Assembly (NCBI GenBank): GCA_902774125.1
Contig: CACYHD010000007.1
Span: forward strand, 1-44,295
Length of the DNA: 44,295 nt
Origin: an uncultured Lachnospiraceae bacterium
Lineage (GTDB): Bacteria > Bacillota > Clostridia > Lachnospirales > Lachnospiraceae
Direction of reading: 5' to 3'
A model generated the notes under the pieces. It worked only from the letters and a program-made list of their open reading frames with translations. It made no database searches and was not told the origin of the DNA. The translations under genes were made by a program, and so were the position numbers. This document shows positions 1-44,295 of the stretch, one piece after another; position 1 is the first letter of the stretch, and every line of letters begins with the position of its first letter.

Positions 1-637
1 CAACTATGGCGGGGTCACCGTATGCGGCCTCCATAGGTGTCTTTACGTTGTTGATCAGTGAAGCATCGCCTACGGCAACGTCTATTTCCTGTGCGCTCCA
101 GGTCTTGCCGTTGTCATTGCTGATCTTGACTACGCAGTCTACCTGGCCGTAACCGGGGTCGGTACCGCATACCAGTCGTGCTGCACTTGCAATCAGACGG
201 CCGTCCTTTCCGCATGTTATGCCGGGAATTCGGTAGGGTGGGATGTCCATTCCGCCGGCAAGGGTGCTGAACAGTGTCGTGCGTACCGGGTCCTTGCTGT
301 CCATTACGTATTCAAGCTGCAGTTCTGTTGAATTGCTGGTGTTGAATGTAAATGTGCCGTTGTTGACGTATACCCAATAGCCGTTGTTCTTGAGCTTTAC
401 CTTGCCGTTGCCTGCGTCGATTATAGAATATTTGTTGCTTGTGGACCATGTGACTTTTTTGTTGCTTGTGTTGTTCTTAACCTTCAAAGTCTTAGTGCCA
501 CCAACTTTTAGCGAAATGTTAGTTGCTGATAATTTCATCGCCGCAGCATAAACCGGCGCCACGTTAATCCCTGCCGCCATTATTGCAACGGCCAAAACTG
601 TTGCTATATATTTTTTTATATTGTTTTTATATCTCAT
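1..637 (-). CDS. Secreted sialidase (exo-alpha-sialidase, GH33-like), C-terminal part beyond window
   Basis: Reading from ATG at 637 gives about 212 residues with no stop, so the gene is cut by the left edge. Residues 1-35 form a signal peptide: a basic start, a hydrophobic core and an Ala-rich cleavage region. Residues about 36-65 resemble the start of a bacterial Ig-like (Big_2) fold (LSATNISLKVGGTKTLKV). Further on come a YRIP motif (the FRIP motif of sialidases, which supplies an active-site Arg), an Asp-box (SNDNGKTW) and GDPAIV. Together these mark a GH33 sialidase that releases sialic acid from host glycans outside the cell. The catalytic Tyr and Glu lie beyond the window. The sialidase portion looks richer in G+C than the neighbours (many GGC, ACC and GTA codons), which may indicate transfer. 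The start is preceded by a purine-rich AAGAGAAAGAG. The catalytic family is fairly sure; the exact linkage specificity is unknown. Confidence 0.85.
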   Translation of the reverse strand, partial: MRYKNNIKKYIATVLAVAIMAAGINVAPVYAAAMKLSATNISLKVGGTKTLKVKNNTSNKKVTWSTSNKYSIIDAGNGKVKLKNNGYWVYVNNGTFTFNTSNSTELQLEYVMDSKDPVRTTLFSTLAGGMDIPPYRIPGITCGKDGRLIASAARLVCGTDPGYGQVDCVVKISNDNGKTWSAQEIDVAVGDASLINNVKTPMEAAYGDPAIV

Positions 638-681
638 AATACTCTTTCTCTTATATTTAGAATACACTTAGTATATTATAC

Positions 682-687
682 TATAAA
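682..687 (-). promoter_or_regulatory. Putative -10 element of the sialidase gene
   Basis: On the minus strand an AT-rich stretch containing TATAAT lies roughly 45 bases upstream of the sialidase ATG (637). No good -35 hexamer is seen at 17 bases, so this is a weak call based on the -10 element alone. Confidence 0.35.
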
Positions 688-763
688 TCGAATTTTGTTC
701 CATCCAATATTTAAAGTATCATCACATTTGAGAAGCAGAATTGGTTGACATAATTCTTCATTT

Positions 764-871
764 CCTTGGTCAACACTTGCTTCGCAAGTATCGACATATC
801 CTTGGTCAACACTTGCTTCGCAAGTATCGACATATCCTTGGTCAACACTTGCTTCGCAAGTATCGACATAT
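764..871. repeat. Three perfect tandem copies of a 36-bp hairpin repeat
   Basis: Units at 764-799, 800-835 and 836-871 are identical. Each contains the perfect stem ACTTGC-TTC-GCAAGT with an outer GTC/GAC pairing, so each could fold as RNA or cruciform DNA. The array lies in the 638-898 intergenic gap, downstream of the 899-2260 gene and upstream of the sialidase. A short related stretch without the hairpin (TTGGTTGACATA) is at about 741-752, resembling an unfilled copy. A further copy with one mismatch occurs at 28381-28420 inside the cobalamin riboswitch. There are no spacers, so it is not CRISPR. Small ORFs across it are periodic artefacts. Confidence 0.9.
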
Positions 872-872
872 T

Positions 873-897
873 AAAGAGGTGCGTAATGCACCTCTTT
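873..897 (-). terminator. Hairpin after the 899-2260 gene, probable terminator
   Basis: A 10-bp perfect stem (AAAGAGGTGC / GCACCTCTTT) with a 5-base loop starts right after the stop codon of the minus-strand gene. The U-tract on the minus side is short (CUUUAAUAU), so termination may be partial. Confidence 0.6.
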
Positions 898-898
898 G

Positions 899-2260
899 TT
901 ATTTTACTTTTACTTTTTTCATCTTGGACCACTTGCCGTAGTTCTTCTTAGTTCCAATGTAGTTAAACGCTCTCGCTCTAACATACAAAGTTTTTCTCTT
1001 GAGTAGTTTTTTTGACTTAATTGTAAATTTAGGCTTCTTGAGATACTTAGCCTTTTTGAAGAACTTTTTAACAAGAGCCTTCTTTGCTTTTTTAGCTTTC
1101 TTCTTGCTTGCAAAAACAGCCACTTGATAACCCTTTGCTCTCTTGGCTTTTTTCAAAACAACCTTGAGCTTCTTGGCTGATTTTTTCTTTTTGAAAATCT
1201 TTTTGATTTTTACCTTGGCTGGCTTTTGGATCTTGCCACTTGCTGCTGTTGTTTTATCAGAAGCAGTAACTGATTCTGTTACCGGCTGAATTGTTGTCTC
1301 AATCTCTCCCGATGCTGGCACAGTTGTAATGTCACTTGACTGTTCTGTCTGAGACTCTGTTACATTGCTTGGTTGTTCTGTCTGTGACTGTGACTCTGTT
1401 ACGTCGCTTGGTTGTTCTGTCTGTGACTGTGACTCTGTTATGTCGCTTGGTTGCTCTGTCTGAGACTGTGACTCTGTTATGTCGCTTGGTTGTTCTGTCT
1501 GTGACTGTGACTCTGTTACGTCGCTTGGTTGTTCTGTCTGAGACTGTGACTCTGTTATGTCGCTTGGCTGTTCTGTCTGAGACTGCGACTCTGTTATGTC
1601 GCTTGGCTGCTCCGACTGAGATTCTGATGCGACTTCTGTTGTTGTCTCGTCTGTTGTAGTCTCAGCCGTTGTTGTCTCAGATGTAGTTGTTGGTGCAGCT
1701 GTTGTTGTAGGAACCTCATATGAAACAGTCCATGTTCCATCCTCTACAGTCAAGTAACCTGCGTTGAGTAGCAGTTTGTTGCTTGAATCCACGTCCTTAA
1801 CCATTCCGTCCAAAACAAAACTGCCTGAACCTTCAACTTTGATTCTATATTGATTGCGAACATTGTTAGCCAATGTCACTCTTTCTGTGAAACTAAAACC
1901 AGGAGCCATATCTAGCCAGTCTCCTGAATAATGATTGTTGTGTTCTGCAGACAAAACACTTATGTCAGTATCACCCATCGGTCTCACTTCAAAAGACACA
2001 TCTACTACTTCACCTTCTAGACCGCTAACCCAAAAAGTAGTTCCAAAGTAGATATAACCATCTTCTGCTATTGTCCCTGACTTAGCTTGATATGTTGAAC
2101 TATCAACATTGCCTATAGCCGTCTCTCCTTTCAATCCATAAAGATCATAAGAAGCATCAGCAAAATCGTCAGCCCATGAAGTGTCATCGTCAGCAAAAGC
2201 AGGTACCATCATCGCTAGTACCATAACAACGACAGTCAAAATAGATATTAGTCTTCTCAT
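899..2260 (-). CDS. Secreted surface protein with Thr-rich linker, 13-residue repeats and Lys-rich Fn3-like C-terminus
   Basis: 453 residues. Residues 1-23 are a signal peptide ending AFA. Residues 24-180 form a beta-rich globular region of unknown family. Residues about 183-210 are a Thr/Glu-rich linker, followed by about eight units of a 13-residue repeat (ESQSQTEQPSDIT and variants), encoded by 39-bp DNA repeats between about 1330 and 1630. The last ~110 residues are a strongly basic domain (KPAKVKIKK... GYQVAVF... YGKWSKMKKVKVK), fibronectin-III-like in spacing. It matches the C-terminus of the DUF4430 protein at 27055-28284. The basic module may attach the protein to anionic wall polymers (inference). 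No LPXTG is present. An extended -10 (TGTTATAAT, 2305-2310) lies about 45 bases upstream. Function is unknown. Confidence 0.85.
   Translation of the reverse strand: MRRLISILTVVVMVLAMMVPAFADDDTSWADDFADASYDLYGLKGETAIGNVDSSTYQAKSGTIAEDGYIYFGTTFWVSGLEGEVVDVSFEVRPMGDTDISVLSAEHNNHYSGDWLDMAPGFSFTERVTLANNVRNQYRIKVEGSGSFVLDGMVKDVDSSNKLLLNAGYLTVEDGTWTVSYEVPTTTAAPTTTSETTTAETTTDETTTEVASESQSEQPSDITESQSQTEQPSDITESQSQTEQPSDVTESQSQTEQPSDITESQSQTEQPSDITESQSQTEQPSDVTESQSQTEQPSNVTESQTEQSSDITTVPASGEIETTIQPVTESVTASDKTTAASGKIQKPAKVKIKKIFKKKKSAKKLKVVLKKAKRAKGYQVAVFASKKKAKKAKKALVKKFFKKAKYLKKPKFTIKSKKLLKRKTLYVRARAFNYIGTKKNYGKWSKMKKVKVK
1330..1630 (-). repeat. 39-bp tandem coding repeats (13-residue units)
   Basis: About eight near-identical 39-bp units encode ESQSQTEQPSD(I/V)T; the first and last are shortened to 11 residues. 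DNA identity between units is very high, so copy number is probably unstable by recombination or slippage. The repeat segment acts as an extended, acidic, Ser/Thr/Gln-rich stalk between the N-terminal domain and the basic C-terminal domain. Confidence 0.85.
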
Positions 2261-2304
2261 ATCGTTCCTCTTTCTTGTGTGAATTCCGTTCTGTCTCTTA
2301 GTTC

Positions 2305-2310
2305 ATTATA
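2305..2310 (-). promoter_or_regulatory. Extended -10 element of the 899-2260 gene
   Basis: Minus strand reads TGTTATAAT, a TGN-extended -10, about 45 bases before the ATG at 2260. No convincing -35 is present, which is common with extended -10 promoters. Confidence 0.45.
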
Positions 2311-2351
2311 ACATATATACCATACAAATATTATTACAATTTGATGATAAA

Positions 2352-2372
2352 CCTCGCTGTGAACAGTCGAGG
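2352..2372 (-). other. Secondary hairpin downstream of tRNA-Cys
   Basis: CCTCG/CGAGG plus CTGT/ACAG form an approximately 9-bp bulged stem between the tRNA-Cys terminator and the promoter of the 899-2260 gene. It lacks a clear U-run; it may be a back-up terminator or a structured element. Confidence 0.3.
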
Positions 2373-2400
2373 AAAAAGTGTTTCTCAAAACATTTTGATT

Positions 2401-2436
2401 AAAAAAATCTGCAATAGCTATTGCCATTGCAGATTT
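2401..2436 (-). terminator. Intrinsic terminator of tRNA-Cys
   Basis: An 11-bp perfect stem (AAATCTGCAAT / ATTGCAGATTT, arms 2405-2415 and 2426-2436) is followed on the minus strand by a run of T residues. It sits 12 bases beyond the tRNA 3' end. Confidence 0.85.
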
Positions 2437-2447
2437 GAAATTTATAG

Positions 2448-2518
2448 AGGCGAGTACCAGATTTGAACTGGTGATCGCGGAGTTGCAGTCCGCTGCCTTA
2501 CCACTTGGCTAACTCGCC
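2448..2518 (-). tRNA. tRNA-Cys (GCA)
   Basis: Cloverleaf with acceptor GGCGAGT/ACTCGCC, anticodon loop CTGCAAC giving anticodon GCA, and T-arm GTTCAAATC. The discriminator base is U73, as expected for Cys. CCA is not encoded. The gene is single, with its own promoter and terminator. Confidence 0.95.
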
Positions 2519-2536
2519 TTGTATACAACGCAATAA

Positions 2537-2565
2537 ATTATATCAGTAACAATCCATTCCGTCAA
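2537..2565 (-). promoter_or_regulatory. Sigma-A-type promoter of tRNA-Cys
   Basis: On the minus strand TTGACG (2560-2565), a 17-base spacer and TATAAT (2537-2542) lie just upstream of the tRNA 5' end at 2518. An inverted repeat, AACGCAATAAA (2527-2537) with TTTATTGCGTT (about 2576-2586), brackets the promoter. Confidence 0.75.
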
Positions 2566-2593
2566 GATATTTTTATTTATTGCGTTATGAGCA

Positions 2594-3307
2594 TTACAGA
2601 CTGCCAAACATTCCAGTAATGGCATTTTTAATCAAATTGTTATCATACAAGAAGGACAAAATCTCATTTTCTGATATTCCCTTGCAAATGTCCTGTCCCA
2701 GTCCTGTTGTACTAAAGGCTGTTACAATAATACACAATATCCAAATAATGATTAGTGATTCCAAAAGTCCTACTAAAGCTCCGCCAGCAGCATTGAACTC
2801 GTGAATTACCGGAAGCTTTGTAATGACATCTAGCACCTTGATTAATACTCTAATAAGAATTGTTATTACAATAAATAGCAAAATATAAGATCCTGCACTT
2901 AGAATCATATTAGTCAAAGACTCAGATATATATGAAGCAAAGTTGTCTACGCCAAGCTCTGCATATGTACTTTTTTGGTTGTTTGATTTGAGCTTATCCT
3001 TAACAGAGTTAGGGAGGGATAGATTATCAATCAAATCCTCCTGAGCGCCAACTCCCGTGTCTGTAATAGCGCTGGCCTTGTTGCTAATGTTTTCTTCAAC
3101 GTAATCGCTAACTCTACTGTAAACACTATCTCTCACAGGAGTGTCCTTCAACAAATCTGTAACTACCGGATTAAGTAGATTAACAAGAACAATTACAACA
3201 AAGAAAGATGCAAAAGACAATAGCATCTTAACCAAACCTTTTTTCATTCCGATGACAATCATCGCAATCATAAAAAGTCCTACTATTACTAACAATGTGT
3301 TTCCCAT
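2594..3307 (-). CDS. CvpA family membrane protein
   Basis: 237 residues with hydrophobic segments at about 3-25, 28-48, 140-165 and 175-200, and a hydrophilic loop at 50-130. This is the CvpA/colicin V production family layout, including a C-terminal AAGGALVGLLESLIIIW segment where the Gly-rich helix of the family falls. Members are inner-membrane proteins linked to envelope homeostasis; the mechanism is unsettled. It is preceded by AGAAGGTG and lies 17 bases after the DUF5711-like gene, so it is probably last in the operon running from the pilus genes or the sirtuin. Confidence 0.8.
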   Translation of the reverse strand: MGNTLLVIVGLFMIAMIVIGMKKGLVKMLLSFASFFVVIVLVNLLNPVVTDLLKDTPVRDSVYSRVSDYVEENISNKASAITDTGVGAQEDLIDNLSLPNSVKDKLKSNNQKSTYAELGVDNFASYISESLTNMILSAGSYILLFIVITILIRVLIKVLDVITKLPVIHEFNAAGGALVGLLESLIIIWILCIIVTAFSTTGLGQDICKGISENEILSFLYDNNLIKNAITGMFGSL

Positions 3308-3324
3308 ACTTCACCTTCTTATAT

Positions 3325-4521
3325 CTAATCTAATACTACTTTTTGAATGTTGTTTTTCCTTGCCACAAGAAATTCATTATCATCTCCTAGTGGCACCATC
3401 TTGATTATTGGCTTTTTGAACTTATAATCGAATTTTCTTACTCCCTTTTTGGAAATAATCTGAGCATTAGTACTGTTGTACATTAGTATATTGTCTCCCG
3501 CGAACTCAATGTCGGAGAAATCAATATTAACTCTAACACTCAAAACCAAATCAAGTGACATGTCATATACCTGAACCTTGTAAGGGTATTTTTCGTTATC
3601 GTTTTCAAAAACAAGTCCAATATAATCTTCACTGTAGAAGACTTGCTTGATCTCGTCTTTGATCTTAATTTCGTCTTTGATTTTTGGATTGCTTCCCATA
3701 CTATAAGTTGTCATCATATGCTCACCTATAGCTGCTACCCTGCTTGAAGAAACGAATTCCACAAAAGGAACAATCTGATCTTTGTATTGCTTAAACTCTG
3801 CAATAACTCTGTTTTTTTCGCCATCACCCGTGCTGCTAAAATCATAAACCGCAAGTCTATTGGCGATACTTCCGTTTTTAATTTGTACATATGATACGAC
3901 TATCTGCTCGCCATCGTCTGATAGAGAAAAATTAATTGGATAGCCGTTTTCCATAAGCAACGTTTTGTGTGATACAAGCATGTTGCCTTCCTTGTCAAAC
4001 ATCTCGATGTAGCTCACATCCTGATCCTTGAGAAGGGCCGCCACAACACCTTGCTCTGCCACCTGCATCTTTACGATAGGATAAGTTGTAGTAACCTTGC
4101 CTGCCTCGCCCTCTTCATCATATATAAAAATATCATTTGTGTTTTTGTCTGTGATAGCAAGATAGTCACCGCATGTGTCTACCATAGGGTTCTTCATTTC
4201 ATGTGATTCATTCCAAACGATATCGCTACCATCCAAGTAAGAAATACCGTTACGACTGTACATTGAAACAAAATTACCAAATGGAACGAACTCGCTGTTG
4301 TAACCACTTTTTACTTTTATTACTTCATTGACATCAACATCATTGTACTTGCGATATGTACCGAAGAAATAAACAGCAACACCTATTATTACGGCGCACA
4401 CCAAAACAATTCCTACTCTAAAACTTGTTTTGTTCAAAAACATTTTTAGAGTATCTCGCCAATCTACATTACTGTTTTGTCTTCTAAGTCTTTTTTTCTT
4501 TCTATCTAACTGACGTGACAT
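3325..4521 (-). CDS. Single-pass membrane protein with beta-propeller-like ectodomain (DUF5711-like)
   Basis: 398 residues. A basic cytoplasmic N-terminus (residues 1-32; RKKKRLRRQ) is followed by one membrane helix at about 36-55. The external domain is built of repeated beta segments with Gly-Asp turns (LAITDKNTNDIFIYDEEG, VVAALLKDQDVSYIEMFDKEG), suggesting a beta-propeller. The architecture matches proteins annotated as DUF5711 in Lachnospiraceae. Spacing to the sirtuin upstream (32 bases) and cvpA downstream (17 bases) suggests co-transcription. The ribosome site is TAGGAGAA. The role is unknown; an envelope sensor or scaffold is plausible but unsupported. Confidence 0.7.
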   Translation of the reverse strand: MSRQLDRKKKRLRRQNSNVDWRDTLKMFLNKTSFRVGIVLVCAVIIGVAVYFFGTYRKYNDVDVNEVIKVKSGYNSEFVPFGNFVSMYSRNGISYLDGSDIVWNESHEMKNPMVDTCGDYLAITDKNTNDIFIYDEEGEAGKVTTTYPIVKMQVAEQGVVAALLKDQDVSYIEMFDKEGNMLVSHKTLLMENGYPINFSLSDDGEQIVVSYVQIKNGSIANRLAVYDFSSTGDGEKNRVIAEFKQYKDQIVPFVEFVSSSRVAAIGEHMMTTYSMGSNPKIKDEIKIKDEIKQVFYSEDYIGLVFENDNEKYPYKVQVYDMSLDLVLSVRVNIDFSDIEFAGDNILMYNSTNAQIISKKGVRKFDYKFKKPIIKMVPLGDDNEFLVARKNNIQKVVLD

Positions 4522-4553
4522 ACATTCTCCTACGTTACTTTAAAAGCAAGATG

Positions 4554-5279
4554 TTAATCCAAAACTACAGATCCTAGAACGCTGCCGATAGCATCGTTTA
4601 TAACTAAGTTAGCCATATTATCTCTAGGTGTCTTGTCCTTGTTAATAAGCACAAGTTTGTTACCGTTGTAGTAATCTATTAATCCTGCTGCTGGATAAAC
4701 AGCAAGACTTGTTCCACCGATAATCAAAACATCTGCTCTGCTAATAGCTTGTACAGCACCTTGCAATGTTGCAGAGTCTAAGCCTTCCTCATACAATACA
4801 ACGTCAGGCTTAATCAAACCTCCGCACTCACATCTCGGTGTTGCATCGAGTTTCATTATATCACTAAACCCAAAGAATTTTCCACATTTCATACAATGAT
4901 TTTTGTGCACTGTTCCGTGTAGCTCAAAAACATTTTTGCTTCCAGCCGCCTGATGTAGTCCATCAATATTTTGAGTTATTACAGCTTTGAGCTTGCCCTG
5001 CTCTTCAAGCTTGGCTAACGCTATGTGAGCTTTGTTAGGTTTGATGTTCTCTATAAGCATTTTTTCTCTATAAAATCTGTAGAACTCATCTGGCTTTGTC
5101 ATAAAGAATGTATGACTTAGTATTGTCTCTGGTGGATAGTCCCACTTCTGGTTATACAGTCCGTCAACACTTCTAAAATCCGGCACTCCGCTTTCTGTTG
5201 ACACACCTGCTCCGCCGAAAAAAACAATATTGTCGCTTTGTTCAATAATACTTTTTAATTGTTCAATTTTTGCATCCAT
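4554..5279 (-). CDS. NAD-dependent protein deacylase (sirtuin)
   Basis: 241 residues from ATG 5279, chosen because GAGG lies 7 bases upstream; an earlier in-frame start at 5300 lacks such a site. Sirtuin motifs occur in order: GAGVSTESGVPDFRS (NAD binding), TQNIDGLH, FELHGT (catalytic His), a zinc ribbon (CMKCG...RCECGG), then GTSLAVYPAAGL and a C-terminal NKD. The family removes acyl groups from lysines, using NAD and producing nicotinamide and O-acyl-ADP-ribose in the cytoplasm. Length is typical of bacterial CobB/SrtN-type enzymes. It follows the FHA gene by 39 bases. Confidence 0.95.
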   Translation of the reverse strand: MDAKIEQLKSIIEQSDNIVFFGGAGVSTESGVPDFRSVDGLYNQKWDYPPETILSHTFFMTKPDEFYRFYREKMLIENIKPNKAHIALAKLEEQGKLKAVITQNIDGLHQAAGSKNVFELHGTVHKNHCMKCGKFFGFSDIMKLDATPRCECGGLIKPDVVLYEEGLDSATLQGAVQAISRADVLIIGGTSLAVYPAAGLIDYYNGNKLVLINKDKTPRDNMANLVINDAIGSVLGSVVLD

Positions 5280-5318
5280 AATACACCTCGATTTGTCCAA
5301 AATCTGCTATATATTATT

Positions 5319-6500
5319 TTAACACATTACTTCTAGTTCCACATCAGCCAACTTAACAATATCACCTTCCTTTATCTCTATTTTTTCCATCGGTTTAATT
5401 CTGACGCCGTTGACGTACGTTCCATTCGTAGACTTCAAGTCTTCAATAAAATAATTGTTGTCTTCCATACAAATATTGGCGTGCTTTCTACTTATCGCCG
5501 GACTGTCAATGCTATAATCATTGGCTGTCTTTTTCTTTCCTATGCTGTACGGGAAACTCAAAGGAACAATCAATATGTCTCCGTCATCATTTACACTTTT
5601 TAGCTTAATGAGAGAAAAGCAATCCAACCCCGTCAAAAGCATTGTTTTGTCCTCATCTTCATCAACATCCAATCTGTCCATATTTTCATTTTCATTGCCG
5701 AAGCTATCATAATCGCTTTTATTATCAAAAGTTTCAAAGTCTTCATCAGGCTCTATAACAGTACCTTGGTTATCACCTCCCAGTTCTAGACCGTCTTCTA
5801 ATTCATCCTTCGTTACATAATCTTTGTTTCCTCTAATCTTATCCCATAATCTTTTTAAAATATTAGTTTTTTCTTCTACTATCTGAGCACCCTCTATAAG
5901 GGTAGGCTCGTCCTCAATCGGAAAATCTTTTTCATCTTCAATTATTGATTTGTTGATTACTGTTACGCCATATTCAATTATTTCTTCTATTGTAAATTCC
6001 ACCTGAGTTGTTATGTTTTGCATTCCATAAGCAACCTCAACTGTTTCTTTGTCGTTGTGATCAACATAATCAAGAATTTGGTTGAACAGTTCTTTAAGGC
6101 CCAGCTGATAGTCGGCTCCCAGTCCCGGACAATAGCAAAAAACATATTCCTTTTTTGCTTTACTGTAGTAAATGTAATCTGCTTCAAAAACAATATCCTC
6201 CACATTCAGCAAATATTTGTGCAACTCCTCCATTAGCTTTTTAATGTTTTGGGCCAATGTCACGAGTTCCCTAGCTGTCATTCTTTTTCTGTCATACATA
6301 GACCCGATTGCCACCAATCCTGTTGTCTCACAAACTAATTCTTTTTTGTTGTTAATCATGGATATTTTGGTCGGCAATATTTTTTTAATATTATTATTGA
6401 GAATCATTTGTATTCTAAATTCATTTTCTTCTGTTATGAAATTTTTGATACACAAATATCTCTTGCTTCCTTCTTTTCTTTTTTCTATTTCACAATTCAC
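5319..6500 (-). CDS. DUF6382-like/FHA domain protein of the Tad locus
   Basis: 393 residues. The N-terminal ~190 residues match the DUF6382-type domain found with FHA in Clostridia Tad loci. An acidic linker (about 195-290) follows. The C-terminal FHA domain (about 305-393) has SRKH and STNGTYVNG, the phosphothreonine-binding loop residues. FHA proteins dock on phosphorylated Thr partners, so a regulatory or assembly role in the pilus is likely. The start is GTG, and GTGA overlaps the stop of the upstream TadE-like gene, implying translational coupling. No kinase gene is nearby. Confidence 0.8.
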   Translation of the reverse strand: MNCEIEKRKEGSKRYLCIKNFITEENEFRIQMILNNNIKKILPTKISMINNKKELVCETTGLVAIGSMYDRKRMTARELVTLAQNIKKLMEELHKYLLNVEDIVFEADYIYYSKAKKEYVFCYCPGLGADYQLGLKELFNQILDYVDHNDKETVEVAYGMQNITTQVEFTIEEIIEYGVTVINKSIIEDEKDFPIEDEPTLIEGAQIVEEKTNILKRLWDKIRGNKDYVTKDELEDGLELGGDNQGTVIEPDEDFETFDNKSDYDSFGNENENMDRLDVDEDEDKTMLLTGLDCFSLIKLKSVNDDGDILIVPLSFPYSIGKKKTANDYSIDSPAISRKHANICMEDNNYFIEDLKSTNGTYVNGVRIKPMEKIEIKEGDIVKLADVELEVMC

Positions 6501-6916
6501 TTTTTCAACCCATCCTTTACTGATTTATATAAACACATTTTTTCATATGAAATTCTTTTCACCGCTGCAACGCTGTAACTGTCTGAAGGCAATGGAATTA
6601 TCCCTCTTAGCCAACCCATTGATGTCAGCGAATGATAGTTGATTGTAACTTCACACTCGTTAAAACCATCACTAATGCTAACCTTGGGTTTGATAACAAA
6701 CAGAGGAGCGTTAGTGATTTTTCCAAGTGCTGTCTTGCCATACTCTTCATCTGAGCCAAGCTGAACCATAGCCGAATAAGAGTAAGCGTTAATAGTCGCA
6801 ACGTCTCTAACGTATAACGTGACATAGATCATCAGTCCGATTATCATCATTATGATAGTCAAAACAATTGTTGTCTCGATTGTTATTTCTCCTTTTTCTT
6901 TTCTGAATCTAATCAT
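6497..6916 (-). CDS. TadE-like pseudopilin
   Basis: 139 residues. A short basic start with E-K-G-E-I-T-I-E-T-T is followed by one hydrophobic helix (about 15-38), as in TadE/TadF pseudopilins. The rest is a small external domain ending in basic residues. The ATG at 6916 overlaps the TGA of the prepilin peptidase gene (TGATG), with GGGAGG 12 bases upstream. Pseudopilins are processed by the prepilin peptidase and help Flp pilus assembly. Confidence 0.8.
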   Translation of the reverse strand: MIRFRKEKGEITIETTIVLTIIMMIIGLMIYVTLYVRDVATINAYSYSAMVQLGSDEEYGKTALGKITNAPLFVIKPKVSISDGFNECEVTINYHSLTSMGWLRGIIPLPSDSYSVAAVKRISYEKMCLYKSVKDGLKK

Positions 6917-7347
6917 CAAACATTCAGACCTCCCAACAATCCTGTTACTACTGTTCCTGCAAAAACGAAGGGCATAAATATTATTTTGTCCTTAACTCTG
7001 ATTCGCCCTAGCAATATTCCTACGACACCGTATAGGCAACCTATAAAGCTAGCCCAAAACAGCACACTAGAAGCTGCTGTTCCACCGACCATTATGCCCA
7101 ATGTTCCAATTACCCAGGCGTCACCTCGCCCGATTTTTTCCTTGCTAACTATTGCTATTATCATGACAAGAATTCCCACAACTAATCCAACTCCTATATT
7201 AGTCCAATCCAAAGAATCCTCCATCAAATGCAAAACAAGTGCTGCTGCAATATTGACTATGCAAATCCCCGTATAAATAAATCCATTTTTAATATCTGTA
7301 TATGTACATATCCCTATAAAAATAAGTATCCATAATAAATATCCCAT
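6916..7347 (-). CDS. Type IV/Flp prepilin peptidase (A24 family, TadV/CpaA-like)
   Basis: 143 residues from ATG 7347, chosen because AAGGAG stands 9 bases upstream; an upstream start at 7395 would run into the previous gene. The protein is almost wholly hydrophobic with about five or six helices. It carries the two aspartyl-protease motifs, YTDIKNG (Asp18) and GRGDAW (Asp76, the GxGD motif). It lacks the N-terminal methylase domain, like TadV/CpaA. It should cleave the Flp pilin and TadE-like proteins at the inner membrane face. It lies inside the Tad operon. Confidence 0.85.
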   Translation of the reverse strand: MGYLLWILIFIGICTYTDIKNGFIYTGICIVNIAAALVLHLMEDSLDWTNIGVGLVVGILVMIIAIVSKEKIGRGDAWVIGTLGIMVGGTAASSVLFWASFIGCLYGVVGILLGRIRVKDKIIFMPFVFAGTVVTGLLGGLNV

Positions 7348-7360
7348 TACACTTTTCTCC

Positions 7361-8224
7361 TTAACCACACTCCGAACAAGGTTTTTTATTTCCAACTTCC
7401 TTGATGTTGATTTCTATAATATTTCTTGTTAGCCCGCCGCAGCCCAAATCAGCATGATACTTGTCGCCATCTGTGGTGACAAAAACTGTAGACAAAGCAG
7501 TCAATCCTTTTCGTGCACAGTAAGTACATCTGCTATATTTTTTGCCATACTCATTGCGTTGATACTTCACTGCTGCTGCGGTAGTTTCTTCAATATTTAC
7601 AATAAGGTGGCTACACTCCTTGGACCTGTGATAAACTCTTCCATACTTTGTTATAAAAACTATCTCGTTGTCTTCTTTAATATCTACTCCTGTCCAATCT
7701 TTGGCTTTGGCCCGCTGTGTAACCGGCCAGTAATGCCTAGTGAACATTTCTTTTATTAAATAGCTAACTCGCACATCAATATGGTCATTCTCCATATTGC
7801 TATCAAAAGGAACCAACTTGCTTACTAGAGGATTGTTATTGTTCATTGCTGCCCAAACTCTAGCACTCAAATATCCTTTTTCTCCTACCTTTTCGTACGT
7901 GGAATCTTTCTTTTCATAGTTTACATAATACTTCAACTTAGCTGTTTCAAGTGCCACGTTGTTAATTGTTTTTTCCACAGACAGTTCACTGTTTATGAGT
8001 GTTCCATAACTCACGATTCCGAATACGCATATCATAAACGCCCCCATGCACAAAGCCGCCTCAACTGTCACGGAACCTAAGGAGGAGAATAGATAAACCC
8101 TTTTCCTATAGGACGGCAAATGATCATCATTTGCCATGTCTTGCATTATATTTACTACATTGCTTGGAGAGTGACACAATTCCTTTATTTTATTTTTTAT
8201 TATTTTTAGTTTGGAAAAGGGCAT
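7361..8224 (-). CDS. TadE-like pseudopilin with two C-terminal Cys/His (zinc-binding-like) modules
   Basis: 287 residues from ATG 8224, selected for AAGGAGGG 7 bases upstream. A ~45-residue cytoplasmic segment is followed by GSVTVEAALCMGAFM, a TadE-type processing and transmembrane segment. The external part ends in two similar units of the form YH-x5-C-x2-L ... C-x2-C. One is about residues 195-243 (VYHRSKECSHL ... CTYC) and the other about 251-287 (KYHADLGCGGL ... CSEC). This spacing resembles the small Ada-type metal-binding domain. Such modules on a secreted pseudopilin are unusual. It is translationally coupled to the neighbours in the Tad operon. Confidence 0.75.
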   Translation of the reverse strand: MPFSKLKIIKNKIKELCHSPSNVVNIMQDMANDDHLPSYRKRVYLFSSLGSVTVEAALCMGAFMICVFGIVSYGTLINSELSVEKTINNVALETAKLKYYVNYEKKDSTYEKVGEKGYLSARVWAAMNNNNPLVSKLVPFDSNMENDHIDVRVSYLIKEMFTRHYWPVTQRAKAKDWTGVDIKEDNEIVFITKYGRVYHRSKECSHLIVNIEETTAAAVKYQRNEYGKKYSRCTYCARKGLTALSTVFVTTDGDKYHADLGCGGLTRNIIEINIKEVGNKKPCSECG

Positions 8225-8237
8225 ATCTATTCCCTCC

Positions 8238-10052
8238 TTAGTCATATTTCTTTTTTACTGATACATTAAGTTCGTATCCCCCATCGTCTGCTCCTAGCAA
8301 GTCAACCATCCAGGGCATTGATGCAAACATAGGTGCAATACTAAACTTGGCTTTGCACCCAAATCTCATTATTGAATTCTTCATTCTAAATTCATTGTTA
8401 TAGCGCTTGCATATATTCATCTGAATCAAGTCCATTGTTCTGTACACAACCTCATTCCTCGAGCAAAGCATTATCAGCCCTTCCAAATATGCTATGTACT
8501 CCAATCCTCCATCATCGCCTTTTTCACTTTTCACTAGCAGATTGGTCAACGATGTTCTCCAGTTAGCTGTTGTTTTTATTAAACGCAGTTTTTGTTTTTT
8601 GAGCAAAAGCCTGACATCACAAATGGATTCTGCCAATGTCCACGCTTCTATTAAAATCACTTTGGCCACTGGTTCCAAAAACGGCAAACCTGTAACTGCT
8701 GCTATGGATGCTGCTATCGTTTCAATCTCTCCCATCTTAGCGCCGTCCTTTAACAGACAAGCCATGTTGGGTACATGCCTTATTGCAACTAATCTTTTTA
8801 CAACGCTGGCCAGATTGTCTTTGTCTGAATCTTCACCTGTAGCCAAGTACTCTAGCCCATATTGCAAAACATCCTTCTTATTGCAATCTGTATAATTGCC
8901 AAAATAAAAATATGTGTACAAAGCCATTGCTGCTTTGTCCTCTAGAGCTGAACTCTTGCCCTCGCTCATGTTATTACTAGGCAGATGGTCGGTGGAGATT
9001 GACGCATCTGACAGCTTGGCTGTATTGTCTACAACCAATCCGAGTATTCCATTGTTCAAAATTTTTTTGGCGGATTTGTAAATAGAATAATTGTGTTTAT
9101 CCTTCTCTGTGACTTTGTTAGTTTTTAAAGAATTAATCTTTGTAATAATATATTCATTTTGATCAAAAATAGAGGCCATTCTTTCCTTCGCTGTTTTTTT
9201 GTCCACGTCCAAATATTCTTCGCAATTTATTTGAAGCAAAGCATTAATTTTTTCTACAGCCTTCAACAGTTTCTCTCTATTAGTAGTCACATAATCTTCT
9301 GCCGTATTTTTGTAACCGTGCTTTTTCAGCAAACTATTTTTTTCTCTGGAATACTCTTTAATCAAATCAAGAACATCTTCAATATCAGACTTCAAATCCT
9401 CTAATTCCTCAGCTACGTCCTCGAATACTTTGATGAATTTTTTCTTTTTGAAATCCTTGCAGGCTTGTTCAATGTCAGATTGATATTCTTCTAGTTTTTT
9501 ACTGTTACTTATATCAGTGATTTTCTTGTCGATTCTCATCACAAGTAGCGACATGTAATCACTGTCTTCATCGTCCAAATCATCTGTAACATCTTCTTTT
9601 GATTCTTCTTTCATATCACTAGAACGATTTTTTATCTCATTGATTGCCTTGGTAAGCCCTGCATATTTGAGATATTTTTTTACTTGATCAACAAACGCCT
9701 CTCCACCTTTGTCTGTTACACGGACCAGATTATTTGCTTCTATACTCTCTAATCTTGCGTTCAAAAAATCGTATCCTGTAACATTCATATCTGCCATTTG
9801 TATATTAGCTTGTATGTAACTTTTCATAGTTTCTTCAACACTACTTTTGTTCCACACAAGTAATAACCCATAATCATCATAAACTTGTCTGGCATACCCG
9901 GCCATTACCGAGTCACCTGCCATATAAGTTATGCTTTTGCACTTGGCCTGTACTGCTGACACTCTTGCTGACTCAGCAATTACATTGATCAGCAATATGA
10001 CGCTAAGCATGATTATCGTTAAGTATATAGTTATACTTCCCCTTCTTTTCAT
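8238..10052 (-). CDS. DUF5702-like Tad locus protein (TadG-like)
   Basis: 604 residues. It starts MKRRGSITIYLTIIM, a basic start and single N-terminal helix of the pseudopilin/TadG kind. A long external region follows with charged, probably coiled-coil segments (about 170-330) and a second part (360-604) rich in helices. Size and position match DUF5702 proteins found in Tad loci of Lachnospiraceae. It probably forms a pilus-associated or assembly component in the envelope. It begins one base after the pilin stop. Confidence 0.75.
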   Translation of the reverse strand: MKRRGSITIYLTIIMLSVILLINVIAESARVSAVQAKCKSITYMAGDSVMAGYARQVYDDYGLLLVWNKSSVEETMKSYIQANIQMADMNVTGYDFLNARLESIEANNLVRVTDKGGEAFVDQVKKYLKYAGLTKAINEIKNRSSDMKEESKEDVTDDLDDEDSDYMSLLVMRIDKKITDISNSKKLEEYQSDIEQACKDFKKKKFIKVFEDVAEELEDLKSDIEDVLDLIKEYSREKNSLLKKHGYKNTAEDYVTTNREKLLKAVEKINALLQINCEEYLDVDKKTAKERMASIFDQNEYIITKINSLKTNKVTEKDKHNYSIYKSAKKILNNGILGLVVDNTAKLSDASISTDHLPSNNMSEGKSSALEDKAAMALYTYFYFGNYTDCNKKDVLQYGLEYLATGEDSDKDNLASVVKRLVAIRHVPNMACLLKDGAKMGEIETIAASIAAVTGLPFLEPVAKVILIEAWTLAESICDVRLLLKKQKLRLIKTTANWRTSLTNLLVKSEKGDDGGLEYIAYLEGLIMLCSRNEVVYRTMDLIQMNICKRYNNEFRMKNSIMRFGCKAKFSIAPMFASMPWMVDLLGADDGGYELNVSVKKKYD

Positions 10053-10053
10053 T

Positions 10054-10305
10054 CTAGAACTCCGCTACCTGCGCTTTGATTGAGTCATATATTCCTCCAG
10101 CAATTGCAGTTATTTGATTTTTGAATATTAGCGCAAGCCCTACGAGAACTAATATGATTAGCACTATTTCTACAACTCCCATTCCATCTTCTTTGGCAAA
10201 AAACGCCTTAACCTTTTCCTTGATTCTTTTATCTATTTTTTCTTTTTTAGAATCACTTCCCTCTTTGTTGTGATTCACTTTTATCTGATTTTTTTCTTTG
10301 ACCAT
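10054..10305 (-). CDS. Flp1-type class IVb pilin
   Basis: 83 residues. A long (41-residue) basic leader ends with EDG, then MGVVEIVLIILVLVGLALIF as the hydrophobic pilin helix. Cleavage after Gly puts Glu at +5 of the mature pilin, as required in type IV pilins; the usual Flp Glu-Tyr pair is Glu-Ile here. The mature pilin is about 41 residues, typical of Flp. It has the strongest ribosome site of the operon (AAGGAGGAG), consistent with high expression. Confidence 0.85.
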   Translation of the reverse strand: MVKEKNQIKVNHNKEGSDSKKEKIDKRIKEKVKAFFAKEDGMGVVEIVLIILVLVGLALIFKNQITAIAGGIYDSIKAQVAEF

Positions 10306-10319
10306 AATCTCCTCCTTTT

Positions 10320-11744
10320 CTAAATATTCATAGTAAGTAGTGCCGGTGCTAGTATAACTACTATCGCAATCACCAACATTACTACCATCGGTCCTAATAG
10401 CTTAGTTGATATTTCGGACCCTGCCTTTAGCGCATTGTTTTTGCGTTCATTCAGCGCATAGTTCACTTCACTTTTGAGAGCAAAAACCATTTCCTTTGTT
10501 CCTCGTTTGATGTTTTGCTCTAATATATTGGCCAGTTTAACGTAGCAGTGCACGTTACAGTTTTTGCCAAACTCTGCTATTGCCTTGCTCTCTGATACTC
10601 CGTTTTTGATTCGCCCTAAAGCAACATCCATCTCCTCATAAGCGTAGTGAAAGTAATCCTTCCTTGCAGCCTGAATTCTCTTGTACTCGTTGACTATTCT
10701 TTCCATGGAAGACTTGAACGAAAGCCCTGCTCCTAAAAAAATCAAAAGCTGACTTATAATTTCTGGATAGTCTCTAATCAATTGATTATTTCTCTCCTGC
10801 ACCTCTTTATCTAGATCCTTGTCCTTGGCGACAAAAATAAAAATTGCAAGAGCTATACACAATGGCAAAACGTAAGGGGCATACCTTGTTGCTTCCTCGA
10901 AAAAAATATAACTGTGCCCATTAATTTTTTCGGGCAGCTTGACCTTCTTTTTTGTTGTACCTTTTTTATCAACATATGCTTGCAGTTGTTCCTCCAGGCT
11001 ACTGCTTTCCTTAGGAGTAAAAATTCTTCCCGCAAAGCTATAATCCTTTTTCGTTTTTTGCAATTCCATCGTTACTCGAAAATTGACAATCTGCTTCTTT
11101 ACTTCTGGCGCGATTATTCCGTCGTAGCCTACAGCTTTGCTGTCGCTTATCTCCCATACGATCTTCACGCCGCCTATTTCCGAAACAAGATTGAGTGGCC
11201 TGTCGATATGATTCCACGTTTTGTTTTTGCCAAGAGCTTTTTTCTTAAGCAAACTATATGCCTTTTTGATTTTTTTGTACTTTTCTTTTTTTGTCATTGC
11301 TCGCTTAGCAACTTCAAGGCTTACATCTTCCACAGCACCCTTCTCATCCTTGGCTTTAAACATATACATGACGGAAATCTTGCCGCGTTCTAGCGTTTTT
11401 TTAATGAGCATTCCATCTTTTTCGCTGAGACAACATAGTATGCCAACGACAAGTCCAACGTACAAAACAATAATTGCTATAGCCATTTTTTGCGCATTGT
11501 ATATGTACACTTTGAGTCCAACGTTTTCACGAACGCTCAAGCTCTGCACTTTATGTATTACTTTGCTATTTTTTTCAGTAAGACCCTTGGGCAAAAGATC
11601 AAGCAAAAACATAGCCAACCCATATATTTTTTTTAATCTGTGCTCCTTCTTGTTAAGACCCGCTCTAATATTATTTTTGTAATTGCGTTTTATTATTAGA
11701 AGCAAAGTCATAAGAGCAAAAAGCACTCCATAAACTACTACCAT
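10320..11744 (-). CDS. TadC-like inner membrane platform protein (T2SSF domain)
   Basis: 474 residues from ATG 11744 (AAAGG 9 bases upstream); a TTG at 11753 is an alternative. There is an N-terminal helix, another near 90-115, an unusual ~160-residue hydrophilic Lys-rich insert (about 130-285), then helices around 290-310 and a T2SSF domain (about 320-474; YPEIISQLLIFLGAGLSFKSSMERI) ending in a hydrophobic tail. With TadB it forms the membrane platform driven by the TadA ATPase. The large insert makes it longer than common TadC (about 300 residues). Confidence 0.8.
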   Translation of the reverse strand: MVVVYGVLFALMTLLLIIKRNYKNNIRAGLNKKEHRLKKIYGLAMFLLDLLPKGLTEKNSKVIHKVQSLSVRENVGLKVYIYNAQKMAIAIIVLYVGLVVGILCCLSEKDGMLIKKTLERGKISVMYMFKAKDEKGAVEDVSLEVAKRAMTKKEKYKKIKKAYSLLKKKALGKNKTWNHIDRPLNLVSEIGGVKIVWEISDSKAVGYDGIIAPEVKKQIVNFRVTMELQKTKKDYSFAGRIFTPKESSSLEEQLQAYVDKKGTTKKKVKLPEKINGHSYIFFEEATRYAPYVLPLCIALAIFIFVAKDKDLDKEVQERNNQLIRDYPEIISQLLIFLGAGLSFKSSMERIVNEYKRIQAARKDYFHYAYEEMDVALGRIKNGVSESKAIAEFGKNCNVHCYVKLANILEQNIKRGTKEMVFALKSEVNYALNERKNNALKAGSEISTKLLGPMVVMLVIAIVVILAPALLTMNI

Positions 11745-11756
11745 CGTTTTCAACCT

Positions 11757-12481
11757 TTATACTTCGATATTTATTATTTTTTCGCCCCACATATAACCAG
11801 CCAAATATCCTATGAGGCACGCTGTCATTATTATTCTTCCCAGCCAAGTGTTATACATTACATCGAGAAATCCTGGCGATGCAAAACTCACATAAAACAT
11901 AAGCCCCATTGGGATGAACATCATCACTCTCTGTTCTAGTCTTTTGGCATTCATCGCCACATCTATTTCTTCTTTGACCTGCTGCTTGAGAGTTATTGTG
12001 TCACATACATTTTTAATGACGTCTCTTATACTTCCTCCTGTTCGCTTGGCAATAGAAAAAGTATTGCTAAAAAGTTTCATGCTCTCCAAGTCGTAACGAC
12101 TCGCCATATCTGTAATTATTTTTTCCACATTCATATTGAGGCCAAGGCGCGACACAATCAGTTTCATTTCTCTGTAAATGAGACTGTCAGCACCGTACAA
12201 ATGCTTCAACTCACTCGCTGCTTGAACAAGGGCATTCTCTATGGAATATCCTGTCTGCATCAAGTCAGACACAACAACTAACATATCTTTAAATTGGTTT
12301 TCCATTGTTTTGATTCGCTTTTCATAAAATTTTTGCTCAACATTTTTGTAAATAATTATTCCCAAAGGCATCATTACAATTCCCGCTAACAAGCTGCCGT
12401 AAAACATTCTTCCCATAAGCAAAACAATTGCAAGAATCGCTAATATACATATTATTTTTTGTTTGAGCGGTAACTTATGAC

Positions 12482-12485
<4 letters not shown>
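11757..12485 (-). CDS. TadB-like inner membrane platform protein (T2SSF domain)
   Basis: 242 residues from ATG 12485, whose ATGA overlaps the stop of tadA; AAGGGG lies 9 bases upstream. Two N-terminal helices (about 10-45) precede a T2SSF region (FKDMLVVVSDLMQTGYSIENAL ... TGGSIRDVIKN), and two helices close the C-terminus. It pairs with the TadC-like protein to form the Flp pilus assembly platform. Confidence 0.85.
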
Positions 12486-13664
<1,179 letters not shown>

Positions 13665-13675
<11 letters not shown>

Positions 13676-14684
13676 TTCTACTTCTCTCCACTTTTCTTAT
13701 TTGTTCCTTGGCGAATTCTCCCAGCTTGCTCACCTCTAACACCTCCGCGGAAAACTCATTCATTTCATCAACACTTGGAAGCTGCACTTCGATCAACTTA
13801 TCCAACAATTGTTTTTTGCCGCCGCGGTCCAATATGGTTTTGAACGTTTCCACTTTGCGGACCGACAGATAATCCTTCGTCGTAGGCAAAAACACTGTAT
13901 CACAATACTCCAGCATGGACTCAATGTCACCTAACATTGTTCCTATATCAACAATTATTTTTTCGTATGACTCGGCACGCGCAATACTGTCAATCAACTT
14001 GATCCACTCGGGAGTCTCAATATCACGCAAATCCTTTGCGTAAAAAATAGGTGCAACATAATCGAGATTGTTAACTGTCCTAACGATCGCTTGCAGCTTA
14101 ATTGCAATCATCTCCGGATTTTGTTTGAAATAATACATAAGATCCGACAAATCCGACGGACAATTGATATCCGTAAGCTCCTCAAAAGAAGCATAATCCT
14201 CCAAGTTGATATAGAGAGACTTGTACTCTTCTGCCAGCACTTGCCCCAGCGCCAAAGCGTATGAAGTCTTGCCACATCGTCCCACCGGAGAGTACACACC
14301 AATCACCTCAGCCTTCGCACTACTTGTAGACAACGGACTGTAGTCCTTGCGCAAATCAACGAAGTAATCAAGGACCTCCCTCACAATATTTTCCGCCGAC
14401 TTAAACTTAAAAATAGAATCGTATCCAATATATTCCGAAAGAATGCTTCCATCCGACAAAAGAATAATCTTTCCTATATCAAACTTCGTTATTTCCTCGC
14501 ACATCTGCGTAGCCTCAATAAGCAAAATATCTACAGAATTATTAGCCAAGTATTCTAGCATCTCTAACTTCCGTGTAAATACTACTGTTTGAAAGGGCAT
14601 TCCCTTCTTGTCGCTTATATAATCCATGAGATGGTTGGCGTACAATTCCTCTAAGTCAAAAATAACCAATTTTGATCCATTCAT
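13665..14684 (-). CDS. TadZ/CpaE-like localisation ATPase
   Basis: 339 residues from ATG 14684, chosen for AAAGGAG directly upstream. The N-terminal ~110 residues resemble an atypical response-regulator receiver (VIFDLEELYANHLMDYI ... DILLIEATQM). A MinD/ParA-type ATPase follows with a deviant Walker A, GVYSPVGRCGKTSYAL (about 148-163), and VDIGTMLGD as the switch region. TadZ proteins place the Tad machine at the pole. It is the first gene of the pilus operon. Confidence 0.85.
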
Positions 14685-14780
14685 ACCTACTCCTTTCTGC
14701 TTGTCATTTATTGTTTTTGTGATACAACTCAATATATATGTCACGTTGCTTTTTGTCTAGTATGGTTTTTTTATTGTTTC

Positions 14781-14793
14781 ATGACAATGTCAT
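14781..14793. promoter_or_regulatory. Palindrome ATGACA-A-TGTCAT in the tad/hlyIII divergent gap
   Basis: A perfect 6+1+6 inverted repeat in the 347-base divergent gap between tadZ and hlyIII. Nearby are further partial GTCACA/TGTCAC half-sites (about 14741 and 14811). It looks like an operator for a dimeric regulator of the pilus operon; the regulator is not identified. The rest of 14685-15031 holds the putative hlyIII promoter and leader. Confidence 0.45.
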
Positions 14794-14835
14794 ATATACT
14801 TTCTAGCTACGTCACATACACTGCCTGTCAAGAGG

Positions 14836-14863
14836 TTACATTTAATTTTTTATATGATATACT
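14836..14863 (+). promoter_or_regulatory. Putative promoter of the hlyIII gene
   Basis: Plus strand TTACAT (14836-14841), a 16-base spacer and TATACT (14858-14863) with TG one base upstream (extended -10). It leaves a leader of about 160 bases before the ATG. Within it are a 7-bp stem (GTGTGAG / CTCACAT, about 14892-14923) and a short T6/A-rich hairpin. No known riboswitch class is recognised. Confidence 0.5.
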
Positions 14864-15031
14864 CTTGTAAGATTTTATATGGGGTTGACCGGTGTGAGTC
14901 CTTCTCAATCAAGTTCTCACATAATGGCTAATTAGAAAGATTTGATTTTTTCGAAAAAAAAGACCTAAACATCATTTATTGTGGCATTGATTTTTGCCGT
15001 TATTATTAATCTTATGCAAGGAGGTATGGCA

Positions 15032-15706
15032 ATGGCCAAAAGAATTAAACTTAAAGATAGAAAATTGCCCAACTATAGTACTGGCGAAGAGGTTTTTAAT
15101 ACTGTGTCTCACATAGTTGGTGGCGCTTTGGGCGTAGCAGCCCTAGTGCTTTGTGTTGTTTTTGCCGCTAGAAACCACGGCGCACTTGCAGTCGTTTCCT
15201 GCTGCATTTACGGAGCTAGTCTGATACTGCTCTACACAATGTCTAGCGTTTATCACGGTTTGCGACCAGGTATGGGCAAAAAAGTCATGCAGGTGCTTGA
15301 CCACTGCACGATTTATTTTTTGATTGCCGGAACTTACACTCCGGTTCTTCTAATCGCAATGGTCGACAAGTATCCGGCCATCGCCTGGACACTTTTTGGA
15401 ATCATTTGGGGCTGTGCAATTATCGCATGCACGCTCACAGCTATTGATCTAAAAAAATACGACAACTTTTCACTAGCCTGCTACATCATTATGGGCTGGG
15501 TTATCGTTTTCTTTTTTAAGCAAACATATAATTCAATCGGAACCGGCGGAATCGTGTTCCTACTTACCGGCGGAATCAGCTACACTGTAGGATCCGTTCT
15601 GTATGTTTTGGGCAAAAAAAAGAAATGGATGCATTCAATCTTCCATCTCTTCATATTAGCTGGAAGCATACTCCATTTCTTCGCTATATTGTTTTATGCA
15701 ATTTAG
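15032..15706 (+). CDS. Hemolysin III family (PAQR-like) membrane protein
   Basis: 224 residues from ATG 15032, chosen because AAGGAGG is 7 bases upstream; upstream ATGs sit too near or lack a site. About seven transmembrane segments are visible. The conserved metal-site residues of HlyIII/PAQR proteins are present: YSTGEEVFNTVSHIVGG near the start, SSVYHGL, LDHCTIYFLIAGTYTP and HSIFHLFILAGSILHF near the end. The bacterial family is poorly understood; despite the name, a lipid hydrolase/receptor-like role is possible. It is one of three plus-strand genes and is divergent from the pilus operon. Confidence 0.9.
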   Translation: MAKRIKLKDRKLPNYSTGEEVFNTVSHIVGGALGVAALVLCVVFAARNHGALAVVSCCIYGASLILLYTMSSVYHGLRPGMGKKVMQVLDHCTIYFLIAGTYTPVLLIAMVDKYPAIAWTLFGIIWGCAIIACTLTAIDLKKYDNFSLACYIIMGWVIVFFFKQTYNSIGTGGIVFLLTGGISYTVGSVLYVLGKKKKWMHSIFHLFILAGSILHFFAILFYAI

Positions 15707-15762
15707 AATATGGCAAGTCACATAACCTACTTGCCAAAAACAGATTAAATTTTATGTAAACT

Positions 15763-15795
15763 AAAAGGGTAGCTATTCAACTGCCCTTTTTTATT
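15763..15795. terminator. Bidirectional terminator between hlyIII and the dCMP deaminase gene
   Basis: Stem AAAAGGGTAG / CTGCCCTTTT with one T-G wobble and a U-run on the plus side (TTTTTTATT); an A-run on the other flank serves the minus strand. A second hairpin, TGGCAAGT/ACTTGCCA, precedes it at about 15710-15737. The genes converge here. Confidence 0.8.
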
Positions 15796-16282
15796 ATAAT
15801 ATAATTTCAACTTTTCTATTATTACTCTTATACTGCCTGTACTCCACGCCTGCCGCTTCGAACATTCTCTTTGAAGCTCTAACAGATGGTGTGTCGTCGT
15901 ACTTGTTGTCAGCATATATAACAGTCTTAATTCCGCACTGAATTATCGCCTTAGCGCACTCGTTGCATGGGAACAATGTCACAAAAATCTTAGCTCCCTC
16001 AAGACTGCCGCCGCGATAGTTTAATATAGCATTTAACTCGCTGTGAGTTGAATAAAAATATTTGTTATCGTACGGATCCTCGCTCTCCCTATTCCAAGGA
16101 AAGTCATCATCATTACAGCCAATAGGCATACCGTTGTAGCCCATAGACAATATTTTGTTGTTAGGGCTAACTATACATGCGCCCACCTGAGTATTAGGAT
16201 CCTTTGATCTAAGCCCTGAAAGCTTAGCTACTCCCATAAAGTACTCATCCCAAGAAATATAATCTTGTCTTTTTGTGCTCAT
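15794..16282 (-). CDS. comEB: dCMP deaminase (ComEB family)
   Basis: 162 residues from ATG 16282, with AGGGAGG 5 bases upstream. It is a cytidine/deoxycytidylate deaminase with the zinc motifs STHSELNAI (His-x-Glu with the catalytic Glu) and PCNECAKAII (two Cys ligands), plus NTQVGACIVSPNNKILSMGYNGMP at the N-terminus. It converts dCMP to dUMP for thymidylate synthesis. It is the last gene of the metG operon, next to upp as in many Clostridia. Confidence 0.92.
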   Translation of the reverse strand: MSTKRQDYISWDEYFMGVAKLSGLRSKDPNTQVGACIVSPNNKILSMGYNGMPIGCNDDDFPWNRESEDPYDNKYFYSTHSELNAILNYRGGSLEGAKIFVTLFPCNECAKAIIQCGIKTVIYADNKYDDTPSVRASKRMFEAAGVEYRQYKSNNRKVEIIL

Positions 16283-16340
16283 AACATCCTCCCTAATCAA
16301 TCAGTCACCCCAGGCAACCGCCTCGAATGTCACATATCAA

Positions 16341-16973
16341 CTAATTATTAGTGCCAAAAATTCTATCTCCAGCGTCTCCCAGACCTGGAACAATATACAT
16401 ATCTTCGTTAAGTTTTTCATCCATAGCGCCGATAAAAATATCAATGTCCGGATGAGCTGCTCTGAGAGCCTCCAATCCTTCTGGCGCTGCCAAAATACAC
16501 ACAAATGTAATATGCTTAATCCCTTTAGCCTTGAGCATATCAACAGCCGCAATTGCTGAGCCGCCTGTAGCTAGCATTGGGTCAACCAAAAACACATTTC
16601 TCTTATCGCAATCTGCTGGAAGCTTGCAGAAATATTCATGTGGCTTATGAGTTTCCGGGTCTCTGTATAATCCGATGTGTCCTACTTTGGCAGATGGAAT
16701 TAATGAAGTCATTCCCTCAACCATTCCAAGGCCAGCCCTCAATACAGGAACTATAACTAGTTTTTTGCCCTTAATCTCTTTGACCGTAGCCTGGCATATT
16801 GGCGTCTCGATAACAGTATCCTGAAGTTCCAAGTCCCTTGTTGCCTCATATGTAATCAGACCGGCAATCTCACTAATCATATGTCTAAAATCTTTTGTGC
16901 CTGTTTCTTTGCGTCTAATAATTCCGATTTTATGCTGAATCAATGGATGATCCATTATCATTGTTTTGGCCAT
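16341..16973 (-). CDS. upp: Uracil phosphoribosyltransferase
   Basis: 210 residues, full length for the family. It makes UMP from uracil and PRPP (pyrimidine salvage). Motifs: [14 protein letters not shown], the PRPP loop [11 protein letters not shown] and the C-terminal uracil-binding [18 protein letters not shown] lies 6 bases upstream. The gene is 9 bases after the degenerate phosphatase gene, within the metG-comEB operon. Confidence 0.96.
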
Positions 16974-16982
16974 TGTTCTCTC

Positions 16983-17435
16983 CTATATTCTGTTCTCGCG
17001 TAGCTTATACGCAACCTTCTTAGTTATATCCTCAAGTGTAGCGTATAGGTTGGCATACTCATCTAGACTTTCTCCATCCGGATTGAGAATAGATCCTGAC
17101 TCGTTAACATACTCAGTAATTGTGTAAACATTAACCGCTGATGAATACTCATCATATATTGTTTGTTTTCTTGACTCATCAAGAACCAAAGCTAACACGT
17201 CATCGCCAAACTCTTCATCTGATAGCTGCTTAGTTGTGTGTTCTATAGTCATTCCTTTGGAATCTGCTATAGTCATCATTTTGGGATTCATCGGCTGCTC
17301 GAAAGCCACCTGCAATCCTCTTGAGTCAACCTCTACGTTATCTAACGGAAGCCAGTGCTTGCATAGTGCTGCAGCCAACGGCCCCTCCGAATCATCTGCG
17401 TCAGTAATAAAAATAATCTTGTTGAATTCTAACAT
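16983..17435 (-). CDS. Degenerate low-molecular-weight protein phosphatase homologue (YwlE position)
   Basis: 150 residues from ATG 17435 (GGGAGG upstream). The fold-level layout follows LMW phosphatases: strand IIFITDADDSEGPLAAALCKHW where the CxGNxCRSP P-loop should be, VDSRGLQV, then a late segment LNPDGESLDEY in place of DPxGGSxxxY. The nucleophile Cys, the P-loop Arg and the general-acid Asp are all replaced (Thr, Glu, Asn), so phosphatase activity is very unlikely. It sits between sua5 and upp, where other Firmicutes carry ywlE (arginine phosphatase) and rpiB. It may be a binding or regulatory remnant. The reading frame is intact. Confidence 0.7.
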   Translation of the reverse strand: MLEFNKIIFITDADDSEGPLAAALCKHWLPLDNVEVDSRGLQVAFEQPMNPKMMTIADSKGMTIEHTTKQLSDEEFGDDVLALVLDESRKQTIYDEYSSAVNVYTITEYVNESGSILNPDGESLDEYANLYATLEDITKKVAYKLRENRI

Positions 17436-17448
17436 GTTACCTCCCTCG

Positions 17449-18489
17449 CTAAACATTAACTAGCTTGTACCCAGCTGCCTTATTTAGTCTGTTCATAACT
17501 GCTACTCCCAAATCTTTTTCTTCAAAAACTTCTGAGTAAATCACATCGACTCCCCATTCGTCGAACTGTCTGAGTGTTCCAAAAAGGTTGCCTGCAACCT
17601 CCTCAATACTGTTTCCAAGAGAAACTATTTTAATATCATCAGAGACATTTTTATATAAGTCCATATGAGTATCAATCGTTATTATACCAGCGTTTTGTCC
17701 CTTCACTGCCTGCTCGATATATTCTGCAACATTCTCGGCCTGACCCTTTACCATAGTGAGGTCAGCCTTTGGGGCATAATGCTTGTACTTCATTCCAGGT
17801 GCCTTAGGCCTGAAATCCTCTGAAGGCTTTTCCAATATTCCTCCATCAACTTCCACATGGTCGATGACCTGCTCTATCATTTTTCGAGTGACAAAACCAG
17901 GTCGTAGTATTGTTGGTGTGCCGGTCAAATCTATTATAGTTGACTCGAGACCAACTCCCACATGTCCCCCATCGATAATCATATCGATTATTCCATTCAT
18001 ATCCTCTACGACATGATCTCCCGTTGTTGGGCTAGGTCTGCCGGATATGTTGGCGCTTGGTGCTGCAATAGGTACCCCGCTTTTTTCAATAAGCATTCTC
18101 GCAATCTTATTGCTTGGGAATCTAACTGCCACTGTATCTAATCCGCCTGTTGTGCCGTCTGGAACAATATCCTTCTTTTTGAAAATCAAAGTCATTGGTC
18201 CCGGCCAAAAAGCGTCCATTAGTTTTCTTGCGTTATCATCAATGTTTGCAACAATGTCATCGAGCATATCCACTGACGATATATGTGCTATAAGCGGATT
18301 GTCGCTAGGTCTTCCTTTGGCCTTATAAATACGTGCTGCTGCCTGGGCATCAAGAGCGTTAGCTCCTAGGCCGTAAACAGTCTCCGTAGGAAAAGCAACT
18401 AAGCCGCCTTCTCTTATTATTTGGCCTGCCTCCTCTAGACATTTTTCGTCTATGGATTCAGGATTAATTTTTACTATTTTTGTTTCCAT
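17449..18489 (-). CDS. Threonylcarbamoyl-AMP synthase (Sua5/TsaC family)
   Basis: 346 residues from ATG 18489; METKIVKIN is the usual Sua5 start. An upstream TTG at 18513 is an alternative, and neither has a strong ribosome site. Motifs: AFPTETVYGLGA, KGRPSDNPLIAHI, FWPGPMTLI and PSANISGRPSPT in the YrdC domain (about 1-200). The C-terminal Sua5 domain (about 215-346; APGMKYKHYAPKA) makes it the long Sua5 form. It makes L-threonylcarbamoyl-adenylate for the t6A37 modification of ANN-decoding tRNAs. Confidence 0.95.
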   Translation of the reverse strand: METKIVKINPESIDEKCLEEAGQIIREGGLVAFPTETVYGLGANALDAQAAARIYKAKGRPSDNPLIAHISSVDMLDDIVANIDDNARKLMDAFWPGPMTLIFKKKDIVPDGTTGGLDTVAVRFPSNKIARMLIEKSGVPIAAPSANISGRPSPTTGDHVVEDMNGIIDMIIDGGHVGVGLESTIIDLTGTPTILRPGFVTRKMIEQVIDHVEVDGGILEKPSEDFRPKAPGMKYKHYAPKADLTMVKGQAENVAEYIEQAVKGQNAGIITIDTHMDLYKNVSDDIKIVSLGNSIEEVAGNLFGTLRQFDEWGVDVIYSEVFEEKDLGVAVMNRLNKAAGYKLVNV

Positions 18490-18528
18490 ATCAACTTTTT
18501 TTAATTTTATCAAATATACTTATCTTCT

Positions 18529-19386
18529 TCAACTTAGCAGGTCTGCCAGCTTGGCGAACTCTTCTAGTGTCAATGTCTCTCCGCGAACAGTCAGCGGCTT
18601 GCCCAACTGTTCAATTGCTGTCTCAATCTGCTCTTTACTAAACTGTAGATTCTGAGCATTTTTAAGTCCGTTAGCAAGTGTTTTGCGCCTCTGGTTAAAT
18701 GACGCACGAATTATTCTAAACATAAGTGCCTCATCCTTAACCTGGACCGGACATTCATCATAGAGATCCAGCTTGATTACTGATGAATCCACGTTAGGTC
18801 TAGGCATAAAGCATGACGCTGGAGCCTTTGCCACAACATAAGCGTCGGCATAGTATTGAACCGCCAATGAAAGTGCTCCGTACTCCTTGCTTCCAGGACC
18901 CGTCTGCATTCTGTCAGCAACTTCTTTTTGAACCATTATAGTAATGCTATCGATTGGCGCCTTGCTCTCAAGCAGCCCCATAACGATAGGTGTTGTTATG
19001 TAATAAGGAAGATTTGCCACAACTTTAATAGGTTTGTTGTCATTGCGATCCGCCACAAGCTGTTTTATGTCAACCTTGAGGGCATCCTCATTAATCACCT
19101 CCACATTGTCATACTCTGACAACGTATCTTCCAAAATAGGAATGAGAGACTTATCAATCTCTACAGCAACAACTTCTCTGGCATACTCGCACAAATACTG
19201 AGTCATTGTTCCGATACCCGGTCCAATCTCTAGCACAAAATCATCAGGACCAATTCCAGATTCCTCAATAATTTCTCTTACGATATTGCCATCGATCAAA
19301 AAGTTTTGTCCAAACTTTTTTTGGAAAGCAAAAGAATATTTATTTATAACCGCTTTTGTCGCCGAAGGCGATGCCAAATAAGCCAT
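18529..19386 (-). CDS. rsmA: 16S rRNA (adenine1518-N6/adenine1519-N6)-dimethyltransferase
   Basis: 285 residues. Motifs: KKFGQNFLID at the start, the SAM-binding loop VLEIGPGIGTMTQYL, VAVEIDKSLIP, and the catalytic NLPYYITTPI. It dimethylates the two adenines of the 3' terminal 16S hairpin during 30S maturation. It is also known as ksgA. AGAGGAG stands upstream. It lies between tatD and sua5 and, with metG, follows the metG-tatD-ksgA order known from Bacillus. Confidence 0.97.
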   Translation of the reverse strand: MAYLASPSATKAVINKYSFAFQKKFGQNFLIDGNIVREIIEESGIGPDDFVLEIGPGIGTMTQYLCEYAREVVAVEIDKSLIPILEDTLSEYDNVEVINEDALKVDIKQLVADRNDNKPIKVVANLPYYITTPIVMGLLESKAPIDSITIMVQKEVADRMQTGPGSKEYGALSLAVQYYADAYVVAKAPASCFMPRPNVDSSVIKLDLYDECPVQVKDEALMFRIIRASFNQRRKTLANGLKNAQNLQFSKEQIETAIEQLGKPLTVRGETLTLEEFAKLADLLS

Positions 19387-19402
19387 AATACTCCTCTAAT
19401 TC

Positions 19403-20167
19403 TTATTTCATCTTATACATCTTCAATGCATTTTGCTTCGTAGTTTCTACAACTTCATCAAAACTAATGTTTTTGATTCTCGCAATTTCTTCTGCCACAT
19501 ATTTGATATATGTCGAGTCGTTTCTTTGTCCTCTAAAAGGAGTCGGTGCGAGATATGGCGCGTCTGTCTCAAGAACAATTCTATCAAGAGGTGTGTACTC
19601 AACAACCTCCTTGAGCTTGCGACCATTCTTAAATGTCACGACACCGCCAACACCGATGTAATAATTCATATCAAGAAACTGTCTAGCCATTTCCTTCTCA
19701 TAGGAAAAACAATGAATAACTCCACCGATTTCCTGAGCATTGTTAGCCTTCATAATCTCGTATGTGTCATTGGCTGCGTCCCTGCTGTGGACAACAATAG
19801 GCATATCATGTCTTCTTGCAATGTCCATCTGTCGCTCAAACGCTTCCCTCTGCATGTTTTTATCGTGCTCTCTGTGATAATCCATTCCAATCTCGCCTAC
19901 AGCAACAATTTTGGAATGAGATAGATTCTCCTCTATCCACTTGTAAATCTCCTCGTTCAAGTCGCCTACTTCGTCAGGATGAATTCCTAGAGCACCAAAA
20001 ACAAAGTCGTATTCATCCACCAGTTGAATAGTGGACTTTAACGACTTTGTATCTGCCGCTATATTTACAATCGTCTCTACGCCGTTATCCTTCATGGATT
20101 CTAGCAGTTCTCTGCGATCATCATCGAACCAACTATCATCCATGTGGGCGTGTGTATCAAAAATCAT
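19403..20167 (-). CDS. TatD family metal-dependent hydrolase
   Basis: 254 residues. Metal-binding motifs of TatD DNases are in order: DTHAHMDD, GIHPDEV, GEIGMDY, VHSRDA, HCFS and LETDAPYLAP. TatD proteins are 3'-5' exonuclease/metal-dependent hydrolases of the amidohydrolase superfamily, cytoplasmic. It follows metG by 26 bases and precedes ksgA by 16. No strong ribosome site is present (CTAGGC), so translation may be coupled. Confidence 0.93.
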   Translation of the reverse strand: MIFDTHAHMDDSWFDDDRRELLESMKDNGVETIVNIAADTKSLKSTIQLVDEYDFVFGALGIHPDEVGDLNEEIYKWIEENLSHSKIVAVGEIGMDYHREHDKNMQREAFERQMDIARRHDMPIVVHSRDAANDTYEIMKANNAQEIGGVIHCFSYEKEMARQFLDMNYYIGVGGVVTFKNGRKLKEVVEYTPLDRIVLETDAPYLAPTPFRGQRNDSTYIKYVAEEIARIKNISFDEVVETTKQNALKMYKMK

Positions 20168-20193
20168 ATTTTTGCCTAGTATAACTCTACTAA

Positions 20194-21771
20194 TTATTCT
20201 GCTGTATCAGCCTCAACCATAGCAACCAAGTCATCCATCTTCATTCTAGCAAATAGGATTTCTGGAGAATCAGTTACCTTGCTGCCTGACTTGTATAGAC
20301 CGAACTCGTCCATGTTATCAAAGCTTCTAAACTCTGCATTGATCTGTGAAAGAATCTTGTCTGCTGTCTCTGGCATAAATGGCTTGATCATACTTGCACC
20401 AATGTTAATACCTTCGATAAGGTTGTAAAGAACAGTTGCAAGTCTATCCTGCTTGTCCTCTTCCTTGGCAAGTGCCCAAGGCATTGTCTCATCAATATAT
20501 TTGTTAAGTCTCTTAAATATAGACATAACAGCACTAAGTGAATCAGCCACTCTTAGGTGATCCATCTTGTCGTTAGCTTCCTTGCAAGCATCTAGTATTG
20601 TCTTCTTAAGCTCTGCATCGATGTCCTCATCAACACCTTTGTTAACTACGTCGCCGCCAAAATACTTGTTAGACATAGAAATAGTTCTGTTAACAAGGTT
20701 ACCTAATGTATTAGCAAGATCTGAGTTCATTCTCTCAAGCATCAAATCCCATGTAATGTTTCCATCGTTTTCGAAAGGCATTTCGTGAAGTACGAAATAT
20801 CTTACAGCGTCTACGCCAAAGTATTTAGCCAAGTCATCAGCATAAATTACATTACCCTTAGACTTACTCATCTTGCCGCCGTCCTGAAGCAACCATGGAT
20901 GACCAAAAACTTGTTTTGGCAATGGAACATCAAGAGCCATAAGCATTGTTGGCCAATAAATAGTATGGAATCTCAAAATATCCTTACCAATCAAGTGAAC
21001 GTTAGCTGGCCAATATTTTTCGTAAAGTGGATCGTGATTGCCGTCTACATCATAGCCTAGGCCAGTGATATAGTTTGATAGCGCATCAATCCAAACATAA
21101 ATAACGTGATCTGGGTCAAAATCAACTGGGATACCCCACTTGAAACTTGTTCTAGAAACACAAAGATCTTGAAGTCCTTTTTCGATAAAGTTCTTCATCA
21201 TCTCATTCTTTCTAGATTCCGGCTGAATGAAATCAGGGTTTTCATTGATATGCTTGATAAGTCTATCCTGATACTTACTCATTCTGAAGAAGTATGCCTC
21301 CTCCTTAGCTGGAGCAACTTCTCTACCACAGTCAGGACACTTGCCATCAACTAGCTGGCTCTCTGTCCAGAATGATTCACAAGGAGTACAATATAGTCCC
21401 TCGTATGAGTCCTTATAAATATCTCCCTGATCGTATAGTTTCCTGAATATTTTTTGAACCTGTTTTTCGTGGTCCTCATCTGTTGTTCTAATAAATCTAT
21501 CGTAGCTAGTTCCCATTAGATCCCAGATTTTTTTGATCTCGCCTGATACAGAATCTACGAACTCCTTAGGTGTTACACCCTGCTCGCCAGCCTTAATCTC
21601 AACCTTCTGTCCGTGCTCGTCTGTTCCTGTTTGGAATCTAACATCATAGCCTTGTTCTCTCTTAAATCTTACAATCGCGTCAGCCAAAACAGCCTCATAT
21701 GTATTTCCAATATGTGGCTTGCCTGATGTGTATGCAATTGCTGTTGTCAAATAAAATGGTTTTTTACTCAT
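20194..21771 (-). CDS. metG: Methionyl-tRNA synthetase
   Basis: 525 residues from ATG 21771 (AAGGA 5 bases upstream); in-frame starts farther up lack family similarity. It is a class I synthetase: PHIGNTYEAVLADAI (HIGH region), a zinc knuckle (CTPCESFW...CPDCG), the KMSKSKGN loop and an anticodon-binding helical domain at the C-terminus. It lacks the extra C-terminal tRNA-binding (EMAP) domain that longer MetG enzymes carry. It is first gene of the operon through comEB. No T-box was seen in the leader. Confidence 0.96.
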   Translation of the reverse strand: MSKKPFYLTTAIAYTSGKPHIGNTYEAVLADAIVRFKREQGYDVRFQTGTDEHGQKVEIKAGEQGVTPKEFVDSVSGEIKKIWDLMGTSYDRFIRTTDEDHEKQVQKIFRKLYDQGDIYKDSYEGLYCTPCESFWTESQLVDGKCPDCGREVAPAKEEAYFFRMSKYQDRLIKHINENPDFIQPESRKNEMMKNFIEKGLQDLCVSRTSFKWGIPVDFDPDHVIYVWIDALSNYITGLGYDVDGNHDPLYEKYWPANVHLIGKDILRFHTIYWPTMLMALDVPLPKQVFGHPWLLQDGGKMSKSKGNVIYADDLAKYFGVDAVRYFVLHEMPFENDGNITWDLMLERMNSDLANTLGNLVNRTISMSNKYFGGDVVNKGVDEDIDAELKKTILDACKEANDKMDHLRVADSLSAVMSIFKRLNKYIDETMPWALAKEEDKQDRLATVLYNLIEGINIGASMIKPFMPETADKILSQINAEFRSFDNMDEFGLYKSGSKVTDSPEILFARMKMDDLVAMVEADTAE

Positions 21772-21860
21772 CTTCTTCCTTACATAGTCGAATGGGACCA
21801 TGCTTTCCTTTCTCAAGATTAAAATAAAAATAGGACTAATATTTTTAGCCACTTCAAACC

Positions 21861-21866
21861 ATTATA
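21861..21866 (-). promoter_or_regulatory. Extended -10 of the metG operon promoter
   Basis: Minus strand reads TGTTATAAT about 90 bases upstream of the metG ATG. The -35 is weak (TTTTGT at 17 bases). The region 21772-21927 otherwise has no recognised element. Confidence 0.5.
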
Positions 21867-21929
21867 ACACACTATTAGCCAAAACAAAACTCACCTAGTT
21901 TAAGGCTATGCAAGTTACATAGCGCAACT

Positions 21930-21963
21930 AAAAACGAGCATCGGCTGCTGCTAATGCTCGTTT
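21930..21963 (-). terminator. Intrinsic terminator after the HPr-like gene
   Basis: A 10-bp perfect stem, AAACGAGCAT (21932-21941) with ATGCTCGTTT (21954-21963), and a T-rich run on the minus strand (TTTTTAG). It separates the HPr-like gene from metG. Confidence 0.85.
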
Positions 21964-21978
21964 CTTACTAATCTTAAT

Positions 21979-22242
21979 CTAGCCGTTAAAACCTTGGCTT
22001 GCGATTTCTACAATCTTGGCCAACGCCTTTTCCTCGTCGTCACCCTCGCACTGGAATGTTATCTCCGCTCCAGGCTTGACGCAAGCTGATATAATGTTGA
22101 TCTGACTCTTAGCGTTAATCACCTTTTCTCCATATATAATAGTCACCTTGCTATCAAACTCCTCCAACGCCTGAGCGATCTTGGCAGACTGCTTGATATT
22201 AAGGCCTTCCGTGTTATTGACTGTAAGTGTTTTGTGTACCAT
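21979..22242 (-). CDS. HPr-like protein lacking His15 (Crh-like)
   Basis: 87 residues, full length for HPr. The active-site region GLHARPA reads GLNIKQSA, so residue 15 is Asn, 17 is Lys and 18 is Gln: PEP-dependent phosphorylation at His15 is impossible. The regulatory Ser46 is kept (NAKSQINI, with Ser exactly at 46). This is the pattern of Crh in Bacillus, where residue 15 is Gln, and Crh acts with CcpA rather than in sugar transport. AGGAGG and its own promoter precede it. Whether an HPr kinase and CcpA partner exist is not visible here. Confidence 0.75.
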   Translation of the reverse strand: MVHKTLTVNNTEGLNIKQSAKIAQALEEFDSKVTIIYGEKVINAKSQINIISACVKPGAEITFQCEGDDEEKALAKIVEIASQGFNG

Positions 22243-22260
22243 TACATCCTCCTATCTTAT

Positions 22261-22311
22261 TAAAAATCCGTTCTTTCATCTAACTTTATTGTACTATATA
22301 ACGGGATTTTT
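22261..22311 (-). terminator. Probable terminator of the B12/ECF operon
   Basis: Minus strand AAAATCCCGTT pairs with AACGGATTTTT across a ~24-base loop, with one bulged base. It ends in T residues 17 bases beyond the stop of the S-component gene. The long loop and overlapping promoter lower confidence. Confidence 0.45.
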
Positions 22312-22316
22312 GTTAA
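22288..22316 (-). promoter_or_regulatory. Sigma-A-type promoter of the HPr-like gene
   Basis: Minus strand TTAACA (22311-22316), a 17-base spacer and TACAAT (22288-22293). It overlaps a stem-loop that probably ends the ECF operon. Confidence 0.7.
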
Positions 22317-22327
22317 GATAAAAGGTC

Positions 22328-22975
22328 TTATTCTCCGTACTTTTTCTTAACTCGGTCTATCTTCATCATAAGTGGCTTGGCCAGTAACCACAAAAACACA
22401 GCAGTTGCGATGGCATGCGTTATATTGAACACAATTCCTGCGCCGTAAATTCCCAGCGCACCTTTCCATGTCGGCCTATCAAGCATCATAAACACTGACC
22501 CCGTATCCACAATCAAGCCGTACACTATAAGCACAACCAAAAAACCAAAAACAGCCAAAACCATTTTGTTTTCTTTTTCCTCTAATATATTGCCGCTAAA
22601 AACTAATGCAGCCACAAAGCCTACCGCTCCAAAAGCAAGCATCTGCCACGGCGTCCAAGGCCCCTGTCCAAAAAAGAAGTTAGAAACGAACGCGGTCAAA
22701 AACCCACATATTATTCCTGCTTCCTTGCCTAGCATAATACCTGTAATTATCACAATTGCTGCACATGGTTTGACCTGCGGCACTGCAAAAAATATTAATC
22801 GTCCTACCACTGCCATACTAACTAACACCGAAATCATCACGACATCTCTGAGCAGTATTTGCTTTTTTTCGAATCTCCACACTAACAAAGCTATTGCTGC
22901 AATAACAAGCAAAACTGAAATTGCATAATAGTTAGCTTCCTTTAATATTGAATTGATTCCAAGTGCTACAATCAT
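22328..22975 (-). CDS. ECF transporter substrate-binding (S) component, predicted cobalamin
   Basis: 215 residues with about six hydrophobic segments. Gly-rich loops such as KPCAAIVIITGIMLGKEAGIICGFLTAFVSNFFFGQGPWTPWQML are typical of the S-component fold. It is the last gene of a six-gene riboswitch operon that also encodes the T and A subunits, so it supplies the substrate specificity of that ECF importer. Cobalamin (or a corrinoid) is inferred from the riboswitch and the DUF4430 proteins, not from the S sequence itself. The ribosome site is AGAGAGAG. A related vitamin or precursor as substrate remains possible. Confidence 0.75.
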   Translation of the reverse strand: MIVALGINSILKEANYYAISVLLVIAAIALLVWRFEKKQILLRDVVMISVLVSMAVVGRLIFFAVPQVKPCAAIVIITGIMLGKEAGIICGFLTAFVSNFFFGQGPWTPWQMLAFGAVGFVAALVFSGNILEEKENKMVLAVFGFLVVLIVYGLIVDTGSVFMMLDRPTWKGALGIYGAGIVFNITHAIATAVFLWLLAKPLMMKIDRVKKKYGE

Positions 22976-22984
22976 AAACTCTCT

Positions 22985-24310
22985 CTATCTACTTTTATAA
23001 AATCTTGTTCTTTTTAGAAACTCCTCTGTGTTGCTCTCCCCGACAATCTCGCCTACAGATAGCATTCCCATTCTGTCTGCCACCGCCTGACAAAACTCCA
23101 TATCGTGACTCACTATGACAATACATTTGTTGTCTTTTTTCATTTGCCACAAAAGCTTGGCAAGTTCTTTTTTGAACTCAATATCGAGTCCTTTAGTAGG
23201 CTCGTCCAGAAGTAATATATCAGGATCACCTGCCAAAACAATTGCGAGCCCGAGCTTTTGTAATTCGCCACCGCTCAAGTCATATGGATGAGATTCAAGC
23301 AACTTTTCAAGTCCCAAAAACTGAATCATCTTTTCCATTTGAGATTGATCCTTGTAAACATCCTTAAGCTCGTCTAAAACCTTTTCTCGGTGAACTAGCA
23401 GCTTAACATCCTGTGGCAAGTACTTGCTTGTCCCCTGCTTTTTGACCTTGCCCTTGTATGGCTTGAGAATGTCAGTAACGCAACCTAGAAGAGTTGTCTT
23501 GCCTGTTCCGTTCCCGCCAATCAAAGCGTATATCTCTGCTCTATTAGCTGTTAGCGAAAGATTTTTCAACACATCCTTGCCATCTCTATAATATCTGTAA
23601 CTAATATTTTTGACCTTAAGCACACACTCTCCCTTAGGAATTTTTTCCATCGTTGGATAGGTTTCTTCGCCGTCCCAATCCCAGTCCGTCAGCTTGCCAT
23701 CCTCTAGTCTAAGCACTCTTGTGGCAATCGATGCCACGCGGTTAATGTGATGCTCTGACATAATTATTGTTGTTCCAAAATCCCTGTTAAGTCTTTGGAC
23801 GAAAGCAAGCAGCTTCATTTCTGAGATTGGATCAAGCATCGCTGTGGCTTCGTCTAGTACGAGCACATCCGGCTCCATTCCCATAACTGCTGCTAAGTTG
23901 AGAATCTGCTTCATACCTCCGGAAAGCTGACACACATCTCTGTCGTACCACTCAGTCATTCCGAAGTACTCGCAAAGCTCGGCTATTCTGAGCCTCATCA
24001 TCTCATTGCTCATACCCATATTCTCAAGGCCGAAGGCCAACTCACTGTAAACTTTCTCCGTCACAATCTGAGTATCAGGGTTTTGGAAAACATATCCAAC
24101 CTTGCCGGCCACTTCCAAATTTCCTGTCAGCTCGCCGCTTGGAGCTATCTCTTTTTTGAGCAATCTAAGGAATGTAGTCTTGCCGCATCCTGTTTGACCA
24201 CCAACGACAACAATCTCTCCTTTTTCAACTTCCAAGGAAAGATTATCCAATATGTTTTGGTCCCCTGTATTATATTTAAAACTTATATTTTGCGCTTTAA
24301 TAATAGCCAT
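22985..24310 (-). CDS. ECF transporter dual-domain ATPase (A components fused)
   Basis: 441 residues with two complete ABC cassettes in one chain. The first has Walker A GGQTGCGKTTF, LSGGMKQ and Walker B VLVLDEATAMLD. The second has GGNGTGKTTLLGC, LSGGELQKLG and ILLLDEPTKGLD. It therefore equals EcfA1+EcfA2 fused. It powers the importer with the adjacent EcfT-like protein. The start overlaps the EcfT-like gene by 28 bases and has AGGAG upstream. It probably serves this operon's S component only, as all subunits are co-encoded. Confidence 0.92.
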   Translation of the reverse strand: MAIIKAQNISFKYNTGDQNILDNLSLEVEKGEIVVVGGQTGCGKTTFLRLLKKEIAPSGELTGNLEVAGKVGYVFQNPDTQIVTEKVYSELAFGLENMGMSNEMMRLRIAELCEYFGMTEWYDRDVCQLSGGMKQILNLAAVMGMEPDVLVLDEATAMLDPISEMKLLAFVQRLNRDFGTTIIMSEHHINRVASIATRVLRLEDGKLTDWDWDGEETYPTMEKIPKGECVLKVKNISYRYYRDGKDVLKNLSLTANRAEIYALIGGNGTGKTTLLGCVTDILKPYKGKVKKQGTSKYLPQDVKLLVHREKVLDELKDVYKDQSQMEKMIQFLGLEKLLESHPYDLSGGELQKLGLAIVLAGDPDILLLDEPTKGLDIEFKKELAKLLWQMKKDNKCIVIVSHDMEFCQAVADRMGMLSVGEIVGESNTEEFLKRTRFYKSR

Positions 24311-25158
24311 CTAATATTTTCTCCTAAATTAATTATCAACGGAATAAGACAAAACACTCCAAATATTATGTCAACCAACACCTGGTTTTTCATATTTACT
24401 GTTGGATAGAAGCTTTGTCGCAAATTGCCTGTTGCAAAAGCCACAATAACCATCGCCATAACAGCAATTGAAACAGCTGCAACAACGCCGTCTCGTATAC
24501 CGAAGCGTTGTCTTTGCAAAAATGTTTTTGGCCCGCTTCCATATTCTCTAGCCTTCATTGAATAGGCTGTCTCGATGGAACTCTCCAAAGCCCATGTTGT
24601 CGTTATCGAAAAAACATGACCGGCCTTTTGCACCGGGCTGCCTCCACCAATATTGTTGGCATCAAGAACATCTCTAGTCTCCTTAGCCCTGGCATTGTAC
24701 ATTGGAATAAATCTAAAAATAAGTGATAGCATAGTCGCTATTCTAGGAGCCCTTCTTCCTACTGTTGCAATAATTCTAGAGCTAGTCATTACATTGGCTA
24801 GGGCCAATATCCATATCATCATGCTGCCTATCATCAGGCCTGTAAGCATTCCGTAAAATACTGCCTCAAAAGTTACCGGACTTCCTGTCGGCAAATAGAA
24901 AAGTGTGGTGTGCCCCCTGTGAGAAAACAAAGGATTAACAACACCACACAAAATCATTAACAATATAATTCCACAATAGCCTTTTACCCCGTCTAGTTTT
25001 CTCACCACAAAGTAATATACACTTCCACAACAAAACGACAATAGCAATAATGCCGTGTGCATATTAAACATTGTAATGCCTATTACTACAGCAAAAAATA
25101 TTAAACTGCTTATTGGATGAACTTCTCGCATTTCATCCCGGTAAAAGGTTTGATTCAT
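24283..25158 (-). CDS. ECF transporter transmembrane component (EcfT/CbiQ family)
   Basis: 291 residues. The hydrophobic segments of EcfT are visible, as is the coupling-helix region with Ala-Arg-Gly-type motifs (RRAPRIATMLSLIFRFIPMY and SMKAREYGSG). These interact with the ATPase grooves. The ATG overlaps the TAA of the DUF4430 gene by one base (TAATG). It is a scaffold between the S component and ATPases in the inner membrane. Confidence 0.9.
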   Translation of the reverse strand: MNQTFYRDEMREVHPISSLIFFAVVIGITMFNMHTALLLLSFCCGSVYYFVVRKLDGVKGYCGIILLMILCGVVNPLFSHRGHTTLFYLPTGSPVTFEAVFYGMLTGLMIGSMMIWILALANVMTSSRIIATVGRRAPRIATMLSLIFRFIPMYNARAKETRDVLDANNIGGGSPVQKAGHVFSITTTWALESSIETAYSMKAREYGSGPKTFLQRQRFGIRDGVVAAVSIAVMAMVIVAFATGNLRQSFYPTVNMKNQVLVDIIFGVFCLIPLIINLGENIRWLLLKRKI

Positions 25159-25682
25159 TATTTAAAATCTCCCATTTCACAAGTAAAGTGCCAAACAATC
25201 TCGTCGCCGGCTTTAACCTGGCGAGCTGCTGAGCTAATCTTGGGCTGCACTCCGTTAACGGAATAAAGCCATCCTGACTGCTGACCGCAAGAAAACTCAT
25301 AAAAATCGCCGATTCCCTTTACGTAAATATTGTCCGAAGTTCCACTTGTCTCGTAGTTAATATCATTTTCCTTCAAGACTCTTGCCAGTACAGTAAAAGC
25401 TGAATCATTTTTTTCCAGATCTACCTCTGTCTTTTTGAGAATAATTCCGCCCTTTGGAACTAGCTTTCTAAGATCAAGGTCTAGCATATCCCTGTGGTCC
25501 AAAACAGTCTTGCACTCCACCTCAATAGTACACTTACCTCCAGTTAACTCTGTTGATAAGCCCTTGCTTGTTTCGTTGTTTCCGCCTCTGGCAAAGTTAC
25601 CTGCGAAGTAAACTATCAGCGCTGTCGCCACAACCAAAAACAATGAATATATTATTCTACCTTTTCTGCTATCCCTATACAT
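25158..25682 (-). CDS. N-terminally anchored DUF4430 (transcobalamin C-domain-like) protein
   Basis: 174 residues from ATG 25682 with GTGGAGG upstream. One N-terminal membrane helix (about 8-27) anchors an external DUF4430-like domain (about 50-174). Its hallmark GWLYSVNG lies about two thirds along, preceded by SAFTVLARVLKENDINYE and followed by KAGDEIVWHFTC. In animal transcobalamin and intrinsic factor this beta domain covers one face of B12. It sits between the alpha/alpha-barrel gene and ecfT, and is coupled to both (8-base and 1-base overlaps). Confidence 0.85.
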   Translation of the reverse strand: MYRDSRKGRIIYSLFLVVATALIVYFAGNFARGGNNETSKGLSTELTGGKCTIEVECKTVLDHRDMLDLDLRKLVPKGGIILKKTEVDLEKNDSAFTVLARVLKENDINYETSGTSDNIYVKGIGDFYEFSCGQQSGWLYSVNGVQPKISSAARQVKAGDEIVWHFTCEMGDFK

Positions 25683-27051
25683 TTTTGCCTCCACTTTTCT
25701 TGAAAAATACTATTCCACCTACTACCATTATTATCCATATTACAATAAGTGGCAACAATATGTTTGTTTTTGAAGCTTCTTTTTTCTTGCTCGTTACTTT
25801 TTTATTGTTATGCTCTGTCGCAACTACTGTAGTGCTAATCGAGCTTGTAATCACTGTTGTTGCTTTTTTTGCTTTTTTATGTTTTTTGTGCTTTTTATGC
25901 TTAGTAACTGTTGCACTATTTATTGCCGCAGTTACCGGTTGAATGTTTTTAGAGCTTACTGCTCTCTTTTGTTTTTTTATTTTTGCCTTTGTTTTTTTGA
26001 TTTGCTTTTTTAGTGTTTTTTTATTGATTTTCTTAAGCTTTTTCCCTTTGGCCTTGTGCTTGACCAAGTCATAAAAAGGCTTGATAGTCCCGGCGGAACT
26101 TTCCTTCTCAGCCATAATCTTACTTGCCACTAGAGCATACATAGCCTGATCTGTAGCCATTTGATTGCACTTGCCATTCAACAAATGTGCAAACCCTCCA
26201 GACTCTTCTATATAATATCTAAGTAGCCCGTCCAAAACATTATTGCCCTTTTTGATGAATCTATCATCATTAAGCTTAACACCTACCGAGGACAAAGCAA
26301 CAATTGCCTGCGCACTACTCTCGCATGTTTCTTTTCCTACCGTTGCAAAGCCTCCGTTATCCATCTGACTCTCACTCAAAAATTGTAGAGCCTTATTTAT
26401 TTCTTTTTGTACTTCCGAATCCTTAGTGTAGTATGGCGCAAGTGCCTGAATTACTATTCCCGTCATATCCACGTCAGCGTTTTGACCCATAAGCGTCCAA
26501 CCACCATTGGCTCTGGCTGCCTTCACCAAACTTTCCTTGTACGAACTTCTAGTTCCGATTTTCCCTGTGTAATCAGCTGGCACCTTAGGATTAGCGTAGT
26601 CGCCGCATTCTAGTGCAATAAGAGCATAAGCAACTCCATTAAGTCCCTGTCCTTTAACCTTGTCCGCTTCACCTAGCGGTTTAACAAGATTGTATCCACA
26701 AAAACTAGAGGCATCATAGCCCAGTGATGTTAGCGCTATTACTACTCTAGAGTACTCTGTGTATTTTTGTGCAGACAAAACACCATTGGTGCTTTCAAGT
26801 TTGTTCAAAAGATTGTCCAAATATATATTGGCATAGTCCTTTGTTATATAACCGGACTTGGCCAGCCCCATAACAGTCCACTCGCCACCAATAGATTGGT
26901 TACCAGGATTAGTCACGGTACTCATCTGTCTCGTAGCGCATTTATATATGTAATTATCTATCTCTTTTTGTGTATATATGGTATTTGCGCTGACCTTTCC
27001 ACTGAGCAGAACAATCAACGCAAAACCAATACACAATATTCTTTTTTTCAA
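25675..27051 (-). CDS. Membrane-anchored alpha/alpha-barrel (prenyltransferase-like repeat) protein, predicted B12-binding half
   Basis: 458 residues, TTG start. A signal peptide (1-22) is followed by ~300 residues of repeated helical pairs with GG-W/F turns (GGEWTVMGLAKSGY, GVAYALIALECGDY, GGWTLMGQNADVDMTG, GGFATVGKETCESSAQAIVALSSVG). This is the alpha/alpha toroid of prenyltransferase/squalene-cyclase repeats, the fold of the alpha domain in intrinsic factor and transcobalamin. A Lys/Ala-rich stalk (about 335-425) and a C-terminal membrane helix (about 433-451) then follow. No DXDD cyclase motif is present. With the neighbouring DUF4430 genes it probably forms the surface capture part of the B12 importer. 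Confidence 0.75.
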   Translation of the reverse strand: MKKRILCIGFALIVLLSGKVSANTIYTQKEIDNYIYKCATRQMSTVTNPGNQSIGGEWTVMGLAKSGYITKDYANIYLDNLLNKLESTNGVLSAQKYTEYSRVVIALTSLGYDASSFCGYNLVKPLGEADKVKGQGLNGVAYALIALECGDYANPKVPADYTGKIGTRSSYKESLVKAARANGGWTLMGQNADVDMTGIVIQALAPYYTKDSEVQKEINKALQFLSESQMDNGGFATVGKETCESSAQAIVALSSVGVKLNDDRFIKKGNNVLDGLLRYYIEESGGFAHLLNGKCNQMATDQAMYALVASKIMAEKESSAGTIKPFYDLVKHKAKGKKLKKINKKTLKKQIKKTKAKIKKQKRAVSSKNIQPVTAAINSATVTKHKKHKKHKKAKKATTVITSSISTTVVATEHNNKKVTSKKKEASKTNILLPLIVIWIIMVVGGIVFFKKSGGKNV

Positions 27052-27054
27052 ATA

Positions 27055-28284
27055 TTATTTAACCTTAACTTTTTTAACTTTTGACCACTTGCCGAATACT
27101 TTTGTCTTGCCGTCCTTAGCGTAAGCTCTAACTGCAACAAATAGTTTCTTCTTATTTTTAATCTTCTTAGACTTGATTGTGTAAGTAGTCTTCTTAGTAT
27201 ATTTCTTAACAAGAGCTTTCTTAACTGATTTGCTCTTTAGTACTGCAACCTGGTAGCCATCTGCGTTTTTAACCTTCTTAAATTTAACTTTAAGCTTCTT
27301 AGCTGCCTTTTTCTTCTTGGCAACTTTCTTGATTTTTACTCTTGCAGGTTTCTTAACCTTTTTAACTGCGCTAGTCGCTGTAGTTGTTGCAGCCTCAGTT
27401 GTTGCTGCAGCTGTTGTTGTCTCTACAGCTGTTGTTGTTTCTGCAACTGTTGTTGTTTCTGCAGCTGTTGTTGTTACTTCCTGTGTTGTTGTCTCATCTT
27501 GCTTTACTGGGTAGTACTTAAGACTGCCTAACAAATTATCAGCATCATCCTGTGTTAAATCATGATTTTCTAGTGCATCAATAACACCCTCATATTCATT
27601 ATCTATATCATCATCCCAATCACTATCAGGAATTAAATACCACATATCTGCTGCTGCTTTGATAAGTGCATCTTTGTTAGCCACAGTAAGTTTCTCTACT
27701 GATGGATTATATGAATATCCTAGATCTAGACCGTAACCAAAAATAGAAAACTGCAATCTTACTACGTCGTTATCACTAAGTTCAATTGCGTCCAAACCGC
27801 CCTCAGCACTAGCATTGTTAATAAATCCCATCCAACCGGATGTACTATTATAATCTTTTTCATCCAAGTCATCATCAACATTTCCATCATTGTTATCATT
27901 GCTTGGTGGAGCAACAACTGTTTGATCCCAGTTAGTATATGATGGTAGGTTTGCGATAGAATCTGGAATATCAACTTCTCCATCATCTGCATCTTTGATA
28001 CCTGAAATATAACCTCCAAACTGAGTTTCAGTTATCTTTAGTGAATAATCGCCACCTTCTTCTTCCAATGCTTCTTCAATAGCTTCCTTTGCTGTAGTTC
28101 CCTTTGGTACTACTAGTCTTGTAGGCTCAATTAAGAAACCTTGACCAATTGAAGTTTTTTCAATAGTTACATAAACTGTTATTGTTTCCTCGTCTGCTGC
28201 TTTTGCAACATAGCCCTGAGCAACAGTAAAGCTCAAAGCAATCACTGCTACTATAGCAATGATTCTGCCTAATACCTTTCTCAT
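27055..28284 (-). CDS. Secreted DUF4430 protein with Thr-rich linker and Lys-rich Fn3-like C-terminus
   Basis: 409 residues. A signal peptide (about 1-30) is followed by a DUF4430-like region (about 35-195) with GTTAKEAIEEALEEEGGDYSLK and SGWMGFINN, the domain's hallmark W-x-x-x-I/V-N position. An acidic region with DDD stretches (about 215-265), a Thr/Ala-rich linker (about 265-305) and a basic C-terminal domain (about 308-409) resemble those of the 899-2260 protein (YGKWSK/FGKWSK, KKVKVK ends). GGAGG precedes the ATG. It is the first gene behind the cobalamin riboswitch, so a corrinoid-binding role is inferred. Confidence 0.8.
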   Translation of the reverse strand: MRKVLGRIIAIVAVIALSFTVAQGYVAKAADEETITVYVTIEKTSIGQGFLIEPTRLVVPKGTTAKEAIEEALEEEGGDYSLKITETQFGGYISGIKDADDGEVDIPDSIANLPSYTNWDQTVVAPPSNDNNDGNVDDDLDEKDYNSTSGWMGFINNASAEGGLDAIELSDNDVVRLQFSIFGYGLDLGYSYNPSVEKLTVANKDALIKAAADMWYLIPDSDWDDDIDNEYEGVIDALENHDLTQDDADNLLGSLKYYPVKQDETTTQEVTTTAAETTTVAETTTAVETTTAAATTEAATTTATSAVKKVKKPARVKIKKVAKKKKAAKKLKVKFKKVKNADGYQVAVLKSKSVKKALVKKYTKKTTYTIKSKKIKNKKKLFVAVRAYAKDGKTKVFGKWSKVKKVKVK

Positions 28285-28318
28285 AATAACCTCCTCATCT
28301 TGCTTATGATTTTGGCTA

Positions 28319-28562
28319 AACTACGTTGACGTATCCTGACTTAGGTTCATTCTACTAAAGCGCCTTCCAATACACATCAACATATCGTTGGTCAACACTT
28401 GCTTCGCAAGTATCGACATACCGTGGCATATTGCTTTTTCGTCCCCCATACAGTAGAGATAGACTGTGCCGGATTCTCACCGGACTTCCCTTTAACTAGA
28501 CTGCTGCCTGTATTTACTTGCGCCTCGGGCGCCTCAGCAAAACCAGCATCCAGACCGTAGTT
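28319..28562 (-). ncRNA. Cobalamin riboswitch
   Basis: Minus strand holds the conserved core: GGGAAGTCCGGTGAGAATCC (B12-box region), GCACAG, then GCCAC, GGAAGGC and GTCAGGATACGTC. The ends pair perfectly (AACTACG with CGTAGTT) as P1. The ATG of the first gene is 34 bases beyond the element. No clear terminator stem is seen in that gap, so control may be at ribosome access (inference). A copy of the 36-bp hairpin repeat lies in the variable arm between GCCAC and GGAAGGC. Confidence 0.92.
28381..28420 (-). repeat. Copy of the 36-bp hairpin repeat inside the riboswitch
   Basis: Matches the unit repeated at 764-871, with one mismatch (G for C at 28387) over about 40 bases including the ACTTGC-TTC-GCAAGT stem. 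It occupies a peripheral arm of the cobalamin riboswitch, where length is known to vary. Confidence 0.85.
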
Positions 28563-28572
28563 CATCCCTAAA

Positions 28573-28601
28573 ATAATATCAAAATTTCACCTATCTTTCA
28601 A
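28573..28601 (-). promoter_or_regulatory. Sigma-A-type promoter of the cobalamin riboswitch operon
   Basis: Minus strand TTGAAA (28596-28601), a 17-base spacer and TATTAT (28573-28578) with TG upstream of the -10. It starts transcription just ahead of the riboswitch P1 stem. It sits only 8 bases after the stop of the upstream gene. Confidence 0.75.
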
Positions 28602-28608
28602 ACAGTTA

Positions 28609-29667
28609 CTACACATAGTATTCATAAAACTGTGTATACCAATGCGGTGCTATTTCAATCAAACCACCATACTCATTATTACATTGCGAATATGTACTTC
28701 TAGCAAAACCGTATACAATTGCATTTACCCTCTCAGTTTTATAAACAGTTTTATCAACTCTCTCAACTCTAATATATTTTTTAGTCACTGTAATTGTAAC
28801 AGGCATATTGTGAACAATATTGTATAACTCATCTTTGATCTTACTATCCAATTCTGTTTCAACACTCTGTTTTAAATTACCTTCATCATCTATATCAAAT
28901 GATATGTCCATCGGTCCTTTTATGAATTCAAAATAATTAACAATATCCTGTATTTCCTTTTTATAAGTTGTTATGATAGGTTTTATTTCCTCTTCTACAC
29001 CATACAAGTTTTTGTACGAACTAGGATAAGCTTGATTAGTAACATTTACCGTAACTTTCTTTTTCATTCCATTATGAGCTATAGCATAAAAAACAACTTT
29101 ACCTGTTTTCAAATTGTTATTAGCCGTAACTACTCCTTTATTAGAAATAGTAGCCAAATCATTCGGTGTCTGAAGCCACCTTATCTTCTTATCAAACAAT
29201 TTTTTCTTCTTATTTTTCTTGCTAGCCTTAGCATTGGCTTTAATAGTTATCTGACCATTTATTCCCATACTATAAACAGCTTTAACTTTAGAAAACTTTG
29301 AAGCATTAACCTTCTTCGACTTCTTGTTCACAAGTCTTGCAGAAACCTGAAAACTTTTTTTGCTCTCAACATTCTTCCCGCCGATAGTCTGGCAAGTTGC
29401 AACCTTGTACTTATACGTTTTATTTAATTTGACTTTTTTGTCAGATAACTTAGTAGATTTTAAAGTTTTTAACTTCTTGCCATTCTTGTAGACAATATAA
29501 GTGGCATTAGGAATTTTGTTCCACTTCACAACTAGTTTTTTGCTCTTATTTATCACACGTACATATTGTGGCGGTTCTATACTTATTTGTTCCTCTGCCA
29601 CAGTGTCGCCCACTGGCATTGTGCCCAATATTATCAAACTCACTATGATTACTAATACTCGTTTCAT
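28609..29667 (-). CDS. Secreted protein with Fn3-like and Ig-like regions, unknown C-terminal domain
   Basis: 352 residues. A signal peptide (1-24) precedes an Fn3-like module (about 33-110; PPQYVRVINKSKKLVVKWNK), then an Ig-like Big_2-type region (about 140-215; WLQTPNDLATISNKGVVTANN). A C-terminal mixed alpha/beta domain (about 225-352) ends HWYTQFYEYYV and is not recognised. It is rich in Lys. GGAGGG precedes the ATG, 11 bases after the previous stop. It is the last gene of a four-part surface-protein operon starting at 32298. Confidence 0.7.
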   Translation of the reverse strand: MKRVLVIIVSLIILGTMPVGDTVAEEQISIEPPQYVRVINKSKKLVVKWNKIPNATYIVYKNGKKLKTLKSTKLSDKKVKLNKTYKYKVATCQTIGGKNVESKKSFQVSARLVNKKSKKVNASKFSKVKAVYSMGINGQITIKANAKASKKNKKKKLFDKKIRWLQTPNDLATISNKGVVTANNNLKTGKVVFYAIAHNGMKKKVTVNVTNQAYPSSYKNLYGVEEEIKPIITTYKKEIQDIVNYFEFIKGPMDISFDIDDEGNLKQSVETELDSKIKDELYNIVHNMPVTITVTKKYIRVERVDKTVYKTERVNAIVYGFARSTYSQCNNEYGGLIEIAPHWYTQFYEYYV

Positions 29668-29678
29668 TTTCCCTCCAA

Positions 29679-31139
29679 CTATTTCTTCTTTGTTTTTATC
29701 TCACAATCATTACTATATGGTGTGAAAATCGTTTTGCCTTTTTTATTTTTATAAAAAGCTCTAACAGCAAACTCGTATTTAGTTTTATAAGTTGTTTTTT
29801 TATCAGTAAAAGATGTAGTCTTCTTATTATCAATAGTTTTCACTGTAGTATACTTTTTACCTTTTGTCTTTCTATAAATAATATATCCTTGCTTCTTGGC
29901 ACCCTCTTTTGAAAACTTATTCCAAGTAAGCTTGACATTTTTCTTCCCAGATAATACTGCTTTCAAATTAGGCTTTGCTGTTTTAATCTTTACTATGTTA
30001 CTTGTTTTTTTCTGAACTTCAACAAAATCATCATTTTTATCTAATATATAGTTTTTTTTTTTTTTTTTATAATAGTAAGTTTTTCCATTATCGGCAAAGT
30101 CATCATCTACGATATCTCCATTATCAATTCTGCCATAACTTTCATATATATTTTCCCAGTCATATGTTCCATCTTTTCTCTTAATGCCGACATATAAGGC
30201 ATAAAAGTTAGCCCCATGACATCTCTCATATCTTACAGTATTAGAACCCCATGTTGTACTAACCTTATATAGTTTGAAATCTCCTAATTCAGATGCCCCC
30301 TTACCTTGAAGAACTGTCGTGCTGCAACTCGCACTTTTATTATTAGTCGACTTTACAATAACATTAGTAGTTCCTATTCCAACCGCTTTAACAACTCCGT
30401 TTCCACTAACATTTACTATGCCATTTCTACTTGTTTTCCACGTCAATGACTTATCGGTAGCTATAGAAGGCAAAACTGTCGCTTTTAATCCCACTGTTTT
30501 GTTAAGCCCTAAATCCATTTGTGTTTTATCTAAAACTACTTTCTTAACAGGAATATATATCTTAGATTTTAATGCATAAGTTGTTCTTGCACTTCTGTCA
30601 TCATCGAATGTATAGTCATCTGGCAACGACAAATAGCAATACTTGCCACAAACACCAAGTACTTCAACATTTTGCCCTTTTTTAACATCTTCTGATCTTA
30701 TCCATGAACTGCTATCCGCCCCTCTATAAAAGGTAGCTTTGCTGCTAACATATCCATCTGCATCTTTTGCAGGCGTATATACAGAAATCATTGAAGAATG
30801 CTCCAGCGTTTCACCTGATGTGGTTTTAACAGTCAATCTTACTGTAGTACATCCTTCCTTAATACCATATACTGTAGCAGTTTCATTGTCACCTTCTATA
30901 CGAGCTATACTTGTATCATCAGACTTCCATTTAACAGAATCAACTTTGAGATCAGATGGATAGTACATAATTCCAAATGTATCATTGCTTCCACCAACTT
31001 TGATTGACCTATGCTCTATTCTTTCATCTAATGAATAACTCCATATTTCAACTTTGTTTTCGTCTGCTTTTACGACATTAGCTTTCAAAAATAATAATGC
31101 CAAAGTCAAACAGAGACTTAAAAAAAATATTTTTTTCAT
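29679..31139 (-). CDS. Secreted multi-domain Ig-like/SH3-like/Fn3 protein with a 17-base homopolymer
   Basis: 486 residues. A signal peptide (1-25) is followed by an Ig-like region (about 35-115; SVKWKSDDTSIARIEGD), an SH3-like region (about 125-190), a Big_2 domain (about 205-275; LTWKTSRNGIVNVSGNGVVKAVG) and an Fn3-like C-terminus (about 385-486). An A17 run in the coding strand (30052-30068) encodes a Lys5 tract after YYY; such runs slip easily. The ATG overlaps the previous stop (ATGA), with AAGGAG 7 bases upstream. The architecture suggests a surface adhesin; function is unknown. Confidence 0.75.
   Translation of the reverse strand: MKKIFFLSLCLTLALLFLKANVVKADENKVEIWSYSLDERIEHRSIKVGGSNDTFGIMYYPSDLKVDSVKWKSDDTSIARIEGDNETATVYGIKEGCTTVRLTVKTTSGETLEHSSMISVYTPAKDADGYVSSKATFYRGADSSSWIRSEDVKKGQNVEVLGVCGKYCYLSLPDDYTFDDDRSARTTYALKSKIYIPVKKVVLDKTQMDLGLNKTVGLKATVLPSIATDKSLTWKTSRNGIVNVSGNGVVKAVGIGTTNVIVKSTNNKSASCSTTVLQGKGASELGDFKLYKVSTTWGSNTVRYERCHGANFYALYVGIKRKDGTYDWENIYESYGRIDNGDIVDDDFADNGKTYYYKKKKKNYILDKNDDFVEVQKKTSNIVKIKTAKPNLKAVLSGKKNVKLTWNKFSKEGAKKQGYIIYRKTKGKKYTTVKTIDNKKTTSFTDKKTTYKTKYEFAVRAFYKNKKGKTIFTPYSNDCEIKTKKK
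30052..30068 (-). repeat. 17-base homopolymer (A17 in the coding strand)
   Basis: A continuous run of 17 T on the plus strand, read as A17 in the gene at 29679-31139. Length changes by one or two bases would put the C-terminal Fn3-like region out of frame, so this may act as a phase-variation or expression-tuning tract. Confidence 0.85.
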
Positions 31140-31639
31140 TCAAATGCTCCTTGTTTAATATCTGCATAGTACAAAAATGCGTGTTTGTCACCCTTTTTAG
31201 GCCTATATTGTGTATAATAAAACTGACTATTATGACTATGGCATAAACACTCTATTTCCCACTTCAACTTTTTAGTCTTAACTTTATAACATTTACTAGG
31301 ATCTAACTTATCTTGAACTGTTATTGAACTAGGATCCTTAATTATAAATCTATCATTTACTTTTCCATTTGAACCAATCTTTTCTATGCAATTATTATCT
31401 TTTTCCCCCTTTTTTTTATTAAATCTAACTATATAATAATTCTTTTTATAGTACTCCATGCATTGGGTAGCTGGAAAAGAGTTGTTTTTCTTTATAGTCA
31501 AAATTTTACATTTATACTTATATTTGCCCTTTTTGAAAGTATAGAAGTCAAGGTATCTCTTTATAGATGATTTCTTTGTTTTAGGATCCTTTGTTTCTTC
31601 TCTAAACCCTACTACTAATCCATTTGTTTTCTTTTTATT
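31136..31639 (-). pseudogene. C-terminal part of a frameshifted secreted protein
   Basis: The reading frame is open from about 31639 and encodes NGLVVGFREETKDP... then GKYKYKCKILTIKKNNSF and ends QGAFE. It has no signal peptide or good start of its own; a TTG at 31501 has no ribosome site. Adding one base to the A8 run at 31641-31648 joins it to the preceding ORF to give one protein of 387 residues, continuing the same Lys/Tyr-rich style. Its stop overlaps the next gene (ATGA). So it is the 3' part of a split gene: real mutation, phase-off state or sequencing error. Confidence 0.7.
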
Positions 31640-32298
31640 ATTTTTTTTGCTTTCTTGCCAACACCAAAAACAGCTAGTTTTACATTCTTTCTTTTCGACT
31701 TTATTTTTTTAGCTTTACCATCTTTTTTTAATTTTTTACTTATATACCCTACTTTACTCGTATATGTGGTTTTTCCATCAGTTTCGTACCATGGAATATG
31801 AAACATTTTTCCCAATGTCGTCATGTCATTAGCATGTCCTAATTGTTTAAATATAATATTAGATGCACCATACACTTCCTTAACAGTTACAACTGTATAG
31901 TTCTTCAAATCAATTTTGGCGATTGCCGTTTTGTTTTTACCTTTTCCTTTTGGTTTTTTTGAAAACATAATATAAATATAACTGCCCTCAATACATCCAC
32001 CTTGCAAACTACTATATCCAAGCTTTCTAATACTACTGTATTTGTTACCTTTTTTTATTTTTTTCAGAACTTGTATCTGCAACAAATCTGATCCAGCAGA
32101 GCATTCTTTTCCATATTTTTTTTGTTTATGTACTCCACAATTTTTGAAATTACATCCTATAACAACGGTCTTGCCATTTATTATTTGCTTTATTACTTTA
32201 ACTCTATGACCTGAAATATTCGTATCCGAAGCATATGTGTTGCACTCTAGAGATACAAGCAAAAACATAATAAGACTAAAATATACTAACCTTTTCAT
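31615..32298 (-). CDS. Secreted protein, N-terminal part of a frameshifted gene
   Basis: 227 residues as read. A signal peptide (1-23) is followed by a beta-rich, basic external region with a Cys-containing segment (GCNFKNCGVHKQKKYGKECSAGSD) and blade-like repeats (SLQGGCIEGSYIYIMFSK; LGHANDMTTLGKMFHIPWYETD), reminiscent of a beta-propeller. The frame ends early, just after the A8 run at 31641-31648. The following 31136-31639 frame completes it if one A is gained. GGAGG precedes the ATG. It is the first gene of the surface-protein operon. Confidence 0.7.
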   Translation of the reverse strand: MKRLVYFSLIMFLLVSLECNTYASDTNISGHRVKVIKQIINGKTVVIGCNFKNCGVHKQKKYGKECSAGSDLLQIQVLKKIKKGNKYSSIRKLGYSSLQGGCIEGSYIYIMFSKKPKGKGKNKTAIAKIDLKNYTVVTVKEVYGASNIIFKQLGHANDMTTLGKMFHIPWYETDGKTTYTSKVGYISKKLKKDGKAKKIKSKRKNVKLAVFGVGKKAKKIIKRKQMD

Positions 32299-32320
32299 AA
32301 AAAAACCTCCATAGTTAAGA

Positions 32321-32349
32321 ATTCTATTACTTTTTTACCATTTATTCAA
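32321..32349 (-). promoter_or_regulatory. Promoter of the surface-protein operon
   Basis: Minus strand TTGAAT (32344-32349), a 17-base spacer and TAGAAT (32321-32326), about 25 bases before the ATG at 32298. It is back-to-back with the plus-strand promoter at 32408-32437. Confidence 0.6.
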
Positions 32350-32407
32350 TCCTCAATTAAAAATTTGTTTAGTATAGATAATAACAGAATCATCACAAGA
32401 ATTAAAA

Positions 32408-32437
32408 TTGACTTTTATATTTGAAATATTTTATAAT
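32408..32437 (+). promoter_or_regulatory. Promoter of the first InlB-repeat-like gene
   Basis: Plus strand TTGACT (32408-32413), an 18-base spacer and TATAAT (32432-32437), 22 bases upstream of the ATG at 32460. Confidence 0.65.
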
Positions 32438-32459
32438 AACGTCTAAAAGGAGCACAATT

Positions 32460-33293
32460 ATGAATAAAGGAACTAAAATATTATTTATAACTATAATACT
32501 ATTATCTATTACACTACTTCACGTGCAAGTAGCCGCCAAAAACACTTATACAGTAACTTATAAAGCTACAAATGGAATTTTCAAAAAGAAATCAAATTCC
32601 TCAAAAAAGCGAATAATATTTAAATATAAAAAAAATAGAAAACGAGGATATGCGCCATCTATTAAGCGTTCTAAATATGTTTTTAACGGCTGGTACACAA
32701 AGAAAAAAGGCGGAAAAAAATATACATCTAAAACTAGGATTAAAAAATCCACCACTCTGTATCCACATTGGATTAAGCGCTATATAATAAAAAAGCAATA
32801 CTTGAAATCGCTTGGATGTCTCTATAAATCTGAGGATGAAATTGAAGAAACATATCCCAACATTAAAATAATCAAAAAAAATACAAAATATTTACCATTT
32901 ACATTAAAATGTAAATCAAGTTCATTTAATCTCCTTTTTGAATTTGATTATAGTGACTCAGCTACTAAAGATAATGTCACATATGACTATTCTTTAGATA
33001 CTATTAAATGCCCTCTTAAAAAAATTGTAAACATCAAAAAACAAACAAATTGCTATAAATTCTTAACAAAGCTTTCTGGCAAAGGAAGTACTAATCATTA
33101 TGTTAATACAAAAAAACACATGATGACCCTCGCGTATGGACTATATGATTACAGTTTTTTTGAAGAGGATGATAACCCTAATTATCCTGATCAATATTAC
33201 GTTCTATGGGATATCAAACTAACAAAAAAGAACAAAGTAGTTCCCTCTTCACAAGTAACTCTTTCTGCTAGTGAAGACAATATTGTAAATTGA
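32460..33293 (+). CDS. Secreted InlB B-repeat-like protein, paralogue 1
   Basis: 277 residues from ATG 32460 (AAAAGGAG 8 bases upstream); an earlier ATG at 32421 overlaps the promoter. A signal peptide (about 1-26) is followed by one Listeria-Bacteroides (InlB B-type) repeat (about 28-105; TVTYKATNGIF ... SKYVFNGWYTKKKGGKKY ... LYPHW). The C-terminal ~170 residues are unrecognised, Lys/Tyr-rich, ending in Asp/Asn-rich segments. It is likely surface-exposed. It forms a tandem pair with the gene at 33373-34194, sharing a nearly identical repeat block. It is plus-strand in an otherwise minus-strand region. Confidence 0.75.
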   Translation: MNKGTKILFITIILLSITLLHVQVAAKNTYTVTYKATNGIFKKKSNSSKKRIIFKYKKNRKRGYAPSIKRSKYVFNGWYTKKKGGKKYTSKTRIKKSTTLYPHWIKRYIIKKQYLKSLGCLYKSEDEIEETYPNIKIIKKNTKYLPFTLKCKSSSFNLLFEFDYSDSATKDNVTYDYSLDTIKCPLKKIVNIKKQTNCYKFLTKLSGKGSTNHYVNTKKHMMTLAYGLYDYSFFEEDDNPNYPDQYYVLWDIKLTKKNKVVPSSQVTLSASEDNIVN

Positions 33294-33372
33294 TTTACTT
33301 TTTTTATTTAATCTATCAAACCATCTTTGCTTTTGTTCTATTAAAAAGACTTTTTTATTAGGAGAGATCACT

Positions 33373-34194
33373 TTGAAAAAAAATATCTTTTTAGTGCTAT
33401 TTATTGTACTGCTCTTTAGTTTTACTTATACCAATATTACTTTTGCAGCAAAAGAAAATAAACACATAGTCACATTTAACGCATATAACGGAATATTCAG
33501 AGCCAAAACTAACGCTAACAAAAAGAAAATAAAATTCAAATACAAGCACAACGAGAAACGAGGTTATGCCCCATCTATAAAGCGTTCTAAATATGTTTTT
33601 AACGGATGGTATACAAAGAAAAAGCGTGGGAAGAAATATACATCAAAAACCAAGATATGCAAATCAGTAAAGTTATATCCCCACTGGCTAAAAGCATATC
33701 GAATAGACACTCATTACTACGAATTAATAGGAAAACCTTTCCTCAGCCTTGAGGATATTGAAACTAAGACCGGTCAACTTACTCTTACTAAAAAGTGGAA
33801 TTCAGAAGACGAAGCAATATTTACTGCAAAGAATGGCGATAAATATTATATAGGTCAAACTATACGATACAAGACAGAACCCATGCTTTCATCCTACGAT
33901 GTTTTTTATATCGATAAAATTAAATGTAAATCAAATCATTTAGTTAATATAAAAAAATCCACAAAATATTCGACATTTATGAAAAAACTAAAAGCAGATT
34001 GGATATATTATCATATTAATATAAAAAAGCACTCTTTTTCATTCACATGTGGAACAACAGAATATTGGGATGAACCATCAGAATATGATGAAACGCTATA
34101 TATTCTATGGTCCGTAAAAATGAAGTCCAATAATAAAATAACACCTAACACATATTTCACACTATCGACAACAGATAGAAGGCACTTTGAGTAA
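33373..34194 (+). CDS. Secreted InlB B-repeat-like protein, paralogue 2
   Basis: 273 residues, starting at TTG 33373 with AGGAGAG upstream. A signal peptide (1-25) is followed by one InlB B-type repeat (about 28-110) whose central block GYAPSIKRSKYVFNGWYTKK is the same as in paralogue 1, also at DNA level. The C-terminal region (about 115-273) shares only scattered features with paralogue 1 (KCKSNHLVNIKK versus KCPLKKIVNIKK; LYILWSVKM versus YYVLWDIKL). It ends 34 bases before the large inverted repeat. Probably a duplicate gene; function is unknown. Confidence 0.75.
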   Translation: MKKNIFLVLFIVLLFSFTYTNITFAAKENKHIVTFNAYNGIFRAKTNANKKKIKFKYKHNEKRGYAPSIKRSKYVFNGWYTKKKRGKKYTSKTKICKSVKLYPHWLKAYRIDTHYYELIGKPFLSLEDIETKTGQLTLTKKWNSEDEAIFTAKNGDKYYIGQTIRYKTEPMLSSYDVFYIDKIKCKSNHLVNIKKSTKYSTFMKKLKADWIYYHINIKKHSFSFTCGTTEYWDEPSEYDETLYILWSVKMKSNNKITPNTYFTLSTTDRRHFE

Positions 34195-34393
34195 TCAACA
34201 AAACATTTTTTCGATAAAATGTTCAATGAAGTTAAATAAAGCTTTGCTCACGATATAATTTGCAATCTATAAAGCAGATTTTGAGAAAACATTCAACGAA
34301 GTGCAAAAAGTTTTTCGTAGAAAAAAGAGGCTTTTGGTAAAACATTGAATAAAGTGCTATATAGTTTCCGAAAAAATAACAACTATATTAAGC

Positions 34394-34424
34394 AAAAATC
34401 CGGGATCACAAATCCCGGATTTTT
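34394..34424. terminator. Bidirectional intrinsic terminator at the centre of the inverted repeat
   Basis: A 13-bp perfect stem (AAAAATCCGGGAT / ATCCCGGATTTTT) with a 5-base loop has T5 on either strand. It can end both the plus-strand paralogue genes and the minus-strand LTA-synthase operon. Confidence 0.85.
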
Positions 34425-34425
34425 A

Positions 34426-34471
34426 ATGCTGACTGAACGAGTTGTCATCAAGAGAACTCGTGAATCAGCAT
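34426..34471. other. Second central hairpin of the inverted repeat
   Basis: ATGCTGA (34426-34432) pairs with TCAGCAT (34465-34471), and ACGAGTT with AACTCGT inside, giving a two-part stem. It has no U-run. It stands directly after the central terminator. Confidence 0.7.
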
Positions 34472-34619
34472 GTGCTTACTATAGTTGTTATTTTAAGGTT
34501 AAACTATAGTGCTTTATGAAGTTTTAACAAAAGCTATTTTTACTATGAAAAACTTTTGCTCTTTATGAAGTTTTCGAAAAACTGCTTTATAGATTGCAAA
34601 TTATAGTAAGAGCAAAGCT

Positions 34620-37160
34620 TTATTTAACTTCGTAGTTTCCTCCCTTTAGGAAGAAGAAATCATCTACTCTATTCTTCTGATCGAACAATCCATTGTACTG
34701 AATCTTAGAGTAGTCTTTAATGTACTTGCTGTACTTGCTCTCTGTGCTGTTATCGTACCACTTGCCATCATCACCTTGATAGAATAGAGCTGTTAGAACT
34801 GGAACTTTCTTCTGAAGATCTAGTAAATATTTGTTGTATCCAGTCATGTCAGCACCAATCATATTGAGAAGATATGATGATAGATAGTTACATGACATAT
34901 TCATATTAGTATTTGACTTGATATCATAGTTAGTCCAGATAACATATGGTGTTGAATACCAGTTAGCTGTATCTTCTGTTGTGAACTTGGCCTGCTTCTT
35001 ACCGAACAATGTCTCGTAGAATTCCTCAACTAGTGGTGGCTGGTGATCGCCAAACATTACAATAACTGTTGGCTCATCAACCTTCTCAAAGTACTTAACT
35101 AGTTTTTTGAAGGCATCGTCTGATAACTTGGCAAGAGTCATATACTGGTTGTTCTCTTCTGTGCTAAGTCCTGATGTTTTTACCTTAACTTTTTCTTCTA
35201 CTGTACCTCTCTGTCCAACGTAACCGCCATGGTTTTGTACAGTTACATTAAACTCATAGAAAGGTGCGTCAGTCTTTTTGTTAGAAGCCTCATAGTCCTT
35301 AATAATCTGATTGAAGTCAGCCTCATCAGAAATGAAGTTTCTTACATAATTAACGCCCTTGTAGTATTCATCTGAATAAAAATGATTGAATCCCAAATAT
35401 TTGTAAACATTCTCTCTGTTCCAACCACTTCTCAAATATGGGTGGAATGCATCACATCCGGCGTAACCTTGCATCTGTAGAGTTCTAGTAAGTGATGGCA
35501 AGATACCCTTAAGCAGATTGTTGTAAGGCACTGCTCTTGGCGCGAAAAATGCCATTGAGTCACCTGTCAAAAACTCGAACTCTGAGTTGGCTGTGTTAGC
35601 ACCCTCGATTGAAACGAACAACTGTCCCTTAACAGTGTTCTTTTTCATTGATCTAATGAATGGGATATAATCCTCTGTTGTCTCAAGATTTCCGTCAAAA
35701 CTAAAATCTGCCAATGACTCGTTCATAATTGCAATAACGTTAGGCATCTTTTTGTTTTTGGCGTTCTCCTTAGAAGAATCGTCTGACTTATATTTCTTAG
35801 TTAACTTCTCTACTTCGTCAACAGAATAACCTGATGGCTTTTCTGTCTTAATATATTTCCATGATGTGATAAATGACAACGCTGTACCATTCTTAGTATA
35901 TGTAAGCTGTGGCTTCCACTGGCTGTCCTCGATTCCCATTTTAGCAACTGCGTCAGTTCCCACATATAACCAGTAAGCACCGATAACCATAATAATTGAT
36001 GCAACTAGTGGGATAGCTCTCTTAACTAATGGCAATCCCTTCTGTGGCTTCATACCCAGCATTACACCGAGGGCACAGGCGAACAACGTTATGGACCAGA
36101 CGCCGTACATGTCGAAGGTGTACAAGTAACCTCCTGCAACGTTCATAGCTGTACCGACAGAAAGAACATCGGCTACAAGCACTGGAATGCCTCTAAACAT
36201 TGATACGAAATAGTTAGTTAGACCAACAACTAATGTCAAAATCCATGTGATTGCTGATGCATACTGCATGCGGTTTGTAATAGTATATGCAACCAAAAGA
36301 ATAATTACATATATAAGTATGTTAAGACCACCGCGAAGTCCGAATATTTTTCTTTCTAGTGAATGTAGTTTATGGTGAGATAGAATCTCCATAATAAAGT
36401 AAGAAGTAATTGGTGTAGTAAAGAACAAGATTCTTGTGATCCATTTCTGAAGATCAACCTTGCCAATAATCTTGTCACCAATTTTTTCTTTTTTGCTTAG
36501 CTTAGCTTCAATAAACTTCTGGATTCTCTTATATGGAAGCCAAATAATTGCAATTGCAAAGAGCAAAACAAAAATAAGCTTAGCCAAAAGAATATAATCA
36601 TAGTAAGCAAAAGACATTCTCATTCTAATGCTCGCATCGTAATCTAGTTTTTTGCCGTCAATAACTGCTGCGTTGTTAACGTCCTTGCTGTATACAAGTG
36701 TTGTGTATATACCGAATCCCTGCTTATTCTTAAAGTCCTGGCACTCATAAACAGCAGTGTACTTGGCCTCGCCAACCATTTCTGGTCTTACTTCATCAGG
36801 GAATCTGAACCAAGTAAACTTTCTAGTCTTAATAGTGTTAGCCGACTTACTATCAGTACAAACAACCTTGCCCTTCTCATCATAAATAGTCATCTTAAGT
36901 GATCCTGTTGCACTCTGGAAACCTTGGTTGTCCATGTACACACCGATCTTTTTGAGACTACCGTTCATACTATAGAATTCCTGTTTGAAAGTACTGTTAG
37001 GTTGTAGTTGAACTAGTTTTTGATTAGGGTCAACATGAGCACGAGTCTTGTTTGCATTTACGATTGCTCCCTTATTCAATAGAATAAAAACAATACCTGC
37101 TACAATAACAGCTGTACCTAATATTTTTTTGATTAATGTCCATCTGCTAGTTTTTTCCAT
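34620..37160 (-). CDS. LTA synthase family phosphoglycerol transferase-like protein
   Basis: 846 residues. N-terminal helix (about 10-28), then an extra ~150-residue external domain (about 30-185) before four or five further helices (about 190-400). The C-terminal sulfatase-fold domain (about 470-780) has NVIAIMNESLADFSF (metal site), EGANTANSEFEFLTG (the catalytic Thr position of LtaS) and FGDHQPP. Such enzymes add glycerol-phosphate units from phosphatidylglycerol to envelope polymers outside the membrane. It is longer than typical LtaS (about 650) because of the extra domain. It begins one base after rsmI's stop; AAGGAG precedes the ATG. Confidence 0.88.
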   Translation of the reverse strand: MEKTSRWTLIKKILGTAVIVAGIVFILLNKGAIVNANKTRAHVDPNQKLVQLQPNSTFKQEFYSMNGSLKKIGVYMDNQGFQSATGSLKMTIYDEKGKVVCTDSKSANTIKTRKFTWFRFPDEVRPEMVGEAKYTAVYECQDFKNKQGFGIYTTLVYSKDVNNAAVIDGKKLDYDASIRMRMSFAYYDYILLAKLIFVLLFAIAIIWLPYKRIQKFIEAKLSKKEKIGDKIIGKVDLQKWITRILFFTTPITSYFIMEILSHHKLHSLERKIFGLRGGLNILIYVIILLVAYTITNRMQYASAITWILTLVVGLTNYFVSMFRGIPVLVADVLSVGTAMNVAGGYLYTFDMYGVWSITLFACALGVMLGMKPQKGLPLVKRAIPLVASIIMVIGAYWLYVGTDAVAKMGIEDSQWKPQLTYTKNGTALSFITSWKYIKTEKPSGYSVDEVEKLTKKYKSDDSSKENAKNKKMPNVIAIMNESLADFSFDGNLETTEDYIPFIRSMKKNTVKGQLFVSIEGANTANSEFEFLTGDSMAFFAPRAVPYNNLLKGILPSLTRTLQMQGYAGCDAFHPYLRSGWNRENVYKYLGFNHFYSDEYYKGVNYVRNFISDEADFNQIIKDYEASNKKTDAPFYEFNVTVQNHGGYVGQRGTVEEKVKVKTSGLSTEENNQYMTLAKLSDDAFKKLVKYFEKVDEPTVIVMFGDHQPPLVEEFYETLFGKKQAKFTTEDTANWYSTPYVIWTNYDIKSNTNMNMSCNYLSSYLLNMIGADMTGYNKYLLDLQKKVPVLTALFYQGDDGKWYDNSTESKYSKYIKDYSKIQYNGLFDQKNRVDDFFFLKGGNYEVK

Positions 37161-37161
37161 C

Positions 37162-38007
37162 CTATTTCTCCTTAACTAAACTATTATAAATATCTCTCTT
37201 TGCTACGCCTCTGTCTTTGGCTACTAGTTTCATAGATTCCTTTTTGTCAAATCCCTGTTTCAAATAAACATCCATATGCTCTTCGATAGACATATTGTCC
37301 CATCTATCTCGCTTGGCCTGTTCAATCTCCTCAAGGGACTTGCCTTCAATAACTAAGACAAACTCTCCTCTAGGCTCGTTAACCTTGTAATACTCCATAG
37401 CTTCGTCTATGGTAGTTCTCAAAACCTGCTCATATTTTTTGGTCATCTCTCGGCAAAAAGTGATTCGTCTATTGCCTAGATGATTCTTCAAATCCTGCAA
37501 AGTTGTTTTGAGTCTATGTGGAGCCTCATATATTATAATAGTGCGAGGCTCTTCTTGCAATGATTCTAATACTTTTTCTTTAGTTTTTTTATCCTTGGGC
37601 AAAAAAGCTTCGAAGCAAAATCTTCTAGTAGAAAGCCCTGACATTGAAAGGGCTGTTGTGCAAGCTGTTGCTCCCGGAAGTGATGTCACTTCAATTCCTG
37701 CTTCGTGGCATTGTTTGACTAGCTCTTCCCCAGGGTCCGAGATTCCCGGTGTTCCTGCATCTGTAATAAGAGCTACGTTTTTGCCATCTAGCATCTTGTT
37801 CACCAAATCTTTGGCCTTATCATACTTGTTGAACTCATGATAACTTTCCATAGGTGTTTTGATGTCAAAATGATTGAGCAGTTTTATGCTGTTTCTCGTA
37901 TCCTCTGCACCGATAATATCAACCTCTCCGAGAACTCTCACAACTCTGTAAGTAATATCCTCAAGGTTGCCTATTGGTGTGGCACAGAGATATAACTTCC
38001 CTGGCAT
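37162..38007 (-). CDS. rsmI: 16S rRNA (cytidine1402-2'-O)-methyltransferase
   Basis: 281 residues, standard length. SAM-dependent tetrapyrrole-methylase fold motifs: YLCATPIGNLEDIT, GAEDTRNSIKLL, TDAGTPGISDPGEELV and LPGATACTTALSMSGL. It methylates the ribose of C1402 in the 30S decoding centre. AGAGGTAAG precedes the ATG, 3 bases after the upstream methyltransferase gene. The order ricT-trmN6-rsmI matches the Bacillus yaaT-yabB-yabC block. Confidence 0.96.
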   Translation of the reverse strand: MPGKLYLCATPIGNLEDITYRVVRVLGEVDIIGAEDTRNSIKLLNHFDIKTPMESYHEFNKYDKAKDLVNKMLDGKNVALITDAGTPGISDPGEELVKQCHEAGIEVTSLPGATACTTALSMSGLSTRRFCFEAFLPKDKKTKEKVLESLQEEPRTIIIYEAPHRLKTTLQDLKNHLGNRRITFCREMTKKYEQVLRTTIDEAMEYYKVNEPRGEFVLVIEGKSLEEIEQAKRDRWDNMSIEEHMDVYLKQGFDKKESMKLVAKDRGVAKRDIYNSLVKEK

Positions 38008-38010
38008 TTC

Positions 38011-38763
38011 TTACCTCTTTCCATACATTTGGAGCAACTCGTCAGTATACTCGTTTTCAGCCTTGTACACAATAAGTGGCTCCTCAACCTTTATCATTGA
38101 CTTGGACCCTCTGACGCCTTCAATCAAAAACATATTGGCATCCTTATCTACATAAGGGTGAATCATCTTGAGAGTTCGTGGCTCTATTCCATACTGATTC
38201 ATCAAAACAAATGTTTCTGTAAGTCGTCTAGGTCTATTTATCATATAAAATCTGCCAGATGGCTTCAACAGCTCACTAGCAGCTTTGATAACATCTTCAA
38301 GATTGCATTTAATCTCATGTCTTGCGATGGCTTTGGCACTTTCCGGATTGCTTATTCCGCTGTTCTCTTTCATATACGGCGGATTGGTAACTACTACCTC
38401 TGCAGCATTTTTGCCCAAAATCTGAGATGCCTCTTTGATATCTCCAGAGATGATTTGGATTTTGTCCTGCTGCTCGTTCATCTCAACACTTCGCTGTGCC
38501 ATGTCCACACTTTGTGGTTGAATCTCTATTCCTATAAGTTTGCTGGCGGCAGTTTTCGCCTCCATTAATATAGGAATAATACCGTTACCAGTACCCAAGT
38601 CCACGACTGTCTCGCCTTCTTTGGCCTGAGCCCAACTAGACAAAAGAACCGCATCCATTCCAAAGCAAAAATAATCTCTACTCTGTATTATGCTATAGCC
38701 ATTGCGTTCCAAATCCACAATGCTTTCATTATCATTTAGTTTAATCGGCATTTTTTGGATCAT
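38011..38763 (-). CDS. tRNA1(Val) (adenine37-N6)-methyltransferase-like (YabB/TrmN6 family)
   Basis: 250 residues. Rossmann methyltransferase with VVDLGTGNGIIPIL (SAM loop), GIEIQPQSVDMAQRSV and the N6-adenine motif VVTNPPYMK. Position and family match yabB of Bacillus, which lies between ricT/yabA and yabC. GAGGG is 5 bases before the ATG; it overlaps ricT by 23 bases. Confidence 0.88.
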   Translation of the reverse strand: MIQKMPIKLNDNESIVDLERNGYSIIQSRDYFCFGMDAVLLSSWAQAKEGETVVDLGTGNGIIPILMEAKTAASKLIGIEIQPQSVDMAQRSVEMNEQQDKIQIISGDIKEASQILGKNAAEVVVTNPPYMKENSGISNPESAKAIARHEIKCNLEDVIKAASELLKPSGRFYMINRPRRLTETFVLMNQYGIEPRTLKMIHPYVDKDANMFLIEGVRGSKSMIKVEEPLIVYKAENEYTDELLQMYGKR

Positions 38764-39637
38764 TCTTTCCCTCTAGCTCCTCAAGTTTTTTCAATTCCTC
38801 AGCAGCTAGGTCAAATTTTTTCTTCTTAGGCTTATACTTAATCTGTTTGATGTGGTATTCCTTAATTTCTCTATCGCCATCGTTTTCAACAACAATCTTA
38901 ACTAGCTGTCTGATTACATTTACGCTGGCAACCTCACCAAATGTTCCATCCACAGTTTTGACCTTTTCACCAATGTCAGGAAGATTAGAGTTGAGATACT
39001 CGTATGATTCCTGCTCGTTCTTAAGGCAGCACATCAATCTTCCGCAAACACCCGAAATCTTTGTTGGATTAAGTGAAAGATTCTGCTCCTTGGCCATCTT
39101 AATTGTAACTGGCGCGAACTCAGGAAGGAATGTGCTACAGCAAAGTGGTCTTCCACACATGCCGATACCACCAAGCATCTTGGCTTCATCTCTAACACCT
39201 ACCTGTCTTAGCTCGATTCGTGTTCTATAAACTGCCGCAAGATCCTTAACCAACTCTCTAAAGTCGATACGACCATCTGCTGTAAAGTAGAAAAGAATTT
39301 TTTTGCCGTCAAAAGTATATTCAACGCCAATAAGCTTCATCTCTAGGCCGTGCTTCTTGATTTTTTCCTTACAAACCGCAAAGGCCTCCTGCTCTTTCTT
39401 CTTATTCTTCTCGTTAGTAGCCGCGTCTGCCTCAGTGGCAATTCGCATAATTGGCTTAGCTGGTGTTGGTAGCTCGTCGTCTGCAATCCTTTTGATATCA
39501 GTCACAACTGTACCGTACTCAACACCTCTCGCAGTCTCAACAATTACATTGTCGTTTTTCTTAACATCAATATTGTTAGGTGTGAAATAGTAAATCTTGC
39601 CAACCTCTCTGAACCTAACTCCTATAACATTTATCAT
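38741..39637 (-). CDS. ricT: PSP1-domain protein RicT (YaaT)
   Basis: 298 residues. PSP1 domain with the cysteine motifs GMCGRPLCCSTF and GVCGRLMCC, which bind iron-sulfur clusters in the Ric (YlbF-YmcA-YaaT) complex of Firmicutes. That complex guides RNase Y-dependent mRNA processing. An Arg/Lys-rich acidic tail is at the C-terminus (KKLEELEGKND). AGGAAGG precedes the ATG, and it follows holB by 11 bases. Confidence 0.93.
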   Translation of the reverse strand: MINVIGVRFREVGKIYYFTPNNIDVKKNDNVIVETARGVEYGTVVTDIKRIADDELPTPAKPIMRIATEADAATNEKNKKKEQEAFAVCKEKIKKHGLEMKLIGVEYTFDGKKILFYFTADGRIDFRELVKDLAAVYRTRIELRQVGVRDEAKMLGGIGMCGRPLCCSTFLPEFAPVTIKMAKEQNLSLNPTKISGVCGRLMCCLKNEQESYEYLNSNLPDIGEKVKTVDGTFGEVASVNVIRQLVKIVVENDGDREIKEYHIKQIKYKPKKKKFDLAAEELKKLEELEGKNDPKNAD

Positions 39638-39648
39638 ATCTATCCTTC

Positions 39649-40656
39649 CTATTTCAAATTGCTATATTCTTTAATCTGCAAAAGCATCATTTCTATAACT
39701 CGTTTAGGATTAACATTTCTAGTCATCCTTGTCTGGGCTGCTTCAATAGCCTCAATTATTTTGTTAAGGCCTCCAAAACTAATTTGGCTCGCCTCCTCTT
39801 CAATCGTCTTAATGTTCTCTCTGAACACTATATTGTTTTTGCCTCCATTGGCCTTACTCATAAGCACATCCTTGTACCAAAGAATGGCCATTTCAATAAA
39901 AGCATCAATGTTATCTTTTTGCTTTTCGATAAGAGTGCTGTACTCCCTAACCTTGATCATCGGCGCAACACGTATGGAAGAAAAAACACTAACAGCTAGC
40001 TTCTTATTCTCCATCAAATCCTCGGACTGTAGAACCTCCTTGGCCTTGCCAATGTGTCCCCCTGAAAAACTTGCTGCAAGTCTTGCGTCATACTCAGAAA
40101 CGCCCAACGTGTCACACAACTCCTTCACAAGAATATCTTCTCGAATAGGCTTAGTGCTAAGCACCGTACATCTCGAAAGAATTGTTTCCAAAAACTTGTC
40201 GACATTCGTTGTGAGCAAAACAAAAACAACATATTCAGGCGGCTCCTCGATTGTTTTCAAAAGAGAGTTTTGGGCCTCCACTGTCATTTTTTCGCAATCT
40301 TCAATAATATATATTTTTTTGTCGCTTGAGTATGGCAAAATCCCAACGTCATTGTTGACTTGATCTCTAATCAAATCAACACCCACAGTTTTTTTATCCG
40401 ACTTGATATATTTGATATCCGGATGGTTGTAAGAACTAGCTCTCTTACATCCGGAGCAATTGTGACAAGCCTTACCTGTTGCCTTAGACTCCTCTGACTC
40501 GCACACTAATGTTGTGGCAAACTCCTCTGCTAGCGCTTTTTTGCCAGACCCCTCAGGCCCCTCAATAATGTAGGCATGAGATATCTTAGTTGACACTACC
40601 GCGTTAACGAAATATTTAGTTATATGGTCTTGTCCTAGAACTTTTTTTGTTTCCAT
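39649..40656 (-). CDS. holB: DNA polymerase III delta' subunit
   Basis: 335 residues from ATG 40656 (AAGG about 5-9 bases upstream). AAA+ clamp-loader fold with EGPEGSGKKALAEEF (Walker A), a zinc module (C...CHNCSGC), YIIEDCEKMTVEAQNSLLKTIEEPP and LSRCTVL (the SRC motif). It is part of the clamp loader that places the beta clamp on DNA. It lies between a guanylate-kinase-like gene and ricT. Confidence 0.92.
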   Translation of the reverse strand: METKKVLGQDHITKYFVNAVVSTKISHAYIIEGPEGSGKKALAEEFATTLVCESEESKATGKACHNCSGCKRASSYNHPDIKYIKSDKKTVGVDLIRDQVNNDVGILPYSSDKKIYIIEDCEKMTVEAQNSLLKTIEEPPEYVVFVLLTTNVDKFLETILSRCTVLSTKPIREDILVKELCDTLGVSEYDARLAASFSGGHIGKAKEVLQSEDLMENKKLAVSVFSSIRVAPMIKVREYSTLIEKQKDNIDAFIEMAILWYKDVLMSKANGGKNNIVFRENIKTIEEEASQISFGGLNKIIEAIEAAQTRMTRNVNPKRVIEMMLLQIKEYSNLK

Positions 40657-40717
40657 ATAGCCTTGCCTTTCAACAAACATTGCGACACTCTATTTTACCA
40701 TAAATTGCCAATTATTC

Positions 40718-41305
40718 CTATTTTTCTTGTTTGATTACTTCCTTAATCTGCTCAATACATTCTGTCAAATTAGTATTGTCGAATCTATTAGTAATTCCTA
40801 GCTCCTCAAGCTTCTCTTCTGAGAAATCCTCCTCGTCCGCCAAAAATCTTCTACACATTTCCTGGTACTTAGGATTTTCCTGATTGCGCTCTCTGTTTAG
40901 CGCTCTCTGCAATCTAAGTCCATCGTCCACCTGAAGATAAAAAGGAACAACAACTTCCTTGCCGTAGTACTTTCTTATAGCCTCGAACGACTCTAATGTC
41001 CCGATATAAAGATAGCTTTTTTTCTGAAGCTTAACCTGACCGTCATCAACTGTTGCATAACTCCATATTCCGTGAACAGTATCGTAGTTTCTGCACTCGA
41101 TTAGCTTGTCCTTCAATCTGAAATCTTCCAACTCTCTTGTTGATACGAAGTGATACTCCTCGCCTTCTGTCTCGCCATCTCTCATTGGTCTAGTTGTGTA
41201 GCCTACAAGTTTTCTAAGCTTGAGACTTTCATCCTTAAGTAGTTCTCTAAAAACAGTATCTTTACCACAACTACTTTTTCCTGTAATTACATAAATCTTG
41301 TTCAT
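40718..41305 (-). CDS. Guanylate-kinase-like nucleotide kinase
   Basis: 195 residues. P-loop GKSSCGKDTVF, then RKLVGYTTRPMRDGETEGEEYHFVS (the GMP-binding region of guanylate kinases) and EEKLEELGI near the end. It therefore likely phosphorylates GMP or a related substrate; the Gly-rich P-loop has Lys-Asp instead of the usual Lys-Gly/Ser. In Bacillus this place next to yaaO and holB is held by tmk (thymidylate kinase). Start ATG 41305 with GGAGTGAGAG upstream. Confidence 0.8.
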   Translation of the reverse strand: MNKIYVITGKSSCGKDTVFRELLKDESLKLRKLVGYTTRPMRDGETEGEEYHFVSTRELEDFRLKDKLIECRNYDTVHGIWSYATVDDGQVKLQKKSYLYIGTLESFEAIRKYYGKEVVVPFYLQVDDGLRLQRALNRERNQENPKYQEMCRRFLADEEDFSEEKLEELGITNRFDNTNLTECIEQIKEVIKQEK

Positions 41306-41341
41306 CTCTCACTCCATTTTTTTCGATATTAGAAGTAGTGA

Positions 41342-42799
41342 TTATTCATCCACTACATTGATAATGCCATTATCTACATTATATATATTAAGCCCTAGTC
41401 GAAGACTTTCTTCGATAACGCTTATTAACTCTTGGTTTATAACCTCTCCAGGTACAATCAGCGGATTACCCGGCGGATACAAAAACACATAGTCTGCCGC
41501 GACTTGTCCTAATGCATCTTCCACTGGAATCCGTTTTTTGTCGCATCTTGATGCAGCATAAATTGTCATCTTACTCTCAAGTGTACCTACATTATTTATT
41601 TTAACATAATCTTCATTCGCAGGGTTATAATCAGCTATTTTTTGATCAATACTTGCCAAAGCCTCCTCTGCAAGATTGAAGGCTTTAAGGTCATCTCCCA
41701 TTGTACAATAAAACAACACTCTATTGCTCGTTGCCATTTCTACTTCAATGCCATGCTCCCTCAGCATCTCCGAAAGCTGCTCGCCAGTTATAACATTTTT
41801 TGCAACGCAAACACTAACTTTGGTTTCATCGATGCTATCAGCCTGAAGATTTGTTTTTAATTCATCGTATGGCACATAAAAACATTCCAAATTGTTAACA
41901 AAATCCCTAAATTTTTGTATTCTTGTTAACAATTCTCTAAGTTTCTTATCACCTTGCTGCTCCGCTATGTTAATAGACTTATCGATGCTGGCCATTAGCA
42001 CATAAGACGGACTACTTGTCCCATAAATTGCAAGTTGCTGTTCAATCTTTTCAGGGCTAACCGCATCACTTCCAAGATGCAACAAGCCGGTCTGCGTCAT
42101 TGCCTCCAAAGTTTTATGAGCCGACTCAACAACGATATCAGCTCCTTTTTTGTATGAAGGAATTGGCATACAATCACTAACACCGAAATGTGCTCCGTGA
42201 GCCTCATCAACAATCAAAACACAACCATGTTTTTTTGTAATCTGACTTATCGCTTCGATATTAGATACAACACCATCGTAAGTTGGCGATGTAATAACAA
42301 GAGCTTTGGCATCTGGATTGGCCTCGAGAAGCTTTGCAATAACTTCAGGTTCAACAGCTCCAAACATTTTTAGCTTTTCGTCAAACTTAGGTGTATAATA
42401 AACTCCATTGAGATTTCTGTTTTCTATCGCATGAAAAACAGCTTTGTGACAATTCCGCGCAACAATAATTGTGTCGCCAATATCACAAACTGCATTAATC
42501 GCGCTGTGAAGTCCGCATGTGCTTCCGTTAACCAAAAACCATGTTTTTTTTGCACCCAAAAAGTTAGAAGCATAGTGCTGTGCTTCCTTAATTATTCCTT
42601 GTGCACCATGAAGGTTATCGAAGCCCTCAATCTCAGTCAAGTCAATGTCATACGGGTCAAGTTGTTTTTCGCCATCACTAGTGCTCACATTATTACACTC
42701 GAATAGACGCCCTATTCGCTTGTGGCCAGGCATATGGAACGGATATCGACCATTCTTACTATATTCTATTAACTTTTCATATAATCCTTGTTTTTTCAT
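41342..42799 (-). CDS. Orn/Lys/Arg decarboxylase family protein (PLP-dependent)
   Basis: 485 residues. Family motifs: FHMPGHKR near the start, NGSTCGLHSAI, ARNCHKAVF, VDEAHGAHFG, the PLP lysine in SAHKTLEAMTQTGLLH and YPPGNPLIVPGE. It is the short form (about 480, as in Bacillus YaaO/SpeA), without the N-terminal receiver domain. Substrate (Arg, Lys or Orn) cannot be told from sequence. First gene of the holB-ricT operon, as in Bacillus. No clear ribosome site precedes the ATG, and TTGAGT-17-TACAAT ends on it, so the mRNA might be leaderless. Confidence 0.88.
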   Translation of the reverse strand: MKKQGLYEKLIEYSKNGRYPFHMPGHKRIGRLFECNNVSTSDGEKQLDPYDIDLTEIEGFDNLHGAQGIIKEAQHYASNFLGAKKTWFLVNGSTCGLHSAINAVCDIGDTIIVARNCHKAVFHAIENRNLNGVYYTPKFDEKLKMFGAVEPEVIAKLLEANPDAKALVITSPTYDGVVSNIEAISQITKKHGCVLIVDEAHGAHFGVSDCMPIPSYKKGADIVVESAHKTLEAMTQTGLLHLGSDAVSPEKIEQQLAIYGTSSPSYVLMASIDKSINIAEQQGDKKLRELLTRIQKFRDFVNNLECFYVPYDELKTNLQADSIDETKVSVCVAKNVITGEQLSEMLREHGIEVEMATSNRVLFYCTMGDDLKAFNLAEEALASIDQKIADYNPANEDYVKINNVGTLESKMTIYAASRCDKKRIPVEDALGQVAADYVFLYPPGNPLIVPGEVINQELISVIEESLRLGLNIYNVDNGIINVVDE

Positions 42800-42851
42800 T
42801 GTATCTTATCAATTATTCTAACTCAAAAATAGATATATTTAGTACTATATA

Positions 42852-42886
42852 AAATAAAAATTCGAATATAGATATACTATATTCGA
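42852..42886 (-). terminator. Probable terminator after the tRNA cluster
   Basis: A 10-bp perfect stem (TCGAATATAG / CTATATTCGA, 42862-42886) with a 5-base loop and a T-rich run on the minus strand. It is AT-rich, so weak. An earlier T-run and TATTGCAATA palindrome lie between it and tRNA-Phe. Confidence 0.5.
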
Positions 42887-42912
42887 TCCAGTAGTTTTAT
42901 TGCAATAAAAAA

Positions 42913-42985
<73 letters not shown>

Positions 42986-42991
42986 ATTAAG

Positions 42992-43065
42992 TAGCGGGAG
43001 CAGGATTTGAACCTACGACCTCCGGGTTATGAGCCCGGCGAGCTACCAGACTGCTCCACCCCGCG
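42992..43065 (-). tRNA. Initiator tRNA-fMet (CAT)
   Basis: Starts CGCGGGGTGGAGCAG and has the GGG/CCC anticodon stem pairs around CTCATAA. The first pair is a C1-U72 mismatch, which is the initiator hallmark of an unpaired 1-72. No CCA encoded. Confidence 0.93.
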
Positions 43066-43097
43066 CTATATAATTATGATTGATTCAAAAGAATCAG

Positions 43098-43179
43098 TGG
43101 GCGGAGAAGGATTCGAACCTTCGAAGGCTGAGCCAACAGATTTACAGTCTGCCCCCTTTGGCCACTCGGGAATCCGCCC
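43098..43179 (-). tRNA. tRNA-Tyr (GTA)
   Basis: A class II tRNA (82 bases, long variable arm) with acceptor GGGCGGA, anticodon loop CTGTAAA giving GTA, and A73. Confidence 0.95.
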
Positions 43180-43183
43180 TTAA

Positions 43184-43256
43184 AGCCGATGAACGGACTC
43201 GAACCGTTAACCTGCTGATTACAAATCAGCTGCTCTGCCAATTGAGCCACATCGGC
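43184..43256 (-). tRNA. tRNA-Thr (TGT)
   Basis: Acceptor GCCGATG/CATCGGC, anticodon loop TTTGTAA giving TGT, discriminator T. Separated by 4 bases from tRNA-Tyr. The following spacer (43257-43303) has a short TGCCGA-AAA-TCGGCA hairpin. Confidence 0.94.
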
Positions 43257-43303
43257 ATAATGATGTGTAATGGTGCCGAAAATCGGCATATTAAATTGTT
43301 TAC

Positions 43304-43376
43304 TGGGACCTACAGGACTCGAACCTGTGACCCTCTGCTTGTAAGGCAGATGCTCTCCCAGCTGAGCTAAGATCCC
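43304..43376 (-). tRNA. tRNA-Val (TAC)
   Basis: Acceptor GGGATCT/AGGTCCC with one T-G pair, anticodon loop CTTACAA giving TAC, A73. Confidence 0.94.
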
Positions 43377-43393
43377 AAATATAGAAGTCTTAT

Positions 43394-43428
43394 AAAAAAA
43401 TAACTGAGAAAGAACTAGCTTTCTCAGT
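43394..43428 (-). terminator. Internal terminator between tRNA-Asp and tRNA-Val
   Basis: Minus strand: 10-bp stem ACTGAGAAAG/CTTTCTCAGT with a short loop and a run of seven T. An outer perfect pair AATATAGAAG (43378-43387) with CTTCTATATT (43441-43450) encloses it. It could split the cluster into two expression groups by partial read-through, or be a processing signal. Confidence 0.7.
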
Positions 43429-43454
43429 AAAGCATAGTCGCTTCTATATTGAAA

Positions 43455-43528
43455 CGACCCGGATGGGATTCGAACCCACGACCTCCGCCGTGACAGGGCG
43501 GCGCTCTAACCAACTGAGCCACCAGGCC
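43455..43528 (-). tRNA. tRNA-Asp (GTC)
   Basis: Acceptor GGCCTGG/CCGGGTC with G-T pairs, anticodon loop CTGTCAC giving GTC, G73 as expected for Asp. Confidence 0.94.
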
Positions 43529-43534
43529 ATATAG

Positions 43535-43608
43535 TGGACCTTCAGGGACTTGAACCCCGGACCGATCGGTTATGAGCCGACTGCTCTAACCAGCTGAGCT
43601 AAAGGTCC
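43535..43608 (-). tRNA. tRNA (CAT), elongator Met or Ile2
   Basis: Acceptor GGACCTT/AAGGTCC, anticodon loop CTCATAA giving CAT, A73. It is not the initiator form, since it has a paired 1-72 and no G-run pairs. The loop and acceptor are like known Firmicutes lysidine-type Ile2 genes, but elongator Met is also possible. Sequence alone here does not decide. Confidence 0.85.
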
Positions 43609-43639
43609 CCAAATAATCCTAATAAAAAAACTTTTAAAA

Positions 43640-43711
43640 TGACTCCTAGGAGATTTGAACTCCTGTTACCGCCGTGAAAGGGCGGTGTCTTAACCACTTG
43701 ACCAAGGAGCC
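43640..43711 (-). tRNA. tRNA-Glu (TTC)
   Basis: Acceptor GGCTCCT/AGGAGTC with one G-T pair, anticodon loop CTTTCAC giving TTC, A73. Confidence 0.94.
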
Positions 43712-43716
43712 ATGAA

Positions 43717-43789
43717 CTCCCCGAGTAGGACTCGAACCTACGACAGCGCGGTTAACAGCCGCGTGCTCTACCGACTGAGCTATCGAGGA
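43717..43789 (-). tRNA. tRNA-Asn (GTT)
   Basis: Acceptor TCCTCGA/TCGGGGA, anticodon loop CTGTTAA giving GTT, G73 as for Asn. First tRNA after the 23S rRNA. Confidence 0.94.
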
Positions 43790-43878
43790 ATATATAACAT
43801 ATGATTCAGAGACGAAAAGCATATATATGTACTTATATCAGCACACAAAGCTTTTGACACGCCCTGAAAACTGCACAC

Positions 43879-43907
43879 ATTGTATCATATTTCTATCCCA
43901 AATGCAA
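43879..43907 (-). promoter_or_regulatory. Sigma-A-type promoter in the 23S-tRNA spacer
   Basis: Minus strand TTGCAT (43902-43907), a 17-base spacer and TACAAT (43879-43884) with TG upstream (extended -10). It could drive the tRNA cluster independently of the rRNA operon. The spacer 43790-43934 also holds a GCAGTTTTCAGGG-type stretch found in rRNA spacers. Confidence 0.6.
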
Positions 43908-43934
43908 GACGCAAAACTTCAGCCTTACGGCCGC

Positions 43935-44295
<361 letters not shown>

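Follow-up and report, generated by a model that had tools for sequence, protein, structure and literature searches.

The window, by which we mean the whole 44,295-nucleotide stretch of DNA analysed here, contains a riboswitch-preceded six-gene operon that we read as the B12 capture-and-import operon of a B12 auxotroph, in which an alpha/alpha-barrel protein and DUF4430 proteins would capture the vitamin ahead of import by a CbrT-type ECF transporter, and to which we assign a probability of about 0.75. The sequence-only reading had arrived at the same interpretation, and as a whole it is supported by the predicted fold of the barrel, the conservation of the genes as a unit, the CbrT-type S component and fused relatives that resemble the B12 carriers of animals.

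Operon organization and riboswitch

The six ORFs are all present at the coordinates first proposed, tightly packed behind the riboswitch, and are transcribed from high to low coordinates (28601 to 22328) in the order DUF4430 protein (D1), membrane-anchored barrel, second DUF4430 protein (D2), EcfT, two-domain EcfA and S component. The strand had not been given before; the operon lies on the minus strand.

28573..28601 (-): promoter-like TTGAAA-17-TATTAT, the second hexamer preceded by TG, placed 10 bases ahead of the aptamer
28311..28562 (-): cobalamin riboswitch aptamer RF00174, covariance model, 50.5 bits
28290..28295 (-): ribosome-binding site AGGAGG, read from the sequence, 5 bases before the gene 1 ATG
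27055..28284 (-): gene 1 (D1, 409 aa), DUF4430, signal peptide by eye, Thr-rich and Lys-rich tail
25675..27051 (-): gene 2 (458 aa, TTG start), alpha/alpha-toroid barrel protein
25158..25694 (-): gene 3 (D2, 178 aa from GTG), DUF4430, N-terminal membrane anchor by eye
24283..25158 (-): gene 4 (291 aa), EcfT-type transmembrane subunit, CbrV-like, by family profile
22985..24310 (-): gene 5 (441 aa), two ECF ATPase domains in one chain, CbrU-like, by Pfam ABC domains
22328..22975 (-): gene 6 (215 aa), S component of the CbrT family, by PDB sequence search

Genes 2 and 3 overlap in different frames by 20 bases if gene 3 begins at its GTG (25694), or by 8 bases if it begins at the originally assigned ATG (25682), which lies four codons inside the GTG-started ORF, while genes 3 and 4 share one base and genes 4 and 5 overlap by 28 bases. 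Both proteins described as carrying DUF4430 score above the Pfam cut-off of 23.8 bits for PF14478, D2 with 54.4 bits and D1 with 25.0 bits (best stretch 140-179), and these are the only two DUF4430 domains in the genome. Gene 2 encodes a signal peptide, the barrel (about residues 30-320), a Lys-rich linker and a C-terminal membrane anchor, with signal peptide and anchor read by eye. The barrel and DUF4430 halves thus reside on three separate ORFs, as had been claimed.

A cobalamin riboswitch with its own promoter had also been proposed. The riboswitch stands, scoring 50.5 bits where the gathering score is 31.5 bits, and it is the only RF00174 element found in the genome, whereas the promoter-like site has a score common to 5 of the 22 sites found, with 17 expected by chance, so that its support comes from position and not from score. 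The aptamer is separated from the AGGAGG by 15 bases, followed by the ATG of gene 1, and no terminator-like site occurs between aptamer and gene 1; control of gene 1 is therefore probably exerted at translation. Terminator-like sites listed on the operon strand are all inside genes; the count for the two strands together is 9, versus 3.9 expected. Cobalamin riboswitches usually leave their genes on when cobalamin is low, from which we infer the direction of regulation for the six genes.

Conservation of the gene set

Among 200 genomes of the family, PF14478 was found in 95 and RF00174 in 164 (strict filters). We mapped 100 neighbourhoods from 94 other DUF4430 genomes, one or two each and hence not every DUF4430 place, using profiles built from the window genes. 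Loci with a barrel, or with DUF4430 and an own EcfT, were called type I, and those in which a small DUF4430 gene adjoins the gene of a CbrT-like S component, lacking both a barrel and an own T, type II. The 101 loci, window included, comprise 50 of type I, 42 of type II and 9 others, in most of which the mapping profiles missed one of the genes. Type I loci have a barrel in 40, T in 41 and S in 42 cases, and in type II loci the DUF4430 and S genes lie within 10 bases of each other in 26 of 42. A profile of 18 type II S components has CbrT as its only PDB match at E up to 1 (7.2e-19).

Riboswitches were scored with a model, R1, that is weak in structure (14 pairs) and partly built from surveyed loci; at E up to 0.1 it detected one in 53 of 100 fetched loci (52 of 99 plus L133), with three of the 52 reaching no better than E 0.009-0.014. 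By type, the riboswitch is present in 28 of the 50 type I loci, counting the window, and in 18 of the 42 loci of type II, and in 47 of the 52 (L133 being outside this count) it lies on the same strand and at most 3 kb upstream of an operon gene. It had been found in 6 of 7 loci checked before the R1 run, and 22 R1-negative loci rechecked with Rfam yielded none. With 53 of 100 loci positive and 22 negatives confirmed, the riboswitch is common in the surveyed loci, not universal.

A second set of loci came from an EcfT scan of named genomes, in which at least 594 of at least 598 places, in Clostridia and Bacilli, were confirmed. DUF4430, barrel and riboswitch played no part in choosing this set, which is nevertheless biased to this EcfT branch because its T queries were taken from such operons. 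A was recognised in all of the best 80 of the at least 594 loci, T in 78, S in 72, DUF4430 in 70, the barrel in 59 and the riboswitch (E up to 0.01) in 52. For the 61 of these best 80 whose sequence upstream of T extends 5 kb or more, DUF4430 is directly before T in 55, and the same type of count gives a barrel within 6 kb in 47, an upstream riboswitch in 44 and all three in 34.

Within the genus, the barrel is found in 11 of 13 genomes (own included), the two others being 79% and 89% complete. The order D1, barrel, D2, T is kept in all 10 other congeners mapped, one of which has barrel and D2 in one frame and another an additional ORF separating the two; in 9 of the 10, A and S come next, and in the tenth the contig ends. 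The riboswitch was detected by R1 in 9 of the 10 and by Rfam in 7 of the 8 submitted to it. Cultured relatives such as Paenibacillus macquariensis (L191) and Blautia hansenii (L188) carry the operon too. The gene set, first noticed in a single contig, is thus conserved as a unit.

Barrel and DUF4430 proteins compared with animal B12 carriers

The gene 2 product had been described as an alpha/alpha-barrel with a C-terminal anchor, and its predicted model is indeed a confident all-helical toroid (pLDDT 93-98 for residues about 30-310, except 77 at 51-60) with the alpha/alpha fold also found in class II terpene cyclases. Against Pfam it has squalene-cyclase matches below threshold only (19.8 bits, cut-off 26.1), and the proteins it matches best, by sequence and by Z, are squalene-hopene cyclase and drimenyl synthases. 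Judged from the model, the barrel taken alone appears to be a generic toroid, at least as much like terpene cyclases as like B12 carriers. Barrel profiles A2 and A9 gave no sequence link to transcobalamin in the PDB, transcobalamin is not among the 50 VIA-align matches listed for the window barrel, which excludes nothing, and PF01122 (Cobalamin_bind) matches 2 of 38 barrels (best E 0.004), the window barrel not being one of them.

The DUF4430 domain is homologous to the beta domain of the carriers, and is listed in InterPro as transcobalamin-like. Its family profile has three PDB matches at E up to 1, namely Ruminococcus gnavus 3u7z (1.6e-7), human transcobalamin-1 residues 348-430 (0.0039, a weak match) and the beta domain of human transcobalamin-2 (0.45); a window DUF4430 protein alone has no match in the PDB. 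DUF4430 is also placed at the C-terminus of TCN proteins in the available part of PMC4350170.

The two halves are joined in one chain in 19 proteins of the DUF4430-genome set and 28 of the EcfT-found set. In the first set 11 have DUF4430 first and 8 the barrel first, and in the EcfT-found set some chains alternate barrel and DUF4430. Eight loci (L035, L046, L076, L138, L144, L152, L163 and L170) have a barrel-DUF4430 chain before T in place of the two genes of the window, and in L152 the parts are connected via two hydrophobic segments, an apparent out-in-out hairpin (by eye). Fusion of neighbouring genes is a classic sign of joint function. For a fused relative of 463 aa (model pLDDT 92), the first 15 Foldseek ranks go without exception to transcobalamin, haptocorrin or intrinsic factor, with both domains covered (E 8e-10 to 1.2e-8, 448-478 columns), ranks 16-19 are the transcobalamin beta domain and 3u7z, and the next match follows at 6e-3; by Z, intrinsic factor is the top match (19.8). 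The modelled domain pose differs from that of B12-bound carriers, the model having no ligand.

Compared with vertebrate intrinsic factor, transcobalamin and haptocorrin, the window system therefore shares the DUF4430-type beta domain, by sequence, and an alpha/alpha barrel, and its one-chain fused relatives match over both domains. It differs in having three separate envelope proteins and not one chain, in being bacterial, membrane-tethered and beside an importer, and in a barrel lacking sequence matches to the carriers in PDB searches, with a different domain pose in the model. Whether Bacillota possess true relatives of the vertebrate carriers, with barrel and DUF4430 (split, fused or repeated in arrays) clamping B12, linked to CbrT importers and in many cases controlled by B12 riboswitches, is in our estimate evenly balanced. 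If so, the animal family of intrinsic factor, haptocorrin and transcobalamin and a bacterial module for surface capture would descend from a common ancestor, and Gram-positives of the gut would be using the same kind of tool as their host in the competition for B12.

The most serious competing explanation keeps B12 import by the ECF part with a DUF4430 helper and makes the barrel a B12-free surface scaffold or adhesion part that holds DUF4430 at the wall. In its favour, 42 of 101 DUF4430 neighbourhoods (window included) have a CbrT-like S with neither a barrel nor an own T, from which the barrel is dispensable; the barrel alone is the generic toroid noted above, and many barrel proteins have hydrophobic, Lys-rich or acidic tails (by eye). 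The fusions in both sets argue against it, as do the highly conserved barrel positions (D195 and T197 in 55 of 55 aligned barrels) and the match of the fused model to animal carriers over both domains, and we regard it as rather unlikely.

ECF importer and probable B12 need of the host

The full ECF importer (T, dual A, S) expected from the sequence was recovered with all its parts. The gene 4 protein alone has no Pfam match; a profile of 20 T proteins, that of gene 4 included, matches EcfT 5d3m with E 3e-19. Gene 5 has two ABC domains. The gene 6 protein alone matches CbrT (6fnp) in a phmmer search of the PDB with E 2.5e-14 over residues 38-214, followed by one chance match (E 0.044), leaving CbrT as its sole credible solved relative, and with a profile built from 31 S components, that of the window among them, CbrT comes first at 5.9e-28, ahead of 4hzu_S (1.4e-4) and a riboflavin uptake protein (0.0074). 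These matches support a CbrT-type ECF importer, a verified B12 S-component type, with cobalamin transport as the predicted activity.

Cobalamin riboswitches may also control importers of cobalt or of the lower base, and another B12-related compound (cobalt, dimethylbenzimidazole or an incomplete corrinoid) could in principle be the substrate. CbrT itself carries cobinamide as well as cobalamin (available text of PMC5997447). An E. coli laboratory strain without btuF, btuC and metE has served in work on CbrT. Against such a substrate, gene 6 matches CbrT and general ECF S families and not CbiM, in a comparison set probably lacking a dimethylbenzimidazole S component, and neither CbiC nor CobT was found, which would leave cobalt or base without an evident purpose in this genome. 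We consider a substrate other than cobalamin improbable, although cobinamide may be carried, and a cobalt importer, given an S component resembling CbrT rather than CbiM and no CbiC found in the genome, was rejected.

The host genome (1.9 Mb, 92.7% complete) contains one protein with a B12-binding domain, MetH. MetE, CbiC and CobT had no match in it, and no FecCD (BtuC-type) permease scored above the cut-off of 26.5 bits (one match at 18.1 bits); as the genome is incomplete, these absences are strong hints, not proof. With MetH present, these functions undetected and a single riboswitch, the host looks like a B12 auxotroph and the operon like its importer. The Pfam EcfT model finds one EcfT, located elsewhere in the genome, the window T being too distant for the model; the few kb around that EcfT hold two ATPases and no DUF4430.

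In the capture-and-import reading, low intracellular cobalamin would open the riboswitch and the six genes would be made, placing two DUF4430 proteins and the alpha/alpha barrel on the outside of the membrane. There the barrel and DUF4430 would close on cobalamin like the two domains of intrinsic factor or transcobalamin, the membrane-tethered DUF4430 protein adjoining the importer would hand it to the CbrT-type S component, and EcfT with the ATPases would drive it inward, supplying MetH. Type II loci have DUF4430 and S only, which suggests DUF4430 as the minimum needed for handover, with the barrel contributing affinity or reach.

Relation to known systems

The S family, EcfT and ATPases of the window system recur in ECF-CbrT of Lactobacillus delbrueckii (6FNP; PMC5997447) and in CbrUVT, a predicted B12 transporter (PMC6593275), and B12 import in auxotrophs is likewise shared with them. 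The available parts of these papers describe no capture proteins, whereas the window has three candidate ones; the L. delbrueckii cluster includes a gene, cbrS, named there without a function. In L. delbrueckii one ECF module is shared among S components, whereas the window operon has its own. For Lacticaseibacillus rhamnosus, a table entry in PMC9963975 reads 'additional lipoprotein component of putative cobalamin ECF transporter', so that an extra envelope protein has already been tied by annotation to a cobalamin ECF importer, and the same source has a DUF4430 protein beside rtpR, which we would guess to be this component; unlike the window, the part available mentions neither a barrel nor a link to intrinsic factor. 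Further prior work includes PMC2667541 and PMC12888040, likewise available in part. The arrangement had been put forward as one with no known functional description, and we likewise found none of the intrinsic-factor-like pairing with an importer in the open-access library searched, which lacks most subscription papers; CbrT, CbrUVT and the annotated lipoprotein component precede it.

The BtuG and BtuH proteins of Bacteroides are assigned to other protein families and feed BtuB in Gram-negatives, and in this they probably differ from the window proteins. Surface B12 capture is common to both (PMC6143338, PMC8941943), and one btuH homologue is placed near an ECF-like cobamide transporter in Eubacterium siraeum (PMC8941943).

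B12 capture before import in Gram-positive auxotrophs is little described in the literature available, and PMC6593275 detected known B12 importers in not quite half of the gut auxotroph genomes that it analysed. Our analysis names a testable protein set for Gram-positive B12 capture and a likely function for DUF4430, suggests that many Gram-positive bacteria catch B12 much like animals, and links a bacterial system with animal B12 carriers as a starting point on the origin of the latter.

Barrel motif and variants

The barrel could also be an enzyme of the terpene-cyclase kind that shares the operon, given its cyclase matches and a D-x-D-x-T kept where it aligns with cyclase DVDDTA, but the fourth DXDD position is never Asp in the 55 aligned barrels (Ile 25, Met 12, Val 9, others 9), by eye the protein carries a signal peptide and a membrane anchor, and its gene lies beside B12 import genes, so that we rejected this as the main reading and consider it highly improbable.

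One relative of the type II S component is found on plasmids. In the congener L224, which has barrel and D2 in one open frame, a lipobox-like stretch lies inside this joint frame, so D2 may also be made or cut separately there.

Two-gene units and putative enlarged capture loci

Among the 101 DUF4430 neighbourhoods, the window included, 42 hold a two-gene unit (type II) in which a small DUF4430 protein is paired with a CbrT-like S component without an EcfT of its own, as exemplified by the relatives' loci L088 (9308-10269) and L120. Comparison of three type II S components with NCBIfam gave no family matches.

In six mapped loci (L043, L050, L064, L075, L171 and L211), DUF4430 and barrel domains are combined in very long proteins of about 1750-2600 aa, and within the long proteins of L171 and L211 these domains are repeated; such proteins are possibly B12 traps with many sites. 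Furthermore, L072, L179, L168 and L131 each carry 2-4 B12-riboswitch matches amid DUF4430 or barrel genes, some of the matches having no assigned gene, as if the capture module had been multiplied there.

Other genes of the window

Outside the operon the window has the following features, of which HPr was identified by Pfam, while the TatD-like and methionyl-tRNA synthetase-like assignments and the Lys-rich tails were made by eye.

19403-22242, minus strand as the operon: TatD-like, methionyl-tRNA synthetase-like and HPr genes, after the operon
28609-29667, minus: surface-type protein directly upstream of the riboswitch, Lys-rich tail
29679-31139, minus: second surface-type protein of this upstream pair, Big_2 and weak fn3 match, Lys-rich tail
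42913-44295: terminal stretch of the contig, with the end of a 23S rRNA and nine tRNA genes

The Lys-rich tail of operon gene 1, the DUF4430 protein D1, resembles by eye those of both upstream surface-type proteins.
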